Source of the DNA: Agapetus fuscipes
Taxonomy: Eukaryota > Arthropoda > Insecta > Trichoptera > Glossosomatidae
Direction: 5' to 3'
Length of the DNA stretch: 64,000 nucleotides
NCBI GenBank assembly: GCA_951799405.1
Contig: OX637353.1
Span: 14,198,001-14,262,000, forward strand
The notes under the pieces: generated by a model
Databases searched by the model: none
The model's input: only the letters and a program-made list of their open reading frames with translations
What the model was told of the DNA's origin: nothing
Shown here: in pieces, positions 1-64,000 of the stretch
Layout: the number at the start of each line of letters is the position of its first letter
Position numbering within the stretch: the first letter of the stretch is position 1
Translations under genes and position numbers: made by a program

Positions 1-1
1 G

Positions 2-166
2 GACCAAATATCCGAAATTGCGAATGAATGGAATATCCAGAGTCATAATAAAAGAAGAGCTTGTATGAAGAAGGTTATGACTCTGGAGGAAATGAAAGAA
101 GTATGTAAGGATAGAAAGAAATGGCGGTTGATCTGTGATGTTGGCGGCTGGGGTTTGTTAAAGTAA
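2..166 (+). CDS. LINE-C (RTE-like) ORF, C-terminal 54 residues, cut by window edge
   Basis: The frame starting at base 2 is open from the window edge to a TAA at 164-166. It ends in a basic, tryptophan-containing tail (KDRKKWRL near the end) of the kind seen at the extreme C-terminus of RTE-type endonuclease/reverse-transcriptase proteins. No catalytic domain is inside the window. The same tail recurs at 51030-51077, and in both places it is followed by the same 3' UTR and the R1 repeat, so the two form one element. The assignment to RTE rests on this tail only and is an inference. Confidence 0.5.
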   Translation, partial: DQISEIANEWNIQSHNKRRACMKKVMTLEEMKEVCKDRKKWRLICDVGGWGLLK

Positions 167-511
167 AATTGGTTTTGTGATTTAGTTTTTTATGTCAATG
201 TATAGGTATATTGTTGTTTATTGATTTTAAAAATGTAATTTGTCATGTATGTTCCTTGACTTATAGGTTGTTATGCGGCTGACCACCCATACTGTAAAAA
301 AAATTGGTTCACTTTGCCAATGTCACCCCTGTTTCAGGGAAGGACGGCAAGAGTTGCAAGGCTTATGTTCATTTGAGATTGGGTTTTTATATTGTAGGTC
401 CACATGCGGCATGTGTTAGCGCGAAATTATACATATCTGCTTGTGGGAATGCTTTTAATATAAATCTTAAATGATATATATCTTTGCAGCTTAGATTAGA
501 TTAGATTAGAT
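167..511 (+). mobile_element. LINE-C 3' UTR ending in R1 and a (TTAGA)n tail
   Basis: This directly follows the LINE-C stop codon. Bases 210-290 hold the long-class R1 leader (aaaaatgtaatttgt, then ccttgacttatagg). R1 proper runs to about 488 and ends in a short tandem TTAGA tail at 489-511. R1 landmarks are ggctgaccaccca, ttgccaatgtcacccctg, agcgcgaa and the terminal cttagatt. Because R1 here is continuous with a LINE C-terminus, the many isolated R1 copies in the window are probably 5'-truncated 3' ends of this LINE, or a SINE-like derivative of it. Confidence 0.6.
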
Positions 512-596
512 TGAGTATTCGAGAAAAATGTATGTGAACTTGAAAAGCACCTCTGGCGAAACAAGTTTCGAAGCATTTTTTGCCACAGGTGCTTTT
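512..596. repeat. inverted LINE-B scrap and 15-bp hairpin
   Basis: Bases 512-535 (gagtattcgagaaaaatgta) are the reverse complement of part of the LINE-B ORF near 925-950, which suggests a 5' inversion or rearranged copy. Arms 543-557 and 582-596 pair with one mismatch and enclose a smaller cgaaac/gtttcg hairpin. Confidence 0.45.
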
Positions 597-599
597 AAA

Positions 600-1073
600 G
601 TTTATATATTTTTTTAAGAAAGCCTGTGCGGGAGACTCTCTAGGTTCAAGAGACTCTATGACACTTGTTATAACTTATAGTGCCGCAGAGGTGTTGTTGA
701 TGTGGCAGTTGTCCTTGTCCGGTTGCAGGGTCGTTAGCTGCGCAGTGCTATGGTGTGTGTTACGTTGCGTTGTGTTTTGAGACACTGAGAGGAAATGGCG
801 ATTGATATTGGATTTGAATAGGGTAAGGTTAAATTGGGATGGAAACACAGATACCGGTAACTCATTCCATAAGCGGGCAGTTTGGCAGAGGAATGAGTCG
901 TGAAAACACCAAGTTCTCATAGTTGTACATTTTTCTCGAATACTCAATACTTCGCGTATTGTGAAATAACTCGTACTACGGGTACAGAGCGCAAACACAG
1001 TGTTGGAAGTCAGATAAGAAAGGAGTGACAGTTGCCCAATCAAGTGAAAACTTCCTGACACATTCTCGAACAT
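600..1073 (-). mobile_element. LINE-B 3' end: non-LTR RT C-terminus plus 3' tail
   Basis: The minus-strand ORF (675-1073, 132 aa) contains a segment of the form RLWNELPxSVFP...LFKSNINRH near residues 67-93. This is the usual C-terminal signature of Jockey/I/CR1-like non-LTR reverse transcriptases, beyond the catalytic domain. The copy is 5' truncated and has no RT active site. Bases 600-674 are the 3' end, with a GCGGCACTA motif, a CCCGCACAGG motif and a short A-rich tail. That tail closely matches the tails of the SINE1 copies at 34219-34381 and 35808-36126. Confidence 0.6.
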
Positions 1074-1212
1074 ATTGAAGGGTTGTTTCCATTCTTGTTT
1101 ATTTGGAAACGTTGAATTGTTTGATGTGCTAAAGAAAATTGCACCTTACTGCTATAAAAACGTTTTTATTTTTACTTTGATTTACCCCGATAAAACATTG
1201 CGTTAAATCCCA

Positions 1213-1728
1213 TCTATAATCTTAGTTGCAAAGATATATTACAATTTAAAGTTCATATTAAATGCATGCCCGCAAACAGACACGTGTAAATTCGTTCTTA
1301 CGAATGCTGCGTGTGTACTAATAAAATAAAATCCAAACCTCAAATGAACATAAAACCTGAAACTTGTTCTGACCTTCCATAAAAAATGGTGACATTGATG
1401 ATGATAAGGATCAGTGATCTGTGATAAGGATGTACTGACTTCTTCAGGGCTTGTACTTAGACTCTAAGTACAAGCCCTGAAGAAGTCAGTCATACGTTAC
1501 TGACGAAACGTAGCAGCCTTCTAAAAAGAATAAATCAGCCTACAAAAGAATTATTTCACCATGGTCTACAAGCCCGAAAAGATGGATTTTACATCCTTAT
1601 CATCATCATCTGAAGGCGGCCATGAAAGCCTAAAAACACTTATAATGGTGACATTGTTTGCCAATGTTAAACATTTTTTTTACAATATACCCATATTATT
1701 TTACAATATGGGTGGTTAGCGTCATACC
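1213..1728 (-). repeat. R1 copy, interrupted by an insertion
   Basis: R1 in reverse orientation. It begins on the right with gggtggttagcgtcatacc and ends on the left with aatcttagttgc. It is split by a 246-bp insertion at 1398-1643, which is flanked by a 13-bp duplication (aatggtgacattg at 1385-1397 and 1644-1656). Confidence 0.75.
1398..1643. mobile_element. miniature foldback element with hammerhead-like core (possibly Penelope-like)
   Basis: The 246-bp insert has a 13-bp target duplication. Its ends carry inverted GATGATAAGGAT/ATCCTTATCATC motifs. Inside are perfect 26-bp arms (1435-1460 and 1464-1489, 3-nt spacer). Bases 1477-1510 read CTGAAGA, one base, a 6-bp stem (GTCAGT/ACTGAC), then GAAACG. 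This resembles the core of the hammerhead ribozymes known from Penelope-like retroelements, but with one extra base before stem II. No protein is encoded. Confidence 0.5.
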
Positions 1729-2440
1729 AAATCACACCATGGACCAATATATAAAAGACAAAGATTGGGTACGTCTGTTTATTTCCATAGCAACAAACGT
1801 CCCATGGTACCAGTAGGTAAACCACAAAAAAATGAGACCTAAACGGACGGTTGCCTGGAAAGTGATTATTGTTATAATGCGATCTCACTTCTATAAAGAT
1901 GACGCCCTAGAGCGCACTCTTTCTGGCTCACGGAACAGCTCAAATGGTCCATCTACTTATCTTTTATGTTGATTAATCATTTACATTAAATAAAAAATTC
2001 GCGAATTAAAAATAAAGTAGGATATACGAGAAAATACATATTCAACAAATTTCATTTAAATTTTTTCGCTTTAAACACACAATAATAAACGTTTTCCAAA
2101 ACATTTATTTTCTTTTTACCCAAAATACAAAATTGTACAGAATTTCGACTTTAAATTGAAATATAAATTTAAATGTAGTGTGAAGAGTCTGGAGCGTTAT
2201 TTTCATGTTTTTCGTTGACCTCTCCTTCCCTCTTCATCCCCTGCAATGATTACTTCATAAATCCTCCCCACCATCCTCCACAAAACGTTGTAAACTCTCC
2301 CTTTTCTATTTAAATAATGTTAACCCATTCTCTGCCGCTCGCAAAAGATAAAGAATAATTTATAAAGCATGTGTCAACTACCAATTAAAATACTACACTA
2401 AAATGGAGGTGCAGTATTGTACCGACTTGCAAACAGTGTC
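1729..2440. other. AT-rich spacer with a 73-bp dispersed segment
   Basis: No gene is seen. Bases 1850-1922 (ggttgcctggaaagtgatta ... gcgcactct) recur in degraded form at 2932-3004, so they belong to a dispersed repeat. The rest is unassigned. Confidence 0.4.
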
Positions 2441-2880
2441 CATTTCTGTCCCCACAGTGCTTTTTGGGCTTATCTACAATTTGATTCAAATTTACTGGTA
2501 GGAATCTGGACGGGGATGGGTATCCAGAATAAAGAAGGAAAACCGGAAAGGACTACAACTCGCAGAAATTGGACTCAATGGTTTTTAACGCGACATATAT
2601 TAGTCAAAAGTTACACGCGCCACAACCCAACCTTCCTGCTGGGAGGTCGGTACAAGAGAGAGAGAGTTTACATATGAAATGACAGAAGAGGCAAAAGCGT
2701 CTTCTTTTTCTTTTGACTTCTGATGGCTATTAGAGCTTTCTTTCTAGTTTGAGGAACTGTCAGGCTTAATTCAGACCAATGGCCTTTAAATGAAATTGTC
2801 TTAAGAATCACATTCTACACAATCTGAGCTAAGAAATTAACAGAAAACACGATAGTGTGAGAGTTGTTTTTTTTATTTTT
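2441..2880 (-). mobile_element. M1 MITE (GTCCCC family), rearranged copy
   Basis: The left end shows gtccccacagtgctttttt and the right end shows acacgatagtgtgagagttg with aatcacattctacacaatctgagct before it. Both are M1 landmarks, compared with 7443-7916 and 15663-15924. The middle (about 2500-2690) is unlike M1 and is presumably inserted sequence. Confidence 0.45.
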
Positions 2881-3019
2881 TTGTACAATCAGTCAATCAA
2901 CGTCATACGTCAAAAGAGACAACATGACGCTTGCCTGGAAACTGATTATTGTTTAAATAAGACCTCATTTATATGAAGATTACGCCCTAGAACGCAATCT
3001 CTCATCTCTCAACTTACAA

Positions 3020-3210
3020 CTAAGCTACACATTTAGTGTAACTTCAAGCCTGCGTTATCCCCGAAGAGATCGCATGTGGTAATTTAGGACCCATTTATTT
3101 TTACCGGTAAGGGGACCGACCTCACGCCAACCACTTAAGTTGAAATGGGGGTTTCCGAGGTCCAGAGAGGTCTAGTTTTCATTTATTGTGAAGGCTGCGC
3201 AAACCTTGCT
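3020..3210 (-). mobile_element. SINE2, body and 3' end only
   Basis: Reverse-oriented SINE2 body: the cacatttagtgtaacttc end, the CCCCGAAG..GATCGCATGTG segment, taaggggaccgacctcacgcc and aaccttgctgac. The tRNA-like head is missing. Confidence 0.65.
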
Positions 3211-3325
3211 GACTCACATACATATATTTGATTTTATTTAATAGAGAAAGAAGGTAACAGCAGTCAACGGGTTAAACACTGACGATAAGGAAGAGCGGCA
3301 TTATTTTTACATCGCCCGCCGTCAT

Positions 3326-3457
3326 AAAGTCCCGCCAAAACAAGCGACGCACCGCGAAATCTACTCACGATGACTAATGAGGCCTGTGGACCGCCCCTCA
3401 TCGCCAAATTTATTTCGCGCGCCAAAAAAAAATCCCGCCAAAAAAAACGCGCCAAAA
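3326..3457. promoter_or_regulatory. cluster of E2F-like motifs
   Basis: Four E2F-type motifs lie within 130 bp: CCCGCCAAAA at 3331-3340 and 3434-3443, TTTCGCGC overlapping GCGCGCCAAAA at 3413-3427, and CGCGCCAAAA at 3448-3457. A weaker TCGCCAAAT is at 3401. The block is more CpG-rich than its surroundings. No adjacent coding exon is visible, so the regulatory role is inferred from motif density alone. Confidence 0.35.
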
Positions 3458-3790
3458 TTATACTTGGAAATGCAGACAGCGAGATATTCTCTCTTTAATT
3501 TTGACGTTTTGATGAAAATTGTTTGGTCGAAATAAAAAAATTAAAAGGTGGAATGTATTTGGTGATTGTTTAAAACAATGTCACTCATGTGCCTGGGAAG
3601 GCGAGGAATATTTTAATTAAAAATATTACATCAGATTAAAATACAAAAATATAAAAAAATCAGGTCGAAAAAACACCTTTGGTAAATCGGCTCCGTAGGT
3701 ATCTTTCAAAATACATAAATATGTGTGTTTTTATGTTGATTTATTTTTAATTGTTTTTATTATTTTATTATGAATTTTATTATAAAATAT
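3458..3790. other. AT-rich spacer
   Basis: Low-complexity A/T-rich sequence with no ORF, repeat or motif that I can support. Confidence 0.4.
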
Positions 3791-4077
3791 AAAATGTAAT
3801 TTGTCGTGTGTGTGTGTTCCTTGACTTATATGTTGGTATGCGGCTGACCACCCATGCTGTAAAAATGGTTCACTTTGCCAATGTCACCCCTGTCTCAGGG
3901 AAGGACGGCAAGAGTTGCAGGGTGTATGTCCATTTGAGATTTGGTTTTTATGTTGTAGGTTCACATGAGGCATGTGCAAGCGCGAACTTGTACGTGTCTG
4001 GTTGTGAGAATGCATGTAATGTGAATCTCCAATGTAACATATCTTTGCAACTTAGATTAGATTAGATTAGATTAGAT
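3791..4077 (+). repeat. R1 copy, long class
   Basis: Full-length long-class R1 with the aaaatgtaatttgtcgtg leader, ggtatgcggctgacc, and a tail of four to five TTAGA units ending at 4077. Confidence 0.8.
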
Positions 4078-4540
4078 GGACTCTAAAATATCCCTTGCCT
4101 ATGACGTCACCTATAGAATTTAAAAAAGGATATATTCCCGATAATCAGGGATCTTTTCTAGTTCACAGCACTGTGAGCCCATACACTTGGCGGTAATGCT
4201 AAATACAGTAAGATGCACTTAAATGTATTTTCAAATTACCTGTTTAATATATTATTCTATTGAAATTATGACGCTCTGTACTGTCTTTAGCCCAACCGTG
4301 ACATCACATACATATCCTGCAAATTCTTCTCCGAAAAAAAAATGGTGACATTTCTTTATTTTATTTTTTTGATTTGATTGTATTTTACTTTATTTTACTT
4401 TTCACTTTAATTCCTTATTATATTACTAATCCTTTTTTATTTTCTTTATGTTTTGATTTTATTTTATTTTGATTTCATTTCTTCCATTTAATTAAGTACA
4501 CCAAGAATGAAATCTTTTATCAAAACTGTGAAAGTCCATT
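4078..4540. other. unassigned spacer, T-rich in its second half
   Basis: 4078-4340 has no recognisable feature. 4350-4500 is T-rich low-complexity sequence. Confidence 0.4.
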
Positions 4541-4544
4541 GTAT

Positions 4545-4700
4545 TTATTTAAAAAAAAACACAGTTTTAATTCACTATTATTTATTATTTATTCTCAAAC
4601 GTTTTTGCCTTAAAATGCATCATCAGGAGCAGTGACTTGCAATAAAAATCAATGAGAAACAAATTTCGACACAAAAAACAAAAAATATTCCCTATTTTGA
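4545..4700 (-). mobile_element. possible miniature Penelope-like element
   Basis: On the minus strand, 4640-4600 reads CTGATGA, one base, a short stem with a TTAAGGC side, then AAAAACG. It is preceded by an A-rich arm with aaaacacagttttaatt (4556-4575). This is the arrangement of the duplicated-target elements at 8164-8322 and 24385-24672. No clear target duplication was found here. Confidence 0.35.
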
Positions 4701-5072
4701 ATTTAAAAACAAATTTTCACCAACTGCACTCTTTTCCATAGTTTCCACTTTCCATGAAATCATTTTGATGTTTTCCTGCTTGTGACATATTTGTCGCAAT
4801 CCTTTGTGCGGGAATATTCCGATTACAACCATATAATTACTGTATACTGTCCATTGAGTTATAGCATAGGGAAGCGGAAACTAACATACTGAATTGATAC
4901 ATACTTGTTCCCACTTGCGTTCCTCTCCTGTCAAACGTTGCAGTGGTGCCCTCAATGTACGGCGGCAACAATTACAAATATGACGCATTAAATATCACAA
5001 TAGTTATAACGAAATGAGTGATAAAATTAAAATATGAATATTATACACCTTGAAAATATGAAATATTGACAC

Positions 5073-5300
5073 CAGTGGCGAAGCGTGCCATACAAGCCGA
5101 TTCCTATCGGCTTCCATTTTAAAATGATGTAACAAAGTAGTTAAAAAATATAGGCACAAAGTAAAAAAATACATTTAAATCCAAAGAAACAATACGTATT
5201 TTTCCCCATTGAAACCATGCAGTCTACTTTATTATCATTTCTGCCTCATTTCAAACGGGAAACCGATGGAAAACGGCTTGTATGGCACCCTTCGTTACTG
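5073..5300 (+). mobile_element. M4: hAT-like MITE with perfect 8-bp target duplication
   Basis: The 228-bp element starts CAGTGGCGAAGCGTGCC and ends with its inverted counterpart, finishing in TTACTG. Flanks ATTGACAC at 5065-5072 and 5301-5308 form a perfect 8-bp target duplication, the length typical of hAT elements. It has no coding capacity. A second copy in the opposite orientation is at 39603-39824. Confidence 0.85.
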
Positions 5301-5308
5301 ATTGACAC

Positions 5309-5766
5309 CAATTCTGGCGATCACAATATTTGTAACGCGTGTTATCTGTCAACTCTAGCTATTTCCGGTCTAATTGGCAGCCATTATTTGCAATGGTACC
5401 AACATTCAAGTTTTTTTTTTCGCTTTGCCGAGTTTTTTGTACATATAGAAATGCAACTGTGAAGTTCTTTGTTCTTTTTCTAACTAATGACCATTTTCGT
5501 AATATATTGAGACAGATATGTATATTTTCGTTAAAATAATTTCTAGTCCACAGATATTACAAATCAATGATACTGTCACTTGGCATCCAAATCTGACAGC
5601 TCACCTGTCAGTGTAACAGATTTTGTCGTTTGTGGAGCGCACAATTAGTCTTTTAGTTACAATTTGTCATCGGAGCCTGCAGTTCTAAGAGCATTGTTCC
5701 ATTTATACAGTTGAACAAAGACAAATTTATCAGCCAGTTTATATATCAACCAGTTTATATAAATGG
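5309..5766. other. unassigned spacer
   Basis: No gene, repeat or motif recognised. The short ORFs here have no family features. Confidence 0.4.
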
Positions 5767-6008
5767 ATATTCCTTGACTTATAGGTTGGTATAAGGGTGA
5801 CCACCCATACTTTGCCAATGTCACCCCTGTTTCACGGAACGTCGGTAAAAGTTGCAGGGGTTATGTTCATTTGAGATTGGGTTTTTATATTGTAGGTCCA
5901 CATGCGGCATGTGTTAGCGCGAAATTATGCGTGTCTGCTTGTGAGAATGCATTTAATATAAATTTTAAATGATATATATCTTTGCAGCTTAGATTTAGAT
6001 TTAGATAT
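5767..6008 (+). repeat. R1 copy
   Basis: R1 starting at attccttgacttatagg and ending with a TTTAGA-type tail (cttagatttagatttagat). A second 30-bp R1 5' stub (tccttgacatattggtat) follows at 6008. Confidence 0.75.
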
Positions 6009-6044
6009 CCTTGACATATTGGTATAAGGGTGATACCCATCTAA

Positions 6045-6535
6045 AATCTATAGTCTCAGTTGCAAGGATATATTCATTTAAAGCTCTCAGATGTATGCCC
6101 ACAAACCAACACGTGTAGTTCTAATCTAATCTAATCTAAGCTGCAAAGATATATATCATTTAAGATTTATACTAAATGCATTCCCACAAGCAGATATGTA
6201 TAATTTCGCGCTAACACATGCCGCATGTGGACCTACAATATAAAAACCCAATCTCAAATGAACATAAGCCTTGCAACTCTTGCCGTCCTTCCCTGAAACA
6301 GGGGTGACATTGGCAAAGTGAACCAATTTTTATATTATGGGTGGTCAGCCGCATAACAACCTGTAGTTCGCGCTTACAAATGCTGAATGCGTACTTACAA
6401 ATAAAATCCAAACCCCAAATGAACATAAGCCCCACAACTTTTGCCGACCTTCCCTGAAACAGGGGTGACATTGGCAAAGTGAACCATTTTTTACAGTATG
6501 GGTGGTCAGCCTCATACCAACCTATAAGTCAAGGA
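6045..6535 (-). repeat. R1 short-class copy, split by another R1
   Basis: Host R1 in two parts, 6045-6121 and 6370-6535. It reads through once the intervening R1 and one copy of the duplicated TGTAGTTC are removed. Confidence 0.75.
6122..6361 (-). repeat. R1 long-class copy inserted in R1
   Basis: A 240-bp R1 flanked by the 8-bp duplication TGTAGTTC (6114-6121 and 6362-6369). Its 3' end carries three to four TTAGA units and its 5' end is at ggttgttatgcggc. This shows R1 to be a retroposed unit with its own target duplication. Confidence 0.8.
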
Positions 6536-6745
6536 AATCCATGCTGTAAAAATTTGGTTCACTTTGCCACTGTCACCTTTGTTTCAGGGAACGTCGGCAA
6601 AAGTTGCAGGGGCTATGTTCATTTGAGGTTTGGTTTTATTTTAAGTACACATTCAGCATTTGTAAGCGCAAACTACACGTGTTTATTTGTAGGCATACAT
6701 TTTAGAGCTTTAAATGAATATATCCTTGCAACTTAGATTAAAGAT
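6536..6745 (+). repeat. R1 copy lacking its 5' end
   Basis: Starts at atgctgtaaaaatttggttc, head-to-head with the previous R1, and ends in cttagattaaagatt. Short class (attcagcatttgtaagcgc). Confidence 0.7.
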
Positions 6746-7069
6746 TAGCGTTTTCTTTCGGAGAAAAGAGGAAAAAAGTGCATTTATCTGAGAAACTTAT
6801 ATAAGCTTATCCTGTCATTTATTCAGTTTAACTTTAAAGTATCGATATATTTCCCAACAAATATTTGAATACACGACAGAGTAATTCACAACACATTTGA
6901 TCCAAAGTTTATCCATAGACCGTCGTTTTTCCGTAAGTAAAATTCACGTTTAGTGGCTGTTGAGCTACGGATTTGCTGAGTGTGAATAACACCGAGAGAA
7001 CTCCAAGTTCACACGGGTTCATAGAACTACATAGAAAATCACAGACATTTTCCGGTGAAGGCGTCTCAC
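6746..7069. other. spacer with R2 repeat fragment
   Basis: 6755-6850 shares the R2 segment gtgcatttatctgagaaac with 42060-42245 and 49465-49640. The remainder is unassigned. Confidence 0.4.
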
Positions 7070-7167
7070 CAGGTTTGTGGAGGATCTCTCGAGGGATGCT
7101 CTTTGACGGTGCGCCGGGCCGTGAAGCCACGCTCTACCGGAACATCGTCAAACGCGTTTGCCGCCAT
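7070..7167 (-). CDS. candidate first coding exon of an unidentified gene
   Basis: On the minus strand an ATG at 7167 in context CAAAATGGCGGC opens 32 codons (beginning MAANAFDDVPVERG, arginine-rich later) and meets CTG|GTGAGA at 7070/7069, a good splice donor. The start sits in a YY1-type GCCGCCATTTTG (7159-7170). A consensus ETS site (CACTTCCGGT, 7191-7200) lies 24-33 bp upstream. The block is clearly richer in G+C and CpG than its surroundings and is not repeated elsewhere in the window. The protein is not recognised, and no downstream exon was found on the minus side. Confidence 0.3.
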
Positions 7168-7200
7168 TTTGTGACGCTCTGCAAATCTCGCACTTCCGGT
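7159..7200 (-). promoter_or_regulatory. YY1-like and ETS-like sites, possible TATA-less promoter
   Basis: GCCGCCATTTTG and CACTTCCGGT lie within 42 bp. This is the pairing commonly seen at housekeeping start sites. On the plus strand an ATG also follows (7214), but it opens only ten codons. Confidence 0.35.
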
Positions 7201-7297
7201 AGACGCAATAAACATGGCAGACACGGCCGTTTTCATTGACTTATGATATCCGTGGACTAAAAATTCTTTAACGAAAATAGACGATGATTAATAATGA

Positions 7298-7372
7298 TTT
7301 TAAAAATGTAATTTGTTGTTTATGTTGCTTGAATTATAGGTTGGTATGCGGCTGACCACCAATGCTATAGAA
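7298..7372 (+). repeat. R1 long-class 5' fragment
   Basis: aaaaatgtaatttgttg leader through ggtatgcggctgaccacc; truncated 3'. Confidence 0.65.
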
Positions 7373-7442
7373 AAATATTATTCAAAGTAGAGGTTATATA
7401 ACAAAAAAATATCTGATAGATAAGTAAGAGAATGACATAAAT

Positions 7443-7916
7443 CGTCCCCATAGTGCTTGTTTGTCTTATGTCCATCAGAGGTAATTCCACATAAGCAATG
7501 TTTGCATGTGTACTGGACCAATGTGTCTTATGAAAACTGAAAATATATTTTTAAAATGTTTAAAACAACTCTCACATTATCGTGTTTTACGTTTTTTCTT
7601 TACCTCCGTACCCTGAGTAGGTACGAGTTGCAAAACTTGAGTTAAGTAAAGTTTACGGAAAGTATTAAAGAGTGGTCTTCCCCAAAATCTGCCGTTTTTG
7701 TTTGTTTGAACTTGATTTTCTTCATCACTGTAACTCTTTTGCTAAGACCATAAAGTGTAAGAAACCATAACAGCAGATTTTGGGGAAAATCTTTCCGTAA
7801 ACTTTACTTTACTCAAGTTTTGCAACTCTTACAGATTGTGATTCTTAAGACAAAATTCATTGAAAGGTTATCTTTGAATCAAATGGCAGAAAAGTTAAAC
7901 AAGCACTGGGGGGACG
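7443..7916 (+). mobile_element. M1 MITE with nested M2
   Basis: Terminal inverted repeats CGTCCCCATAGTGCTTG (left) and CAAGCACTGGGGGGACG (right). Body landmarks are caatgtgtcttatgaaaac and ctctcacattatcgtg. It is interrupted by an M2 element from 7611. Without M2 it is about 250 bp, as in the copy at 15663-15924. Confidence 0.75.
7611..7832. mobile_element. M2 palindromic MITE nested in M1, right end eroded
   Basis: Starts CCCTGAGTAGGTACGAG after a TA (7609-7610). The long inverted arms run through acttgagttaagtaaagttt and its complement. The right terminus lacks the CTAAGGG end seen in the other two copies. Confidence 0.7.
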
Positions 7917-7947
7917 TTATGACAATGAAAAAAAGAAGCATGTAAGC

Positions 7948-8050
7948 CCGCCGGTTTTTATTGGCCAACATTTGGGGGTTTTCTTGCTCTCTATCGCCCC
8001 GGGGTGATTTTGATGGCAGGTTTTAGGTTTTATTTTGCCAGATCCGGCGG
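7948..8050. mobile_element. possible 103-bp mini-element
   Basis: CCGCCGG at 7948-7954 is inverted as CCGGCGG at 8044-8050. Outside both is GTAAGC (7942-7947 and 8051-8056), which fits a 6-bp target duplication. The motifs are short, so this is tentative. Confidence 0.25.
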
Positions 8051-8163
8051 GTAAGCGTTTATGACGCCAACTCTGCGGGACTTGAAATACCACACTCTCT
8101 AGGGATGGGACGGTTACTTCATTTTATAATAATAAAGTAATTTTACGAACCATAAATCTTATA

Positions 8164-8322
8164 TATTAATTAAATAAAACACAGTTTCAATTCTCTTTTA
8201 TATTCTTTTAATTTTGTCTAACGTTTTAGCCTACAAGGCATCATCAGGACAATCTTCGTGTTTTATTTAATTAATATATAATGGACTTTTACTGTGTAAA
8301 CCACCAAACCCTTAAAAATATT
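8164..8322 (-). mobile_element. miniature foldback element with 12-bp target duplication
   Basis: Flanked by ATAAATCTTATA (8152-8163 and 8323-8334). It has inverted arms with attaattaaataaaacac and its complement. On the minus strand near 8250-8222 it carries CTGATGA, one base, a GCCT/AGGC stem, then TAAAACG. Its right end (tttactgtgtaaacca) matches the end of the 24385-24672 insertion (tttcactgtgtgaatac), so the two are one family. Confidence 0.6.
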
Positions 8323-8331
8323 ATAAATCTT

Positions 8332-8625
8332 ATAGGTTGATATGAGGCTAATCGCCCATGATTTACAAAATAAAGGTTCACTTTGCCAATGTCACCACTG
8401 TTGCAGGGAAGGGCGGCACAAGTTGATGGGCTTGCTGATGTATATCTTGACTTACAGGTTAGTTTGATGCTGTAAAAAATGTTTCACTTTGCCAATGTCA
8501 CCCCTGTTTCAGAGAAGATCGGAAAAAAATGCAGGGCTTATGTTCATTTGAGGCTTAGATTTTAATTTGTAAGTAAACATGCAGTATTTGTTAGCGCGAA
8601 CTTACACGTGCCTCTTCTACGAACA
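8332..8625 (+). repeat. two partial R1 copies in tandem
   Basis: 8332-8440 is a 5' half (ttataggttgatatgagg to gggcggcacaagttg). 8446-8625 starts at tcttgacttacaggtt and reaches gcgcgaacttacacgtg. Both are diverged. Confidence 0.6.
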
Positions 8626-8878
8626 AATTGATAAACGTATGCCTTACTTTGATGACTGGTTGTAGAGAAGGTCAGCTACCTCAGCGTTTCATCGGAGTCG
8701 TATCCAACAGGAGACGTGTATCTTGAGATGAACTCATATAAACACGTGCCTCTTTAGCTTGACTTGATGAAGAAGACGTCGGATTCCTGAAGAAGAAGAT
8801 GTACAAACTACGAACGGTTTTTTATTGTTCAAAATCATTAATAATAATACTAATACGATGATATAAATCGTATACTGT
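8626..8878. other. unassigned spacer
   Basis: No feature recognised. Confidence 0.35.
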
Positions 8879-9047
8879 TTGTGCTCCTCCGGGATTCGAA
8901 CCCACAACCCTTCCGTTTACGAGTCCAAAGTGTTATCATTGGACTACGGACCGGTTATAAGGCTGCATGGACCATTGGTGACTGGTCTTTGGTAAAAGGA
9001 TATATGAAGTTTTCAACCCAGCGAAGAGTATATTTGAAAATATAAAT
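8879..9047 (-). mobile_element. SINE1 head plus a second SINE1 body fragment
   Basis: 8879-8955 is the reverse complement of the tRNA-like head (B box as ggattcgaacc, A box as attggactacg). 8956-9047 is a separate body fragment in the same orientation (gactggtctttggtaaa, ttcaacccagcgaagag). The order shows two adjoining partial copies. Confidence 0.7.
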
Positions 9048-9336
9048 AGTTCACATTCCCTTCAACCCTTCACATCTCTACTCTGCAATGCAAGCCCCTT
9101 TAAGTAAAGTCGTTTAGAAAAGCGACGACGGGAGTGTCGGTAAAGATGGTCATAAAAATATAAGAACCAAGATGACCGACGCAAAAATAAAAGAAGTCAT
9201 CTTGGATTCAATGCTCCCCGTTCCAAAAATATATGCTTCCAGACGGTATACGCCCCAGGCATCTAATCTAGTTATTTTCAAAAATATTTCGAAATGTTTT
9301 TCTTTTTCTGTAATAAAAAAAAAACTGGTGGTTTTA
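9048..9336. other. unassigned spacer
   Basis: No gene or family recognised. Confidence 0.35.
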
Positions 9337-10222
9337 TTATTGTTATAATTTTAGGGTTCAAAAAAAAGTCTTTAAATTAAAAAAACTGGTCTTCTTTTAT
9401 GGATATTTATTTTACACTTAGATTTATTTAACCATTTATATTTATTTTTAACAATTCATATTTATGGTTTAGCAATTTACTTCATTTACAATGTCTTTCT
9501 TGTTCAGAGGCAGAGCAACGTATATCAACTGACTCACCTGCAGGTGACTTGCGTCTTATATACTCCTAAATACAGTAGTTGCTAGAAGACAATTTTGATA
9601 GAAACCTCCAGAACAAAAAGCTTCCAGTAGGTACAAAATTGAATGTCTGTTTCCTAGGTAGGGCAGAGCGGGGTCACATGAGCCATGGGGTTACATGAAC
9701 CACCCATACTAACACTCATACCGTGCGAGATAAATTCAAACCGCCGATGCTGATGACGTGGGAGGGCAAGGGAACTCAAACGCCGTTTTTTTGTAGCCTT
9801 CCAGCTTTTGGTCGAAGTGCACGGGTACAAAGTTTGTTTTTTGAGGTTAAAAATAAAAATTCTGTTTCGTCGTGTTTTTTCTTTACAAAATTTGTCTTTG
9901 GTGTCAGCACAATCAAGTAAGTATATTTTGTTTTCAAAAATAAGTGCAAATATAATTTTTATATCTAAAATAATCAACAGTCAATAGATTTTGACTAATT
10001 CGATATGGAAAACAGAATTCCGGAAGAGGGGTCACTTGAGACAAAGTAACCGAGGTCACTTGAACATGGATCAATTGACCCCTCTTATTTTGTCTTTGTA
10101 TTTGTTGGTTTGCGATGAAATATTACCTTTGAATATTTAGTTTTAGTCATAGCAAAATTTAATTCAAGTGTTTGTAGCTAATGTTAATATTTATGTTTAC
10201 ATGAACTATTTACTTTATTTTA

Positions 10223-10365
10223 GGATGCGTAATTACAAGAGAAAAACGGAACGTGTCTGCAAAGACCAAATGAAACTTGCAGCACAAGAAGTCATCAATG
10301 GCAAAAGACCCAAACGAGCCCGCCATACCATCTACTTCCAAGGATTGCATTTCCTTTTCACCTGA
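10223..10365 (+). pseudogene. pogo transposase N-terminal fragment
   Basis: After a splice-acceptor-like ttattttag, an ATG at 10224 opens RNYKRKTERVCKDQMKLAAQ. This resembles the start of the N-terminal helix-turn-helix (pipsqueak/CENP-B type) of pogo-family transposases. The similarity ends near codon 25 (10300), where the internal deletion appears to join a different frame, and the frame stops at 10365. Confidence 0.6.
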
Positions 10366-10616
10366 TATTGTCAGACCATTACCGAAGGCAGGTCCACGGA
10401 AGCAACAACAAACACGGAGGAAGAAAAGAAGTTGTGCCATTCTGACCGATACACCGGAGAAAGATGCGCTTGCACAAGAACATGCCACCAAGAAAAACAA
10501 GGCTACCAAAACCTTAAAAATAAAAAAAACGACAGGAAGGAAAACAATTCTTCATAGTTCCTCTAGCTCTGATGAAGCGACAATATTTCCAAAGAAAATT
10601 AAAAAAGCCAACAAAA
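10303..10616 (+). pseudogene. pogo transposase C-terminal fragment
   Basis: A second frame continues from the junction with SPDIVRPLPKAGPRK and then SCAILTDTPEK. These are hallmarks of the region just after the DDE catalytic domain in pogo/Tigger-like transposases. A lysine/serine-rich tail follows and reaches AAAAAG|GTGTAT (10616), a possible splice donor. All three catalytic acidic residues lie in the deleted part. Confidence 0.65.
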
Positions 10617-11121
10617 AGGTGTATCCGTGTATCTTAAGCCAATTCCATTTTTATATCTTTAATAAGCTTTTACCTATGTTTTAATAAAGTTTTTAGTTAA
10701 AAACTGATTTTATTTAATAATTTTCTTGTGAAAAAACTCATTACGCCCACCGGCTCAATAAGCCCCGTAGGGTGGCTCACTTGACCCCACCCATGGGGTC
10801 ACATGAGCCATCTGAACTTTTTGCTGGTTTTGAAAATACAGTCTTGTAGATGCCGTTGTCCTTAAACTTTTTGATGTCATTATGTAGCTAACTAAACATG
10901 CTAACGTTATTAGAAGAAATATTTCTTTATTTTTAAAAATACAAAAAACAACACAACTTTTACAAAATCATGTTCATGTGACCCCGCTCTGCCCTACCTA
11001 TAATCATTACTCCAACTCTCATCAACTATTAATAAACCTACCTACCTACCTAACATTTATAGTATTTGTTATTTACATAACATTATAATTAATACAAAAT
11101 AGCGCCTTTTATGACAGTGTG

Positions 11122-11372
11122 TCACTGCAAAGGCGCTTGTCCATATGATTGGACGAAGAGGTGAGTCTTGAGACGTCTTTTAAACAGTCTCTCCAAATCC
11201 AGTTCCTTCAGTGAGGCGGGAATAGCATTCCAAGTCATTGGAGCGGCCGCCTTGAATGCCCTGTCTCCAAAAACAGTGCGGGGCTTTCTTGCAGGGATGT
11301 CCAGGCAGCTGCTTCTTGATGCAGCTGACCTCGGTGTTTGTCCGACCGTAGCGTTTTTAAAGCATACCTCAA
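11122..11372 (-). pseudogene. CR1/Jockey-type LINE, RT C-terminal fragment
   Basis: The minus-strand frame ending at TGA 11122-11124 reads ...RKPRTVFGDRAFKAAAPMTW, then a FKRRLKTHLF segment. It is homologous to the C-terminus of LINE-A at 33115-34053 (FGDRAFHNGAPAVWN ... RKKLKTYLF). It is truncated on the 5' side near 11372 and its 3' side runs toward TAGG repeats (11037-11053). Confidence 0.65.
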
Positions 11373-11389
11373 TCTAATAATCTAATCTA

Positions 11390-11690
11390 TTAGATTGAGG
11401 TGTGATTCACACAAAAAAAAAACAACGCTCTATATGTATTACAAAGTACTTGAACTTATCTGCAGTGCGGCCACCTTCCCTGTAAAAATAAATAAGTTCT
11501 GCTCGCTTCCATCTATTACAGATTTACCAAAATATATTTTTTTCAAATCAAGCATAGTTAGAAATAGTTCGTTCCATTGCCCAGTTGGTAGAGTGCTTGC
11601 ATTCTATGCCGGAGAGCTTGGGTTCGATCTCCACCATGGGTGTCAGAAATGATTTTCCCTTGCGGTCTCTTTCAAATTAAAAAAAAAAAA
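11390..11690 (+). mobile_element. SINE1 3' tail scrap and SINE2 head
   Basis: 11390-11435 is a degenerate SINE1/LINE-A tail (gaggtgtgattcacacaaa). 11568-11660 is a SINE2 tRNA-like head with A box (cagttggtagagtgcttgc) and B box (gggttcgatctcc), followed by gtgtcagaaatgatttt. Confidence 0.6.
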
Positions 11691-12179
11691 ACCTCAAGAG
11701 TGCTTTACAAACGCCAATTCTTACAAGACCCAGTCGGTGTAACAACTATTATATTACCGGCCTTGAAAATACTACCTGCTACTATACAATATATACATAA
11801 ATACTATTGAATAGTAAGAATGTATTTAATACCCACCTTCACGTTTATGTATTTACGCCATCTTTAATATTGCCATGCTTTATTTTCGCAAAAAGCTGAA
11901 ATCCTCGTTTTGTGCTCTCGCAGATAATCTGCTTTCGGCGACTTTTCTTGATTTAGTCTATTCAATGCTCCATCGGCTGGTTTAAGTATTTATCCCTTGC
12001 AAAAAAAAAGATAAAATAAATCCTCAAAAAAGGCGCGGGAATCAGCGGGGCTTATATTGACAGTATAAAGAAAGCAGCCATACATAAAATGTACAAATTT
12101 ATTGTATTTATATTAACCTATTCAATTCTTTGCTGAACGCTTTAAATTATACCTACACAAATAATTTAAGGAAATACAT
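11691..12179. other. unassigned AT-rich spacer
   Basis: No gene or repeat recognised. Confidence 0.35.
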
Positions 12180-12790
12180 TTTCAATGCTGGCAATAATAT
12201 CATTGATTCCCATACGCATTCTATTGGTTGATTTGAATTTGGAACGAATAGAAAATTCCCTGTTTATGGCTGTATGATTGGTACGTAATTATATTCATAC
12301 CTACCGGAGTGACATTATTTCTAATTTTAATATTTTTCATGATGGCAATAATGACTTTGATTCCCAACGCATATTATGGGTTGATTTGAATTTGGAAAGC
12401 ATAAATAAGTTTCATTTTTTATGGCTGCATGATTCTTACTTACTTAGCTGGGAGGTATATACATATACCTACCGGCGTAAAATGAATTCTCAGTAATTTT
12501 TTTCATGCTGGCAAGAATGACCTTGATTCCCAACGTGCTCTATTGGTTAATTTTAATTTGAAACGAATAAAATGAATAATATTTGTATGGCTATTAATTG
12601 AGAATCATTTATTTATTTAACACGGAGGTATTTAAATTTTTACCTACTTGAAAATAAGATTGACCTTGATTTTAGACACGTTCGATTGGTTGATTTGAAT
12701 TTAGAACCATAGATATATAGAACGAATATTGTTTTTATGGCTACAGGGTACAGGCACTTATTTACTATCCAGCGATTTAAATTTATACTT
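12180..12790 (-). repeat. tandem satellite-like array, about 155-165-bp unit, four copies
   Basis: The landmark (ggcaataatga..ttgattccca, then attggttgatttgaatttgg) recurs at about 12185, 12341, 12505 and 12655. The same unit appears on the opposite strand at 41340-42050, and as a single copy near 32279-32350. Confidence 0.7.
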
Positions 12791-14029
12791 TATTACAAAA
12801 AAAAAACTTTTGAAAATATTTTTGTAGATGAAACATAGTATACTGTTATGTAAATAGTACTTAGGTATAAACAAAATAAATAGGGTCGGTGCATAATATA
12901 CATTCTAGCTGTAGGATGAATTATTATTAAGTACCTAGAGTAAGGAAATATTATATAAAGTATAATTGTATTGGAAGCTTCTGGAATATTATAGACGTTT
13001 CCAAACAAAATTAAGCCTAGAAAGTTTGGTTGTAATAGCTATTAAAGGCGTGAATCGCCTGCAAGTAGTTCAGTCTCTCCAAGTGCTAGTAGCAGTTACA
13101 GGCCAAGTCAGCGAAAGACAACCATACATGTGAATTGTAAAATAAATTGTGAACCAAAATAAATTTTTTTTAGCAGTTTTAATAGTGAAGACCAATATTT
13201 AAAATTTTAAAAACATTACAACCCTAAGAACTAGTTTTTTGTACAAACTTTTCCTAGGTTGAGTCAAGTGTTTATGGTAATGAAAATTGATAGCACTACA
13301 AAACCCAAACTTTAACGACCCTCATTTTTTCACACTAACACGAGCTTTGCAAAATGAATGGCTCCGAAATGAATACAAACGACAGTGTATTAATACTTGT
13401 TATGCACACTCCGAGGATTTTTTTCCTGAGAGCGTAAAGTCACCCCGATAAAAATGTGAAATATGAAATGTTATTTGTTTTGTGTCAAGGATCTTGTAAC
13501 AATTCGAGTCCTTTGCTACTAAAATAGTGTGGACGGAAAGAAACCATCTGAGAGTAAAAAAAAATATGTTTTGACCCAGCATGTTGTTTGTTCGTATGTT
13601 TGATTTGGGCCTGCAGGGCTAAGATTTCATTAACAGCCACTTTTGCGATTATTGCGTGGAAGAGGGATGGATGCAGCAAAAGTATGCATGTGTGAGGGAG
13701 ATGGATAACAAAACAATACCTTCTCACGAATGGTTTATGACTTGCGTTCGCAGGAGTTTGGTAGCAAATGATAAAACTGAGTGACGTATCTCATCGACAG
13801 TGAGCGTTGGCAGCAGTGCTATGACAAGTTGACACAATAATATCGTCAAATAATGAAATAGAATCCTAAACAACAATATCTCACATGATTTTCAAGAAAA
13901 CAATCACAAACATTCACTCTCTTTCACAGTTGTTTTTTTTTCAACCTATACCAGTATAGGTACTAAACTTTGTTTTACACTATTGCGTAATTTATTTAGG
14001 TAAGCTACTTTTGGGATTCGGATTCATAT
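12791..14029. other. unassigned spacer
   Basis: No ORF with family features. The short ORFs near 13400-13730 are not supported by any motif. This is one of the least repetitive blocks in the window. Confidence 0.35.
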
Positions 14030-14200
14030 AGAATTATGCCCACAAGAAAGTTCACGCTTATAATATAATATATAATATATCGCATGTGCACTTGCAAAAT
14101 AAAAACACTCAAATTAACGTTAAAGGAAGTCTTGCAACTCTTGCCGACATTCCCTGAAGGGGTTGACATTGGCAGGGGTAACAAACAGGGGGGATATTGA
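14030..14200 (-). repeat. R1 copy, degenerate
   Basis: Recognisable through cttgcaactcttgccgacat and gcgcatgtgcacttgc-like segments. Confidence 0.5.
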
Positions 14201-14214
14201 CAAGTGAAACACGA

Positions 14215-14265
14215 AGAGGGCTCTTAAGGTGTGATTCACACAAACCAGCGTTTTTGTAAATAAAT
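14215..14265 (+). repeat. SINE1 3' tail fragment
   Basis: gggctcttaaggtgtgattc and aaataaatcatcc match the SINE1/LINE-A tail. Confidence 0.55.
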
Positions 14266-14276
14266 CATCCAGAATA

Positions 14277-14411
14277 GTTATTTATGCCACTGCCTAGTAA
14301 TGATAGTCTTTGTAACACGAGTGCTAGTTTGTGCCATGAGGCGCAGCCGAATGGCACAATAGAAATCACGAGTGTTACAAAGGCTTATTACGTGCAGTGG
14401 CATACAATACT
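14277..14411. mobile_element. M6 foldback MITE
   Basis: Imperfect inverted arms start tatgccactgc and end gcagtggcata. The inner arms include ctttgtaacac/gtgttacaaag and a ttgtgccat/atggcacaa hairpin (about 14327-14360). Confidence 0.55.
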
Positions 14412-14532
14412 TTTTCTACGACCATGAAAGAATTAACAAAATAGTGAATAATAGTCATTATAATGTACTCGTCCATTTAAAGTAATTAAAACCTTACCTT
14501 TGTCAAAACGTGTGATATATAATTCCCTTCAA

Positions 14533-14757
14533 TTATCTAATCTAACCTAAGTTGTAAAGATAAATTAAATTAAAGTTTCATATTGAATTCATGCCCACAA
14601 TCCGACACATATAAGGTCGCGCTTTTACATCCTGCATATAAGCTTAAATATTCAAACCCAAAACTGAAATAAACATTTGCCCTGCAGTTGTATTGGCAGG
14701 TGAACCAAGTTTGTACAGCATAGGTGATCAACCTCATACTCACCTATTAACCAAGTA
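14533..14757 (-). repeat. R1 copy, diverged
   Basis: Starts with an aatctaatctaacctaag tail and ends at caacctcatactcacc. Confidence 0.6.
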
Positions 14758-14945
14758 ACTTTTTGAGTTTGTTTATTTTTTGCGGTGAAAATTTTTGCAT
14801 TGTTTTCCTTTCAAGCCTTTTATTTTCCTTTGAAAAAAGGAAAGCTTTATTTGGAGCATTCCGATAAATAAATTCGATACATTTTAGCACTATTCACAAT
14901 TTTTATTTGACTCTACACATAAAGTATATTTATTTTCATCTGAAC

Positions 14946-15062
14946 AGGGCTGGAAGTCTCATCATCACGGTAATTCCTACCTACCGAATATCAGTAATAT
15001 TGTATGAAGCCTAATCAGCTGATCGCTTGCGGCCATCTTGGATTGACAGGTCTTCATACCCC
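14946..15062 (+). mobile_element. M3 palindromic MITE, left part only
   Basis: ggctggaagtctcatcat through ggattgacaggtcttcat. The right arm is missing. Confidence 0.6.
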
Positions 15063-15110
15063 CATACAAGGTTGATACTCGAAATTCAAAAATGGTTCCA
15101 TTTCTGACAA

Positions 15111-15172
15111 TGCGCATGCGCACATTTTTATTTCAACACCGTTACCAGTTGCGTAATGTAACATTACGCAAC
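15111..15172. promoter_or_regulatory. NRF1/EWG-type palindrome and a second 25-bp palindrome
   Basis: TGCGCATGCGCA at 15111-15122 is a perfect NRF1-type consensus. Bases 15148-15172 form 12-bp arms around one base (gttgcgtaatgt / acattacgcaac). No start site or exon was seen nearby. Confidence 0.3.
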
Positions 15173-15660
15173 GGGTGTGGAAATGTATGGCATTGTGATT
15201 GCGTTAGCCGTTTTGTAATTAGTAAATTACCAAATGGGAGTAGAAAAACCTATTTATCCCTATGATTGTCGTTTTGAAATATACATTTAAGTGCTATTTC
15301 TTATCTTATCTAATAATATTTTATATCCAAGCACTTTTACAAGTCACTTTGAGTCGAGTTAAGCTCTTTGTGCCGTACTTTTTTTTGTGTACATTTGACT
15401 CAAAATGACTCTACGATAAGGAGTGCTGGAGGTCAAATAATTTAGCGAATAACATTTTGAGAAAAATCAACAACAAAGAAACGTGTAAAAAATGACAATA
15501 TGAAATTCCTAGACATATTTATACATCAAAAAATTAAAATTAGGTTACGGGGCCCGTAACCTTATACAATTTGTTTTTTATTTTTAATTTTAATATTTTT
15601 TTTAAATGAAAGGTTACAAAGTGAATGCCTCATGAATTAATGATATTTATACATCTTTAT
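15173..15660. other. unassigned spacer
   Basis: No feature recognised. Confidence 0.35.
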
Positions 15661-15662
15661 AA

Positions 15663-15924
15663 ATCGCCACCATAGTGCTTGTTTGTTTTATCTCCAACAG
15701 AGGTAATTTCACATGAACAATTGCTGTACGTTTACTGATTCAATGTGTCTTATGAATGCTGGAAAAACAGTTTTGAAAATGATAAAAACAACTCTCACAT
15801 TATCGTGTTTTACGCGTTTTTCTTAGCTCAGATTGTGTAGAATGTGATTCTTAAGACAATTTTATTTAAGCCTCATATTTGAATCAAATTTTAGGTAAGC
15901 TTAAGAAGCACTGAGGGGACAAAA
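15663..15924 (+). mobile_element. M1 MITE, uninterrupted
   Basis: Starts ccatagtgcttgtttg and ends aagaagcactgaggggac. It carries the internal segments absent from split copies (cttagctcagattgtgtag), which defines the site of the M2 insertion at 7611. Confidence 0.7.
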
Positions 15925-15984
15925 TATCAAGATAATGAAGCAAATAGTATGTAGTCAAAACATTGTATTTATTTTTTAAGGTTA

Positions 15985-16405
15985 GGTTAGAACGGCGCAG
16001 TAACAATACGACGTATGACATTACGACACATGACAGAACAACACTTTGACAGAACCTCACTTGACAAAGCATCATTATGACAAAACAACACAGAAAATAC
16101 ACAACATGAAAATACACGACATCACACACTTAAAACAGAACATGCAATAAACGGCACATGAACAGTCTTGTGATATTTTGTCTCTGTGATGGACAGAAAA
16201 AAGTGGAGGCGCATCTGCAGAGGTACAGGCCACCCTAATGGAACGGCGGTACGATACAGTACAGTACAGTACATATGTACTTTCATGTGATGTTTTGTCA
16301 TATGATGTTCTGTCATGTTTCGTTCTGCCACGTGTCGTTCTGTCATGTGTCGTTCTATCATGTGTCGTTACATCACGTGTCGTTTTATCACTGTGTCGTT
16401 CTAAC
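15985..16405. repeat. element with inverted arrays of a 15-bp motif
   Basis: Left arm: acgacacatgacagaac-type units. Right arm: the complementary tgtcgttctgtcatg units, about eight between 16275 and 16400. The ends are gttagaacg (left) and cgttctaac (right). Related units occur at 45113-45180 and 47390-47450, and the central gcatctgcagaggtac recurs at 46030. Confidence 0.55.
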
Positions 16406-17044
16406 ATAGAACCACTAAAATTACCGTCTTGACTCGCTCGGCCACAACACTAACGAAAGATTAAATTTAATATTACAGCCTGTGTTTCGAGTACTTAGTT
16501 ACCAGAATCAGGTCCAGATTAAGACCATCAGGGGCCCTGGTTCGGAGATCAGTTGGGGGGCCTCCTGACCCCCATAACCCTTCCGTCACAAAAATATGTA
16601 AGTCCTTATTGTGAACCAAAACGATTACTAACAGCACGCAGCTTCTTAAGTTGATTTTTGAGAACCCTGTTTTCAGTTCTCAGACTCCCTAGACTTAAAA
16701 TAATCTGGAGGTGTAAGACATTTCTTGGATGGAATTTGGTCTTGTTAATTTTGTATAAAAATATTTGTTGAATTATTTTTCCATACAACTTCATACAAGT
16801 CGTTAGGTTTAAGTTGGAATAACAGTCGTTTGACGTATTTACAATAATAATAACTAAACTATATTTTTTACTCGGATATTAGACAAACAGTTACAAAATA
16901 ACTTTAATTATTTTCGACGTTTCGTAAGCGCCATAGCTTACGTTTCCGGGAAACACCCTCTCTGCATGATTACTGCGGATGAACTCTGAAATTGTGGCTC
17001 TGTAGTTTTTATTATTGTAAATATTCATACAAGTCACCTCGGCG
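16406..17044. other. unassigned spacer
   Basis: The only structure seen is a small cgtaagc/gcttacg hairpin near 16922-16942. Confidence 0.35.
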
Positions 17045-17217
17045 CAACTGGAAGTCTCATCACCACGGTAATTCTTACCTACCGAATATCGTTAATATTT
17101 GTGTGAAGACTAATCAGCTCTTCACTTGCGGCCATCATGAATTGACAGGTCTTCATAAAAATATTACCGATATTCGGTATGTAAGAATTTCCGCGGCGAT
17201 GATACTTCCAGCCCAGG
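17045..17217. mobile_element. M3 palindromic MITE, near full length
   Basis: Starts aactggaagtctcatcacc and ends tacttccagcc. Arms of about 55 bp contain cttacctaccgaatatcg and its complement. Confidence 0.75.
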
Positions 17218-17689
17218 GAAGTTTTTGGTCCCGGACTTATAAAATGAATTATATTTTTCAAAAATGTCTAGGGGCGCCTTGGTTCAGTCGCACCATTTGA
17301 ACCGCCCTTAATCCAGACCTGACCAGAATCAAAATTTCCATGAGAGTTTTTAACTATAGGCTAAGCCAAAGATAATTTTGAAGGATTTTGTACCCCAAAT
17401 ATCAAACATTGCGTAAATCTAACCTCGATTGTGTAAATCGGGAATGTATGAAACAAACAAAGGCACTCCTTTGTAGTGATTTAGTTTTCATGCATTTTTT
17501 CGATTTACGCAATCTAGGTGAAATTACGCTGTGTGTTTTATACTAAGAGCACTGTTGTAAGAGGTTTTACATAATTAAGCTCCAGAGATAGTTCAAGTTC
17601 GCAGTAATTATTTAAAACATCTGGAGCTTGTTCTCCAGATGAACGATCCGAGATGGAGTCTGAATTCACGAGTGCCCTAAGGGCTCCAC
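17218..17689. other. unassigned spacer
   Basis: No feature recognised. Confidence 0.3.
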
Positions 17690-18110
17690 GACGAATCGCT
17701 CACAGACAGCCCGTCCATAGACAAATCAGTCACACAACAGTTCGTCCACACGACTTTTTGGTCAACGACATTGGTCATATACAGTTCGGCCACAGGTAAC
17801 TCATGGGCACTTTAATCTCACGATAGTTAATCCACACGGCTTTCGGTCGCAAACAATATATGGTCGTCAAGTCTGTGGGCTTTTATTGTACGTTACCAAA
17901 TTACCGGTAAACTATTTCTTTTTACAGGTAAGGGAGCCGGCCTTACACCGTGTCGAAATATGGTTGACTGAAAAGTCGTGTCTGTGTAGACGAGCTGTCT
18001 TTTGCTGAGTTGTATGTGACTGAAAAGTTGGAAAAAGTGAATGATCTGTCGTGTAAGCGATTTGTCAATGGATGAGCTGTCTGTGAACGAGTTAAAGCTG
18101 TTTGTGGACC
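17690..18110. repeat. 15-bp motif arrays in inverted orientation around a SINE2 fragment
   Basis: 17690-17860 carries cacagacagcccgtcc/gacaaatcagtcac-type units. 17960-18110 carries the complementary gatctgtcgtgt/gtcaatggatgagctg units. Between them 17915-17945 is a SINE2 scrap (tttttacaggtaagggagcc). Similar arrays occur at 18915-19020, 42307-42420 and 50930-51000. Confidence 0.45.
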
Positions 18111-18377
18111 ATATTGATACCTTAAAGTTAAAGCTGAATACTTAAAATTCTAATCTACATTCGTTTCTCACATAAATGTACCATTTTCCTTTTTTGTACC
18201 ACAGAAAACACTACAAAAGTGTGAAAATCGTTTCAAAAATAGTTTTGAAGTTTGTTATGAGCACTTCCTTATAATTAGTTCACTTACTATGAAGAGTTCA
18301 ACCAGATAAAATTTAATGTACATATATCCACTGTTTCTCAAATCAATGAATCAGCACTTATTCAGTTTTACCTTTAA

Positions 18378-18640
18378 GGTAGATTCCTTGACTTATAGGT
18401 TGGTATGAGGCTGACCACCCATACTGTAAAAAATGGTTCACTTTGCCAATGTCACCCCTGTTTCAGGGAATGTCGGCAAGAGATGCAGGGCTTATGTTCA
18501 TTTTAGGTTTGGATTTTATTTGTAAGTCCACAATCAGCATTTGTAAGCGCGAACAACACGTGTTTGTTTGTGGGCATACATCTGAGAGCTTTGAATGAAT
18601 ATTCTTGCAACTTAGATTATAGATAGAGATTATAGATAGA
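18378..18640 (+). repeat. R1 copy, short class
   Basis: Starts attccttgacttataggttg, contains atcagcatttgtaagcgc and ends in ttagattatagatag. Confidence 0.8.
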
Positions 18641-19348
18641 CCATATAGTGTGTCAGGGGTGCCCATACTTTTTCTTGAGGATATCGACTTAGCAAAAAAT
18701 TATGAATATTAGATCAACATTTTAACTGATTAGCCCAACAAATATAATTCATAATTCAGTATAAATATTTATTAAAAAAAAATTAGCATAAGTAAAATTA
18801 CATTGAGTGCAAAATGTCAAATCAGTTTTATGTCGATCACTGAAATTTTAGGTATCCTCGGCGATCGACCAGTCGATCGCGATCGACCGTACGGTCACTT
18901 CTGGTGTATGTGATTGAAATGTTGTTGATCTAAAAGTCGTGCGGGTGAATTGTCGTGTGGCTGATATGTCAATGGATGAGCTGTCAATGGACGACTGATC
19001 TTTGACTGATTTGTCGGGACACGCGCCCCAAGTGAAGAGGGTAGCTCGCAGTTTGAAATTCCAATTAATGAATATTAACCCCCAGATATCATGATGTGAG
19101 TGTGTATGAACCCCATAAGTTGTTGGTTCGATCCCGCGGGGATAGTGTGCAATATTTTTTAGGATAGTTGATAAGTAGAGAGTAAAATAAAGTTTCTAGA
19201 TTCACTTCAAATTTATTTTAAAAAAACATTAACAAATATTAAAGTATGCGTGCGCTTTTGAGTATTTAATTTACGTAAAAAAATGACAGAACTTCAGATT
19301 AAAAATTAAAACATTGTATAATTTGACATAGTATTATGATAAAGTATA
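18641..19348. other. unassigned spacer with 15-bp motif units and a tRNA-like scrap
   Basis: 18915-19020 has gtcaatggatgagctg-type units. 19110-19150 has a ggttcgatcccgc B-box-like string. Nothing else was recognised. Confidence 0.35.
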
Positions 19349-19480
19349 AAAAAAACACAGTGTTTTATTTTCACAAATTGACCATTTAAATTACCTCAAG
19401 TACTTCCGACCTGCTTGCATCATTATTTTCTAAATAAACGCTCAACTTGTGAAAATAAAACTCTGCGTTTTTTTAAAGAT
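19349..19480. mobile_element. single-arm relative of the 24.4-kb foldback
   Basis: acacagtgttttattttcac ... acctcaagtacttccgacc ... gaaaataaaactctgcg. This gives imperfect inverted ends and a core like that of 24385-24672. Confidence 0.5.
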
Positions 19481-19559
19481 TATACTTTCTCGTAAGCATG
19501 ATATTTCACTTAATTTGACATATTTTTGAAATCTCACAACCTCAAAGCAGTTGTGATTT

Positions 19560-19740
19560 TATTGTAAAAATTAATTTAGTCAATTAAAAACAAAATTAAA
19601 TTTTATTTTAAATAATCAAGTATTCAAATAATTAAATTTTTGAGCTTATTTTGTACGCGAGTTTCGGGAGAAGCCGTACCTTCCATCTTCAGGTGTATTT
19701 AACACCTGAATATGAAAGGTAGTCTAAAAATAATAATACA
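19560..19740 (-). mobile_element. possible Penelope-like fragment with hammerhead-like core
   Basis: On the minus strand, 19692-19650 reads CTGAAGA, one base, a GGAAG/CTTC stem, then CGAAACTCG. A second cacctgaa follows on the plus strand. Confidence 0.35.
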
Positions 19741-20229
19741 AATGAATTATACAAAAACATTATTTTTTAATTTTATAAAAATCCCTGCCGAAAATTAAAA
19801 AAAATACATATTTATTTCGCACAAAATGTATGTTACATAGAATTGAATTTGTTCCCTTTGTTACAATTTATATAGATCTTTATCTTTTCTACTATCCAGT
19901 AAACTTAATTACTATTCTGTCCACTTACTCACTATCCTGATCACTTGAACCATGAGGACAATACACAAAACGATGACTCTAGGATCGTTCTATATGAAGG
20001 GATTGTCAAAATAATAATGTATGAGGAATGGCAGAACACTGTACGTATGTGAGAGACCCATTCATATCTAGCTCTCATCTTAATAGCTCTGTCGAACATA
20101 TCAGGACCCCAACAATTTACTTCGGCCTATAATTCAGATATCCGATTAATTATCCTAAATAGGCTGGAGCACTTACAAGACAGATAACAACTTCCAATTG
20201 TAAACGTTTTCTTAGTAATAATAATAATA
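19741..20229. other. unassigned spacer
   Basis: No feature recognised. Confidence 0.3.
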
Positions 20230-20258
20230 TAAGGTTGATTTATTTGGTGAGCGCTGTA

Positions 20259-20494
20259 CCCTTAGTACGAGTTGCAAAACTTGAGTAAAATAAAGTTTAC
20301 GGAAAGTATTAAAGAGTGATTTTCCCCTAAATCTGCCGTTTTTGTTTCTTACACTTTATGGTCTCAGCAAAAGAGTTACAGTGATGAAGGAAATCAAGTT
20401 CAAGCAAATAAAAACGGCAAATTTTGGGGAAAACCACTCTTTAATACTTTCCGTAAACTTTACTTTACTCAAGTTTTGCATCTCGTACTCAGGG
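20259..20494. mobile_element. M2 palindromic MITE, intact, TA target
   Basis: The 236-bp element begins CCCTTAGTACGAG and ends CTCGTACTCAGGG. A TA lies on each side (20257-20258, 20495-20496). Removing it restores the SINE1 tail, which fixes the boundaries. The arms cover about 90 bp on each side. Confidence 0.85.
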
Positions 20495-20533
20495 TAATGT
20501 TTGTGTGATACATACCGCAAGAGTCCTCTTAAC

Positions 20534-20832
20534 GGTGCTATTCTTAGACATTTTAGTCGTCCGTTGAGCCCACGCATTGACAAACTAATTATGCCTTGGC
20601 TGGAAGTCTCATCACCACGGTAATTCTTACCTACTGATTATCGGTAATATTTGTATGAAGACCTGTCAATCCAAGATGGCCGTAAGTTAACAGCTGATAA
20701 GTCTTCATACAAATATGACAGATATTCGGTATGTAAGAATTACCGTGGTGATAAGACTTCCAGCCCAGGCATCATTAGTTTGTCAAAGCGTGGGCTCAAC
20801 GGACGACCAAAATATCTAGGAATAGCAGCGTT
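20534..20832. mobile_element. palindromic shell enclosing M3
   Basis: Outer arms of about 63 bp (aacggtgctattcttagac ... and its complement gtctaagaatagcaccgt type) flank an M3 copy at 20599-20766, whose centre is reversed relative to the other copies. The right outer arm recurs at 38300-38350 next to a truncated M3. It is therefore unclear whether shell plus M3 is one element or two. Confidence 0.6.
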
Positions 20833-21239
20833 AGAGATTAGTCGCCAATTTTCAAGCAAGACCCAGTTGCTGGAAGGCTAGATGGACCTTTGGTAGCCGG
20901 TCTTTGGTAAAGGTAAGTATATAATTTTTTCAACCTAGCGAAGAGCATATTTAACAATATATATGGTATACATTTTGTGCTCCGCCGGGATTCGAACCCA
21001 TGACCTTGTATTTACAAGTCCAAAGTGCTAACCACTACACTACGGACATGTCAAAAGTAGTAATGAATTATTATTAAATATTTAAGGGCTTGTGTATTGT
21101 CATTACGGAGATTCATTTTCCCAATAGATTATGTTAAATAAAAAAAAACACATACCCACATGTTCCTTCACAAGTAGGTTTATCTTCTCGAGCGCTTGCG
21201 ATGTCATCACACCATTATTAAGATAACAAATAACAATGA

Positions 21240-21725
21240 TAATCTAAGTTGCATTGATATGTTGACATTTAAAATTTATATTAAATGCATACACACAAGC
21301 AGACACGTGTATGTTTGAGCTTTACAATACTGCTTTTGTAATAAAACGCAAGAACAATGCGAGAAGAATAGGTAGAATGCGACAGCCGTTCAATTTGGAC
21401 GAATATGACCGAGATAAAACATCGGTCGCCTTTTTCATCCCATACAAGTTGTACTGGTTGTCTGAACTTCAAACGTGATTTCCCAACATTCTTATTTTCT
21501 GAGTTATTGCTCTTTATTATTAAGCGTGCGATGTGTACTCACTTAACAATACAAATTTTATCCTCAAATGAGCATACACCCTGCAAGTTTTATCGACCTC
21601 CCTCAAAAACACTACATTGGTATAGTGAAATATTTTTTACAGTATAGGTGGTCAGATTCATATCAACCTATAAGTCAAGGAACATACACAACAAATTACA
21701 TTTTTAAAATCAACAAATAATAACA
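21240..21725 (-). repeat. two partial R1 copies
   Basis: 21240-21347 is the 3' part (aagttgcattgatatg, gcagacacgtgtat). 21515-21725 is the 5' part, with the long-class leader (acaacaaattacatttttaaa). They overlap in R1 coordinates, so they are separate insertions. Confidence 0.6.
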
Positions 21726-23284
21726 CGTATGGACATCAAAACTAAAACAGGAAAACAAGGTTCATATTGATAATATTATAATTCAATTTCGTAAAACTTA
21801 TCGATCGAAACGGCAGCATGACATGATCAAATTTCTGACTGATTTTCAGCCAAAATTTTGTTTCCATAAAAGGATGATAAAAGTTGTGCACAAAGGCTTC
21901 ATCAAAAGCTCGGTTTCGCAAAATTATCACAGAATTTCGCCGGAAAATTGCGAAATATTTTCATTGAACATCTTTGTGAAGCAGATAAACATAACGTTGG
22001 TAGCCTTTGTTGAAACATGAAGGGCTATTCTGGATGTCTAAGGCGAGGCTGAAGGCGACTGATACCGATTCGTTGCCGAATGAAAGGTGAATTGTGATTC
22101 TCGTTTGAAAATTTGGCTGAAGGCTATTTCTTGTAAAGGTGAGGAATCTCCCGGAACTGTCAAAATATAGCGCGGCCGATTTACCCCGCCGTACAGCGAA
22201 GGACAGAAATTGTCAGTAGATTATTACAAATATATGACTTATTTTCTTTAATGACCTAAATAAATGTATTCGCAAACTCATTCCTTATGTTTATTTGTGA
22301 CCCACGTGACATTATTATAGGAAATTATGACGTAGAATAGGAATTATGATCTTACGAAAATTGGCATTCTGAACGGCATAATATGCGCGTCGCTAAGTAC
22401 GTCATGCAGATAATTATTATGCTTTTGACAACAATAAATTTGCACAAAGAAATTCCGTTATTTTTTCACAGTTTCATCTTCATTTGTGATAAATTGTAAA
22501 CATAATTATTTACAAGTGATTTTCAATCATTATAACGCTCAATTTACAAAGATTTAAGCATAGATTTAATTGTCAAATGTCAGTTGACAGCAGACGTGAA
22601 GTTAGCCTGATTTGCCAGCCTGCTATGCGAACTATGAGAATTGCCCCCAAAGTCCAAGGAAAAATAATTTCACATAAAATGTTATTTATAATCATTTCCT
22701 AATTTTAACATATTTGAAATAAACAAATCACCTTAAATTTTTTAATTAAAATAAATTGGGCTAGTTTTAACAAGTTGAAGGAGTAAAAGTACAATAAAAA
22801 CAATAGTTTTCACCAAACATTGTATTGTTGAGAACTGAGTTTTTTATTACATTGTAATGTAGTTTTATGTATTTTCATTCCGTTGTTTCGTACTTATTTG
22901 CACTTATTATTGTTTTACTACTTTTTGATGAAGTTTTAGTATTTTTTTTAAATATATGGGGAAATTTACCCTTTGGGCTGGCACCTGTCGGACGATTATC
23001 ACATCGATCATCCGTCAGTCTGGCCAATCGAGAAAAAACATACAAAACCCATTGCTGTCCCTTGTAAGGATAGTCGGAAGGTCGGTAGGAACGAGAATCG
23101 CAAAACGGCAAAGGAACTCTTTCGCAAGGGCTATTAATCTCCACCGGCAACTAATATCTTTACTGCAACCGAACATCGAGAATTGCACTTATGGAGCCCT
23201 TTCATGCGAGTTGAATAGCAATGTGGATTAATATCATCAAATCTGTATTTGGGTATGTCCTTTTGTTTCAACATGTTGAGTTTC
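21726..23284. other. low-repeat spacer
   Basis: About 1.5 kb with no identified repeat. ORFs of up to 91 codons around 22875-23231 overlap on both strands and show no motif. Possibly unique host sequence. Confidence 0.35.
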
Positions 23285-23967
23285 ATGCTATGCGTAAATT
23301 GAATGGTAGATTTAAATAAGGTAATCAGTACAAAAATATGTTAAATTTAATTCACCCTTTACATATCTCCTAGCGCGATGCGAAGAAAAAGGGAAGTGAG
23401 CAAGGAATGCGTGTGAATAAGTATACTCCCGATGACGGCAGTGACGGGCATGTTATTAATGTTGTCCGTTAATTGAATGGTAGATTTAAATTAGGTAATC
23501 AGTACAAAAATATGTTAAATTTAATTCACTCTTTATATATCTCCTAACACGAGGCGAAGAAAAAGGGAAGTGAGCAGGGCATGCGTGTGAATAAGTATAC
23601 TCCCCATGACGGCAGTGACGTGCATATTAATATTGTGCGTAAATTGAATGGTAGATTTAAATAAGGTAATCAGTACAAAAATGTACATTAAATTTAATAC
23701 CCGGCTTACATTCTTCTCCTAGCACGAGGCGAAGACAAAGGGAAGTGAGCAAGAAATGCGTGTGAATAAGTATACTCCCGATGACGGCAGTGACGGGCAC
23801 ATTAATGTTGTGCGTAAATTGAATGGTAGATTTAAATAAGTTATCAGTACAAAAATATATATTAAATTTAATACCCGGTTTACGCTCATCTCCTAGCGCG
23901 GTGCGAGGAAAAAGGGAAGTGAGCAGGGCATGTGTGTGAACGGGCATACTCCCGATAACGGCAGTGA
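23285..23967 (+). repeat. tandem satellite-like array, about 173-bp unit, four copies
   Basis: gcgtaaattgaatggtag (one copy ccgttaattg) begins units at 23292, 23466, 23637 and 23812, with spacings of 174, 171 and 175. Each unit holds aaaaagggaagtgagca and atgacggcagtgac. Units differ by scattered substitutions. Confidence 0.85.
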
Positions 23968-24067
23968 CTCACACTACCGGCAGTAAAAATTCATGTCTTG
24001 GTGGTATTTTTGCGGCAGTTTAAGAAAAGATTCGGGAGCACTTTTGACTTTTCAGTCTCCCCACTTG

Positions 24068-24265
24068 GTTTTACATTCCAAATAAATATGCAGAGATATA
24101 TCGACGTTTAACATTAACAAGTTTCTAGGTGTCTGCATTAGCACACACGTGTTAGTTCGCGATTTCAGATGTCCGATATAAGCCTTTCAACTTTTGCCGC
24201 CCTTCTCTGAAACAGAGGTGACATACAGGGGTCAGTCTCATCTTTGAGTCAATGAAGAACATATG
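24068..24265 (-). repeat. R1 copy, diverged
   Basis: Contains cttttgccgcccttctctg and ggggtcagtctcat; the tail is absent. Confidence 0.5.
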
Positions 24266-24307
24266 CCGAGGAGAAAACAAAAATATGTCTCTAAGCTAAT
24301 AAAATAT

Positions 24308-24959
24308 TGTTATGTTTTTACTCGAGTTCAATTTATTAAAAAATTTGGTTTATTTAATGTGAACAATTTATTTTATCACTTTCATAAATAATTATAAAAA
24401 ATTATAAAAAACACAGAGTTTTATTTTCACAAATTGAGTTTTTATTTCCACCTCAAGTACTTTCGACTTATTCACGTCATTATCAAGAGGATACTCAAGA
24501 GTATAGGATACTCTTGAGTATCCTCTTGATAATGACGTGAATAAGTCGAAAGTACTTGAGGTGGAAATAAAAACTCAATTTGTGAAAATAAAACTCTGTG
24601 TTTTTTATAATTTTTTATAATTATTTATAAAAATGAATTTTCACTGTGTGAATACACAAACTTTAAAAAGTCTTATCACTTTCAGTTCAGAGCTACATTT
24701 GAATAGTATGGTATGATGGTTGAATGATTTCTACAGTTACATGGGATTTTAATCTTTAATTTATACCAAAAATAAAGATCATTCTCGAAACATTGAGAAT
24801 CGGTTCTTTCTAGATTTGGCCAGAACATTTGATTCAACCAATCTCGAACAAATAGAAATCATTATCAAACACAAATTATAAACCTAAGCGTCTACTCCCT
24901 TCTAGAGAGATTTATTATTAAACTAACACAACCACACAACATTCTGCATATTCGCAACA
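24308..24959 (+). mobile_element. solo LTR (LTR3) with nested foldback
   Basis: Starts TGTTATGTTTTTACTCGAG and ends ATATTCGCAACA. The flanks ATAT (24304-24307 and 24960-24963) are a 4-bp duplication. A foldback is inserted at 24385-24672. Without it the LTR is about 352 bp. Related copies are at 29349-30000 and 47460-47829. Confidence 0.7.
24385..24672. mobile_element. foldback insertion, 121-bp perfect arms, 12-bp target duplication
   Basis: Arms 24384-24504 and 24508-24628 appear perfectly complementary around a 3-nt spacer. The insertion is bounded by TTATCACTTTCA (24373-24384 and 24673-24684). Its right end (tttcactgtgtgaatac) matches the element at 8164-8322. The arms contain a GAC..GTC stem followed by GAAAG, similar to the hammerhead-like cores elsewhere. 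Confidence 0.75.
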
Positions 24960-25141
24960 ATATCAATATTTAAACGTGTCAAAGTGGTCCAACACTACGA
25001 ATTGGATTTTGGAAATTTCCAAAAAAAAAAATACCACATACAGTAAACGGCAGTTTGAATCGAAATGCATATGGCGTAGATGTGAGTGTCGTGTAAAATA
25101 TATAAACAAGTTACTAATAAACTGATCTTTTTTTTTCTGTT

Positions 25142-25318
25142 TTGTCACCCCTGTGTCAGGGAAGGTCAGCAAAAGTTGTAGGGTTTATGTTCATTTGAGA
25201 CTTGGATTTTATTTGTTAGTACACATCCAATATTTGTAAGCGCGAACTACACGTGTTTGTTTGTGGGCATGCATTTGATATAAGCTTTAAATGTTAATAT
25301 ATCTTTGTAGATTTTCAG
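25142..25318 (+). repeat. R1 copy, 5' truncated
   Basis: From gtcacccctgtgtcagg to tatctttgtagat. Confidence 0.65.
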
Positions 25319-25889
25319 TTTGACTACTGTGGTACTTAAAACCTTTTTGAAATAAGCCGATTAGATGTAATTTTTTAATTAAAATTTAAAATCTTTCACG
25401 CACCTTCACAACTAGGACATTTTAAATGAATAAAATTAGCATGTGTCTACTCATACATTAGGATGGGTTCAACAAAGGAGAAAGGTTATAGTACATATAT
25501 AGGAGTCGAAATCATGTTGAAACAAGAAGACGTTCATTTTTCATTTTGTAACATGTTCATTTTTTTTTTTTTTATTATTATTTGATAAACATAGTTGACG
25601 TTTTTGGTATTTGCATTACATTTCTACTCCTTTCCCTTTCTCCTGCTTTTTCTTTCCTTATCCCATCATGAGGACGAGACATTTTTATTATTTATTTTTT
25701 TTTGTTTTTTTTTTTTGCTTATTGCTTGTTTTTATTTATTTATTTAGTATGATTTAATGTGTATAACTATCTTATCTATGTAAAAAAATAACAATATTGT
25801 GCTATTGTATTCTTGTTCAAAATAAAAATTGAATTACAAAGACATTATATCTGTTACAACTACTTCAACGCAAATCGTCGTTATTTAGA
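25319..25889. other. T-rich spacer
   Basis: 25560-25850 has a poly-T run and ends in a gttcaaaataaaaattgaatt string that could be a LINE 3' end. No ORF supports this. Confidence 0.3.
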
Positions 25890-26300
25890 AAGAGAACAAT
25901 GATACTACGATTGTCTTCAAGAATTAAATAAGTTAATTGGTTTCAGTTTTTTTCATATTATCTCAAAAACTATTCACATTATTCTATTAATAATCACACC
26001 ACATACTAGAATTTGTATCATTCTATAATTATGAAGATTTTTTTTTTTTCCAAAATACAAAACAACAAAATGAGAGCAAAATAATGTAAAAAAAACGAGT
26101 TTTTTTAAATATTTTTTCGTGGCGTCATTTTTTAAGTTATATAAAAAAAACTAACTTTAAAATTAAGATAAAAAACTATTTAACACGCGCGATTTTTTTC
26201 ATTGATGTCAATTTTTTACTAAGGCCATAAAGTATTATATATATAAGAAACATATTTTTAAAAAAAACGGGATTTTTTTTTTGAACGGAGTCTTAAGAAT
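25890..26300. repeat. dispersed repeat, inverted partner of 31870-32260
   Basis: Shared segments: aactattcacattattcta / gtgagtagtttttgagataa, caaaacaacaaaatgagagc and aaggccataaagtat. The family is A/T-rich, about 400 bp and non-coding. Confidence 0.55.
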
Positions 26301-26652
26301 TCTGTAGCATTTGACAGCTCTATGCTTGACAAGTTAGCTTGATAGTATGCTACAATACTGTAAGTTAGTTTCATCTCCACCAGTATTATAACTCATTTAG
26401 GTTCTAGGGTCAGTTTTTCACGCAGTTTAATTTGCTGGCGTTTAATGAGAAGACCCAAAGAGCGGGAAAAAGGTCTACGGGACTGTTTGTCGGCAAATAA
26501 CAATCTTGCTCGGCCGACATTATTAACTGTTACCGCCACAAACAGATCAGGGGTGGCAAGAGCAAGTTGCGATTCCTTTGGGTGTACTTAGTAAAGTTCA
26601 TTTTCAGCACAAAAACCTTCGTTTACACTAACATCCTTTTTACACCAACGAT
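26301..26652. other. unassigned spacer
   Basis: No feature recognised. Confidence 0.3.
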
Positions 26653-26795
26653 AAATCCCCTGTTTCAGGGAAGGTCAGTAAAGTGCTTATGTTCATTTGA
26701 TATTTGGATTCTATTGTAGGTCAGCTTGCGGTATGTGTAAGCGCGAATTTATACGTGTCTGATTATATGAATGCATTCAATATCGACGGTAAGCT
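26653..26795 (+). repeat. R1 copy, partial
   Basis: From cccctgtttcagggaagg to tgaatgcattcaatat. Confidence 0.6.
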
Positions 26796-27049
26796 CATTA
26801 AATAAATAAGGTGATTAAATTGTTTTATTCTGGGTATGAGCTGCTAATTCTCTTCTGTCTTTGTTTGTTTCAGTAATTGTAATTTTATTAATATTTTTTT
26901 AATTATATGTTGTATGGCTAGTTTTAAGTATTGTGTCAGAGTATAAAACAAGAGTCCCAAATGAGTTTATGTATAACTCCTGGGAAAAATAATTTTGTTC
27001 ATATTATTTTAATAAAAAATCTTTAAAAAAAAAGCAGAACACCGACCCG

Positions 27050-27182
27050 AAATATGTTTATATTGTAGGTCCACATGCGGCATGCTTAAACGCGAACTTA
27101 TACGTGTCTACTTGTAAAAATGCATATAATGTGAATCTTTACTGTTACATATATTTGCAACTTAGATTAGATTAGATTAGTA
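27050..27182 (+). repeat. R1 copy, 3' half
   Basis: gtaggtccacatgcggcatg to the (TTAGA)n tail at 27162-27180. Confidence 0.65.
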
Positions 27183-27542
27183 GACGGAAAGTCGTTTAAA
27201 CTCTTGTCAAAGCTGTGAGCATCCCTGCTTAGTGTGTTTGCCATGACAGCTGGATACACATTCTTTATAGAGCAAGCTTCCCGCCGATGCAAGGAAATTA
27301 AATCCAGCACCCTCGGCTCTTTCTGAGTACCCGATAATTAAAATGTTCCTCCGACAGACGAGAAATCCACTTTAAAATGGCATTATTTTATGTTTTCCGA
27401 CAAATTAAATGTCACCCATTGTTTGACATCAAACTGTGTCATTGATTGTCGAAAAATATACTTAATTTTCATAAAGCCTTAAACTTTCACTATCAATAAT
27501 AATAATTATATTAGGATAATTTATTATTTTTGTTATTATGTA
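27183..27542. other. unassigned spacer
   Basis: No feature recognised. Confidence 0.3.
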
Positions 27543-27735
27543 AATCACACCTGTTTCAGGGAAGGTCGGCAAGAGTTGCAGGGCTTATGTCAATTTGAGA
27601 ATTGAGTTTTTTTATATTGTAGGTCCACATGCGGCATGTGTGAGCGCGAAATTACGCGTGTCTGCTTGTGGGAATGCATTTAATATAAATCTCAAATGAT
27701 ACATATCTTTGCAGCTTAGATTAAGATTTAGATTT
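27543..27735 (+). repeat. R1 copy, 5' truncated
   Basis: Starts at aatcacacctgtttcaggg and ends with cttagattaagatttagat. Confidence 0.7.
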
Positions 27736-27736
27736 A

Positions 27737-27990
27737 GACACCTCACGAGTCCTTTGTGAGCTTGGTCGTCGCTGTAGAAAGCGCCAATTCTCAAGCAAGA
27801 CACAGTTGTTGTAAGATTGGATGGATCTTTCAGTGACCGGTCTTTGGTAAAGGTTTATGATTTTTTTCAACCCAGCAAAGAGCACATTTGGAAATATAAA
27901 TGGTATTTTTTGTGCTCCGTCGGGATTCGAATCCACAATCTTCCATTTACGAGTCGGAAGTGTTAGCCACTAGACTACGGACCGGTCAAG
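27737..27990 (-). mobile_element. SINE1, nearly full length
   Basis: Tail cacctcacgagtcc, body gtcgtcgctgtagaaagcgcc, head with B box (ggattcgaatcc, reverse) and ending gactacggaccggt. It directly abuts the tail of the preceding R1. Confidence 0.8.
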
Positions 27991-29348
27991 GCTGGTGTTT
28001 AGAATGCTTTCTGCTAGTGAAAGTGGAACGTCTTATAAATAAATAAAACTGCAAATAGACCGTGCTCTAACTCCAAAAAAAAATTGTCAAACATAATTTT
28101 CATTTACCTAAACGGGAAATTCTAGCTCGGCCTATAGTCTAATGGTTAACGCTACGGGCTCATCATCCGGCGGCTATGGTTCCCTGGGAAAAGCCAAATA
28201 GGCTATCTAGCTTATAGCGTAAGCATGAACTTACGCGTGCCTCATTGTGGGCATACATTTTATTTGAATCCTAAGTCCCTGCAGCTTCCCTCCTTCTAAT
28301 AACCCCTTTCCTCGCCCGTCATGTATCTGATAACACCGAAAGCGCTCGAGGAAATAAATCAACTCGTGAAGAAAAAGGTTATGTTTATTATTTTTACACT
28401 TTTATTTCAGTGATATTTATTTGATAGAACCATCGATGTATAGAACTGGATGGGCTAAGAAATCAATCCTTTGAGAATTTGAGAATACGCTACCCCACTC
28501 ATCATACAAAAATCCAAATTCTGTCTATCAGTAACATTCCAACTATCAACAGGTGTGTTACCTAATTGGAAAAAAAATCCATATAAATGCCAAACTGGGT
28601 ATTTTTTAAACGTGCCAACAAAAGAGAGTAAATGTGTTAAAGGTCATGGAATAATATTTCACTTCAATCACTACCTATTCTATATGATTACGTTGATAAA
28701 ATTTATTTTTCGTTCGTCAAAATATTTTGGTCGCGAAAGTGATAGCCATGTCTAGAACTAGTGATGTTCAAATATATAGGTACTTGCTTTATCAAGTATG
28801 TAACTTCTATGCACGCGGTAATAGATACTTGTGAAAATCATTCCGTACACAATGAGGTGGGAACATTTTTGAATTCGGAAGTTATCAGATATTTTCATAC
28901 TTTCAACAACACTAGTAACAAACACGTTACCATAGTGATTTCATGGGTTTCCATGGTGATATGTACATAGATTGATGACGGAGTAGAGACACGTTGCTTA
29001 CATAGAAAATAACAAAAGCATTTCATATGTCGTGAGCGAGACAGCAGTATTAACAATGTATGGTGTCAAAGACGTTGCATCATGTTGATTGGTACTAAAT
29101 CACATTCACAGGCTCTCCATTGAATATATCTATGGATAGAACAATATTTTTGACAAACAAACGTTGATTTGAACAAGCATATCTGAAAGAATAAGGGGCA
29201 GCGCTTCACATGTGCAAACAAAAGCCTTGAAATGCAATATTGAGAGAGAATGGATTCACCGAAGCAAAATAAAACTGAATAGGTTACATAGCTCCATGGA
29301 GTTATAATATTTGTGGAGAAGAAACAAGCTTACGGCATTGTAACTTAC
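27991..29348. other. mostly unassigned spacer with a tRNA-like SINE head
   Basis: 28132-28200 contains cctatagtctaatggttaac, an A-box-bearing head also seen in reverse at 55660-55690 (SINE3). 28225-28285 is an R1-like scrap. The remaining 1 kb has only short unsupported ORFs. Confidence 0.35.
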
Positions 29349-30000
29349 TGTTATGTTTTCATCGGTGTTTTCTTTAATAAAAATTGCGGTTCATTTATTG
29401 TTCACAAATTATTTTATCACTTTTGGTTCCGACAGACTTACTGACCGGTTAAGTACGACAGTTGATTGATATCTAGCCTTCCAGGGGATTCTGGTCCTAA
29501 TTTATACATATTTTATGATTTTAGGGTTCTACTAGTCTCCAAATTCAACACTGATCTTCTTTTAGGATATTTATTTTACAATTTAATTTATTTTCACACT
29601 TTCAAGTTTATTTAGTATTTTACATTTATTTATTTCACAGATGGTTTGTGTTCCCTTATGCTGTTAGTCTTCACAGGTATAAGGTCGCAAGAGAACTCTA
29701 AATACCCCAGCGATAGAAGCTTCTAAAGGTGAATTTTGCCAGAAGCTTCTCGAAGCACATTATTATGACAATCTAGCGAATTATTTATGTACTCAACAAT
29801 CATTAATCCTACCCACCAATATTATAAAGAATTCCCATCAGCTATAACTAATAGCTATACTACTCCTAACATATCTAAATATTTATATTGCATATACTAT
29901 TTACATAACAATATTATTAAGAACATTCTCGAAACATGGAGAATTGTTACATAGGTACCACCTTGCTACATTTTATCAGAATATTCGATTCAACACTTGA
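29349..30000 (+). mobile_element. LTR3 fragment split by an LTR-G solo LTR
   Basis: TGTTATGTTTTCATCGGTG at the left; gaacattctcgaaacatgg and cagaatattcgattcaac at the right. Interrupted at 29512-29910. A reverse-oriented LTR3 fragment lies at 30590-30745 (tctggtcctaattta complement). Confidence 0.55.
29512..29910 (-). mobile_element. solo LTR-G, nested in LTR3
   Basis: The 399-bp LTR contains attttagggttctac, gatcttcttttaggatattt and ends tttacataaca. The flanks ATAT (29508-29511 and 29911-29914) fit a 4-bp duplication. Its initial TG is degraded. Confidence 0.6.
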
Positions 30001-30290
30001 TTCGGTCACTTAGTCCAGTGGTAACGCTTCAGACTCGTAGATGGAAAGTTGTGGGTTTGAATCCATGCGGAGCACAAGAAAATTACCATTTATATTTTCA
30101 AGTACGCTCTTCGCTTGAGAGAAAAATTCATAAACCTTTACCAAAGACCGGTCACTGAAAGGTGCATCCAACCTTACAATAACTGGGTTTTGCTTAAGAA
30201 TTGGCTCTTTCTAGAGCGACGAACAAGCTTGCAGAGGGCTCTCGATGTGTGATACACACAAAAACAGCACTCACCAGATTAATCATCCTT
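30000..30290 (+). mobile_element. SINE1a, near full length
   Basis: Head with A box (tagtccagtgg) and B box (ggtttgaatcc), body ttcataaacctttaccaaag, and LINE-A type tail (gtgtgatacacacaaaaac). Confidence 0.8.
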
Positions 30291-30761
30291 ATTTTACTAG
30301 CGTCAATATAGTTTCGACTCCAATGTGTGATAACTGAATAGTTCAGTCCTCACAGAACAATGGGCTGGCTACGCTTTGTGTCAAGGTATTCATTTCATGT
30401 TATTATTGTACAGACTTGTCACTAGAGTATAAGTTTACAAGTACTGTATTGTTTCATGGAATGTTACGTGGATGGTATTTTATTCTACAACAGTAATGGA
30501 CTGTAGAAAGAAAGTTCAATCAAGTCCGCACATTCAAAGAGTCTCTCTATTATGTGACGTCTATATGCAACTAAGCAACCACTGGACTTAAGTGAACGAA
30601 TCAAGTGTTGAATCGAATGTTCTGATGAAATCTGGGAAGGTGGTGTGTAACAATTCTCCATGTTTCAAGAATGATATTAATAATCTGTATAAATTAGGAC
30701 CAGAATCCCCTGGAGGGTCAGATATCAATAACCGTTGTACTATAAATGCAAAAAATTCAAC
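30291..30761. other. spacer with a reverse LTR3 fragment
   Basis: 30590-30745 is the reverse complement of LTR3 sequence at 29470-30000. The rest is unassigned. Confidence 0.45.
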
Positions 30762-30885
30762 TAAGCCACACGTATAGTGTAACTTCTTGCCTGCGTTACC
30801 CCCGAAGGGGTCTCACGTGGTGATTCAGGACCTATTTATTTTTACGGTTAAGGGGGCCGGCCTCACACCAACCACCTTTTTTTAT
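30762..30885 (-). mobile_element. SINE2 3' part
   Basis: ctaagccacacgtatagtgt through gggggccggcctcacacc. Body and head are missing. Confidence 0.6.
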
Positions 30886-30914
30886 TTTATATTGGATTTG
30901 AATATTTTTCTTTT

Positions 30915-31243
30915 TTTTTTCAACTAAGCTACACATATAGTGTAACTTCTTGCCGCGTTATCCCCGAAGGGGTCGCATGTGGCGAGTTGAACCTATTTAT
31001 TTTTACAGTTAAGGGGGCCGGCCTAACGCCAACCACTTCAGTTGAAGTGGAGGTTTCCCAGCTCCCGAGAGTGCTGGTACTCATTTCTTGTGAAGGCTGA
31101 GTAAACCTTGCCGGTATTTTATTTTGGGGTTTGAAATAAACACCGAAACGGAAAATCATTTCTGACACCCTCGGTGGGATTCGAACCCGAGCTTTCGGCA
31201 TGGAATGCAAGCACTCTACCACCTGAGCTATCGACCGGACAAT
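30915..31243 (-). mobile_element. SINE2, full length
   Basis: From the 3' end (caactaagctacacatatag) to the tRNA-like head (B box as gggattcgaacc near 31180, A box as acctgagctatcg). A 114-codon ORF across it is an artefact of the SINE. Confidence 0.8.
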
Positions 31244-31287
31244 ACTTATTTTATATTGGATTTGAATAAACACTGCAACAGAAAATG

Positions 31288-31440
31288 AATGGTGACCGAT
31301 CTTTGGTAAGGGTGGATTAATTTTTCAATCGAGCAAAGAGCACATTAGAAAAACGAAATATTTGTTATGCTCCACCGGGATTCCACGACGTACCATTTAC
31401 GAGTCCGATGTGCCAACAACTAGACTATGGACCAATCAAG
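31288..31440 (-). mobile_element. SINE1 head and partial body, degraded
   Basis: accgatctttggtaagg to agactatggaccaatc. The B box is damaged (gggattccacg). Confidence 0.6.
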
Positions 31441-31869
31441 GAATGGAATGCAAGAATAAAGAAAGAAATAAAACGTTATATATCTTAGCAACTTTGAATA
31501 AAAATCCAATTTTCAAGTAACGTGAATACTGAGTGAACCTTGTCGGCATTTATGACATTCAAATAATATTCAAACCGGCTCAGTTCAATTAAATGGAACA
31601 AATATATTTGAGTAAAAACAAACTTGCCGTGCGTAAAAAATAAATCCCCCGTCGGGAAAATATTCCAATAATTTCGGGGAAAACATTTTCGCGAACCACT
31701 CTCAAGGGCAAGTGGCCGACAAAAGCGAAAAAAATATATTCAAAAGTTTTTCTCCACCATTCAATTAAATCAATGGCCCCAAGAAAATGTTGAAGTGGGA
31801 GCGCGGACTAATTTTGTGCCGCCTTTGCGTGAAGCTTCGCTCAGAACGACACAGTGCGGCGGCTGTGTT
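31441..31869. other. unassigned spacer
   Basis: No feature recognised. Slightly higher G+C at 31790-31870. Confidence 0.3.
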
Positions 31870-32260
31870 CACAAAAAAAATCCCATTATTTTTTTTAAAA
31901 TGTTTCTTATACTTTATGGCCTTAGTAAAAAAGTGGCATTAATGAAAAAAATCAAACATATTAAATGATTTTTTATCTATTTTGAAAATAAGTTTTTTTT
32001 TATATAACTTAAAAAATAACGCCACAATAAAATATTTAAAAAAACTAGTTTTTTTACATTTTTTTGCTCTCATTTTGTTGTTTTGTATTTTGGAAATATT
32101 TTTTTTCTTTATAATTATATAATGATACAAAATCTAGTAAACATTGCAGTTTAGTTCATGTAATGTGAGTAGTTTTTGAGATAATATGATAAAACCGTTT
32201 TCAAGAATTAAATAAATTAATTACTTGCAGTAAAATTGAATTAGTTCATAAGGCGAGATT
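31870..32260. repeat. dispersed repeat, inverted partner of 25890-26300
   Basis: tactttatggccttagtaaa, aacgccacaataaaat, tgctctcattttgttgt. Confidence 0.55.
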
Positions 32261-32542
32261 TTTTTTGTAACTTTATTTGTTCTAAATTCAAATCAACGAA
32301 TAAAACACGCCGAGAATCAATCAAGGTTATACTATATTATGTCATCGTTGCTAGCATAAAAAAAATTGGTTAATTTCAAATGCAGAAAGGTTTAATTTTA
32401 AATACCTACAAGTGGATTTAAATAAAATTTGCTATAAAGACAGCCGTTGAAAGTTTTTTTTTGTAAACAAGGTCCACAAGATTGTGTCGCCACGTCGCCG
32501 AATTGCTAGGGAAAAGGCATACAAATATTTTCTTATTGTTTT

Positions 32543-32797
32543 TCCTTGACTTATAGGTTGGTATGAGGCTGACCAGTCAAACTGTAAAAAATAGTTCACT
32601 TTTCCAATGCTACCCTAGCTTCAGGGAGGGTCGGCAAAAGTTGCAGGGTGTATGTTCATTTGAGGTTTGGATTTTAATTTGCAAGTACACAGGCAGCATT
32701 TATAAGCGCAAAATAACAAGTCCTGTTTGTGGGCGTGCATTTTATATGAATTTTAAATATAAAACTTTTTGTTTTTTGTAACTTAGATTATAGATGA
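32543..32797 (+). repeat. R1 copy, short class
   Basis: ttccttgacttataggttgg to gtaacttagattatagatg; internally diverged. Confidence 0.75.
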
Positions 32798-33114
32798 TAT
32801 AGGCTGCTAAAGACGGCAGTCCCATACAAGTCTGACGTTTGCTCTCTGCGAAAATAGTTCAAAATTCTAAATATATATATATATCTAATTGGATAATTTA
32901 TTTGAAGCGCCGTTTTTGTGTGTAGCACACCTCAAGGGCCCTTGGTATAAAATATATGAGGAATGAGACGATATGAAGGGAATAATATAAATAATGGGGT
33001 ATGTCCATACTCGTATACATGTAAATGCACATACATAATAATCTTACATTATAGGTAAATAATATATTCGTACAGTAATACATAAACATAAAAGTAGTTA
33101 AATAAAGTGTAGGA

Positions 33115-34053
33115 TTAATTGGGATATGATACACTGAACAGGTAGGTCTTGAGTTTTTTCCGGAACGTCGACTCTGGGCTTGCGGTTTTGACATCCAGAG
33201 GAAGTCCATTCCACACTGCAGGTGCACCATTGTGGAAGGCTCGGTCGCCGAAGCATGTTCGGTATGGACGATGAGGCTCATTTAGTCTTATCCCTCCTGA
33301 TACAGAGGATCTTAGCACCAGATCACTCCTGTTGGACTGCTGGGATAGCAGTTCAGCCAAGTATGTTGGAGCCTTCCCGTTGAGTGCCTTGTACACAGTG
33401 TAGCATATTTTGTAAGCTACTCTCTCTGGAAACTTCAACCAATGCAGGTTCCTTAGTATTGGCGTGATATGACAGAACTTTCCAGTTCCGAAAATCAGTC
33501 TTGCTGCCGAATTAAGGACCGATTGAAGCCTATTGTTTTGCTTTTTTGTTTGTCCTGCGTAAATTGCACTACAATAGTCTACCCGTGACAGGACAAAGGC
33601 ATTGACCAAGGTTTTTAATGCATCAGGGGGTAGACATCTGCGAATTGCCTTAATTTGGCGCAGTCCAAAGAAAGATGCTGTTAATGTTTTATCCACCTGC
33701 TCACTTAATGTCAGGTCTGTGCCCAATCGTACTCCTAGCAGATCCACAGTTTTTGATGGGTAGATAGAGTCTCCTCCCGATAGTGTCAGCGGTGTGTGCA
33801 AATCTAAGAGATTCTGACGCTTTGATGTGGCAGCCCACAGAATTTCAGTCTTCTGAGGGTTTAGAATCAGCTTGTTTAGAGTCATCCATTCCTGTATCCT
33901 TCCAATGCACGCAGCCATTCGAGATTTCAACCCTTCAGTGTCATTAGGCTTGGAGCTAGCGTATACTTGACAGTCGTCAGCGTATGCATGTATTGATAGC
34001 CCATAGCTGCTCACTATCTTTTCAATATCTTTTGTATATAAGATAAAAAGCAT
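33115..34053 (-). CDS. non-LTR reverse transcriptase, C-terminal 312 residues
   Basis: The ORF opens inside the RT domain. AYADD at residues 23-27 is the catalytic motif C (Y/FADD) of LINE reverse transcriptases. It is followed by LNPQKTEILW (residues 63-72) and by the CR1/Jockey-type C-terminus, with FGDRAFHNGAPAVWN and RKKLKTYLF in the last third. The fingers, palm motifs A and B, and the endonuclease are missing. No stop or frameshift interrupts what is left, which suggests a fairly recent insertion. The first ATG is only where the truncated frame happens to have methionine (after the inversion breakpoint), not a real start. Confidence 0.75.
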   Translation of the reverse strand: MLFILYTKDIEKIVSSYGLSIHAYADDCQVYASSKPNDTEGLKSRMAACIGRIQEWMTLNKLILNPQKTEILWAATSKRQNLLDLHTPLTLSGGDSIYPSKTVDLLGVRLGTDLTLSEQVDKTLTASFFGLRQIKAIRRCLPPDALKTLVNAFVLSRVDYCSAIYAGQTKKQNNRLQSVLNSAARLIFGTGKFCHITPILRNLHWLKFPERVAYKICYTVYKALNGKAPTYLAELLSQQSNRSDLVLRSSVSGGIRLNEPHRPYRTCFGDRAFHNGAPAVWNGLPLDVKTASPESTFRKKLKTYLFSVSYPN

Positions 34054-34135
34054 ACAAAAGATATTGAAAAGATAGTGAGCAGCTATGGGCTATCAATACA
34101 TGCATACGCTGACGACTGTCAAGTATACGCTAGCT
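33954..34135. repeat. 84-bp perfect inverted repeat at LINE-A 5' end
   Basis: Arms 33954-34037 and 34052-34135 with a 14-bp spacer. The right arm duplicates LINE-A coding sequence in reverse. Confidence 0.85.
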
Positions 34136-34218
34136 AAATGTTTGAAGTTTGAACCTCAGTCCAATCCAATCAGATAGTAGTTTAGTTGACCATCGTATTT
34201 GTGATTAATTCATAATAA

Positions 34219-34381
34219 GGTTTTTTTAAGAAATCCTGTGCGGAAGACGCCCTAGATTCTAAAGACTCTAGGGGACTATGACACTTGTTGTAGTGCCGCA
34301 GAGGTGTACGAGCTTGGTCGTCGCTACAAAGCGCCAATACTCAAGCAAGACCCAGTTGTTGTAAGGCTGGATGGACCTTTT
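34219..34381 (-). mobile_element. SINE1b, tail and partial body
   Basis: A-rich end, the CCGCACAGG..GGCGTC tail of LINE-B type, then gtcgtcgctacaaagcgcc and the body to ggatggacctttt. The head is missing. Confidence 0.75.
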
Positions 34382-34729
34382 GAATATATTTTGACTTTTT
34401 TTAATACTTAAGTCCTTGCAGTCCTTACAAACTTGTTGACTCGGTCTGAACGACACGCTCGTATACGAAAAAACTCAAGTAGGCTCTCACTAAATATTCC
34501 TGAAAAGGGAAAAAACGCTTACCGCCGCCCTCCACTAATCCGATTACGAAAATTTTATTTCACTTCTTTCGTGTGAACCATGAACCAAGAAGAAGATCCA
34601 TAAAGTACGCATACTTTAATGGGACGCTTCATTTCACAGAAAATTAAATCAAACAAAATCAAACAATTTTCTATCAAGCTATGAGTGGCGAACTTAGATG
34701 GAAATACAATCAATAAGAAGTTAAAATAA
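34382..34729. other. unassigned spacer
   Basis: No feature recognised. Confidence 0.3.
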
Positions 34730-35075
34730 TATCGTGAATTAAATACGTGCGCTTATACACGCATACACCTCTGCACGTACTATAGAACCATCTAGGGGTA
34801 GTCATGCTTTGGAATGTCGTTCTAGTGATTATGTGTGTATAATGTTCTGGTGGTGGAATATTCTACTAAGTGCGAGAAATACCTCTCTGGTTCATTATAA
34901 AAGAGATCAAAATGGTACGGACAGAGAGTAGAAAGAGAGTGATTTTTTAAGTAACACTAATAAACAGTGATTGTCAAGTTAAAAATAAACTGTAAATTGT
35001 GAAAATATAAATTGTGTAATAATAAAATTTTGGCGTTTTAATTAAATAGAAAATCCAGCAGAGAACGCACGTAAC
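34730..35075 (+). repeat. LTR-like repeat with TATA box
   Basis: atacgtgcgcttatacacgc to aacgcacgtaaca. It contains a ttataaaagagatcaaaatg TATA-type promoter and aataaa signals. The reverse copy at 37090-37438 starts TGTTGCGAACTTGAAATACG on its own strand. Probably a solo LTR of another family. Confidence 0.5.
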
Positions 35076-35131
35076 AATAATAATAATTTTTAATAGCAAT
35101 GGACTCCAAACATTCAAGATATCCCACGGCT

Positions 35132-35375
35132 ATTTATTTTTACAGGTATACAGGCCGGCCTTACGCCAACCACTTCAGTTGATGTGGGGCGCTCCCAGCT
35201 CCCGAGGGGGCTGGTACTCATTGCTTGTGAAGGTTGAGTAAGCCTTGTCAATATTTTAATTTGGGGTTGGAAATAAACACTGAAATGGGAAATCATTTCT
35301 GTTCCTCGGTGGGATTAAAACCCGAGCTCACGGCATAGAATGGAAGCACTCTACCAACTGAACTATCGACCGGAA
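35132..35375 (-). mobile_element. SINE2, 3'-truncated
   Basis: tttttacaggtatacagg to the head (actgaactatcgaccgga at 35355-35375). Confidence 0.7.
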
Positions 35376-35735
35376 TAAGTTTCATATATTTTTCCTACTA
35401 TTGAAGAATGAATTTAATTTAGATTTTTGACATTTATCAATGAATTTGAGACAATGGGCCTCAGAAAACAATTTGCATCAGAATTCATCAAACGTAGACA
35501 AGCAATTATTATTGTTTATGAAGATTTTAGCTGTAGTAATATTATTAAAATTGAATTTTAATTAAAATTTATTAAATGGAAATGCGAATAGACTTTTGAA
35601 ATTATTTTTCTTCTTTAAACAATTATAAACAGGAACGAAATTGTTCAGTACTAGAAATTTAATATTAAAAGGTTTGTGTGTTGGCATTGTAAAGATTTAT
35701 TTTAAATTAATTATGCAAAAAAAAATACAAAGCTT
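35376..35735. other. unassigned AT-rich spacer
   Basis: No feature recognised. Confidence 0.3.
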
Positions 35736-36255
35736 AGCCATAGAATCACATTTTAAACAATCTGAGCTAAAAAAAAACGAAAAATATGGTGAAAATTGAA
35801 GTTTTTTTTTTTTTTTTTAAGAAATCCTGTGCGGGAGACTCCCTAGATTCTAGAGACTCTAGGGGTCTATGACACTTGTTGTAGTGCCGCAGAGGTGTAC
35901 GAGCTTGGTCGTCGCTACAAAGCGCCAATACTCAAGCAAGACCCAGTTGCTGTAAGGCTGGATGGACCTTTGGTGACCGGTCATTGGTAAAGGTTTATGA
36001 ATTTTTCAACCCAGCGAAGAGCAAATTTAAAAATATATAAGGTTTATTTTTTGTGCTCCGCCGGGATTCGAACCCACAACCTTCCCATTCAGAGTCCGCA
36101 GTGTTACCACTGAGCTACGGACCGGTCAAATAAATCTAAAAAAAAAACATTATAAATCTATTTCCAGCATTTTTAAAATACAGTGGTCCAGTACATTGCT
36201 CATGTGAATTTTTCTTTGTTGGAGATAAGACAAAAAAGCTCTGAGGTGACGAGTT
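35736..36255 (-). mobile_element. M1 MITE split by SINE1b
   Basis: The left part has aatcacattttaaacaatctgagct (35746-35770), the right part has tccagcatttttaaaatac through acaaaaaagctctgagg (36160-36250). SINE1b sits between. Confidence 0.6.
35808..36126 (-). mobile_element. SINE1b, full length
   Basis: Poly-T end, LINE-B type tail (gaaatcctgtgcgggagac; tagtgccgcagaggtg), body and complete tRNA-like head (B box ggattcgaacc, end gagctacggaccggt). This is the reference copy for the LINE-B tailed subfamily. Confidence 0.85.
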
Positions 36256-36589
36256 CTTTTCCGTTTGATTTTGAAAGCATTTTTTGAAGAAACATTTGCT
36301 TTTGCAAAAAAAAAGTAGTTCGATCGCTTACGTGTTTTTTTTACAATGAAAAAGGCTTAGAAGAAAAACGATAGCTTAGATTTAATACAAGAAAATGATT
36401 CATCATTTTTTCTTTGTTTTTTTGAAATTCCAAGAACGATTATCGAAAGTGTTGTAATGGAGAAAAAATGTTTTGGGATTTAGAGCTGTAAAAAAGAACA
36501 ATTTGTGTAATCTAAGTTGCAAAGAAGTAAATTATGTATCTTGTAAAGATATTTTTTAATGCACTAAACGAAACCATTGTATTTTTTTT
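36256..36589. other. unassigned AT-rich spacer
   Basis: No feature recognised. Confidence 0.3.
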
Positions 36590-36785
36590 TTTTAATAGAC
36601 TTTTGGAAAGGAATGCAATCTACCAACCTATTTTGCATTTTGTCTTTATGCGAAAGCAGAAGCTTGTGTGCATGCAACGGCATCTGTTGAACCAGGGTCG
36701 AAGTTATCGTCGCGGGATTCGAACCAGCGTTATCCGGTTCCAAATAACCTATCTTGACCCCGCGGCCATAACACCGATATTAAAT
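36590..36785 (-). mobile_element. SINE4 with tRNA-like head
   Basis: tttggaaaggaatgcaatct body, ccagggtcg, then a reverse tRNA-like head with cgggattcgaaccagcg and ggccataacaccga. Partner copy at 46600-46857. Confidence 0.6.
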
Positions 36786-36847
36786 AGTTAGGATAAAATT
36801 AACAAACTTACATGAATGCTCTGTTAATAAAAATGATTTTCCTGTAT

Positions 36848-37025
36848 GCCCGGTTGATATCTCAATTGGTAGAACGCTCGCGTTCAAAACAAAGGGCTAG
36901 AATTCAATCCCCGCAAAGGATGAAATGATTTTCCATTCCGGTGTTTGTAAACAATGAAAACCTTTCTCCTCGGGAGCAGGGAAACCCCCACTTCAAGTAG
37001 AGTGGTTGGTGTAAGGCTGGTTTCA
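36848..37025 (+). mobile_element. SINE2, internally deleted
   Basis: Head gatatctcaattggtagaac, ttccattccggtgtttg, then gggaaacccccacttcaag and ggttggtgtaaggctgg. Confidence 0.65.
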
Positions 37026-37089
37026 AAACCACTAAAATTTACAACCGTAATTTGTCTGTATGGAATGCTTGTCCCTGAATTGAGCTATA

Positions 37090-37438
37090 CAAAAATAATA
37101 TGTTTTCTGTTGGATTCTCTTTTTATTCAAAATGACAATTTATTTTTACAGAATTTATTTTTCACAACTTGACCATCACTGTTTATTGGTGTTACTCAAC
37201 GGATTTCTCTCTGCGACTTCTTTGTGCGTACCATTTTGATCTCTTATATAAAAAACCAGAGGGGTCTTTCTCGCATTCACTGGATCATTCTTTCACTAGA
37301 ACGTCATTCCAATGCACTAATACAATCATGGACTACTCCTAAATAGTTCTATAGTACGTTTATAGGTGTTCGTAGTCACTTTTATTTCATATGCTGTATG
37401 CGTGTATAAGCGCACGTACGTATTTCAAGTTCGCAACA
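37090..37438 (-). repeat. LTR-like repeat, reverse partner of 34730-35075
   Basis: On the minus strand: gttgcgaacttgaaatacg, ctctggttttttatataagag, gatcaaaatggtacgcac. Confidence 0.5.
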
Positions 37439-37526
37439 GTAAAAATAAACACAAAGTTTTTCTTCAGGAGTTGATTTATTTCCTCTTCGCAATGTCAGTA
37501 CACAACCCCTTCAAATTTTAATCTTT

Positions 37527-37765
37527 TATCTGTAAGTTGCAAAGATATATTAACATTCAAAGCTCATATCAAATGCATACTCACAAACAGACACGTAAAA
37601 GTTTGCGCTTAAACATTCCGCATATGAATTTACAATATAAAACCAAATCTCAAATGAACATAAGCAACATCTGCGACCTTTCCTAAAATAGAGGCGACAC
37701 TGGCAAAGTGAACCATTTTCTACAGCATGGGTGATCAGCCTCATACCAACCTAAGAGTCAAGGAA
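37527..37765 (-). repeat. R1 copy
   Basis: gtaagttgcaaagatatatt to ctaagagtcaaggaaat. A small deletion removes part of the ttgcagggctt segment. Confidence 0.75.
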
Positions 37766-38142
37766 ATATTATGTCAGTATGAAATGCTTGTCCCTGCTTC
37801 CGGTTAAGGAAATTTGATCAATAAAAAATAAATTTGTTTTTTTTTTTTTCAATTCTCAAACGAAACCACTGGGATGTACAAGCCACTTGGTATAGATCCT
37901 TTGTGAGAAGTGGGTTATTAGAGAGGTCGGTTTCCCAGGGTATAGGAGAGAGAGAGAGGGGGGGAAAGCGAGGGATCGTCCGAGGACTAGCCGCGGTCTA
38001 AGGCATGAGTGAATTATTCATGAGCTGCCCCCAGGCAAACTCGGAAGAAACCTTAGACCGTCCGTGGTCTATTCTGATGGAGAAAGAAAAGATAGAAGTA
38101 CGATGTGTGTAGTTTAAAAGATACAATAAAATGCGCTACTAA
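37766..38142. other. spacer with a GA-rich run
   Basis: 37945-37975 is a GAGAGA/GGGG run. The rest is unassigned. Confidence 0.3.
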
Positions 38143-38350
38143 GCCACACATATAGTGTAGCTTCTTGCCACGTTTTCCTCGAAGGGGTATTCCTTGACGG
38201 ATAGGCATTCTTTCCCACTGAATATCGTTAATATTTATATGAAGACTAATCATCTGTTCACTTGCCGCGATCTTGGATTGACAGGTCTTCATACAAATGC
38301 ATCATTAGTTTGTCAAAGCGTGGGCTAAACGGACGACAAAAATGTCTAAG
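38143..38350. mobile_element. SINE2 scrap, truncated M3 and the right shell arm
   Basis: 38143-38190 is a SINE2 3' end. 38205-38300 is M3 without its right arm. 38300-38350 matches the right shell arm of 20767-20832. Confidence 0.5.
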
Positions 38351-38384
38351 AATAGCACCGTAAAAGTATTAAGAATGTATTCTA

Positions 38385-38592
38385 AATCTAAATATAATTT
38401 GCAAAGATAATTATGTATCATTTGAGATTCATATTAAATGCATTCCCACAAGCAGACACGCATAATTTTGCGCTCACACATGGCGCATGTGGACCTACAA
38501 TATAAAAAAAACCCAATCTCAAAAGAACATAAACACTACAACTCTTGCCGACCTTCCCTAAAACAGGGGTGACATTGGCAAAGTGAAATATT
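38385..38592 (-). repeat. R1 copy, 5' truncated
   Basis: aaatctaaatataatttgc tail to gacattggcaaagtga. Confidence 0.7.
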
Positions 38593-38656
38593 AAATCGTA
38601 ATATAAAATGGTTGTTACGAGTAAAAGTTAAAGAAGCACTAAAAACAGTTAACACA

Positions 38657-38752
38657 ATGTTTGTAGAGCGTGCATTTGCAGTTGCTGGTCTTTTGGCCTG
38701 GAACCGCCTGTCTCATCATGTGAGAGAGATAGAAAACCATGGAATATTCTGA
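38657..38752 (+). pseudogene. LINE RT C-terminal scrap
   Basis: A 31-codon frame with ERAFAVAGLLAWNRL, the same C-terminal block as LINE-A (DRAFHNGAPAVWNGL). Confidence 0.45.
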
Positions 38753-38899
38753 AATGCACTGAAGACAAGCAAATTTCTGGCATCACATGCACAAGCGCCC
38801 TTGGAGTGACTACATCACGAAACGGCGCTATGAAGAAATCATTGGCTCATATTCATCATAGTAATTCTTACCACTTCTTAGCTGTTTTTCTTTTTTCTC

Positions 38900-39330
38900 A
38901 GTCCACTCCTGGACGTAAGTCTCCTCCAATACCCATCACATATGCCTATTGACTGCTGTGTTCAGTCATCCTCTTCCTGCAGTTCCCTTGATCTCATCCA
39001 GCCACCCCAGTTTGGGTCTCCCCACTCCCCGCTTGGATATCCTAGGTCACCACTAGACGATCCTTTTCGAAAACACCTTTCATGTTCTTAGCTTGCGTCG
39101 CGGTCGTGACCAGCCTTTAAGCAGGCCACTCGCTGTATGACTTCAGTGGCACCAGTGCGTCTACGGATCTCCTGGTTTGGAACCCTGTATCTGAGGCTGA
39201 TTACCAGCATCCTCCTTTCAGTGTATCTTTTTCACGACCTCAGTCTGTTGGTGCTATACTGAGTGAGCCCTTTTGTTTCCAAGCCATAGGTGGATACTGG
39301 AAGCACGCATGACTCAAAGACTAGCTGTCT
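38900..39330 (-). pseudogene. LINE-D-like (RTE type) C-terminus, degenerate
   Basis: The minus strand encodes broken pieces of the RTE C-terminal block: ...YGLETKGLTQYSTNRL.. region near 39260-39300, ISLRYRVPNQEIRRRTG near 39160-39200, and QEWTEKKEK near 38920. It is close to the plus-strand fragment 51882-52121. Confidence 0.6.
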
Positions 39331-39602
39331 TTAATGACTTAAATACTGTCTTTGTTTGAAGATAACAGAAGATCGCTTTCTAGAGGCAAGCTTCGGTAGC
39401 CATCTTGCATGTGAGGAGCCCCGGGACTGGCCATTGTTTGTGCGATTGATTCTATACCATAAAGTTATGTACCTACATACGTTGGTAATATGGCAACACA
39501 ATTCTGCTCGCTTTACAAGTCATTTGATACATTTCAATGTATTCTCGGGGCTTGTGTTTTGCAAATTGATTTGAATATAATGAAAGTATTATCAATACCT
39601 AC

Positions 39603-39824
39603 CAGTGGCGAAGGGTGCCATACAAGCCGATTCCCATCGGTTTCCCGTTTAAAATGAGGCAAAAATGATAATAAAGTAGACTGCATGGTTTCAATGGGGA
39701 AAAAATACGTTTGTTTCTTTGGTTGTATTTTTTTACTTTTTGCCTATATTTTTTAACTACTTTGTTACATTATTTTAAAAGGGAAGCCGATGGGAACCGG
39801 CTTGTATGGCACGCTTCGCCACTG
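39603..39824 (-). mobile_element. M4 hAT-like MITE, second copy
   Basis: 222 bp, CAGTGGCGAAGGGTGCC to GCGAAG-complement ending CCACTG. The 8-bp flanks ATACCTAC and CTAGCTAC match at six positions. Confidence 0.8.
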
Positions 39825-39874
39825 CTAGCTACACGTTTACAACAAAGAGCGAATTTGTAAAATAACAACATTGT

Positions 39875-40163
39875 ACCGGTCCGTAGTCCAGTGGTAACAC
39901 TTCGGACTCGTGAATGTAAGGTTGTGGGTTCGAATCCCGGCGGAGCACAAATAATATAGGATTTATATTTTCAAATATGCTTTTCGCTGGGTTGAAAAAT
40001 TCATTAACCTGTACCAAAGACCGGTCATCAAAAGGTCCATCCAGCATTACAGCGACTGGGTCTTGCTTGAGAATTGGCGCATTCTACAGCGACGACCAAG
40101 TTCGCAGAGGGCTCTTGAGGTGTGATACACGCAAAAACAGCGCTCACCAAATAAATCAGTTTA
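39875..40163 (+). mobile_element. SINE1a, full length reference copy
   Basis: Pol III type promoter: A box TAGTCCAGTGG (39884-39894) and B box GGTTCGAATCC (39927-39937). The body is tRNA-unrelated. The 3' tail (gggctcttgaggtgtgatac ... caaataaatc) is shared with LINE-A. Confidence 0.9.
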
Positions 40164-40469
40164 ATTTAATTTGTAATTTTAATTGCATTTATTTTGTAAA
40201 CGCTTCAAACAACACACAAAATGTATGGATAAATTAATAATGAGGTCCGAAAATTCAAAATATCTCTCTTCGATGAAACGTTACTCAAATTAAATTCCCG
40301 ATAATCAGGGATTTTTTCGCTAGATCACAGCATTTATCTATTATACTCGTGGGTCAAAGACGGCACAAAAAATATCATATTTTTAATAATATATTGTAAA
40401 AAATATCTATTATTGGGAAATTAGTTTGAACAATAACTTTTAAAGCTGAATTTTATAAGTATTAAGATG
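40164..40469. other. unassigned spacer
   Basis: No feature recognised. A cccgataatcagggatttttt string recurs near 4135. Confidence 0.3.
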
Positions 40470-40716
40470 TGTAATCTATAATCGAAGTTGCAAGGATAAT
40501 ATATTCATTTAAAACTCTCAAATGCATGCCCACAAACAAACACGTGTAGTTCGCGCTTACAAATGCTGAATGTGTACTTACAAATAAAATCCAAACCTCA
40601 AATGAACATAAGCCCTAAACTTTTGCCGACCTTCCCTGACACAGGGGTGACATTGGCAAAGTGAACCATTTTTTACAGTATGGTTGGTCAGCCTCATACC
40701 AACCTATAAGTCAAGG
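40470..40716 (-). repeat. R1 copy, short class, well preserved
   Basis: aagttgcaaggataatat to caacctataagtcaaggac. Confidence 0.8.
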
Positions 40717-40819
40717 ACCTACTCGAATATACGTCAAACTGAAAAGGATGATTTCAATGATCATTAAAAACGTTGTTCTTTATTTAACACAAAGTAAATT
40801 TAATTTATAATTTTTGAAG

Positions 40820-40925
40820 GAATTCAAAGAAAACACTGTTTATTTTCACTAAAATTTATTTAGAAAGATTAAAATCTTTAAAACAAATTGCAAACGCGTT
40901 TTCGACCTAGTAGGTCATCCTCAGG
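40820..40925 (-). mobile_element. possible Penelope-like end with hammerhead-like core
   Basis: Minus strand 40923-40893: CTGAGGA, one base, GACC/GGTC stem, GAAAACG. This is the closest match to the CUGANGA...GAAA consensus in the window. Confidence 0.4.
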
Positions 40926-41301
40926 TATGTTTACAGTCAAAGTAAATTGCATACTCTTCTAATTGTTTCGCCGATTCAACGAATTTAGTATGTGTGCTTT
41001 CTAATTTCGCAGAATCTAATATAAAGAAATGCATTTTCTTTTCCCGTTGAAATTCTACGCCAGGAAAGATAGTTTGACCTTTGGTGTGGCCGCAAACAGA
41101 GCAACAAGTTCTGCTTGGCAAAAGTTGCAAAAACTTTAGCATTCCGTTCTGTGCTCTCTCTTTGTTACGAGAGCGTCTTGTCCCCTTGATAAACTCTGAT
41201 AGAACGAGGATTGCATTGTGTCGTTCATTGTGGTAAAAATTTAAAATCAAACATGACAATCTAGGGTTTATTTTAGAAAACGACTTTCTGTGTGTTAACA
41301 T
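40921..41301 (-). CDS. unrecognised 126-codon ORF
   Basis: An open minus-strand frame with a CCSVCGHTKG motif (residues 71-80), a short potential metal-binding cluster, and several K/R-rich stretches. It lies directly beside the hammerhead-like core at 40893-40923, so it may be the remnant of the element that owns that core. I do not recognise the protein. It could be spurious. Confidence 0.25.
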   Translation of the reverse strand: MLTHRKSFSKINPRLSCLILNFYHNERHNAILVLSEFIKGTRRSRNKERAQNGMLKFLQLLPSRTCCSVCGHTKGQTIFPGVEFQREKKMHFFILDSAKLESTHTKFVESAKQLEEYAIYFDCKHT

Positions 41302-41339
41302 TTATTTATCTCATTTATGTAATAAAATAATGCTGGTAG

Positions 41340-42050
41340 GTATAAACTAAATTATTAAAACAGCCATAAAAGTATTTTCATTCTGTTATAAAATTGTATA
41401 AATATTTCCAAATTCAAATCAACCAATGGAACACGCCGGGAATCAAGGTTATTATTGCCAGTATGAAAAATATTTTTATTATTCAACACCGGTAGGTACA
41501 CTTTTTAACTAAATTATTCATAATATAGAACCAAAGTCGTCCATTTAGGAGTTTTCTGTTTCCATAACATTTTCCGTGTTAACCTAAATATATTTTATTA
41601 TTGAAGGAGCATCCTAGATTGCCGTATTTGTTTCTGTATGATTCATTTTTAAGTAATTGCGGTAGGTATAATTTTTATTTATTGGGTAAATCAGCTATAA
41701 AATCTTTATTGTGTGATTCGTTCCAAATTCGAAATCAACCGATGGAACACTTCGGGAATTTTCGGGAATCTCCGTCCGTGATCAAGGTCATTACCTATTG
41801 CCAGCATGAAAAAAAAACTTTGTTTTCACCGGTAGGTATGAGTAAATATAATACATTTGAACAAAATAAGTAGCAATAATACAGTGATGAAAGAAATAGA
41901 TTGCTCGCATAAAAATACTCATTATTTGAAAATGCAGGTATGTATAAGCTTAAATACCGACGTAAATACTCATAAATTACAGCCATAAAATTTTGTGTCA
42001 TGTTCTTTGTTCTAAATTCATATCAACAAATTGTCATTATAAAGGTAAAA
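41340..42050 (+). repeat. satellite-like repeat related to the 12.2-12.8 kb array
   Basis: ttccaaattcaaatcaacc / cgttccaaattcgaaatcaac / gttctaaattcatatcaac at about 41406, 41717 and 42011, with attattgccagtatgaaaaa and accggtaggta between. Spacing is roughly twice the unit at 12 kb. Confidence 0.6.
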
Positions 42051-42059
42051 CTGAATAAA

Positions 42060-42245
42060 TGCTCATTCACTGATTTGAGGAGTCGTAGAAAAAACATTTT
42101 ATTGTGCTTAACTTTTCATAGTAAGTAAATTAATTATAAGTAAGTGCTCATGACAAACTTCTAAACTACTGGATTTCATACTTTTGTAGTGTTTCTTCTC
42201 GTGCAAAATTGAGAAAAAGGTGCATTTATCTGAGAAACCCATGTT
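42060..42245 (+). repeat. R2 repeat
   Basis: agtaagtgctcatgacaaac to gtgcatttatctgagaaacc. Partner at 49465-49640. Confidence 0.55.
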
Positions 42246-42432
42246 AACTTAATATGTTACGACGTATTCAGTAACCTTTGAACGCTTTGTGGAACTATAT
42301 TGTGCGTGCCCGAAATGTCGTCGATCGAAAAGTCGTGTGGATAAACTGTCGTATGACTAATTTATCCATGGAAACGAGGTGTATGACCTTTTTTTAACCA
42401 TTTTGTCGTGACACGCTTTACATTTTACCAAC

Positions 42433-43079
42433 TGTTAGGTTTTTAATTGAAAGGTACCTCCAGAATGTACCTACAGGATACTCACTCCGGCTAGCTCCAT
42501 CGGCATCACTCTCAGGGCGTAGGGTTCTTTATTTGTGTTGCTTACTTAATACTTTGGGAAGGGTTGTATATTGAAACATGATTTAAATGAAACAACAATA
42601 GATTTATTTAACACTTAATAAGGGACTGGAAATGGGAAACAATAAATGGCCAGACCTGCTTCAGAAAGCCCACACGTCACTTCACATCACTCTTCTGTTG
42701 ACTGGATTTCCGAACTAAGGGCCTGGGGCAGCGGCAGCCCACGAGGCTGACGCCTCCACACATTTGAGCCCCTGGGTGGGCGCTCCCATGCACCCGTCTC
42801 TGGCCCACAAGGCGGATTCCTTTGCTGGCAGTAAATCCAAGTAGAAAGTAAGAAAGCTCCATTGAAATGCTCCCCCTCGCACCGTTTGGTGCTTGGTCAC
42901 CGACGTCTGACCCTGCTCACATCTTGCCGAGAACTGCCGAGAGACAATCGACGGCCCGACAAGATCACACCGCGCAGCTCGGCCGCTTCCGAGACTGGTC
43001 GGCTCCGTTCGGCCTACGACACACACTGCACACACTTTAGGAATGTCACCTCCATGTTATTCAGAAAAATAACATAACA
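42433..43079. mobile_element. solo LTR (LTR-H), 647 bp
   Basis: TGTTAGGTTTTTAATTG to AAATAACATAACA. The flanks CAAC (42429-42432, 43080-43083) are a 4-bp duplication. It shares aatggccagacctg, cacgtcacttcacatcactc and the G+C-rich middle with 48280-48943. ORFs of up to 106 codons inside are artefacts of that G+C-rich middle. Confidence 0.75.
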
Positions 43080-43101
43080 CAACATGTCTGCCATGTCTGG
43101 T

Positions 43102-43432
43102 CCGGTCGATAGCTCAGTTGGTAGAGTGCTCGCATTCTACCCCGTGAGCGCGGGTTCGAATCCCACCGAGGAGGGTGTCAGAAATGATTTCCTATTTCGG
43201 TGTTTATTTCAAACCCCATAATAAAAATACCGGCAAGGTTTACTCAGCCTTCACAAGAAATGAGTACCAGCCCCTCGGGAGCTGGGAAACCCCCACTTCA
43301 ACTGAAGTGGTTGGCGTAAGGCCGGCCCCCTTACCTGTAAAAATAAATAGGTTCAACTCGCCACATGCGACCCCTTCGGGGATAACGCGGCAAGAAGTTA
43401 CACTATATGTGTAGCTTAGTTGCGTTGCGTTT
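43102..43432 (+). mobile_element. SINE2, full length reference copy
   Basis: A box TAGCTCAGTTGG (43110-43121) and B box GGTTCGAATCC (43153-43163) in an alanine/arginine-like tRNA head. The tRNA-unrelated body has ggtgtttatttcaaacccc and ggaaacccccacttcaac, and the end ccccttcggggataacgcgg ... gtgtagcttagttgcg. It starts 22 bp after the solo LTR. Confidence 0.9.
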
Positions 43433-43710
43433 TTGCCTCTGCCGACAAAATGATTATTACATGTTTTTTTTCTTGTTTACTTTATTCAAAGCTTGAAGGT
43501 GTAGGATAATCAGATTATATATATTTACGTCTAAAAACACGGGGAGCGTCGTGTATAAATAATTAATTAATGTTTTGCCTTAGTTGATCACACGTAAAGT
43601 AATTAATAAGGCTTACTAGCTCGCATGCTCCATTAGGAAAGAACCCCCAGATTCGGATAGCTTTTCTCCTCCTAAATCAGTCATTCCCAAAGTCTTTTAC
43701 AAAGACCCCC
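43433..43710. other. unassigned spacer
   Basis: No feature recognised. Confidence 0.3.
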
Positions 43711-43711
43711 A

Positions 43712-44143
43712 GGGCTGGAAGTCTCATCACCACGGTAATTCTTACCTACCGAATATCGGTAATATTTGTATGAATACTATTGTTCGTTGACGAATAAGTT
43801 AGTATGCGGCTGACCACCCATGCTGTAAAAATGGTTCACTTTGCCAATGTCACCCCTGTTACAGGGAAGGACGGCAAGAGTTGCAGGGTGTTTGTCCATT
43901 TGAGATTTGGTTTTTGTGTTGTAGGTTCTCACGCGGCATGTGCAAGCGCGAACTTGCACGTGTCTGGTTGTGAAAATGCATGTAATGTAAATCTCCAATG
44001 TCTTTGCAACTTACATTAGATTAGATAAGAAGACTAATCAGCTGTTCACTTGCGGCCATCTTGGATTGACAGGTCTTCATACAAATGTTACCAATATTCG
44101 GTAGGTAAGAATTACCGTGGTGATGAGACTTCCAGCCCTGGGG
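43712..44143. mobile_element. M3 palindromic MITE split by R1
   Basis: Left part 43712-43779, right part 44029-44143 ending atgagacttccagccc. Without the R1 it is about 180 bp and palindromic. Confidence 0.8.
43780..44028 (+). repeat. R1 long-class copy nested in M3
   Basis: 249 bp with an 8-bp duplication, GAATACTA (43772-43779) and GAAGACTA (44029-44036), one mismatch. The tail is ttacattagattagata. Confidence 0.75.
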
Positions 44144-44189
44144 TCAATGTGGGGGTCTATGAATTTTTATGATTTTACGCAAATTCTTT

Positions 44190-44365
44190 ATAATTAAAAC
44201 CCAAAATAAATATAGGCAAGTTGTTCTCAGCCTTCACAAGAAATGAGAAACCACCTGCTTACCCGTAAAAATAAATAGGTCCCGAATCTCCACCTGCGAC
44301 CCTTTAAGCCTTAAGGGATAACGCATGCAAGAATTTACACTGTTTGTGTAGCAAAGTTGCGTTTT
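44190..44365 (+). mobile_element. SINE2 body and 3' end
   Basis: acccaaaataaatataggc to cactgtttgtgtagcaaag. Confidence 0.65.
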
Positions 44366-45204
44366 TTCTTGCGGTAATTTATTTTACACAATTTATGTTC
44401 GGGTCGGATACAGAGTAAGTTGACAATACAACGGTTTGTTGATTCCTCCGCTACTGAGAGTTTTATTCCTTATTTAATAGTAAAAATTAGGATCAGTCTC
44501 TATCAATGTTGAATTCTTACTTGACAGATTATTTTATCCAGCACTCAAGTTATCTTGATCATACTTTTATCCTTGCAAGAACCAAACATCTATTTATTTA
44601 TAGATAAACCTCACTGACTTTTAACCGGGTTTCTAGGGACTTTATTGGTTGTTAAAAAACATACAAGTGTGACGTTTTTCCATTAAGAAAAATATTCTAA
44701 TATCAAATTTGTGCATAATCCATTGAAAATTAACCATGCTGTTTTTTTGGCGGATTACGATACAAAAAATACAAACCTTTAAGTGGTCTAGGTTGCAAAA
44801 AAATTGGGAACCTTTCTTGCAAATAAACACACACTGTGTATTTATTGTCATTAGAAAGCGAAAAAGTGTGTTTTCTCGCCGAGGTCCAAGTTCTCCCATT
44901 AAAAGTGAGTTTGAGTAACGAGAGGGGGTGCGTGGACCCTCTCGGATTAAGAAAAAAGACCGGTCAGGGGTGGGAAAAGGTTCACCCATTCACATGACGT
45001 TAGTCTTGTTAGGTACACTCGCTTAACTGACGTAGAAAAAGTGGAAATAAAAGAAATAGAAGAGAAAATAAAGCTTTCATAAATGCAGGAAAGTTTTGAG
45101 TCTGGTGCCATGATAGAACGACACAGTGACAGAAAGACATAACATCACAATGACAGTACATCACAAGACAAAACATCATTAACGAATGTAAAAAAAAACG
45201 CAAC
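44366..45204. other. mostly unassigned spacer
   Basis: 45113-45180 has a few 15-bp motif units (agaacgacacagtgacag). A 115-codon minus-strand ORF (44642-44989) has no recognisable domain. Confidence 0.35.
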
Positions 45205-45460
45205 TATCTATAATAATCTATAATCTAAGTTGCAAGGATATATTCATTTAAAGCTCTCAGATGTAAGCCCACAAACCAACAAGTGTAGTTCGCGCTTACA
45301 AATGCTGAATGTGTACTTACAAATAAAATCCAAACCTCAAATGAACATAAGCCCCACAACTTTTGCCGACCTTCCCTGAAACAGGGGTGACATTAGCAAA
45401 GTGAACCATTTTTTACAGTATGGGTGGTCAGCCTCATACCAACCTATAAGTCAACCTATA
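45205..45460 (-). repeat. R1 copy, short class, well preserved
   Basis: taatctaagttgcaaggat to caacctataagtcaacc. Confidence 0.8.
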
Positions 45461-45464
45461 ACTA

Positions 45465-45712
45465 AGCTAGACATAAAGTGAAACTTCTTGCCTGCGTTAT
45501 CCCCGAAGGGGTCGCATGTGGCAATTTGGGACCTATTTATTTTTACGGGTAAGGGGGCCGGCCTCACACCAACCACTTTCAGTTGAAGTGGGGGTTTCCC
45601 AGCTCCCGGGGGTGTTGGTTCTCATTTCTTTTGAAGGCTGAATAAACCTTGAGATCGAATCCTTGCTCTCGGCATGGAATGTAAACATTCTACCAATTTA
45701 GCTATCGACCTT
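45465..45712 (-). mobile_element. SINE2 with shortened head
   Basis: actaagctagacataaagtg to agctatcgacc. Part between aaccttgag and the B box is deleted. Confidence 0.7.
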
Positions 45713-45713
45713 T

Positions 45714-45945
45714 TTACGAGCTTAGTCGTCGTCGCTACAAAGCGCCAATTCACAAGCAAGACCTAGTTGCTGTAAGGCTGGATGGATCTTTGGTGACCGG
45801 TCATTGGTAAAGGTTTATGAATTTTTCAACCCAGCGAAGAGCAAATTTGAAAATATAAATGGTATATTTTTTGTGCTCCGCCGGGATTCGAATCCACAAC
45901 CTTCCATTTACGAGTCCGAAGTGTTACCACTGAACTACGGACTGA
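45714..45945 (-). mobile_element. SINE1, tail missing
   Basis: acgagcttagtcgtcgtcgc to ggattcgaatccacaacc and gaactacggactga. Confidence 0.8.
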
Positions 45946-46599
45946 CAGAAATATGCTGAAAATATTTTCACCTTGTGACTGGGATTTTTTTAGACTAAAA
46001 CCATTGTGCAAAGATACAACACAGTGGAGACGCATCTGCAGAGATACTGGTCACCCCTTGATATTGGTATGATACAGTACAAAGAGTATGACGAATCACC
46101 ACACGGGGTGGCCGGGTACAGCTCGTAATTTTATAAAAAAACTTTTCATAAAAAAATATACCAGTTTTTTATTTCTATTGGTATTACAGTGGCGTAGTCA
46201 GAGTACAAAATAGAGACGAGAAAAAAAACATCAAGAACCATTTATGAGCATAAAATATTGTTTTATACCCTGAGAGCTTTTAGAGATTAAAAAAATACCT
46301 GTTCCCCTAGAACTCACAAAAAACGCAACCAAAACGGTCTTCTTAATGTATATGGAAAACTAAACACTCACTATTTGTGCTATTTTGTTTTGGATACGTT
46401 TTTTGGTAAACGTTTTGATTGAGTTGAATTATAAAATTGTATACTTTACATACTGGTATACCAGGCACGCGATTTTCAACGTTTGGGGATGTTAAGGATA
46501 TCCGAATCGGTAACAGAAACTATCGGATATCCGATATAAAAAATATCCGATATATTTTTTTTACATACAAGCAGATTCTAAATGAAACCTTTTTTTTTA
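45946..46599. other. unassigned spacer with TATCCGATA repeats
   Basis: 46030-46085 matches the centre of the 16.0-16.4 kb element. 46495-46560 holds cggatatccgatat repeats, also seen around 47840-47930. Confidence 0.35.
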
Positions 46600-46857
46600 A
46601 ATAGATTTGTGAAGAGGAATGCAATTCCCCAACTTATTCTGCCTGGCCAGAAACAGGTATTAATATCATCAATTAATAATTCATTCTTGTCTATTATAAT
46701 GAATTATTAATTAATAATTACCCAATAGAATCTGTTAAACCAGGGTCAATGTTATGGTCAAATGACCCAGGCGGGGATCGAACCAACATTGTTCTATTCC
46801 AAACACGCTAGAAAGATCAGCCCACTTGGCCCCCTCGGCCATAACACCGACAAATGT
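46600..46857 (-). mobile_element. SINE4, second copy
   Basis: gaagaggaatgcaattcccc body, ccagggtcaatgttatggtc and the reverse tRNA-like head (ggggatcgaaccaacat; ccctcggccataacaccga). Confidence 0.6.
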
Positions 46858-46994
46858 GCTTATGTTTTACCCATGTGAAGTTTTTCATGTGCCGTTTATG
46901 GTCTGTTTTGTTTTAGGTATGTAAATTTTTGTCATATGATGTATTTTCTGGATTTTTTGTGATAGTATAATATATATATATTTATAATATAAGG

Positions 46995-47265
46995 ATTATT
47001 TATTTGGTGAGCGCTGTTTGTGTGTGTATCACACCTCAAGAGCACTCTGCGAGCTTGGTCGTCGCTGTAGAAAGCGCCAATTCTCAAGCAAGACCCAGTT
47101 GTTGTAAGGTTGGATGGACCTTTCAGTGACCGGTCTTTGGTAAAGGTTTATGAATTCTTCAACCCAGCGAAGAGCACATTTGGAAATATAAAATTCGTGG
47201 ATTCGAATCCACAACCTTCCATTTACGAGTCCATAATGTTGCCACTGGACTACGGACCGGTCCAA
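46995..47265 (-). mobile_element. SINE1a, near full length
   Basis: Tail ttatttggtgagcgctg with tatcacacctcaagag, body, then the head with a damaged junction (aaaattcgtggattcgaatcc). Confidence 0.8.
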
Positions 47266-47389
47266 GAAATGCCAACAACACGCGGTGTATCTAGCGGTCA
47301 CCCATTCAGGTAGCATCCGCGCCCAATGTTGCTTAACTTCGGTGATCTGATGAGAACCGGTGCTTTCAACATGGTATCGTCGTTGACGA

Positions 47390-47452
47390 TAGTGATGTTA
47401 CGTCATGTGATGTTTTGTCATGTGTTGTTTTGTCACTGTGCTGTTATAACAA
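47390..47452 (+). repeat. 15-bp motif units
   Basis: tgatgttttgtcatgtgttg-type units related to 16275-16400. Confidence 0.4.
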
Positions 47453-47459
47453 GGAATCT

Positions 47460-47829
47460 TGATATTTTTTAACGCGCTTCTATTTAATAAAAACTACAGT
47501 TTCTTTATTTTGCACAATTTATTTTATCACTCTCGGTTCAGACTTACATTTGCACAGTATAGTTCAACGGTTGATATATTTCTAAAACTACATAGAATTT
47601 CAGTCCTTAATTTATACTAAAAATAAAGATAATTCTCGTAACATGGAGAATCGCTACCTACTACCATGATAGATTTCATCAGAACATTCGATTCAACCAA
47701 TCTCGAGAAAATACAAATTATTATCGAATAAAAATTGTTACCGAAGCGTATACTCACTTCTAGAGAGATTATATTATTATTACACTAACACAACTTCAAA
47801 ACCACACAACATCCTAAATATTCGCAACA
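47460..47829 (+). mobile_element. LTR3 solo LTR, uninterrupted, 370 bp
   Basis: tgatattttttaacgcgc to atattcgcaaca. The 4-bp flanks ATCT and ATCA match at three positions. It defines the LTR3 sequence that is split at 24308-24959. Confidence 0.6.
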
Positions 47830-48275
47830 ATCAATTGTAACCGAAACTATTCGGAATAATGTATATCCTTATCCGAAAGAGAAATGAGATTATTACAATA
47901 TCCGTATTCATATCCGAAAATTTTATATCCTAAACACCACTGGTTTGTGGTGAATAATTTTCCGAGTATTCAAAGTGGAGCGATACGAGAGCTGGTTGCG
48001 GTGCAGGCAACATCAAAGCCGATGTGGTATGTATTGACTGCCAAGCAACAATATCAAAATACCAATGCAAGCTTGTCGCTTTTCCGCCCGGGGGTGGCCA
48101 GAGCTCCAGCAAAGTCGATTGATTAAAAAGAGAAGCGAAAAAAACCCGCAACTAAGCTTCACATACAGCGTAACTTCCAGTCTGCGTTATCTCCGAAGTG
48201 ATTCGGGACCTATTTCATTTATCAGGTAAGTCAGCCCCCACTTCAACTAAAAATGTTGGCGTTAGGCAGCCTTCC
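47830..48275. other. spacer with a SINE2 scrap
   Basis: 48150-48270 is SINE2 3' material (aactaagcttcacatacag; ttatctccgaagtgattcgg). The rest is unassigned. Confidence 0.4.
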
Positions 48276-48279
48276 TTAT

Positions 48280-48943
48280 TGTTATGATAAAATGTGTACC
48301 TGCGGAGAGGTTCCAATATACTTGAATACTCCCGGCTAGCTATCATCAACTTCTCTCAAGGCGTGGAATCTCATTCTCTGGTATTGCCATGTTCAATCTT
48401 GGGAAAGGTTGTAAATTAAAACATGATTTAAAGGAAACAACAATAGGTTTATTTAACACTTAAGAAGGGAAACAATAAATGGCCAGACCTGTTTCAGAAA
48501 GCCTACACGTCACTTCACATCACTCTTCTGTTGACTGGAGTTCCGAACTAAGAGCATGGGGCAACGCCCCAGGCAGCGGCAGCCCACGAGGCTGACGCCT
48601 CCACATGTTTGAGACCCTGGGTGGGCGCTCCTATGCACCCGTCTCTGGTTCACAAGGCGGATTCCTTTGCTGGAAGTAAATCCAAGTAGAAGGGGGAGGG
48701 AGCTCCATTGAAATGCTCCCCCTTGCACCGCTTGGTGCTTGGTCGCCGACGTCTGACCCTGCTCACAGGTTGCCGAGAACTGACGAGAGATAATGGACGG
48801 CCCGATGAGATCGCACGCGCAGTCCGGCTGCTTCCGTGACCTTTCGGTGTTTCCGTGACCGTTCGGCTCTGTTCGGCTCACGATTTATACTGCACACACT
48901 TCAGGAATATAATTTCTTTGTTATTTAGAAAAATAACATAAAA
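48280..48943. mobile_element. solo LTR-H, second copy, 664 bp
   Basis: Starts TGTTATGATAAAATG; the flanks TTAT (48276-48279, 48944-48947) are a 4-bp duplication. The terminal CA seems mutated to AA. Confidence 0.7.
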
Positions 48944-49011
48944 TTATGTAAAAACAAAATGGTTTCACTTGCCACATGCAAACCCTTAGGGAAAACGCGG
49001 CAAGGAGCTAG

Positions 49012-49118
49012 TAGCGTGAAAGCGTAGCGTAGAAGCGTAGCGTTTATGCTAAGCGTTTAAGCGTAGCGTTTTAGCGTAGCGTTTAAGCGTAGCGTTTAAG
49101 CGTAGCGCTTAAGTGAAG
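49012..49118 (+). repeat. GCGTAGCG minisatellite
   Basis: About eight irregular units of agcgtagcgttta-type sequence, beginning at the end of a short SINE2 scrap (48960-49005). Confidence 0.8.
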
Positions 49119-49464
49119 CGTATTCCTTATCTACGTTGTTCTAGTTCGTTGCTGCTCATCGTAACTTTGATATCGATCGCCGTGAGTCGATAGGCGCTCC
49201 CAATCACCTGTTCCGCGTAGCTTCCCCGCTTCTGGCTGCCTTGATGGATGATCAGAGAAATATTATGCTTTCAATTACAAGGCACGCAACGTCTGCTAAT
49301 CAGCCAAGAAGTGCCCAGCACCGCAACATGATATTTCATCCTACTAAGCCAATATAAGACAAATCACTCAGATATATGTATCCTTTGAGTGAATATTTAC
49401 AAATTGTATTTTTTATTATGATGTCGCCAACATAAAGTTAAAATTTAATAAGTGTTGATTCACA
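49119..49464. other. unassigned spacer
   Basis: No feature recognised. Confidence 0.3.
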
Positions 49465-49640
49465 TTTTTGAGAAATTATGGAATAATCATTTTACTGGGT
49501 GTAACTTCTCACAGTTAGTGAATTTATTATAAAGAAACGCTCATGATAATCTTCTGAACTACAGGATTGTCACACTTTTTTAGTGTTTTCTCTCATAGAA
49601 AATAGGAAAAAGGTGCATTCATCTGAGAAACCCACATTAG
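49465..49640 (+). repeat. R2 repeat, second copy
   Basis: gaaacgctcatgataatctt to gtgcattcatctgagaaacc. Confidence 0.55.
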
Positions 49641-50996
49641 CGATAGCTTAATATTATTTATTTTTTTATTTGAGAAAACTACAGCTTTATAAAAGTAATT
49701 ACAATGATGTTCTTAAAATTAATATACGCCAAAATTGTTTCTTCTATTTAAAATTATAGAGATAGAATAATAATTTCATCAGTATGCTGAGCTAGTATTG
49801 ATATATAATAGAAAATTGAAAAGACAAGAAAATAAAAAGAAAAAAGAGCGAAACAAAAATCATAAAACAAAAAGCAAAAAAGACACAAGTTGTCAAGCAA
49901 CAAAAAAGAAAAAAAAGAAACAAGGTGTAAGAAAAGAAAATTAAAAGTAAAAGTAAAGAGGAAAGGAATGAGGAAAAGGAGGGATTATTACGTAAGTGAA
50001 GAAGCTTGATTGAGGGAGTTAGGGGACAGAGTTGAAAAATATCTCAATTCATTGCGAAAGGTTGTTAATGATTCATGGAAAATATCTAAATTTTTGAAAT
50101 TTTGGTTATAGTCACGCTGTATTCTGAAAAAAGTTGAGTGGTATCGGTAATTTGTATGAAATAAATTTTCAATAAGTTTTCAATATGTTTTCAATATGTT
50201 ATTTTTAATAATTTTCAATAGAATTTTCAATATGTCACTCATTCAATTTTACCTTTAAGTCGTCGATATATTAATGATAAAATTGCAATGCTTTCAACTT
50301 TTTATTATATTTTTAACCGAACTTTAACAATTCTGATTTTTTAAGCAAATTTATCATCATCATTTCTTGTTTTTTAATCAATATACTCGTAGATAGATTT
50401 ACTTGTCTTTTCAACTGTTAATTCAACTGTGCAATTTTTCCTGTACCTTATATTTTTCAACAAAAAAAAAGTCAATCTTAACTTCACTTTCCTATATTAA
50501 TTTACACAACTCTCGACGTTTTGTTCCAAACGTAGCCAAAGCCTTCAGGAAGCACTCATTCTGCAACGACAATTAGATTTACTGATTCTAACATCACAAA
50601 CTATGTGATATTAGAATAATCAATCAACAGACATCTTGATTTCCAATCCAGAGGAATTGCGTGAATGTTATCACTGTATCTGTCTCGTGTGAACATGAAA
50701 TGAACGGAAAATAAACGTTCACTCGAGTGAATATCCATTCGGGCGTTGCGTCTGATATCTCCTTTATGTAACGGCAATAACTAATCCTGTTAATAACTGA
50801 AATACTTCAATACACTCCCGGGCCTGGGCCTGTCTCAAATCACGCGATGGAATTCTGCTTTTAGGGTACAAACGCAATCAAGTACATTCTGAGAAACGAT
50901 ACTACTTACATAAGACGGGTACACGACAAATCAGTCACGGATAACTCGTGCACAGACAGCTTTGCTACAGACAAATCGGTTACAAGACTGTAACAA
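49641..50996. other. spacer with an A-rich tract and a possible Penelope-like end
   Basis: 49800-49990 is A/G-rich. 50505-50560 (minus) has cctgaaggctttggctacg, a weak version of the hammerhead-like core. 50930-50995 has 15-bp motif units (cacgacaaatcagtcac). No gene seen. Confidence 0.35.
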
Positions 50997-51118
50997 GACC
51001 GGTCCGTAGTCCAGTGGTTAACAGTTCTGATTAAGGACAGAAAGAAATGGCGGTTGATCTGTGATGTTGGCGGCTAGGGTTTTTTAAATAAGAATTTGAT
51101 TTCTGTTAGTTTTTGATG

Positions 51119-51563
51119 CCCATCTTCTTCTTCTTCTTTTTCAGCCTGTATTGACCGTCCACTCCTGGACGTAGGCCTCCTCTCGCATTTTCCATTCATT
51201 TCTATCCTGAGCGATCCGCATCCAGGCAAGTCCTGCACTTCTCTGAACATCGTCGCGCCAACGCAACTGTGGGCGCCCAACTCCACGCTTTGCCGTCCTT
51301 GGGCACCAGCACAGCAGTCGCTTTGTCCACTTTTCATCTGGATCGCGAGCGACATGTCCCGCCCATCGCCACTTGAGGGTTGCGGCCATCTTGATGACAT
51401 CGGAAACCTTTGTCCTGACTCTTATGTCCTCATTTCTGAGTCTGTCCCGCAAACTGACACCCAACATGGCTCTCTCCATTGTTCTCTGTGTGACTCTTAG
51501 CTTGTGGGCACTTTTTTGTGACATTGTGACTGTCTCAATACCATAAGTGAACACTGGCAGGAC
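51119..51563 (-). mobile_element. LINE-D (RTE type), 5' truncated, 7-bp target duplication
   Basis: Flanked by TTTGATG (51112-51118 and 51564-51570). The 3' end is a (GAA)n tail immediately after the stop codon, the near-absent 3' UTR typical of some RTE-like elements. It is nested inside LINE-C and is therefore younger. Confidence 0.8.
51141..51554 (-). CDS. RTE-type endonuclease/RT polyprotein, C-terminal 137 residues
   Basis: Uninterrupted frame with blocks typical of the RTE C-terminus: YGIETVTM at the start, LRDRLRNEDIRVRT (residues 36-49), KWRWAGHVARD (62-72), GRPQLRWRDDVQRSAG (93-108) and EAYVQEW at the end. This region follows the RT domain; the catalytic parts are absent. The lack of stops suggests a recent copy. 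Confidence 0.7.
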   Translation of the reverse strand: MFTYGIETVTMSQKSAHKLRVTQRTMERAMLGVSLRDRLRNEDIRVRTKVSDVIKMAATLKWRWAGHVARDPDEKWTKRLLCWCPRTAKRGVGRPQLRWRDDVQRSAGLAWMRIAQDRNEWKMREEAYVQEWTVNTG

Positions 51564-51881
51564 TTTGATGTCTATACATATTATTATTTGTTGATTTTAA
51601 AAATGTAATTTGTTGTGTATGTTCCTTGACTTATAGGTTGGTATGCGGCTGACCACCCATGCTGTAGAAAATGGTTCACTTTGCCAATGTCACCCCTGTT
51701 TCAGGGAAGGTCGGCAAGAGCTGCAGGGTCTATGTCCATGTGAGATTCGGGTTTTTATATTGTAGGACTACATGCGGCATGTTTGAGCGCGAACTTGTGC
51801 ATGTCTGTTTGTGAAAGTGCATGTAATGTGAATCTGTAATGTTAGATATATTTCGCAACTTAGATTAGATTAGATTCGTAA

Positions 51882-52121
51882 GTGAAGTCATGTGTGCTTC
51901 CAATATCCACCTATGGCTTGGAAACAAAATGGCTCACTCCTTATAGCGCCAACAGACTGAGGACGTGCCAAAGATACATTGAAAGTAGGATGCTGAGAAT
52001 CAGCCTCAGAGACAGGGTTCCAAACCAGGAGATCCGTAGGCGCACTGGTGTCACTAATATCATACAACGAGTGGCCTGCTTAAAGAGGTGCTGGGCTGGT
52101 ATAATGTCAGAGCTATTTTAA
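51882..52121 (+). pseudogene. LINE-D-like C-terminal fragment, plus strand
   Basis: STYGLETKWLT, ISLRDRVPNQEIRRRTG and KRCWAG correspond to the blocks of the previous entry. It is truncated on both sides and begins ten bases after the R1 tail. Confidence 0.6.
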
Positions 52122-52124
52122 ATA

Positions 52125-52236
52125 TTTTGTAAATCAATTTCCAGTTTTCATGAGACACATTGGTCCAGTACACATGCAAACATTGCTCATGCGAAATAAC
52201 CTCTGATGGACATAGGACAAACAAGCACCAAAGGGA
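52125..52236 (-). mobile_element. M1 MITE, partial
   Basis: ttccagttttcatgagacac to caagcaccaaagggacg. Confidence 0.6.
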
Positions 52237-52493
52237 CGATGTGTATCGTTATTTATAATTGAATATACTGACAAGGATGTTAGTTTTGGATTTCCCTAGT
52301 TACAATAGTCGTAAGCTCTGTATTCATACTTGCTAGTAAATGTTTGTAATATGGGGTCTTACTTATTGAGGCTCAACCACACCCTACAAATATTTAGCAT
52401 TTTAACAAAAGTGTATGAAAATAAAACACTCACTAGAGGCGCTATCCGAGATTCCATGACGTGATAAATTGGAATGAAAACAGATTTTTGTAA
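52237..52493. other. unassigned spacer
   Basis: No feature recognised. Confidence 0.3.
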
Positions 52494-52708
52494 CGAATCT
52501 TGTGCGGGAGACTCAATAGATTTTAGAGACTCTAAGTGCCACAGATTTGTATTGATGTGGAGGTTGATTTATTTTAGAAATGCTCTCTGCTGGGTCGGAA
52601 AATTCATTGCGTTTACCAAAGACCGGTCATAAAAGGTCCATCCAGTCATACATTGGTTCTTGCTTGAGAATTAGTGCTTCGTAGCGACAACCAAACTAAA
52701 AAAGTCCG
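52494..52708. mobile_element. SINE1 fragments in opposite orientations
   Basis: 52494-52556 is a LINE-B type tail (minus). 52567-52708 is a SINE1 body (plus; accaaagaccggtcataaaag). Confidence 0.6.
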
Positions 52709-52968
52709 CTCGATGGCTCAGTTGGTCAAATGCTTGCATTCCATGCCGAGAGCACGGGTATATCCCAAGGTTTACTCAGCCTTCACAAGAAATGAGAACC
52801 AGCTCCTCCGGGAGCTAGGAAACCCCCACTTCAAATGAAAGTGGTTGGTGTGAGGCCGGCCCCCTTAAACGGAAAAATAAATAGGTCCCGAATCGCCAAA
52901 TGTGACCCATTCGAGGATAACGCAGGCAAGAAGTATCACTTTATGTGAAGGTTAGCTGCGTTTTTTTC
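52709..52968 (+). mobile_element. SINE2, internally deleted
   Basis: Head (gatggctcagttggtcaaat; gagcacgggtatatccc) joined to aaggtttactcagccttcac, then intact to the 3' end. Confidence 0.75.
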
Positions 52969-52992
52969 CGTTTGATTTTATATTGCAATCTA

Positions 52993-53246
52993 CTCTATAA
53001 ATCTATAATCTAAGCTGCAAAGATATGTTGACATTTAAGGATCATATTAAATGCATGCCCACAGACAGCCACATGAAGGTTCGCGCCTACACATTTTGCA
53101 TGTGTGCATACAAATAAAAAAAACCTCACATGAACATAAACCTTACAACTCTTGCCGCCGTTCCCTGAACCGGGGTGGCATTGGCAAAAGTGAACCGATT
53201 TTTACAGCACGGGTGGTCAGCCTCATACCAACCTATCAGTCAAGGT
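52993..53246 (-). repeat. R1 copy, full length
   Basis: ctataatctaagctgcaaag to caacctatcagtcaagg. Confidence 0.8.
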
Positions 53247-53654
53247 TGTATTGTACGATATTGCACGATAAATGATTTTATTCATTTTATTTTACGTTAC
53301 GACTGAGTATAAATGTTTTGTGTTATACTTGGAGTCCAAAATTGGGTCCGTGTTTTCAATGACGGGAATTGATGGGTCTGCTATGACAGAGTACTCCTTG
53401 AATCGTAGAGGAGATGCTTAGGAAGGTTTATGTCGGCTTGAACGACCTCAAACAAGGGCTCCCAAAGCATTGTGCCACTTAGACCCCTAAAAAACTATTT
53501 TTCAACCTTCTTGAATTCATCCTAATAGATTTTTGTCTCTTTACCAAGAATTGTAGTCCCTTATTTTGACTTTAAAAATAGCTCCTTCTTTTGAAAAGCT
53601 TTAAGAGCTGTTGTAATAAAAAGTTTCACAATTTTTTTCTATTTGCATAAAAAA
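53247..53654. other. unassigned spacer
   Basis: No feature recognised. Confidence 0.3.
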
Positions 53655-53815
53655 TGTAAATTGCAAAGATATATTAGCCGTTGTAGATTAGTATGTAATG
53701 CACGCTTTGCTCTCTTGTACTAACAAATAAAACAGTTATCTTAAAAGAACATGATCTCTGCAACTTTTGTCTTCTTTCCCAGAAACAAGAGTGACATACG
53801 TCATAAAGCAAAGCA
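53655..53815 (-). repeat. R1 copy, degenerate
   Basis: aaattgcaaagatatattag to cagaaacaagagtgacat. Confidence 0.5.
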
Positions 53816-53868
53816 ACTAATCCAATTGAAAGTGCAAAAAACATTGTTTCAAGAAGAGCGAGATGGTA

Positions 53869-54087
53869 AAGCTAAAATGGTCCTTTGCGGGGTATGTTGC
53901 TAGAACCACCGACTAGAGATGGACGAAGAGATTGGTAGAGTGGAGACCTCGGAAAGATAAGAGAAGCAGAGGGAGACCTCCCACGAGATGGTCTGATGAT
54001 ATAAGAAGGCTTGCTGGAGACTGGATTCAGAAAGCGCTAGACAGACATGGATGGAGAGATTTGCGGGAGGCCTATGTGAAGCAGTAG
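53869..54087 (+). pseudogene. RTE-type C-terminus with one internal stop
   Basis: The frame reads KLKWSFAGYVARTTD, stop, RWTKRLVEWRPRKDKRSRG, then RPPTRWSDDIRRLAGDW and LREAYVKQ followed by TAG. It is followed by a (GAA)n tract (54105-54120), as in LINE-D. Confidence 0.65.
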
Positions 54088-54390
54088 ACAGAAATAGATG
54101 TGTATGAAGAAGAAGAAGAAGTTGTGCACAAAAATATATCTAATTCAACCACTTTGGGAGCCTCTGCTCTAAGCCAAAGCCTGTTGGCAAAGGGCAGCTC
54201 TCACCGCCCGTTACCGAAGGTATTAAATACTGTTGGCGGAAATAATGTCTGCAAACTTATGAAGAGACTAGAAGAGACATTTTATCTCTACTCAAATGTA
54301 TTGTAATGAATTTGTAGGTTCATGCCTGCGTGTTTTTGTGATTATGTGCCTAGGCGTGTTTACTTGCTGTGTGTGTGTGGTTTAACAGTA

Positions 54391-54629
54391 CCCTTAGTAC
54401 GAGTTGTAAAACTTGAGAAAAGTAAAGTTTACGGAAAATATTAAAGCGTGATTTCTCCCAAAATCTGCCATTTTTGTTTCTTACACTTTATGGTCTTAGC
54501 AAAAGAGTTACAGTGATGAAGAAAATCAAGTTCAAACAAACAAAAACGGCAGATTTTGGGAGAAATCACTCTGTAATAATAATTGCCGTAAACTTTACAT
54601 TACTCAAGTTTTGCAACTCGTACTAAGCG
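54391..54629. mobile_element. M2 palindromic MITE, third copy
   Basis: 239 bp between TA dinucleotides (54389-54390, 54630-54631), CCCTTAGTACGAG to CTCGTACTAAGCG. Confidence 0.8.
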
Positions 54630-54631
54630 TA

Positions 54632-55114
54632 CTGATAAAATTTTGTAATTATGATTCAATAATTCATTCAAAAAAATGACAATGGATTTTTCATTGAAAA
54701 TGTTAATATTTTTTTCTGGCCGCGCAAAATAGGTTGACGAATTGTATTTCTCTTAACAAATCTAAAAAAAAACTAGGCCCTGGCAGCCCAAATTTATCAA
54801 AATAAATAATTAAGGAAAGCATATGCGTGCTGTAACGAAATTTTTAATGTACACGTCATTACTTGAGCTTTTAGTTAATTAACTTAATGAAATGTTAAAC
54901 GATGAAAACAGTCATTAATCTTAAATTAATTAATTCACCACTCCAAACGCCAGCATCATTATTTCACTAGTTAATTAGGAAAAAAAACACCTGAGACACT
55001 TTGGCATGAACTCTTGGTTAATTCGATTTGTTAACTGACGTTAATATAGTTAACCGAGTGCCATGAGAGTATGTTGAAAAAGTTAAGATGATAAAAAAAG
55101 TTGCGTTAATACAA
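54632..55114. other. unassigned AT-rich spacer
   Basis: No feature recognised. Confidence 0.3.
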
Positions 55115-55355
55115 GGGCCTGTTGCACCAACCTCCAATCAATATTTGATTGAAACATCAAATTTGATTGCTTAGTTCTGGTAAGGACCTCGGTTAAATAT
55201 TTCTCGAAAGTTGGTAAAAATGTGATGGAATTTGAAGAGGAAATATGATTCACATCAGCTGACTTACGTATATGCAATCAATTGTTTGACTTGAAAGGGA
55301 GAAATCACACTTAATTTTGATTTTCGTCTGATTGGAGTTTGGTGCAACAGACCCC
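55115..55355. mobile_element. M5 MITE with TGTTGCACCA-type inverted ends
   Basis: Left end GGGCCTGTTGCACCAACC, right end TTTGGTGCAACAGACCCC. The 25-bp arms match at most positions. The superfamily (Harbinger-like?) is uncertain because no clear target duplication was seen. Confidence 0.65.
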
Positions 55356-55377
55356 TAATGAGTTAACTTGGAAAAAG

Positions 55378-55695
55378 ATAGCTCAGTTGGTAGAGTGCTT
55401 ACACTATGTATATGCCGAGAGCTCTTGATCGAATCCTGCAACTTCTGCCACCTTTGTCTGAAACTGGGATGGCATTGGCAAAAATAAACAAAGTTTTTAC
55501 AGCATGGGGGGCAGCCTCATACCAATTTATCAATGAAGGAATAGTCAAACTTCAGTCGTAACGACAGTAAGTACCAAATTGCAAAACTGAGATATTTACT
55601 CATTGATTTTTCTAGAAAAATCGAGCCCATGACTTTGGAATACCGGTTCGTAGCGTTAACCATTAGACTATACAGCGGGCTGAAGTATACTGAAG
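55378..55695. mobile_element. SINE2 head, R1 scrap and SINE3 head
   Basis: 55378-55436 SINE2 head (agctcagttggtagagtgct). 55437-55542 partial R1 (minus). 55660-55690 reverse SINE3 head (cgttaaccattagactata). Confidence 0.5.
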
Positions 55696-55916
55696 TATCG
55701 TCACCTTATTGCTTGTTTGTCTTATCTCCAACAGAAGTAATTTCGCATGAGCAATGTTTGTGTGTGTACTGGACCAATGTGTCTTATGAAAACGGAAAAT
55801 TTATTTTGAAAATATTAAAAACAGCTGACAAATGATCGTGTTTTTATTTTGTTAGATTGTGTAAAATTTTCTTCTTAAGACTGATGGTAGATAAGTCAAA
55901 CAAGCACTGGGGGACG
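55696..55916 (+). mobile_element. M1 MITE
   Basis: ccttattgcttgtttgtc to aaacaagcactgggggacgg. Confidence 0.7.
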
Positions 55917-56096
55917 GTATGAATTCACACAAATTCTGACTCAACTGCAAACTTATGGATTCTGGGATTACCCGAATGCACAGTTCGCAGAAAGTTAGAC
56001 GGTCCAGTAAGCCTGCAGTACTCCACACATATAGTACGGTTCTAGGTCTACAGGTTAGAGCGCCCTCCAACCACTTCACGAGGGTTCCACGACAAG

Positions 56097-56165
56097 ATGT
56101 CCAACGACACAATGTCCACAGACAAAATGTCAACCCGACAGAATGTCCACCGGTAAAAAATCCAC
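56097..56165 (-). repeat. 15-bp motif array, left of the Gypsy element
   Basis: atgtccaacgacaca, atgtccacagacaaa, atgtcaacccgacag, atgtccaccggtaaa: about 15-bp units. The reverse complement continues on the far side of the Gypsy element at 63740-63890. Confidence 0.65.
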
Positions 56166-56194
56166 CGAAGTATTGATTAAATTAGTTCATTTTG

Positions 56195-56410
56195 AACAGG
56201 AAGGAGCTGGAAGAGGAGACGGTTCTCGAGGGACCATGTAGACCGCATGAACGAAGGAAGGATAGCCCGAGTCGTGGCACAGGAGATACCTGACGGCCAG
56301 CGTCTACCAGGTCGCCCTCCCAAAGATGGAAGAACACCTGGTCTTCTGCATCACAGGAGGGAGTTCCACAATAAACAGATCCTAGATCTATAACAAGAGG
56401 AAGAAGAAGA
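56195..56410 (+). pseudogene. LINE-E (RTE-like) C-terminal fragment with frameshift
   Basis: RRRFSRDHVDRMNEGRIARV then GQRLPGRPPK in one frame, after which the match moves to another frame (RWKNTWSS). It ends in a GAA-rich tail (56400-56412). Confidence 0.5.
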
Positions 56411-56448
56411 GTTTTTTTTGTTTTTTTAATGAAATACGATTTATGGTT

Positions 56449-56452
56449 GTAT
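56449..56452. repeat. target-site duplication, left
   Basis: GTAT directly before the left LTR; it matches 63722-63725. Confidence 0.85.
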
Positions 56453-56515
56453 TGTTACGTAATTAGGGTTCAATTGTCTTCAAATTAAAAATACACAGGT
56501 CTTCTTCAATAGTTA

Positions 56516-56521
56516 TTTATT
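56516..56521 (-). terminator. polyadenylation signal AATAAA in the 3' LTR
   Basis: AATAAA on the element strand, about 140 nt past the TATA box position within the LTR. It is the natural candidate for 3' end formation. Confidence 0.5.
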
Positions 56522-56881
56522 TTACACAGTTACAAAATTTATTTTCACACTACTTTCTCGATTATTCCATTGGTTTCGGTTCACTGATCAGATGGCTTCG
56601 ATGTGTTTGTTAGTCGCTATGATACTGGCCCGCTCTGCAGGCCATTCGCACCTTTATACTCTTCAGAGCAGTATGATCCAGAACTAAAGTCGCCAGACGG
56701 TTCCAGAGTAATTATTACTTCTCGACGCTTCACGTACTACCTAGAGATACAACCAAAATCCTACCTACAAATGTAACACAGTATTCCTATAATTATAACA
56801 AATACCTACTTAGCCTAGAGAATTCTACACTTATACATAATTATCGATCTTACCTACCAATACTTTTGAGGATTCTTATAA

Positions 56882-56969
56882 CTATAACTATCCATACTTA
56901 TTTCAATATTTATATTTACATAACACTATAACTACCCATACTTATTTCAATATTTATATTTACATAACA
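56882..56969. repeat. 44-bp tandem duplication at the LTR end
   Basis: Units 56882-56925 and 56926-56969 differ at one position. Each ends in tttacataaca, so the LTR terminus is present twice. The same duplication is in the other LTR (63634-63721). Confidence 0.9.
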
Positions 56970-56982
56970 CTACCCCCCACCT
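56970..56982 (-). other. polypurine tract
   Basis: AGGTGGGGGGTAG on the element strand, touching the 3' LTR. It starts plus-strand DNA synthesis and also encodes the last residues of Pol and its stop. Confidence 0.85.
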
Positions 56983-59900
56983 AGACTGTTTCGTCCCGGA
57001 ACAGTCTTGACTCTGTGTAGGTAGGGGCATGCTGATCCACGTCGACACCCTGTGGTCAGGAAGAAGTGGCAGTCCACGGATTTCTCCCCACTGGCTCTCG
57101 GCTGCGCTTGCTCGCAGCACACCATGACGCTGATGCCGACTCCCGAGAACACTGCTTCAATCATACTCCGGATTATCCGCCAGTCTCGATTAGCGCGGCT
57201 GCCACCCATCTTCGGTATTGCCAGACGCGCCTGCTGATCCTCCAACATGTAGTCACGCAGCTCAACAAGGCCGTCCCACAATGCCTTGTAGTCCTCTTCC
57301 AGGTTGCTGGAATCCGGGACAACCAGGCAGTATGCTTGTTGACGCCCCTTCGGTAGTCTCAGAGCTCTTCCTTGCGGGCTGCTCGAGGGTTGCGGTTCTC
57401 CGAATTTGTATCGGAAGACCCGTGCAATTCCTCTAGACATATCTAGATCTTCCGGTACACTGCATGCCAGTGTGTGGTCCCTAGTGACCTCAAATAAGTC
57501 CTTGTGGACTTCTGTGGTCACTCCATGGCGAAACTTCTGCCCTGCCTTCGCGTTCTCCCAAAACGTCTCAAAGGCTGGTGATCTTTCGGATGCGACGCAC
57601 TTTCGTACTTTTTGGGCTGGTTGGTCATCATTATCGCCTAGGTATGGTGAGAGGCGATTGTAGTGCACGACCCTTGGTTTTCCGTTTGGTCTCTTTTTTA
57701 TGCGGTAGACCACATCGTTGATGCGCTCCAAGATCTCGTACGGCCCGTCCCAGGAACGCTGAAGTTTCGGACAGTATCCTTGGCGCCTCTTGGGGTCAAA
57801 AAGCCACACCCAGTCACCAGCTTTGTACCCCATGCTGTCAGCTCTGGTGTCATAGCGCTCCTTCATTTGATCGCTGGCTTCCCCGATGTTCATGCGGACC
57901 TGATCATGGATGTCATCCAGCCTCCTGCGAAGGTCTGTCACATAGTCTTCTCCGGCTAGGTCTTCACCTGGTTTGCAGCCAAATTTGAGATCACAAGGAA
58001 GTCGCATTTCTCGCCCAAACAGTATGCTGCTGGGAGTCTTCTTCGTCGTTTCCTGAACAGCCGACCGGTAAGCCAATAAGAACAAAGGCAGATGTCGGTC
58101 CCAGTCCCGCTGATGGCTGGACACTACTTTGGCTAAGTACCTCCCCACGGTACGGTTCATCCTTTCCACCATTCCATCAGACTGTGGATGTAGCGCAGTG
58201 GTCCTGGTCTTGTAGATCCCTAGCCGCTCACACATTTGCTGGAAGATAGCAGCTTCAAAGTTCCTTCCCTGATCAGAATGTAATTCCAGGGGTACGCCAA
58301 ACCTGCTGATAAATTCGGTAACTAGAACTTCAGTCACGGTTACGGCCTCTTGGTTAGGGATTGAGTAAGCTTCCACCCACTTGCTGAAGTAATCCATCAC
58401 CACCATGATGTACTTGTTACCCTTCTCAGTTGTAGGAAATGGGCCAGCTATGTCGATGGCAATTCTTTCAAAGGGGCTGCCAACATTGTACTGACGCATT
58501 GGTACTCGCCTTTTCCTTTGCGGTCCATTGGCCGTTGCACAGGTTACACATTTTCGACACCAATCTTTGACGTCTTCGCTGCAGTTGATCCAGTAAAATC
58601 GCTCTTTCACTTTCTCCAGCGTCTTCTTAACGCCTAGATGTCCTCCAGAAGTTCCTCCATGCAGCAGTCCAAGGATTTCCGGTACTCGGCTCCTCGGAAC
58701 GAGGGTTTGCTTTCTTCTAAGTGTGCCGTCTTCCTTCTCGATCTTTCGTTTCAGAAACCCTCCTTCTATCACTATGGATCCCCATTGAGCCCAATAAGCC
58801 TTGACAGTTGGTGATAAGGGGGCGAGTTTTTCCCAGGTTGGCCTTTCTCCTTCTCGCGCCCATTCCATCACATACTTCAAGTCCGGATCATTCAGTTGGT
58901 CTTGCGCCAATTTTTCATCTTGCCAGTCCTCATCTTCGGTGGTCGTCCTTTGGACAATTGCTACCTTGTCCTCCATCTTGCTGCAATGTTTGCAGTCACT
59001 GGCGCATGGTCGTCTGGATAATGCATCCGCATTTCGATGAAGCGTGCCAGGTCTATGTTCGGAGTCATAATCATACTCCTGGAGCCTTTCAATCCATCTA
59101 GCCACTTGCCCTTCTGGGTTTTTGAATTTCAGAAGCCAAACCAGTGCAGCATGATCAGTCCGTAGTGTGAATTTTCTCCCGTACAAGTATTTGCGGAAGT
59201 GTTCCACTGATTTTATCACGGCAAGAAGCTCTCGTCTGGTCACGCAATAATTTCGTTCTGGCTTGGAAAGCACTTTACTGAAGTAACCCAGAACAGTCTC
59301 ATGCCCATCCTGTATTTGGGAAAGGACGCCTCCTATCCCCACATTACTAGCGTCGGTATCCAGGATGAACTTTCCATCTTTTAGTGGGTAGCTCAAGATG
59401 GGGGCACTTGTTAATCTTCCCTTAAGCTCTTCAAATGCTTGTGCGCAGGAATCACTCCAATGGAAGCGAGTGTTTTCTTCCGTAAGCTTGGTGAGCGGTT
59501 TTGCAATGTCCGCAAATCTTGGCACAAACCTCCTGTAATAAGTGCACAGCCCCAGGAAACTCCTAGTTTCATGTTTGTCCTTCAGCACGGGCCAGTCTCT
59601 TACTGCCTTGATTTTGGCAGGGTCAACTTCAACTCCACGTTGAGAAACTATGTGTCCCAGGTAATTTACTTGTTTCTTGAACAGGTTACACTTTTTCGGG
59701 TTGAGCTTCAGTCCAGCGTCTTGTAGTCGCCCGAAAACTTGCTCCAGATTTCTCAACTGATGGTTGAAGTCCTTTCCCAGGATGATTATGTCATCCAAGT
59801 ATACCAGGCAGGTTTCCCATGATAGTCCTCGCAGCACATTCTCCATCAGCCTTTCAAACGTGGCGGGGGCATTGCATAAGCCAAATGGCATCACGGTGAA

Positions 59901-61232
59901 CTGCCAAAGTCCAGATCCAGTCGAGAATGCAGTTTTCTCCTTATCTTTGGCATCCAATTCAACTTGCCAGTAGCCACTTTTCAGGTCCAATGTGGAAAAA
60001 ATGGTGCATCCTGCCAATGTGTCCAAGGTGTCGTCAATCCTTGGCAGAGGGTAACTATCCTTTTTCGTAACATCGTTGAGCAGTCTGTAGTCCACACAAA
60101 ATCTCGTGGTACCATCCTTCTTTTTCACCAGTACCACCGGGGATGTCCAAGGGCTACTTGATGGTTCTATGATGCCATCCTTGCTCATGTCTTTGATGAT
60201 CTTGTCAGCTTCTTCCCGCTTTGCAAAGGGTAGTCTTCTTGGAGCCTGTTTTATTGGTCTCGCTTCTCCGGTGTCTATGCTATGTCGCACTACCTTGGTT
60301 CTTCCCAGACGGCCATTAGAGTCCTCGAAAATGTTCTGGTAGCGGCAGATCAAACTCCTCACTCTCCGTTTGTTTTCCTCGGTTAGACCTTGGGAAGCGT
60401 CGTGGACCAGGGCTTCCAATTGTGTTGACAATTTGTTTCCTTCGCATGACATGTTTGTCATCTGTTGCACAATGGAAGTTATCCTCTCACATCTGCCCAA
60501 AACAAAACCTTCATTCATTTTAACTGGGTAGCTGTTCACATTCATGATCTTGACAGGAATGGTCTCCTTTGCGCGAATCACTGTTCTTGCCACCATGACT
60601 CCTTTGTTAACATTGTCCATGTTCTCCGGTTCTATCATACAGATTTGGTCATTTGTACTACTGGAATCCAGGCGGGCACTCACTATCATCTCGGATCGCC
60701 CCTTCACTTCGGTATTCTTGGCTAGGATAACACGTGCAGCCAGTTCTTTCCGTCTTTGCAGGATGACTTCTTCATTTCCAATTTTAATGGACCCTTTCTT
60801 TAAATTTAAACTGCACCCAAATCTGTCCAGTATGTCCATTCCCAATATAACGTCTTCTTCAATGTTGGCCACCAACGTCCGATGAACAAAAGTGGTGCTG
60901 CCAATTTGGAAGGTGGCAATCGTCTCCCCATACACCTGTGCTGACTCTCCCGTGGCGGTGTGCAGAGACCACTTTGTTGGTGCAATCTGCTTACCTCGTG
61001 CCACTATGTCGCGTCTCAGAATTGTCCTGGTTGCTCCCGTGTCCACCAGTAGTTCACGAGTTACTCCATCTATTATGCCATTGATAAAAATGCTGCTGGC
61101 TTTTCCTCTCACGGTTGCGACAGTAGCAGCAGATTTCAGGGCCTCTCCAGCGTGGGTCAACGGTTGCCCCTTCCCATTAACCCTTTCTAGTTTTCCGCAG
61201 CCTGTTTTCTGGGTTTCTGAGGCTTGGGACAC
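56970..61232 (-). CDS. pol: Gag-Pol frame: Pol polyprotein with C-terminal macrodomain and CCCH zinc finger
   Basis: 1420 residues in the -1 frame relative to gag; a TAA lies directly before the first codon (a GTG), so it is made by frameshifting. Protease: LLVDTGAT, residues 61-68, and ILGMDILDRFG. RT: D416 in STLDLKSGYWQ and YLDD at 478-481. RNase H: D625/D627, E668, D693, D736. Integrase: zinc motif H858, H865, C895, C898; catalytic D927, D987, E1023; GPY motif 1163-1165. Normal Gypsy Pol ends soon after. Here about 210 more residues follow: an OARD1-like macrodomain (about 1241-1373) and a CCCH finger (C1388, C1396, C1402, H1406). The TAG stop is the last triplet before the 3' LTR. No chromodomain was found. 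Confidence 0.95.
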   Translation of the reverse strand: MSQASETQKTGCGKLERVNGKGQPLTHAGEALKSAATVATVRGKASSIFINGIIDGVTRELLVDTGATRTILRRDIVARGKQIAPTKWSLHTATGESAQVYGETIATFQIGSTTFVHRTLVANIEEDVILGMDILDRFGCSLNLKKGSIKIGNEEVILQRRKELAARVILAKNTEVKGRSEMIVSARLDSSSTNDQICMIEPENMDNVNKGVMVARTVIRAKETIPVKIMNVNSYPVKMNEGFVLGRCERITSIVQQMTNMSCEGNKLSTQLEALVHDASQGLTEENKRRVRSLICRYQNIFEDSNGRLGRTKVVRHSIDTGEARPIKQAPRRLPFAKREEADKIIKDMSKDGIIEPSSSPWTSPVVLVKKKDGTTRFCVDYRLLNDVTKKDSYPLPRIDDTLDTLAGCTIFSTLDLKSGYWQVELDAKDKEKTAFSTGSGLWQFTVMPFGLCNAPATFERLMENVLRGLSWETCLVYLDDIIILGKDFNHQLRNLEQVFGRLQDAGLKLNPKKCNLFKKQVNYLGHIVSQRGVEVDPAKIKAVRDWPVLKDKHETRSFLGLCTYYRRFVPRFADIAKPLTKLTEENTRFHWSDSCAQAFEELKGRLTSAPILSYPLKDGKFILDTDASNVGIGGVLSQIQDGHETVLGYFSKVLSKPERNYCVTRRELLAVIKSVEHFRKYLYGRKFTLRTDHAALVWLLKFKNPEGQVARWIERLQEYDYDSEHRPGTLHRNADALSRRPCASDCKHCSKMEDKVAIVQRTTTEDEDWQDEKLAQDQLNDPDLKYVMEWAREGERPTWEKLAPLSPTVKAYWAQWGSIVIEGGFLKRKIEKEDGTLRRKQTLVPRSRVPEILGLLHGGTSGGHLGVKKTLEKVKERFYWINCSEDVKDWCRKCVTCATANGPQRKRRVPMRQYNVGSPFERIAIDIAGPFPTTEKGNKYIMVVMDYFSKWVEAYSIPNQEAVTVTEVLVTEFISRFGVPLELHSDQGRNFEAAIFQQMCERLGIYKTRTTALHPQSDGMVERMNRTVGRYLAKVVSSHQRDWDRHLPLFLLAYRSAVQETTKKTPSSILFGREMRLPCDLKFGCKPGEDLAGEDYVTDLRRRLDDIHDQVRMNIGEASDQMKERYDTRADSMGYKAGDWVWLFDPKRRQGYCPKLQRSWDGPYEILERINDVVYRIKKRPNGKPRVVHYNRLSPYLGDNDDQPAQKVRKCVASERSPAFETFWENAKAGQKFRHGVTTEVHKDLFEVTRDHTLACSVPEDLDMSRGIARVFRYKFGEPQPSSSPQGRALRLPKGRQQAYCLVVPDSSNLEEDYKALWDGLVELRDYMLEDQQARLAIPKMGGSRANRDWRIIRSMIEAVFSGVGISVMVCCEQAQPRASGEKSVDCHFFLTTGCRRGSACPYLHRVKTVPGRNSLGGG
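57015..57071 (-). other. CCCH zinc finger of Pol (residues 1388-1406)
   Basis: C-x7-C-x5-C-x3-H, close to the C-x7/8-C-x5-C-x3-H form of RNA-binding CCCH fingers (TIS11/Unkempt/ZAP-like). Aromatic residues F1390-F1391 and Y1404 sit where such fingers carry RNA-stacking residues. Spacing fits the family; RNA binding is inferred. Confidence 0.7.
57114..57512 (-). other. OARD1-like macrodomain of Pol (about residues 1241-1373)
   Basis: Segments follow the order of the OARD1/TARG1-type macro fold: KDLFEVTRDHTLACSV (strand and ADP-ribose contact loop), DLDMSRGIARVFRYKFG (family form MGxGIAxxFxxxFG), QQAYCLVV, DYKALWDGLVELR (helix), LAIPKMGG (family form MPxIGxG), a conserved W1351, then IIRSMIEAVFSGVGISVMV. 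By ungapped alignment the lysine and aspartate used for catalysis in human OARD1 fall on P1306 and A1347, so binding without hydrolysis is possible. The assignment is from motif order by eye. Confidence 0.75.
57633..58670 (-). other. integrase region of Pol (residues 855-1200)
   Basis: HHCC zinc-binding N-terminus, D-x59-D-x35-E catalytic core (LHSDQGRNFE, HPQSDGMVER) and GPY-type C-terminal module, all intact. Confidence 0.9.
58998..60170 (-). other. reverse transcriptase and RNase H region of Pol (residues 355-745)
   Basis: RT residues 355-530 with intact catalytic aspartates; RNase H residues 615-745 with DTDASNVGIGG, RRELLAV, RTDHAAL and NADALSR blocks. Confidence 0.9.
60813..61115 (-). 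other. aspartic protease region of Pol (residues 40-140)
   Basis: Single-subunit retropepsin: VDTGAT active site (D64) and the downstream ILGMDIL strand. Expected to act as a dimer. Confidence 0.85.
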
Positions 61233-62536
61233 TTAGTGCTAAGGTGGCCCAGCTGTCCGCAGTTCCAGCAGCGTGGGTCTCGTCTTCGAGGTCTCAGACG
61301 TTCCAGCACTTTTTCAATTAGCTCCTCGGTTGTAGGTAGCTTGACCTCCTCTGCCTCGACTGCACGAACCCTGGCGTGGCCCCTGATGGACTGTTTGACA
61401 GCCTCAAACTCGAGAGCTTGGCTGAGCGCCTCGTTCAAAGCCTTGGGATGGGCCAGTTTTACGGCTTGTTGCGTCTCCCATTCCCGCAATCCATTTAGGA
61501 ACTTGTCCACTGCCAAGCTCTCACAGATGTCGTCGGAGGCTGTCGGGTAAGCGTCTCGTACCAGGCGGGCGATGTCCATTTCAAACTCCTGGAGGCTCTC
61601 GTTGGGCTTCTGCACCCTTGTGTTCAGCTGCGACTTGTACAGCTGCTCCAGGCACTTGTGGCCATAGCGCATATCCAAGCGCTGCTTCAGCTGCCCAAAG
61701 TCACCACGGTTGTCCAGGGGTATGGCCTGCAGAACCCTGAGAGCGTCTCCTCGGAGCGACAGGCTGAGAACCGAAGCCTTCTTCTGCTGGCTCCAGGCTC
61801 CCATCATGGCAGCCGTCTCAAAGAGGGTCAAGTATTCCTCCCACGACGTCTTCCCGTCGAAGGTTGGGAGGTTGTGCTTGGCTAGGGAAGGGTCATCATC
61901 CCCTCTTGTGATCCTGGTTGGAGTTGAGCATCCCTGGTCGGTCTCGTCGTGAAGGCCGCCTTTGGGGGAGATTCTGGTGGACTCCATCTGGCACTTGTCA
62001 GCCAGCTCGGCACGCAGACGGTCTTCCAGGTTTGACATCCGAGTCTCCATTTCCCCCTTCAGGGCCGAGAGGTTGGTTGTCATCTTCTCCTCTATTTCTC
62101 CTTTCAGGGTTGTGAGACTATCCGCTATCTCCGCCTTCAGGTCGGTCACCACTTCCTTCAGGTTGGTGGTCATCTTCTCCTCCAGCCCGGTCAGGTCCTC
62201 CTTCAGGGTCTTGGCGTTGTCAGCCATCTTCTCCTCCAGGGTCTTGGCGTTGTCAGCCATCTCCACTTTCAGTCCTGTCAGGTTACTGGTCATCTTCTCC
62301 TCCATGGTAGTGAGGCCTTCCTTCAAGTTTCCATTGATGCTGAGGTTCAGCTCCTCAAGGGCGCGGTCTCCCCCAGATGCCATGACAAAGTATGCCGCGT
62401 CTTCGCCTGACTGTTCTAGAGCTTTCATGAGGCGTGCTTGTAAGGCCGCCTTCCCTCCTGAGGTCTCCAGGTCCCTCTCCAGAAGCTCATTCTTAAGCTC
62501 AGTGACTTTGAGGTCCTTGATGTTCACCTTAGCCAT
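61187..62536 (-). CDS. gag: Gag polyprotein with SAP-like N-terminus
   Basis: 449 residues from ATG 62536, which follows a 12-nt A run. Residues 8-42 (LKVTELKNELLERD ... GGKAALQARLMKAL) match the helix-extended-helix SAP motif, a DNA/chromatin-binding module. Residues 68-182 are a repetitive predicted coiled coil built on EEKMTxNLxxLKxE-like units (EEKM occurs several times). Residues 222-385 resemble Ty3/Gypsy capsid (LPTFDGKTSWEEYLTLFE; YGHKCLEQLYKSQL). A zinc knuckle, C423-x2-C426-x4-H431-x4-C436, lies near the end and would bind genomic RNA. It overlaps pol by 46 nt. Function: particle assembly and RNA packaging; the SAP motif may help with chromatin access. Confidence 0.9.
   Translation of the reverse strand: MAKVNIKDLKVTELKNELLERDLETSGGKAALQARLMKALEQSGEDAAYFVMASGGDRALEELNLSINGNLKEGLTTMEEKMTSNLTGLKVEMADNAKTLEEKMADNAKTLKEDLTGLEEKMTTNLKEVVTDLKAEIADSLTTLKGEIEEKMTTNLSALKGEMETRMSNLEDRLRAELADKCQMESTRISPKGGLHDETDQGCSTPTRITRGDDDPSLAKHNLPTFDGKTSWEEYLTLFETAAMMGAWSQQKKASVLSLSLRGDALRVLQAIPLDNRGDFGQLKQRLDMRYGHKCLEQLYKSQLNTRVQKPNESLQEFEMDIARLVRDAYPTASDDICESLAVDKFLNGLREWETQQAVKLAHPKALNEALSQALEFEAVKQSIRGHARVRAVEAEEVKLPTTEELIEKVLERLRPRRRDPRCWNCGQLGHLSTKCPKPQKPRKQAAEN
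61190..61196 (-). promoter_or_regulatory. candidate -1 frameshift site GGAAAAC
   Basis: The heptamer ends at the base before the gag TAG, read as G GAA AAC in the gag frame. It lies inside the only gag/pol overlap (61187-61232). The A-site slip AAC to AAA is standard. The P-site is non-canonical but has a G-GA precedent in known retroviral sites. The exact site is inferred. Confidence 0.45.
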
Positions 62537-63204
62537 TTTTTTTTTTTAACAAACTTCAAAACAAAAATATTTGCAAATTTATTTAATACGGGTTATGAGT
62601 TTTATATATAAAGTTATTTTGAATACGTACTTTAGCAAAAATAATAATTTGTCTGATTACACTGATTGGTAGGTAGGTACTGTCTTTTAATATTTATTTT
62701 TAATTCACCAATATTTTTAACATAATAATGTCTGATAGTACATAATTATTTATTTCGTCTCAAGTCTTTCAAACACACAGGTAGGTACTTATTGTACATT
62801 CACACACTTGTAAACAAAGGATAGTTATTCAAAAACTTTTTCTCGATGAATCTGGAACGTTCTTTTGTAATATTTTTCAAGATTTTTATTTATTTATTTT
62901 ATTTTTTTAATCACACACAATAATAAAAAAACTATGGTCCAATTTGATGACTTTCTCAATGCGGTAAAATAGTCATTATGTTATGTCCAGAATTATGTTC
63001 CATATGATGTTCCAGAATTTATAAGCAACTTGCTTTTGCGTCTTTTCTTTTAACAAAAATTTATTTAAACACTTGTTTTCACAAAAGTCAGTTCACACAA
63101 AGTTCAATTTGAATAAAGTTCATTTTAACACTATTTAATTTATTTTATTTATTTTTAGACAGAAGATCTTAATTTTTCTTGACAATTCCGCACCTGACGC
63201 CAAT
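62537..63204 (-). other. leader between PBS and gag
   Basis: 668 nt, AT-rich, no long ORF. Expected to hold packaging signals, none of which can be read from sequence alone. Confidence 0.6.
63185..63202 (-). other. primer-binding site
   Basis: On the element strand it begins TGGCGTCAGGTGCGGAA, two bases after the 5' LTR. The leading TGG pairs with the CCA end of a tRNA; which tRNA was not determined. Confidence 0.75.
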
Positions 63205-63721
63205 TGTTACGTAATTAGGGTTCAATTGTCTTCAAATTAAAAATACACAGGTCTTCTTCAATAGTTATTTATTTTACACAGTTACAAAATTTATTTTCAC
63301 ACTACTTTCTCGATTATTCCATTGGTTTCGGTTCACTGATCAGATGGCTTCGATGTGTTTGTTAGTCGCTATGATACTGGCCCGCTCTGCAGGCCATTCG
63401 CACCTTTATACTCTTCAGAGCAGTATGATCCAGAACTAAAGTCGCCAGACGGTTCCAGAGTAATTATTACTTCTCGACGCTTCACGTACTACCTAGAGAT
63501 ACAACCAAAATCCTACCTACAAATGTAATACAGTATTCCTATAATTATAACAAATACCTACTTAGCCTAGAGAATTCTACACTTATACATAATTATCGAT
63601 CTTACCTACCAATACTTTTGAGGATTCTTATAACTATAACTATCCATACTTATTTCAATATTTATATTTACATAACACTATAACTACCCATACTTATTTC
63701 AATATTTATATTTACATAACA
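63205..63721 (-). repeat. 5' LTR of the Gypsy element, 517 bp
   Basis: Carries the promoter that drives the element; identical to the 3' LTR except at 63529. Confidence 0.95.
63404..63410 (-). promoter_or_regulatory. TATA box of the 5' LTR
   Basis: TATAAAG on the element strand. A CCAGTAT that could act as initiator lies 25-30 nt downstream (about 63374-63380). Confidence 0.5.
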
Positions 63722-63725
63722 GTAT
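63722..63725. repeat. target-site duplication, right
   Basis: GTAT, matching 56449-56452. Confidence 0.85.
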
Positions 63726-63734
63726 GATTTTGAA

Positions 63735-63890
63735 TACAATTTTTCGGTAGGCATTTTATCGGTGGACATTTTTTTTGGGTGGACATATTGTCGCGTGGAT
63801 ATTATGTCGGTTGACATATTTTGTCGATGGGAATTTAGTCAATAGACATTTTTTCGGTGGACATTTTGTTGGTGGCCATTTTGTCAAAAG
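63735..63890 (+). repeat. 15-bp motif array, right of the Gypsy element
   Basis: About nine degenerate units of gtggacattttgtcg type, the inverse of the units at 56097-56165. Confidence 0.7.
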
Positions 63891-63895
63891 AGATT

Positions 63896-64000
63896 CCTAA
63901 AAGCTTTTGTTTGGAGCATTCTGTTGTATACAAAACCTGGACCGCCCAGAAATATGAAAAAGACCGCCTGGAGGCATTCGAGATGTGGATTTGGAGAAAA
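63896..64000 (+). CDS. LINE-E (RTE-like) ORF fragment, cut by window edge
   Basis: The open frame ends DRLEAFEMWIWRK at the window edge, a conserved block of RTE-type elements that lies between the RT domain and the C-terminal tail. The part upstream (KSFCLEHSVVYKTWT) matches the usual preceding strand. It continues beyond the window. Confidence 0.55.

Follow-up and report, generated by a model that had tools for sequence, protein, structure and literature searches.

Background

Gypsy elements are known for adding chromatin readers to their integrase. Domains that deal with ADP-ribose have precedents of other kinds in retroelements: the accessible text of PMC12477816 places a NADAR domain in a Gypsy lineage of Ectocarpus and in Tx1 LINEs of oyster, and that of PMC4977317 credits macro-domain ORFs of fish Epsilon-like endogenous retroviruses to Basta et al. 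2009. The hydrolase TARG1 (OARD1) takes ADP-ribose off aspartate and glutamate and off phosphorylated RNA and DNA ends (PMC7050489). Its hydrolysis depends on Lys84 and Asp125, according to the accessible part of PMC9411070, the second of these residues being printed as Glu125 in the review PMC7050489. Turning to mobile elements, excerpts of two papers report that SIRT6 mono-ADP-ribosylates KAP1 in the silencing of L1 (PMC4695847) and that in Drosophila without PARP-1 five of the eight significantly changed mobile elements go up and three go down, while nine of the ten in a weaker list of risers belong to the gypsy superfamily (PMC7712786); the effect is possibly indirect, according to the authors of the latter work.

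Here we analyse a Gypsy element of the caddisfly Agapetus fuscipes whose Pol ends in a macrodomain of the TARG1/OARD1 class. The preliminary description of this DNA knew of no described Gypsy lineage with such a layout; in the literature that we searched on macrodomains or OARD1 in Gypsy, LTR or other retroelements, we likewise found no description of the fusion.

Structure of the element

By "the window" we mean the whole stretch of 64,000 nucleotides that was analysed (contig OX637353.1); all coordinates below refer to it, and all features of the element lie on its minus strand. The element is bounded by a 5' LTR at 63205..63721 and a 3' LTR at 56453..56969, two direct repeats of 517 bp which run from TG to CA in the element sense. 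They show a single mismatch (56777 versus 63529), which suggests a recent insertion. The flanks carry the target-site duplication ATAC on the 5' side (63722..63725) and on the 3' side (56449..56452). A putative primer binding site, TGGCGTCAGGTGCGG (63188..63202), starts 2 nt past the 5' LTR; the polypurine tract, AGGTGGGGGG (56973..56982), doubles as codons for the last residues of Pol, whose stop codon TAG at 56970-56972 abuts the 3' LTR.

Gag (61187..62536) is composed of an N-terminal SAP domain (PF02037, E 6.9e-8), a coiled coil containing repeated units, a Retrotrans_gag capsid region (PF03732, E 3.8e-5) and one CCHC knuckle (PF00098, E 1.6e-5). SAP (PF02037) is also listed for many Aromia gene models of the fusion lineage. 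The Pol frame (56970..61232) lies at -1 to Gag, whose end it overlaps, and runs uninterrupted over 1420 codons. Searched against Pfam in four pieces, it gave an aspartyl protease at 60822..61085 (PF13975, E 1.4e-10), a reverse transcriptase at 59646..60128 (PF00078 in two adjoining pieces, E 7.4e-21 and 3.2e-9), an RNase H at 59073..59459 (PF17919, E 1.1e-34; PF17917, E 5.4e-34) and an integrase at 57645..58700, with its H2C2 zinc-binding part, catalytic core and p58/GPY-type C-terminal domain (PF17921, E 9.1e-19; PF00665, E 5.8e-16; PF22938, E 7e-11). This order, PR-RT-RH-IN, is that of Gypsy. Together with the TG...CA repeats, the target duplication, the primer site, the polypurine tract and Gag, it identifies a complete Gypsy/Ty3 LTR retrotransposon. 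All the sequence from the integrase to the LTR is occupied by the tail described below, so that there is no room for an env gene. Elsewhere in the window, open fragments on the minus strand resemble a LINE reverse transcriptase (33115-34089, presumably of CR1/L2 type) and a LINE 3' end (51141-51596, which we take to be of RTE type).

The Pol tail

The tail of Pol, which served as a query under the name P0001, contains a TARG1/OARD1-type macrodomain at 57111..57572 (residues 57-210), the sequence match to OARD1 covering 57120-57515, and a CCCH zinc finger at 57015..57083 (residues 220-242). The preliminary description had read a macrodomain of this class in the same open frame as the Gypsy integrase, and had named the lack of a macro fold, or matches restricted to ordinary Gypsy tails, as grounds against it. 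Both the fold and the fusion are now confirmed. The domain has the macro fold, and TARG1 is its best match in the PDB by sequence as well as by structure; the motifs DLF, GIA and a late W are common to the two. As to the tail, the macro profile matches none of the 95 relatives that are less than 64% identical (among the 120 listed), which rules out that we are dealing with an ordinary Gypsy tail. A chance resemblance is ruled out as well, since shuffled sequences score at most 2.4 bits versus 77.1 for the real match, and so is a chromodomain tail: with E values up to 1 allowed, Pfam matches P0001 to no chromodomain.

When the model of the window domain was compared with viral structures, the best match was VP8 of Kadipiro virus (A0A8E0KJF2, E 4.9e-11, 26% identity), which suggests that this protein may also hold an OARD1-like macrodomain.

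The CCCH finger scores 21.2 bits against PF00642 (E 2.7e-4), just above the Pfam cut-off of 20.5 bits, and the nearest fingers in the PDB are those of CPSF 30 kDa/CPSF4 (E 0.0053).

Relatives of the fusion

We searched for relatives of the tail with a piece of 944 amino acids (region 688-943) and considered the best 120 of 144 proteins. Most come from the beetles Aromia moschata and Molorchus minor, with a single protein each from Callosobruchus maculatus and Erysiphe pulchra. Each of the listed proteins has a BLAST match (E up to 1) to the integrase end as well as to the macrodomain, and 118 of the 120 have one to the CCCH part. A profile search (best 120 of 253 proteins) added proteins of Gonioctena, Leptinotarsa, Brassicogethes, Pyrocoelia and Acanthoscelides, together with standalone OARD1s from flies, vertebrates and further groups. 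Among the matches listed with a host name, the hosts of the fusion are hence beetles and the powdery mildew Erysiphe pulchra. The two mildew records, P0103 from the tail search and P0260 from the core search described below, come from contigs 5.4 and 6.5 kb long; we suspect arthropod contamination, as these contigs are short and the other named fusion hosts listed are all beetles. P0103 shows a macrodomain match, and yet the end of this protein is Gag-like.

Several database names deserve care. The Leptinotarsa proteins P0134 and P0131, one of them annotated as OARD1-like, are listed with a Gypsy integrase C-terminal domain, and therefore look like fragments of the element and not like host OARD1. 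Gonioctena P0193 falls among the standalone OARD1s in the macrodomain tree and is possibly a genuine gene of the host. The labels of two Gypsy Pols, P0265 and P0288, are ill-suited to a plain retrotransposon: "Ips erranti-like virus 3 replicase" and a protein of a Rickettsia endosymbiont, respectively. A scan of viral contigs gave no relative. In the source genome, a Pfam Macro search gave three matches, all outside this window; tblastn of these loci with five standalone OARD1s, P0001 and P0124 gave nothing.

Origin of the fusion

With the RT-IN core as query, 3586 of the 7979 proteins scored were relatives, and of these we used the best 120. Within this set, the macrodomain is carried by 22 of the 25 relatives with a core identity of at least 64% and by none of the 95 at 60.3% or below; the RT-IN cores of these close relatives are about 71% identical on average. 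We then built a careful core tree from 45 cores, namely those at least 58.2% identical in a 64-row set, plus three others. It shows one clade of 25 rows with support 100/99, whose sister, P0264, has no macrodomain. Inside the clade, P0242, P0253 and P0261 have no macrodomain either. This would mean that the domain is dispensable. A clade of the 22 fusion cores excluding the three short-tailed rows is rejected (AU p 5.6e-5, 64-row quick tree), and one gain followed by up to three losses is thus the simplest reading; the three look like cases of secondary loss or of recombination with short-tailed elements.

The ends of the Pols give a hint about the place of insertion. Several fusion members terminate in FRDE...RRGQC; P0253 has such a family-like end (FRDE...RRGQC) and no macrodomain match, while P0242 ends in RDEQN, as do some sister elements. 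More generally, RDE or DEQ occurs within the last 22 residues of 38 of the 98 Pols without a macrodomain. The sharing of such ends by Pols with and without the domain suggests that it was inserted immediately ahead of the final Pol residues. Some of the sister-element records carry names such as K02A2.6-like or 412.

The macrodomain tree (102 rows after clustering at 80%, the window and P0128 both being retained) separates an element clade of 20 rows, with support 99, from 82 standalone rows. The clade consists of the 19 rows labelled as element and of P0127, which was missed by the motif test because one of its CCCH cysteines is replaced by Ser. In the preliminary description the module was thought to be captured from a host. 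The trees are in keeping with this: they point to an ancient capture that apparently took place about once and that 22 of the 25 close relatives have kept.

The CCCH finger is less regular. Its motif is found in 120 of the 131 element members with enough tail, many of them almost identical sequences from a single beetle. Of the 22 rows with the fusion in the core search, 13 have the motif, two are incomplete (P0244 and P0328) and seven do not have it (P0243, P0246, P0248, P0254, P0257, P0258 and P0260). All of these seven except P0254 form a nested subclade in which the finger was lost while the macrodomain and its catalytic pair were kept. Of the two modules, the macrodomain is thus the one retained more constantly.

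The catalytic pair

At the place of TARG1 Lys84 the window copy has a Pro codon (57315..57317, P0001 residue 142), and at that of Asp125 an Ala codon (57192..57194, residue 183), as read from the alignments. The catalytic pair of TARG1 is therefore replaced by Pro/Ala in this copy. In the lineage as a whole the situation is different. Starting from 153 element macrodomains covering nearly the whole profile, we retained 34 representatives at 80% identity, and the Lys + Asp pair is intact in 29 of them. The exceptions are the window (Pro/Ala), P0131 (Lys/gap), P0249 (Lys/Asn), P0252 (Arg/Asn) and P0255 (Arg/Asp). Without clustering, and leaving aside the rows of the core search, Lys and Asp are each found in 133 of 136 sequences, mostly near copies from one beetle. 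The tail of P0128, a record from a contig of 996 bases, differs from that of the window at 4 of 231 residues and has Pro/Ala too, so that the replacement is a trait of a subfamily rather than an accident of one copy.

Other positions of the window domain have changed also: a Cys has taken the place of the AHC His, and a Ser stands at the loop Gly two places before Asp125. The frame is nevertheless open, and the residues at the positions of D20, F22, D37, M40, G43, I44 and A45 in TARG1 numbering are retained. The mean identity of the window macrodomain to others is 37.4% (18 pairs), versus 46.5 with a standard deviation of 5.7 for 148 other pairs, at core identities of 66-72%. Its row mean of 37.5 is the lowest of the 22, followed by P0252 (39.3), P0255 (41.3) and P0249 (42.4), each of which is without part of the pair. 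To judge from these comparisons, the window macrodomain has changed faster than its Pol would predict.

The window macrodomain has likely lost hydrolase activity, as far as its residues tell. This does not follow from the loss of the pair, since SCO6735, with Gln and Ala in the pair positions, is an active hydrolase (accessible text of PMC9411070 and PMC5087735). For the window's own subfamily, we consider a reader and a remnant eraser about equally likely.

Discussion

Taken together, we give an even chance to the following reading of the sequences: a Gypsy lineage carries, as the tail of its Pol, an ADP-ribose eraser derived from TARG1/OARD1, which would be reader-like in the window subfamily. 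A TARG1/OARD1 macrodomain would have been captured between the integrase end and the final residues of Pol, and kept, in the majority of cases together with a CCCH finger. The tail would act as an eraser in most members, held in the particle or in the pre-integration complex by its fusion to the integrase, while the finger may grip the RNA or cDNA of the element. The substrate could be ADP-ribose added by host PARPs or sirtuins, and the marks might be erased from phosphorylated ends of RNA or cDNA, or else from Gag, from integrase or from the chromatin proteins by which the element is silenced. Its attachment to the integrase would bring the domain within reach of marks such as those of PARP-1 and SIRT6 on capsid, integrase, chromatin or cDNA ends. 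In the window subfamily, where the pair is lost and much of the rest of the pocket is kept, the domain is more probably an ADP-ribose binder (a reader or a decoy) than an eraser, unless it performs some other chemistry. The more specific proposal of a counter-defence, in which a beetle-centred Gypsy lineage would oppose host ADP-ribosylation of its proteins, RNA or cDNA ends with a TARG1-type hydrolase on its integrase, some sublineages (the window's included) having become readers, is one that we put forward tentatively. The preliminary description had supposed that the domain perhaps counters PARP signalling or reaches ADP-ribosylated chromatin; the first of these, as a hydrolytic role, fits the relatives better than the window copy, which has neither Lys84 nor Asp125.

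The macrodomain could instead be a reader throughout, steering insertion to ADP-ribosylated chromatin (breaks, loci activated by PARP) as a chromodomain might. It occupies the position in Pol where other Gypsy integrases have chromodomains or Tudor domains (accessible text of PMC12477816 and PMC3605345); the window tail retains its fold without the pair, and P0249, P0252 and P0255, with an altered Lys or Asp, still match the family profile across the entire domain. By analogy this reading has some appeal, but a hydrolytic pair kept by 29 of the 34 representatives is needless for a mere reader, and we find it rather unlikely. The eraser reading must also be weighed against a tail which chiefly handles nucleic acid. 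CCCH fingers are mostly RNA binders, the closest fingers in the PDB are those of CPSF 30 kDa/CPSF4, and the motif is as widespread among element members as reported above, near copies included. Finger and macro fold would then bind element RNA or cDNA during packaging or reverse transcription, ADP-ribose being incidental. The nested subclade that dispensed with the finger and retained the macrodomain with its pair makes this improbable in our eyes.

It could further be argued that the macrodomain is neutral cargo which hitch-hikes on successful elements, in view of the three short-tailed relatives nested within the clade and of the fast divergence of a window copy without the active pair. Neutral sequence, however, is expected to have decayed, whereas the domain persists in 22 of 25 close relatives whose cores are on average about 71% identical, and the pair in most representatives; we regard such a passive role as very improbable. 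Finally, a chance resemblance, or a fusion created by assembly or by gene models, has practically no likelihood left: the frame is read from raw DNA within an element with near-identical LTRs, the fusion is present in records from several species and samples, and the shuffled sequences fall far below the real match.

These results raise a question which can be tested: do animals turn ADP-ribosylation on retrotransposons, and do the elements respond? The lineage also provides, within one group of elements, naturally occurring intact and altered variants of a single enzyme. If the eraser reading is true, the NADAR domains of Ectocarpus and the macro-domain ORFs of fish retroviruses, taken with it, would make of ADP-ribosylation a recurrent battleground between hosts and retroelements. 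A practical consequence concerns annotation: some of the listed beetle proteins that go by the names "OARD1-like", "C3H1-type" or "Macro domain-containing" belong to this element, as exemplified by the Leptinotarsa "OARD1-like" model with an integrase C-terminal domain.

We end with the known systems. The arthropod Gypsy Pols named K02A2.6 or 412 have, among the matches listed, an RT-IN core up to 60.3% identical to ours and a short tail, and differ by the absence of the macrodomain (0 of 95 below 64% identity, among the 120 listed). Chromoviruses and other Gypsy elements with a chromodomain or a Tudor domain share with our lineage a binding module of host type attached to the integrase C-terminus, but here the module is an ADP-ribose domain with its catalytic pair in most members, and Pfam gives no chromodomain match. 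The Ectocarpus lineage likewise joins an ADP-ribose-related domain, NADAR, to a Gypsy Pol (accessible text of PMC12477816). The fish Epsilon-like retroviruses likewise combine a retroelement with a macro domain, but as additional ORFs (accessible text of PMC4977317). TARG1/OARD1 (C6orf130), an ALC1-like macrodomain hydrolase, is of the same fold and sequence class, and most of the relatives keep its Lys84 and Asp125. Our domain differs from it by being fused to a Gypsy integrase and, in the window, by Pro/Ala in place of the pair and Cys in place of the AHC His; moreover, MSRGIA is found mostly in the element lineage, as against MGxGIA in most of the standalone OARD1 rows compared.
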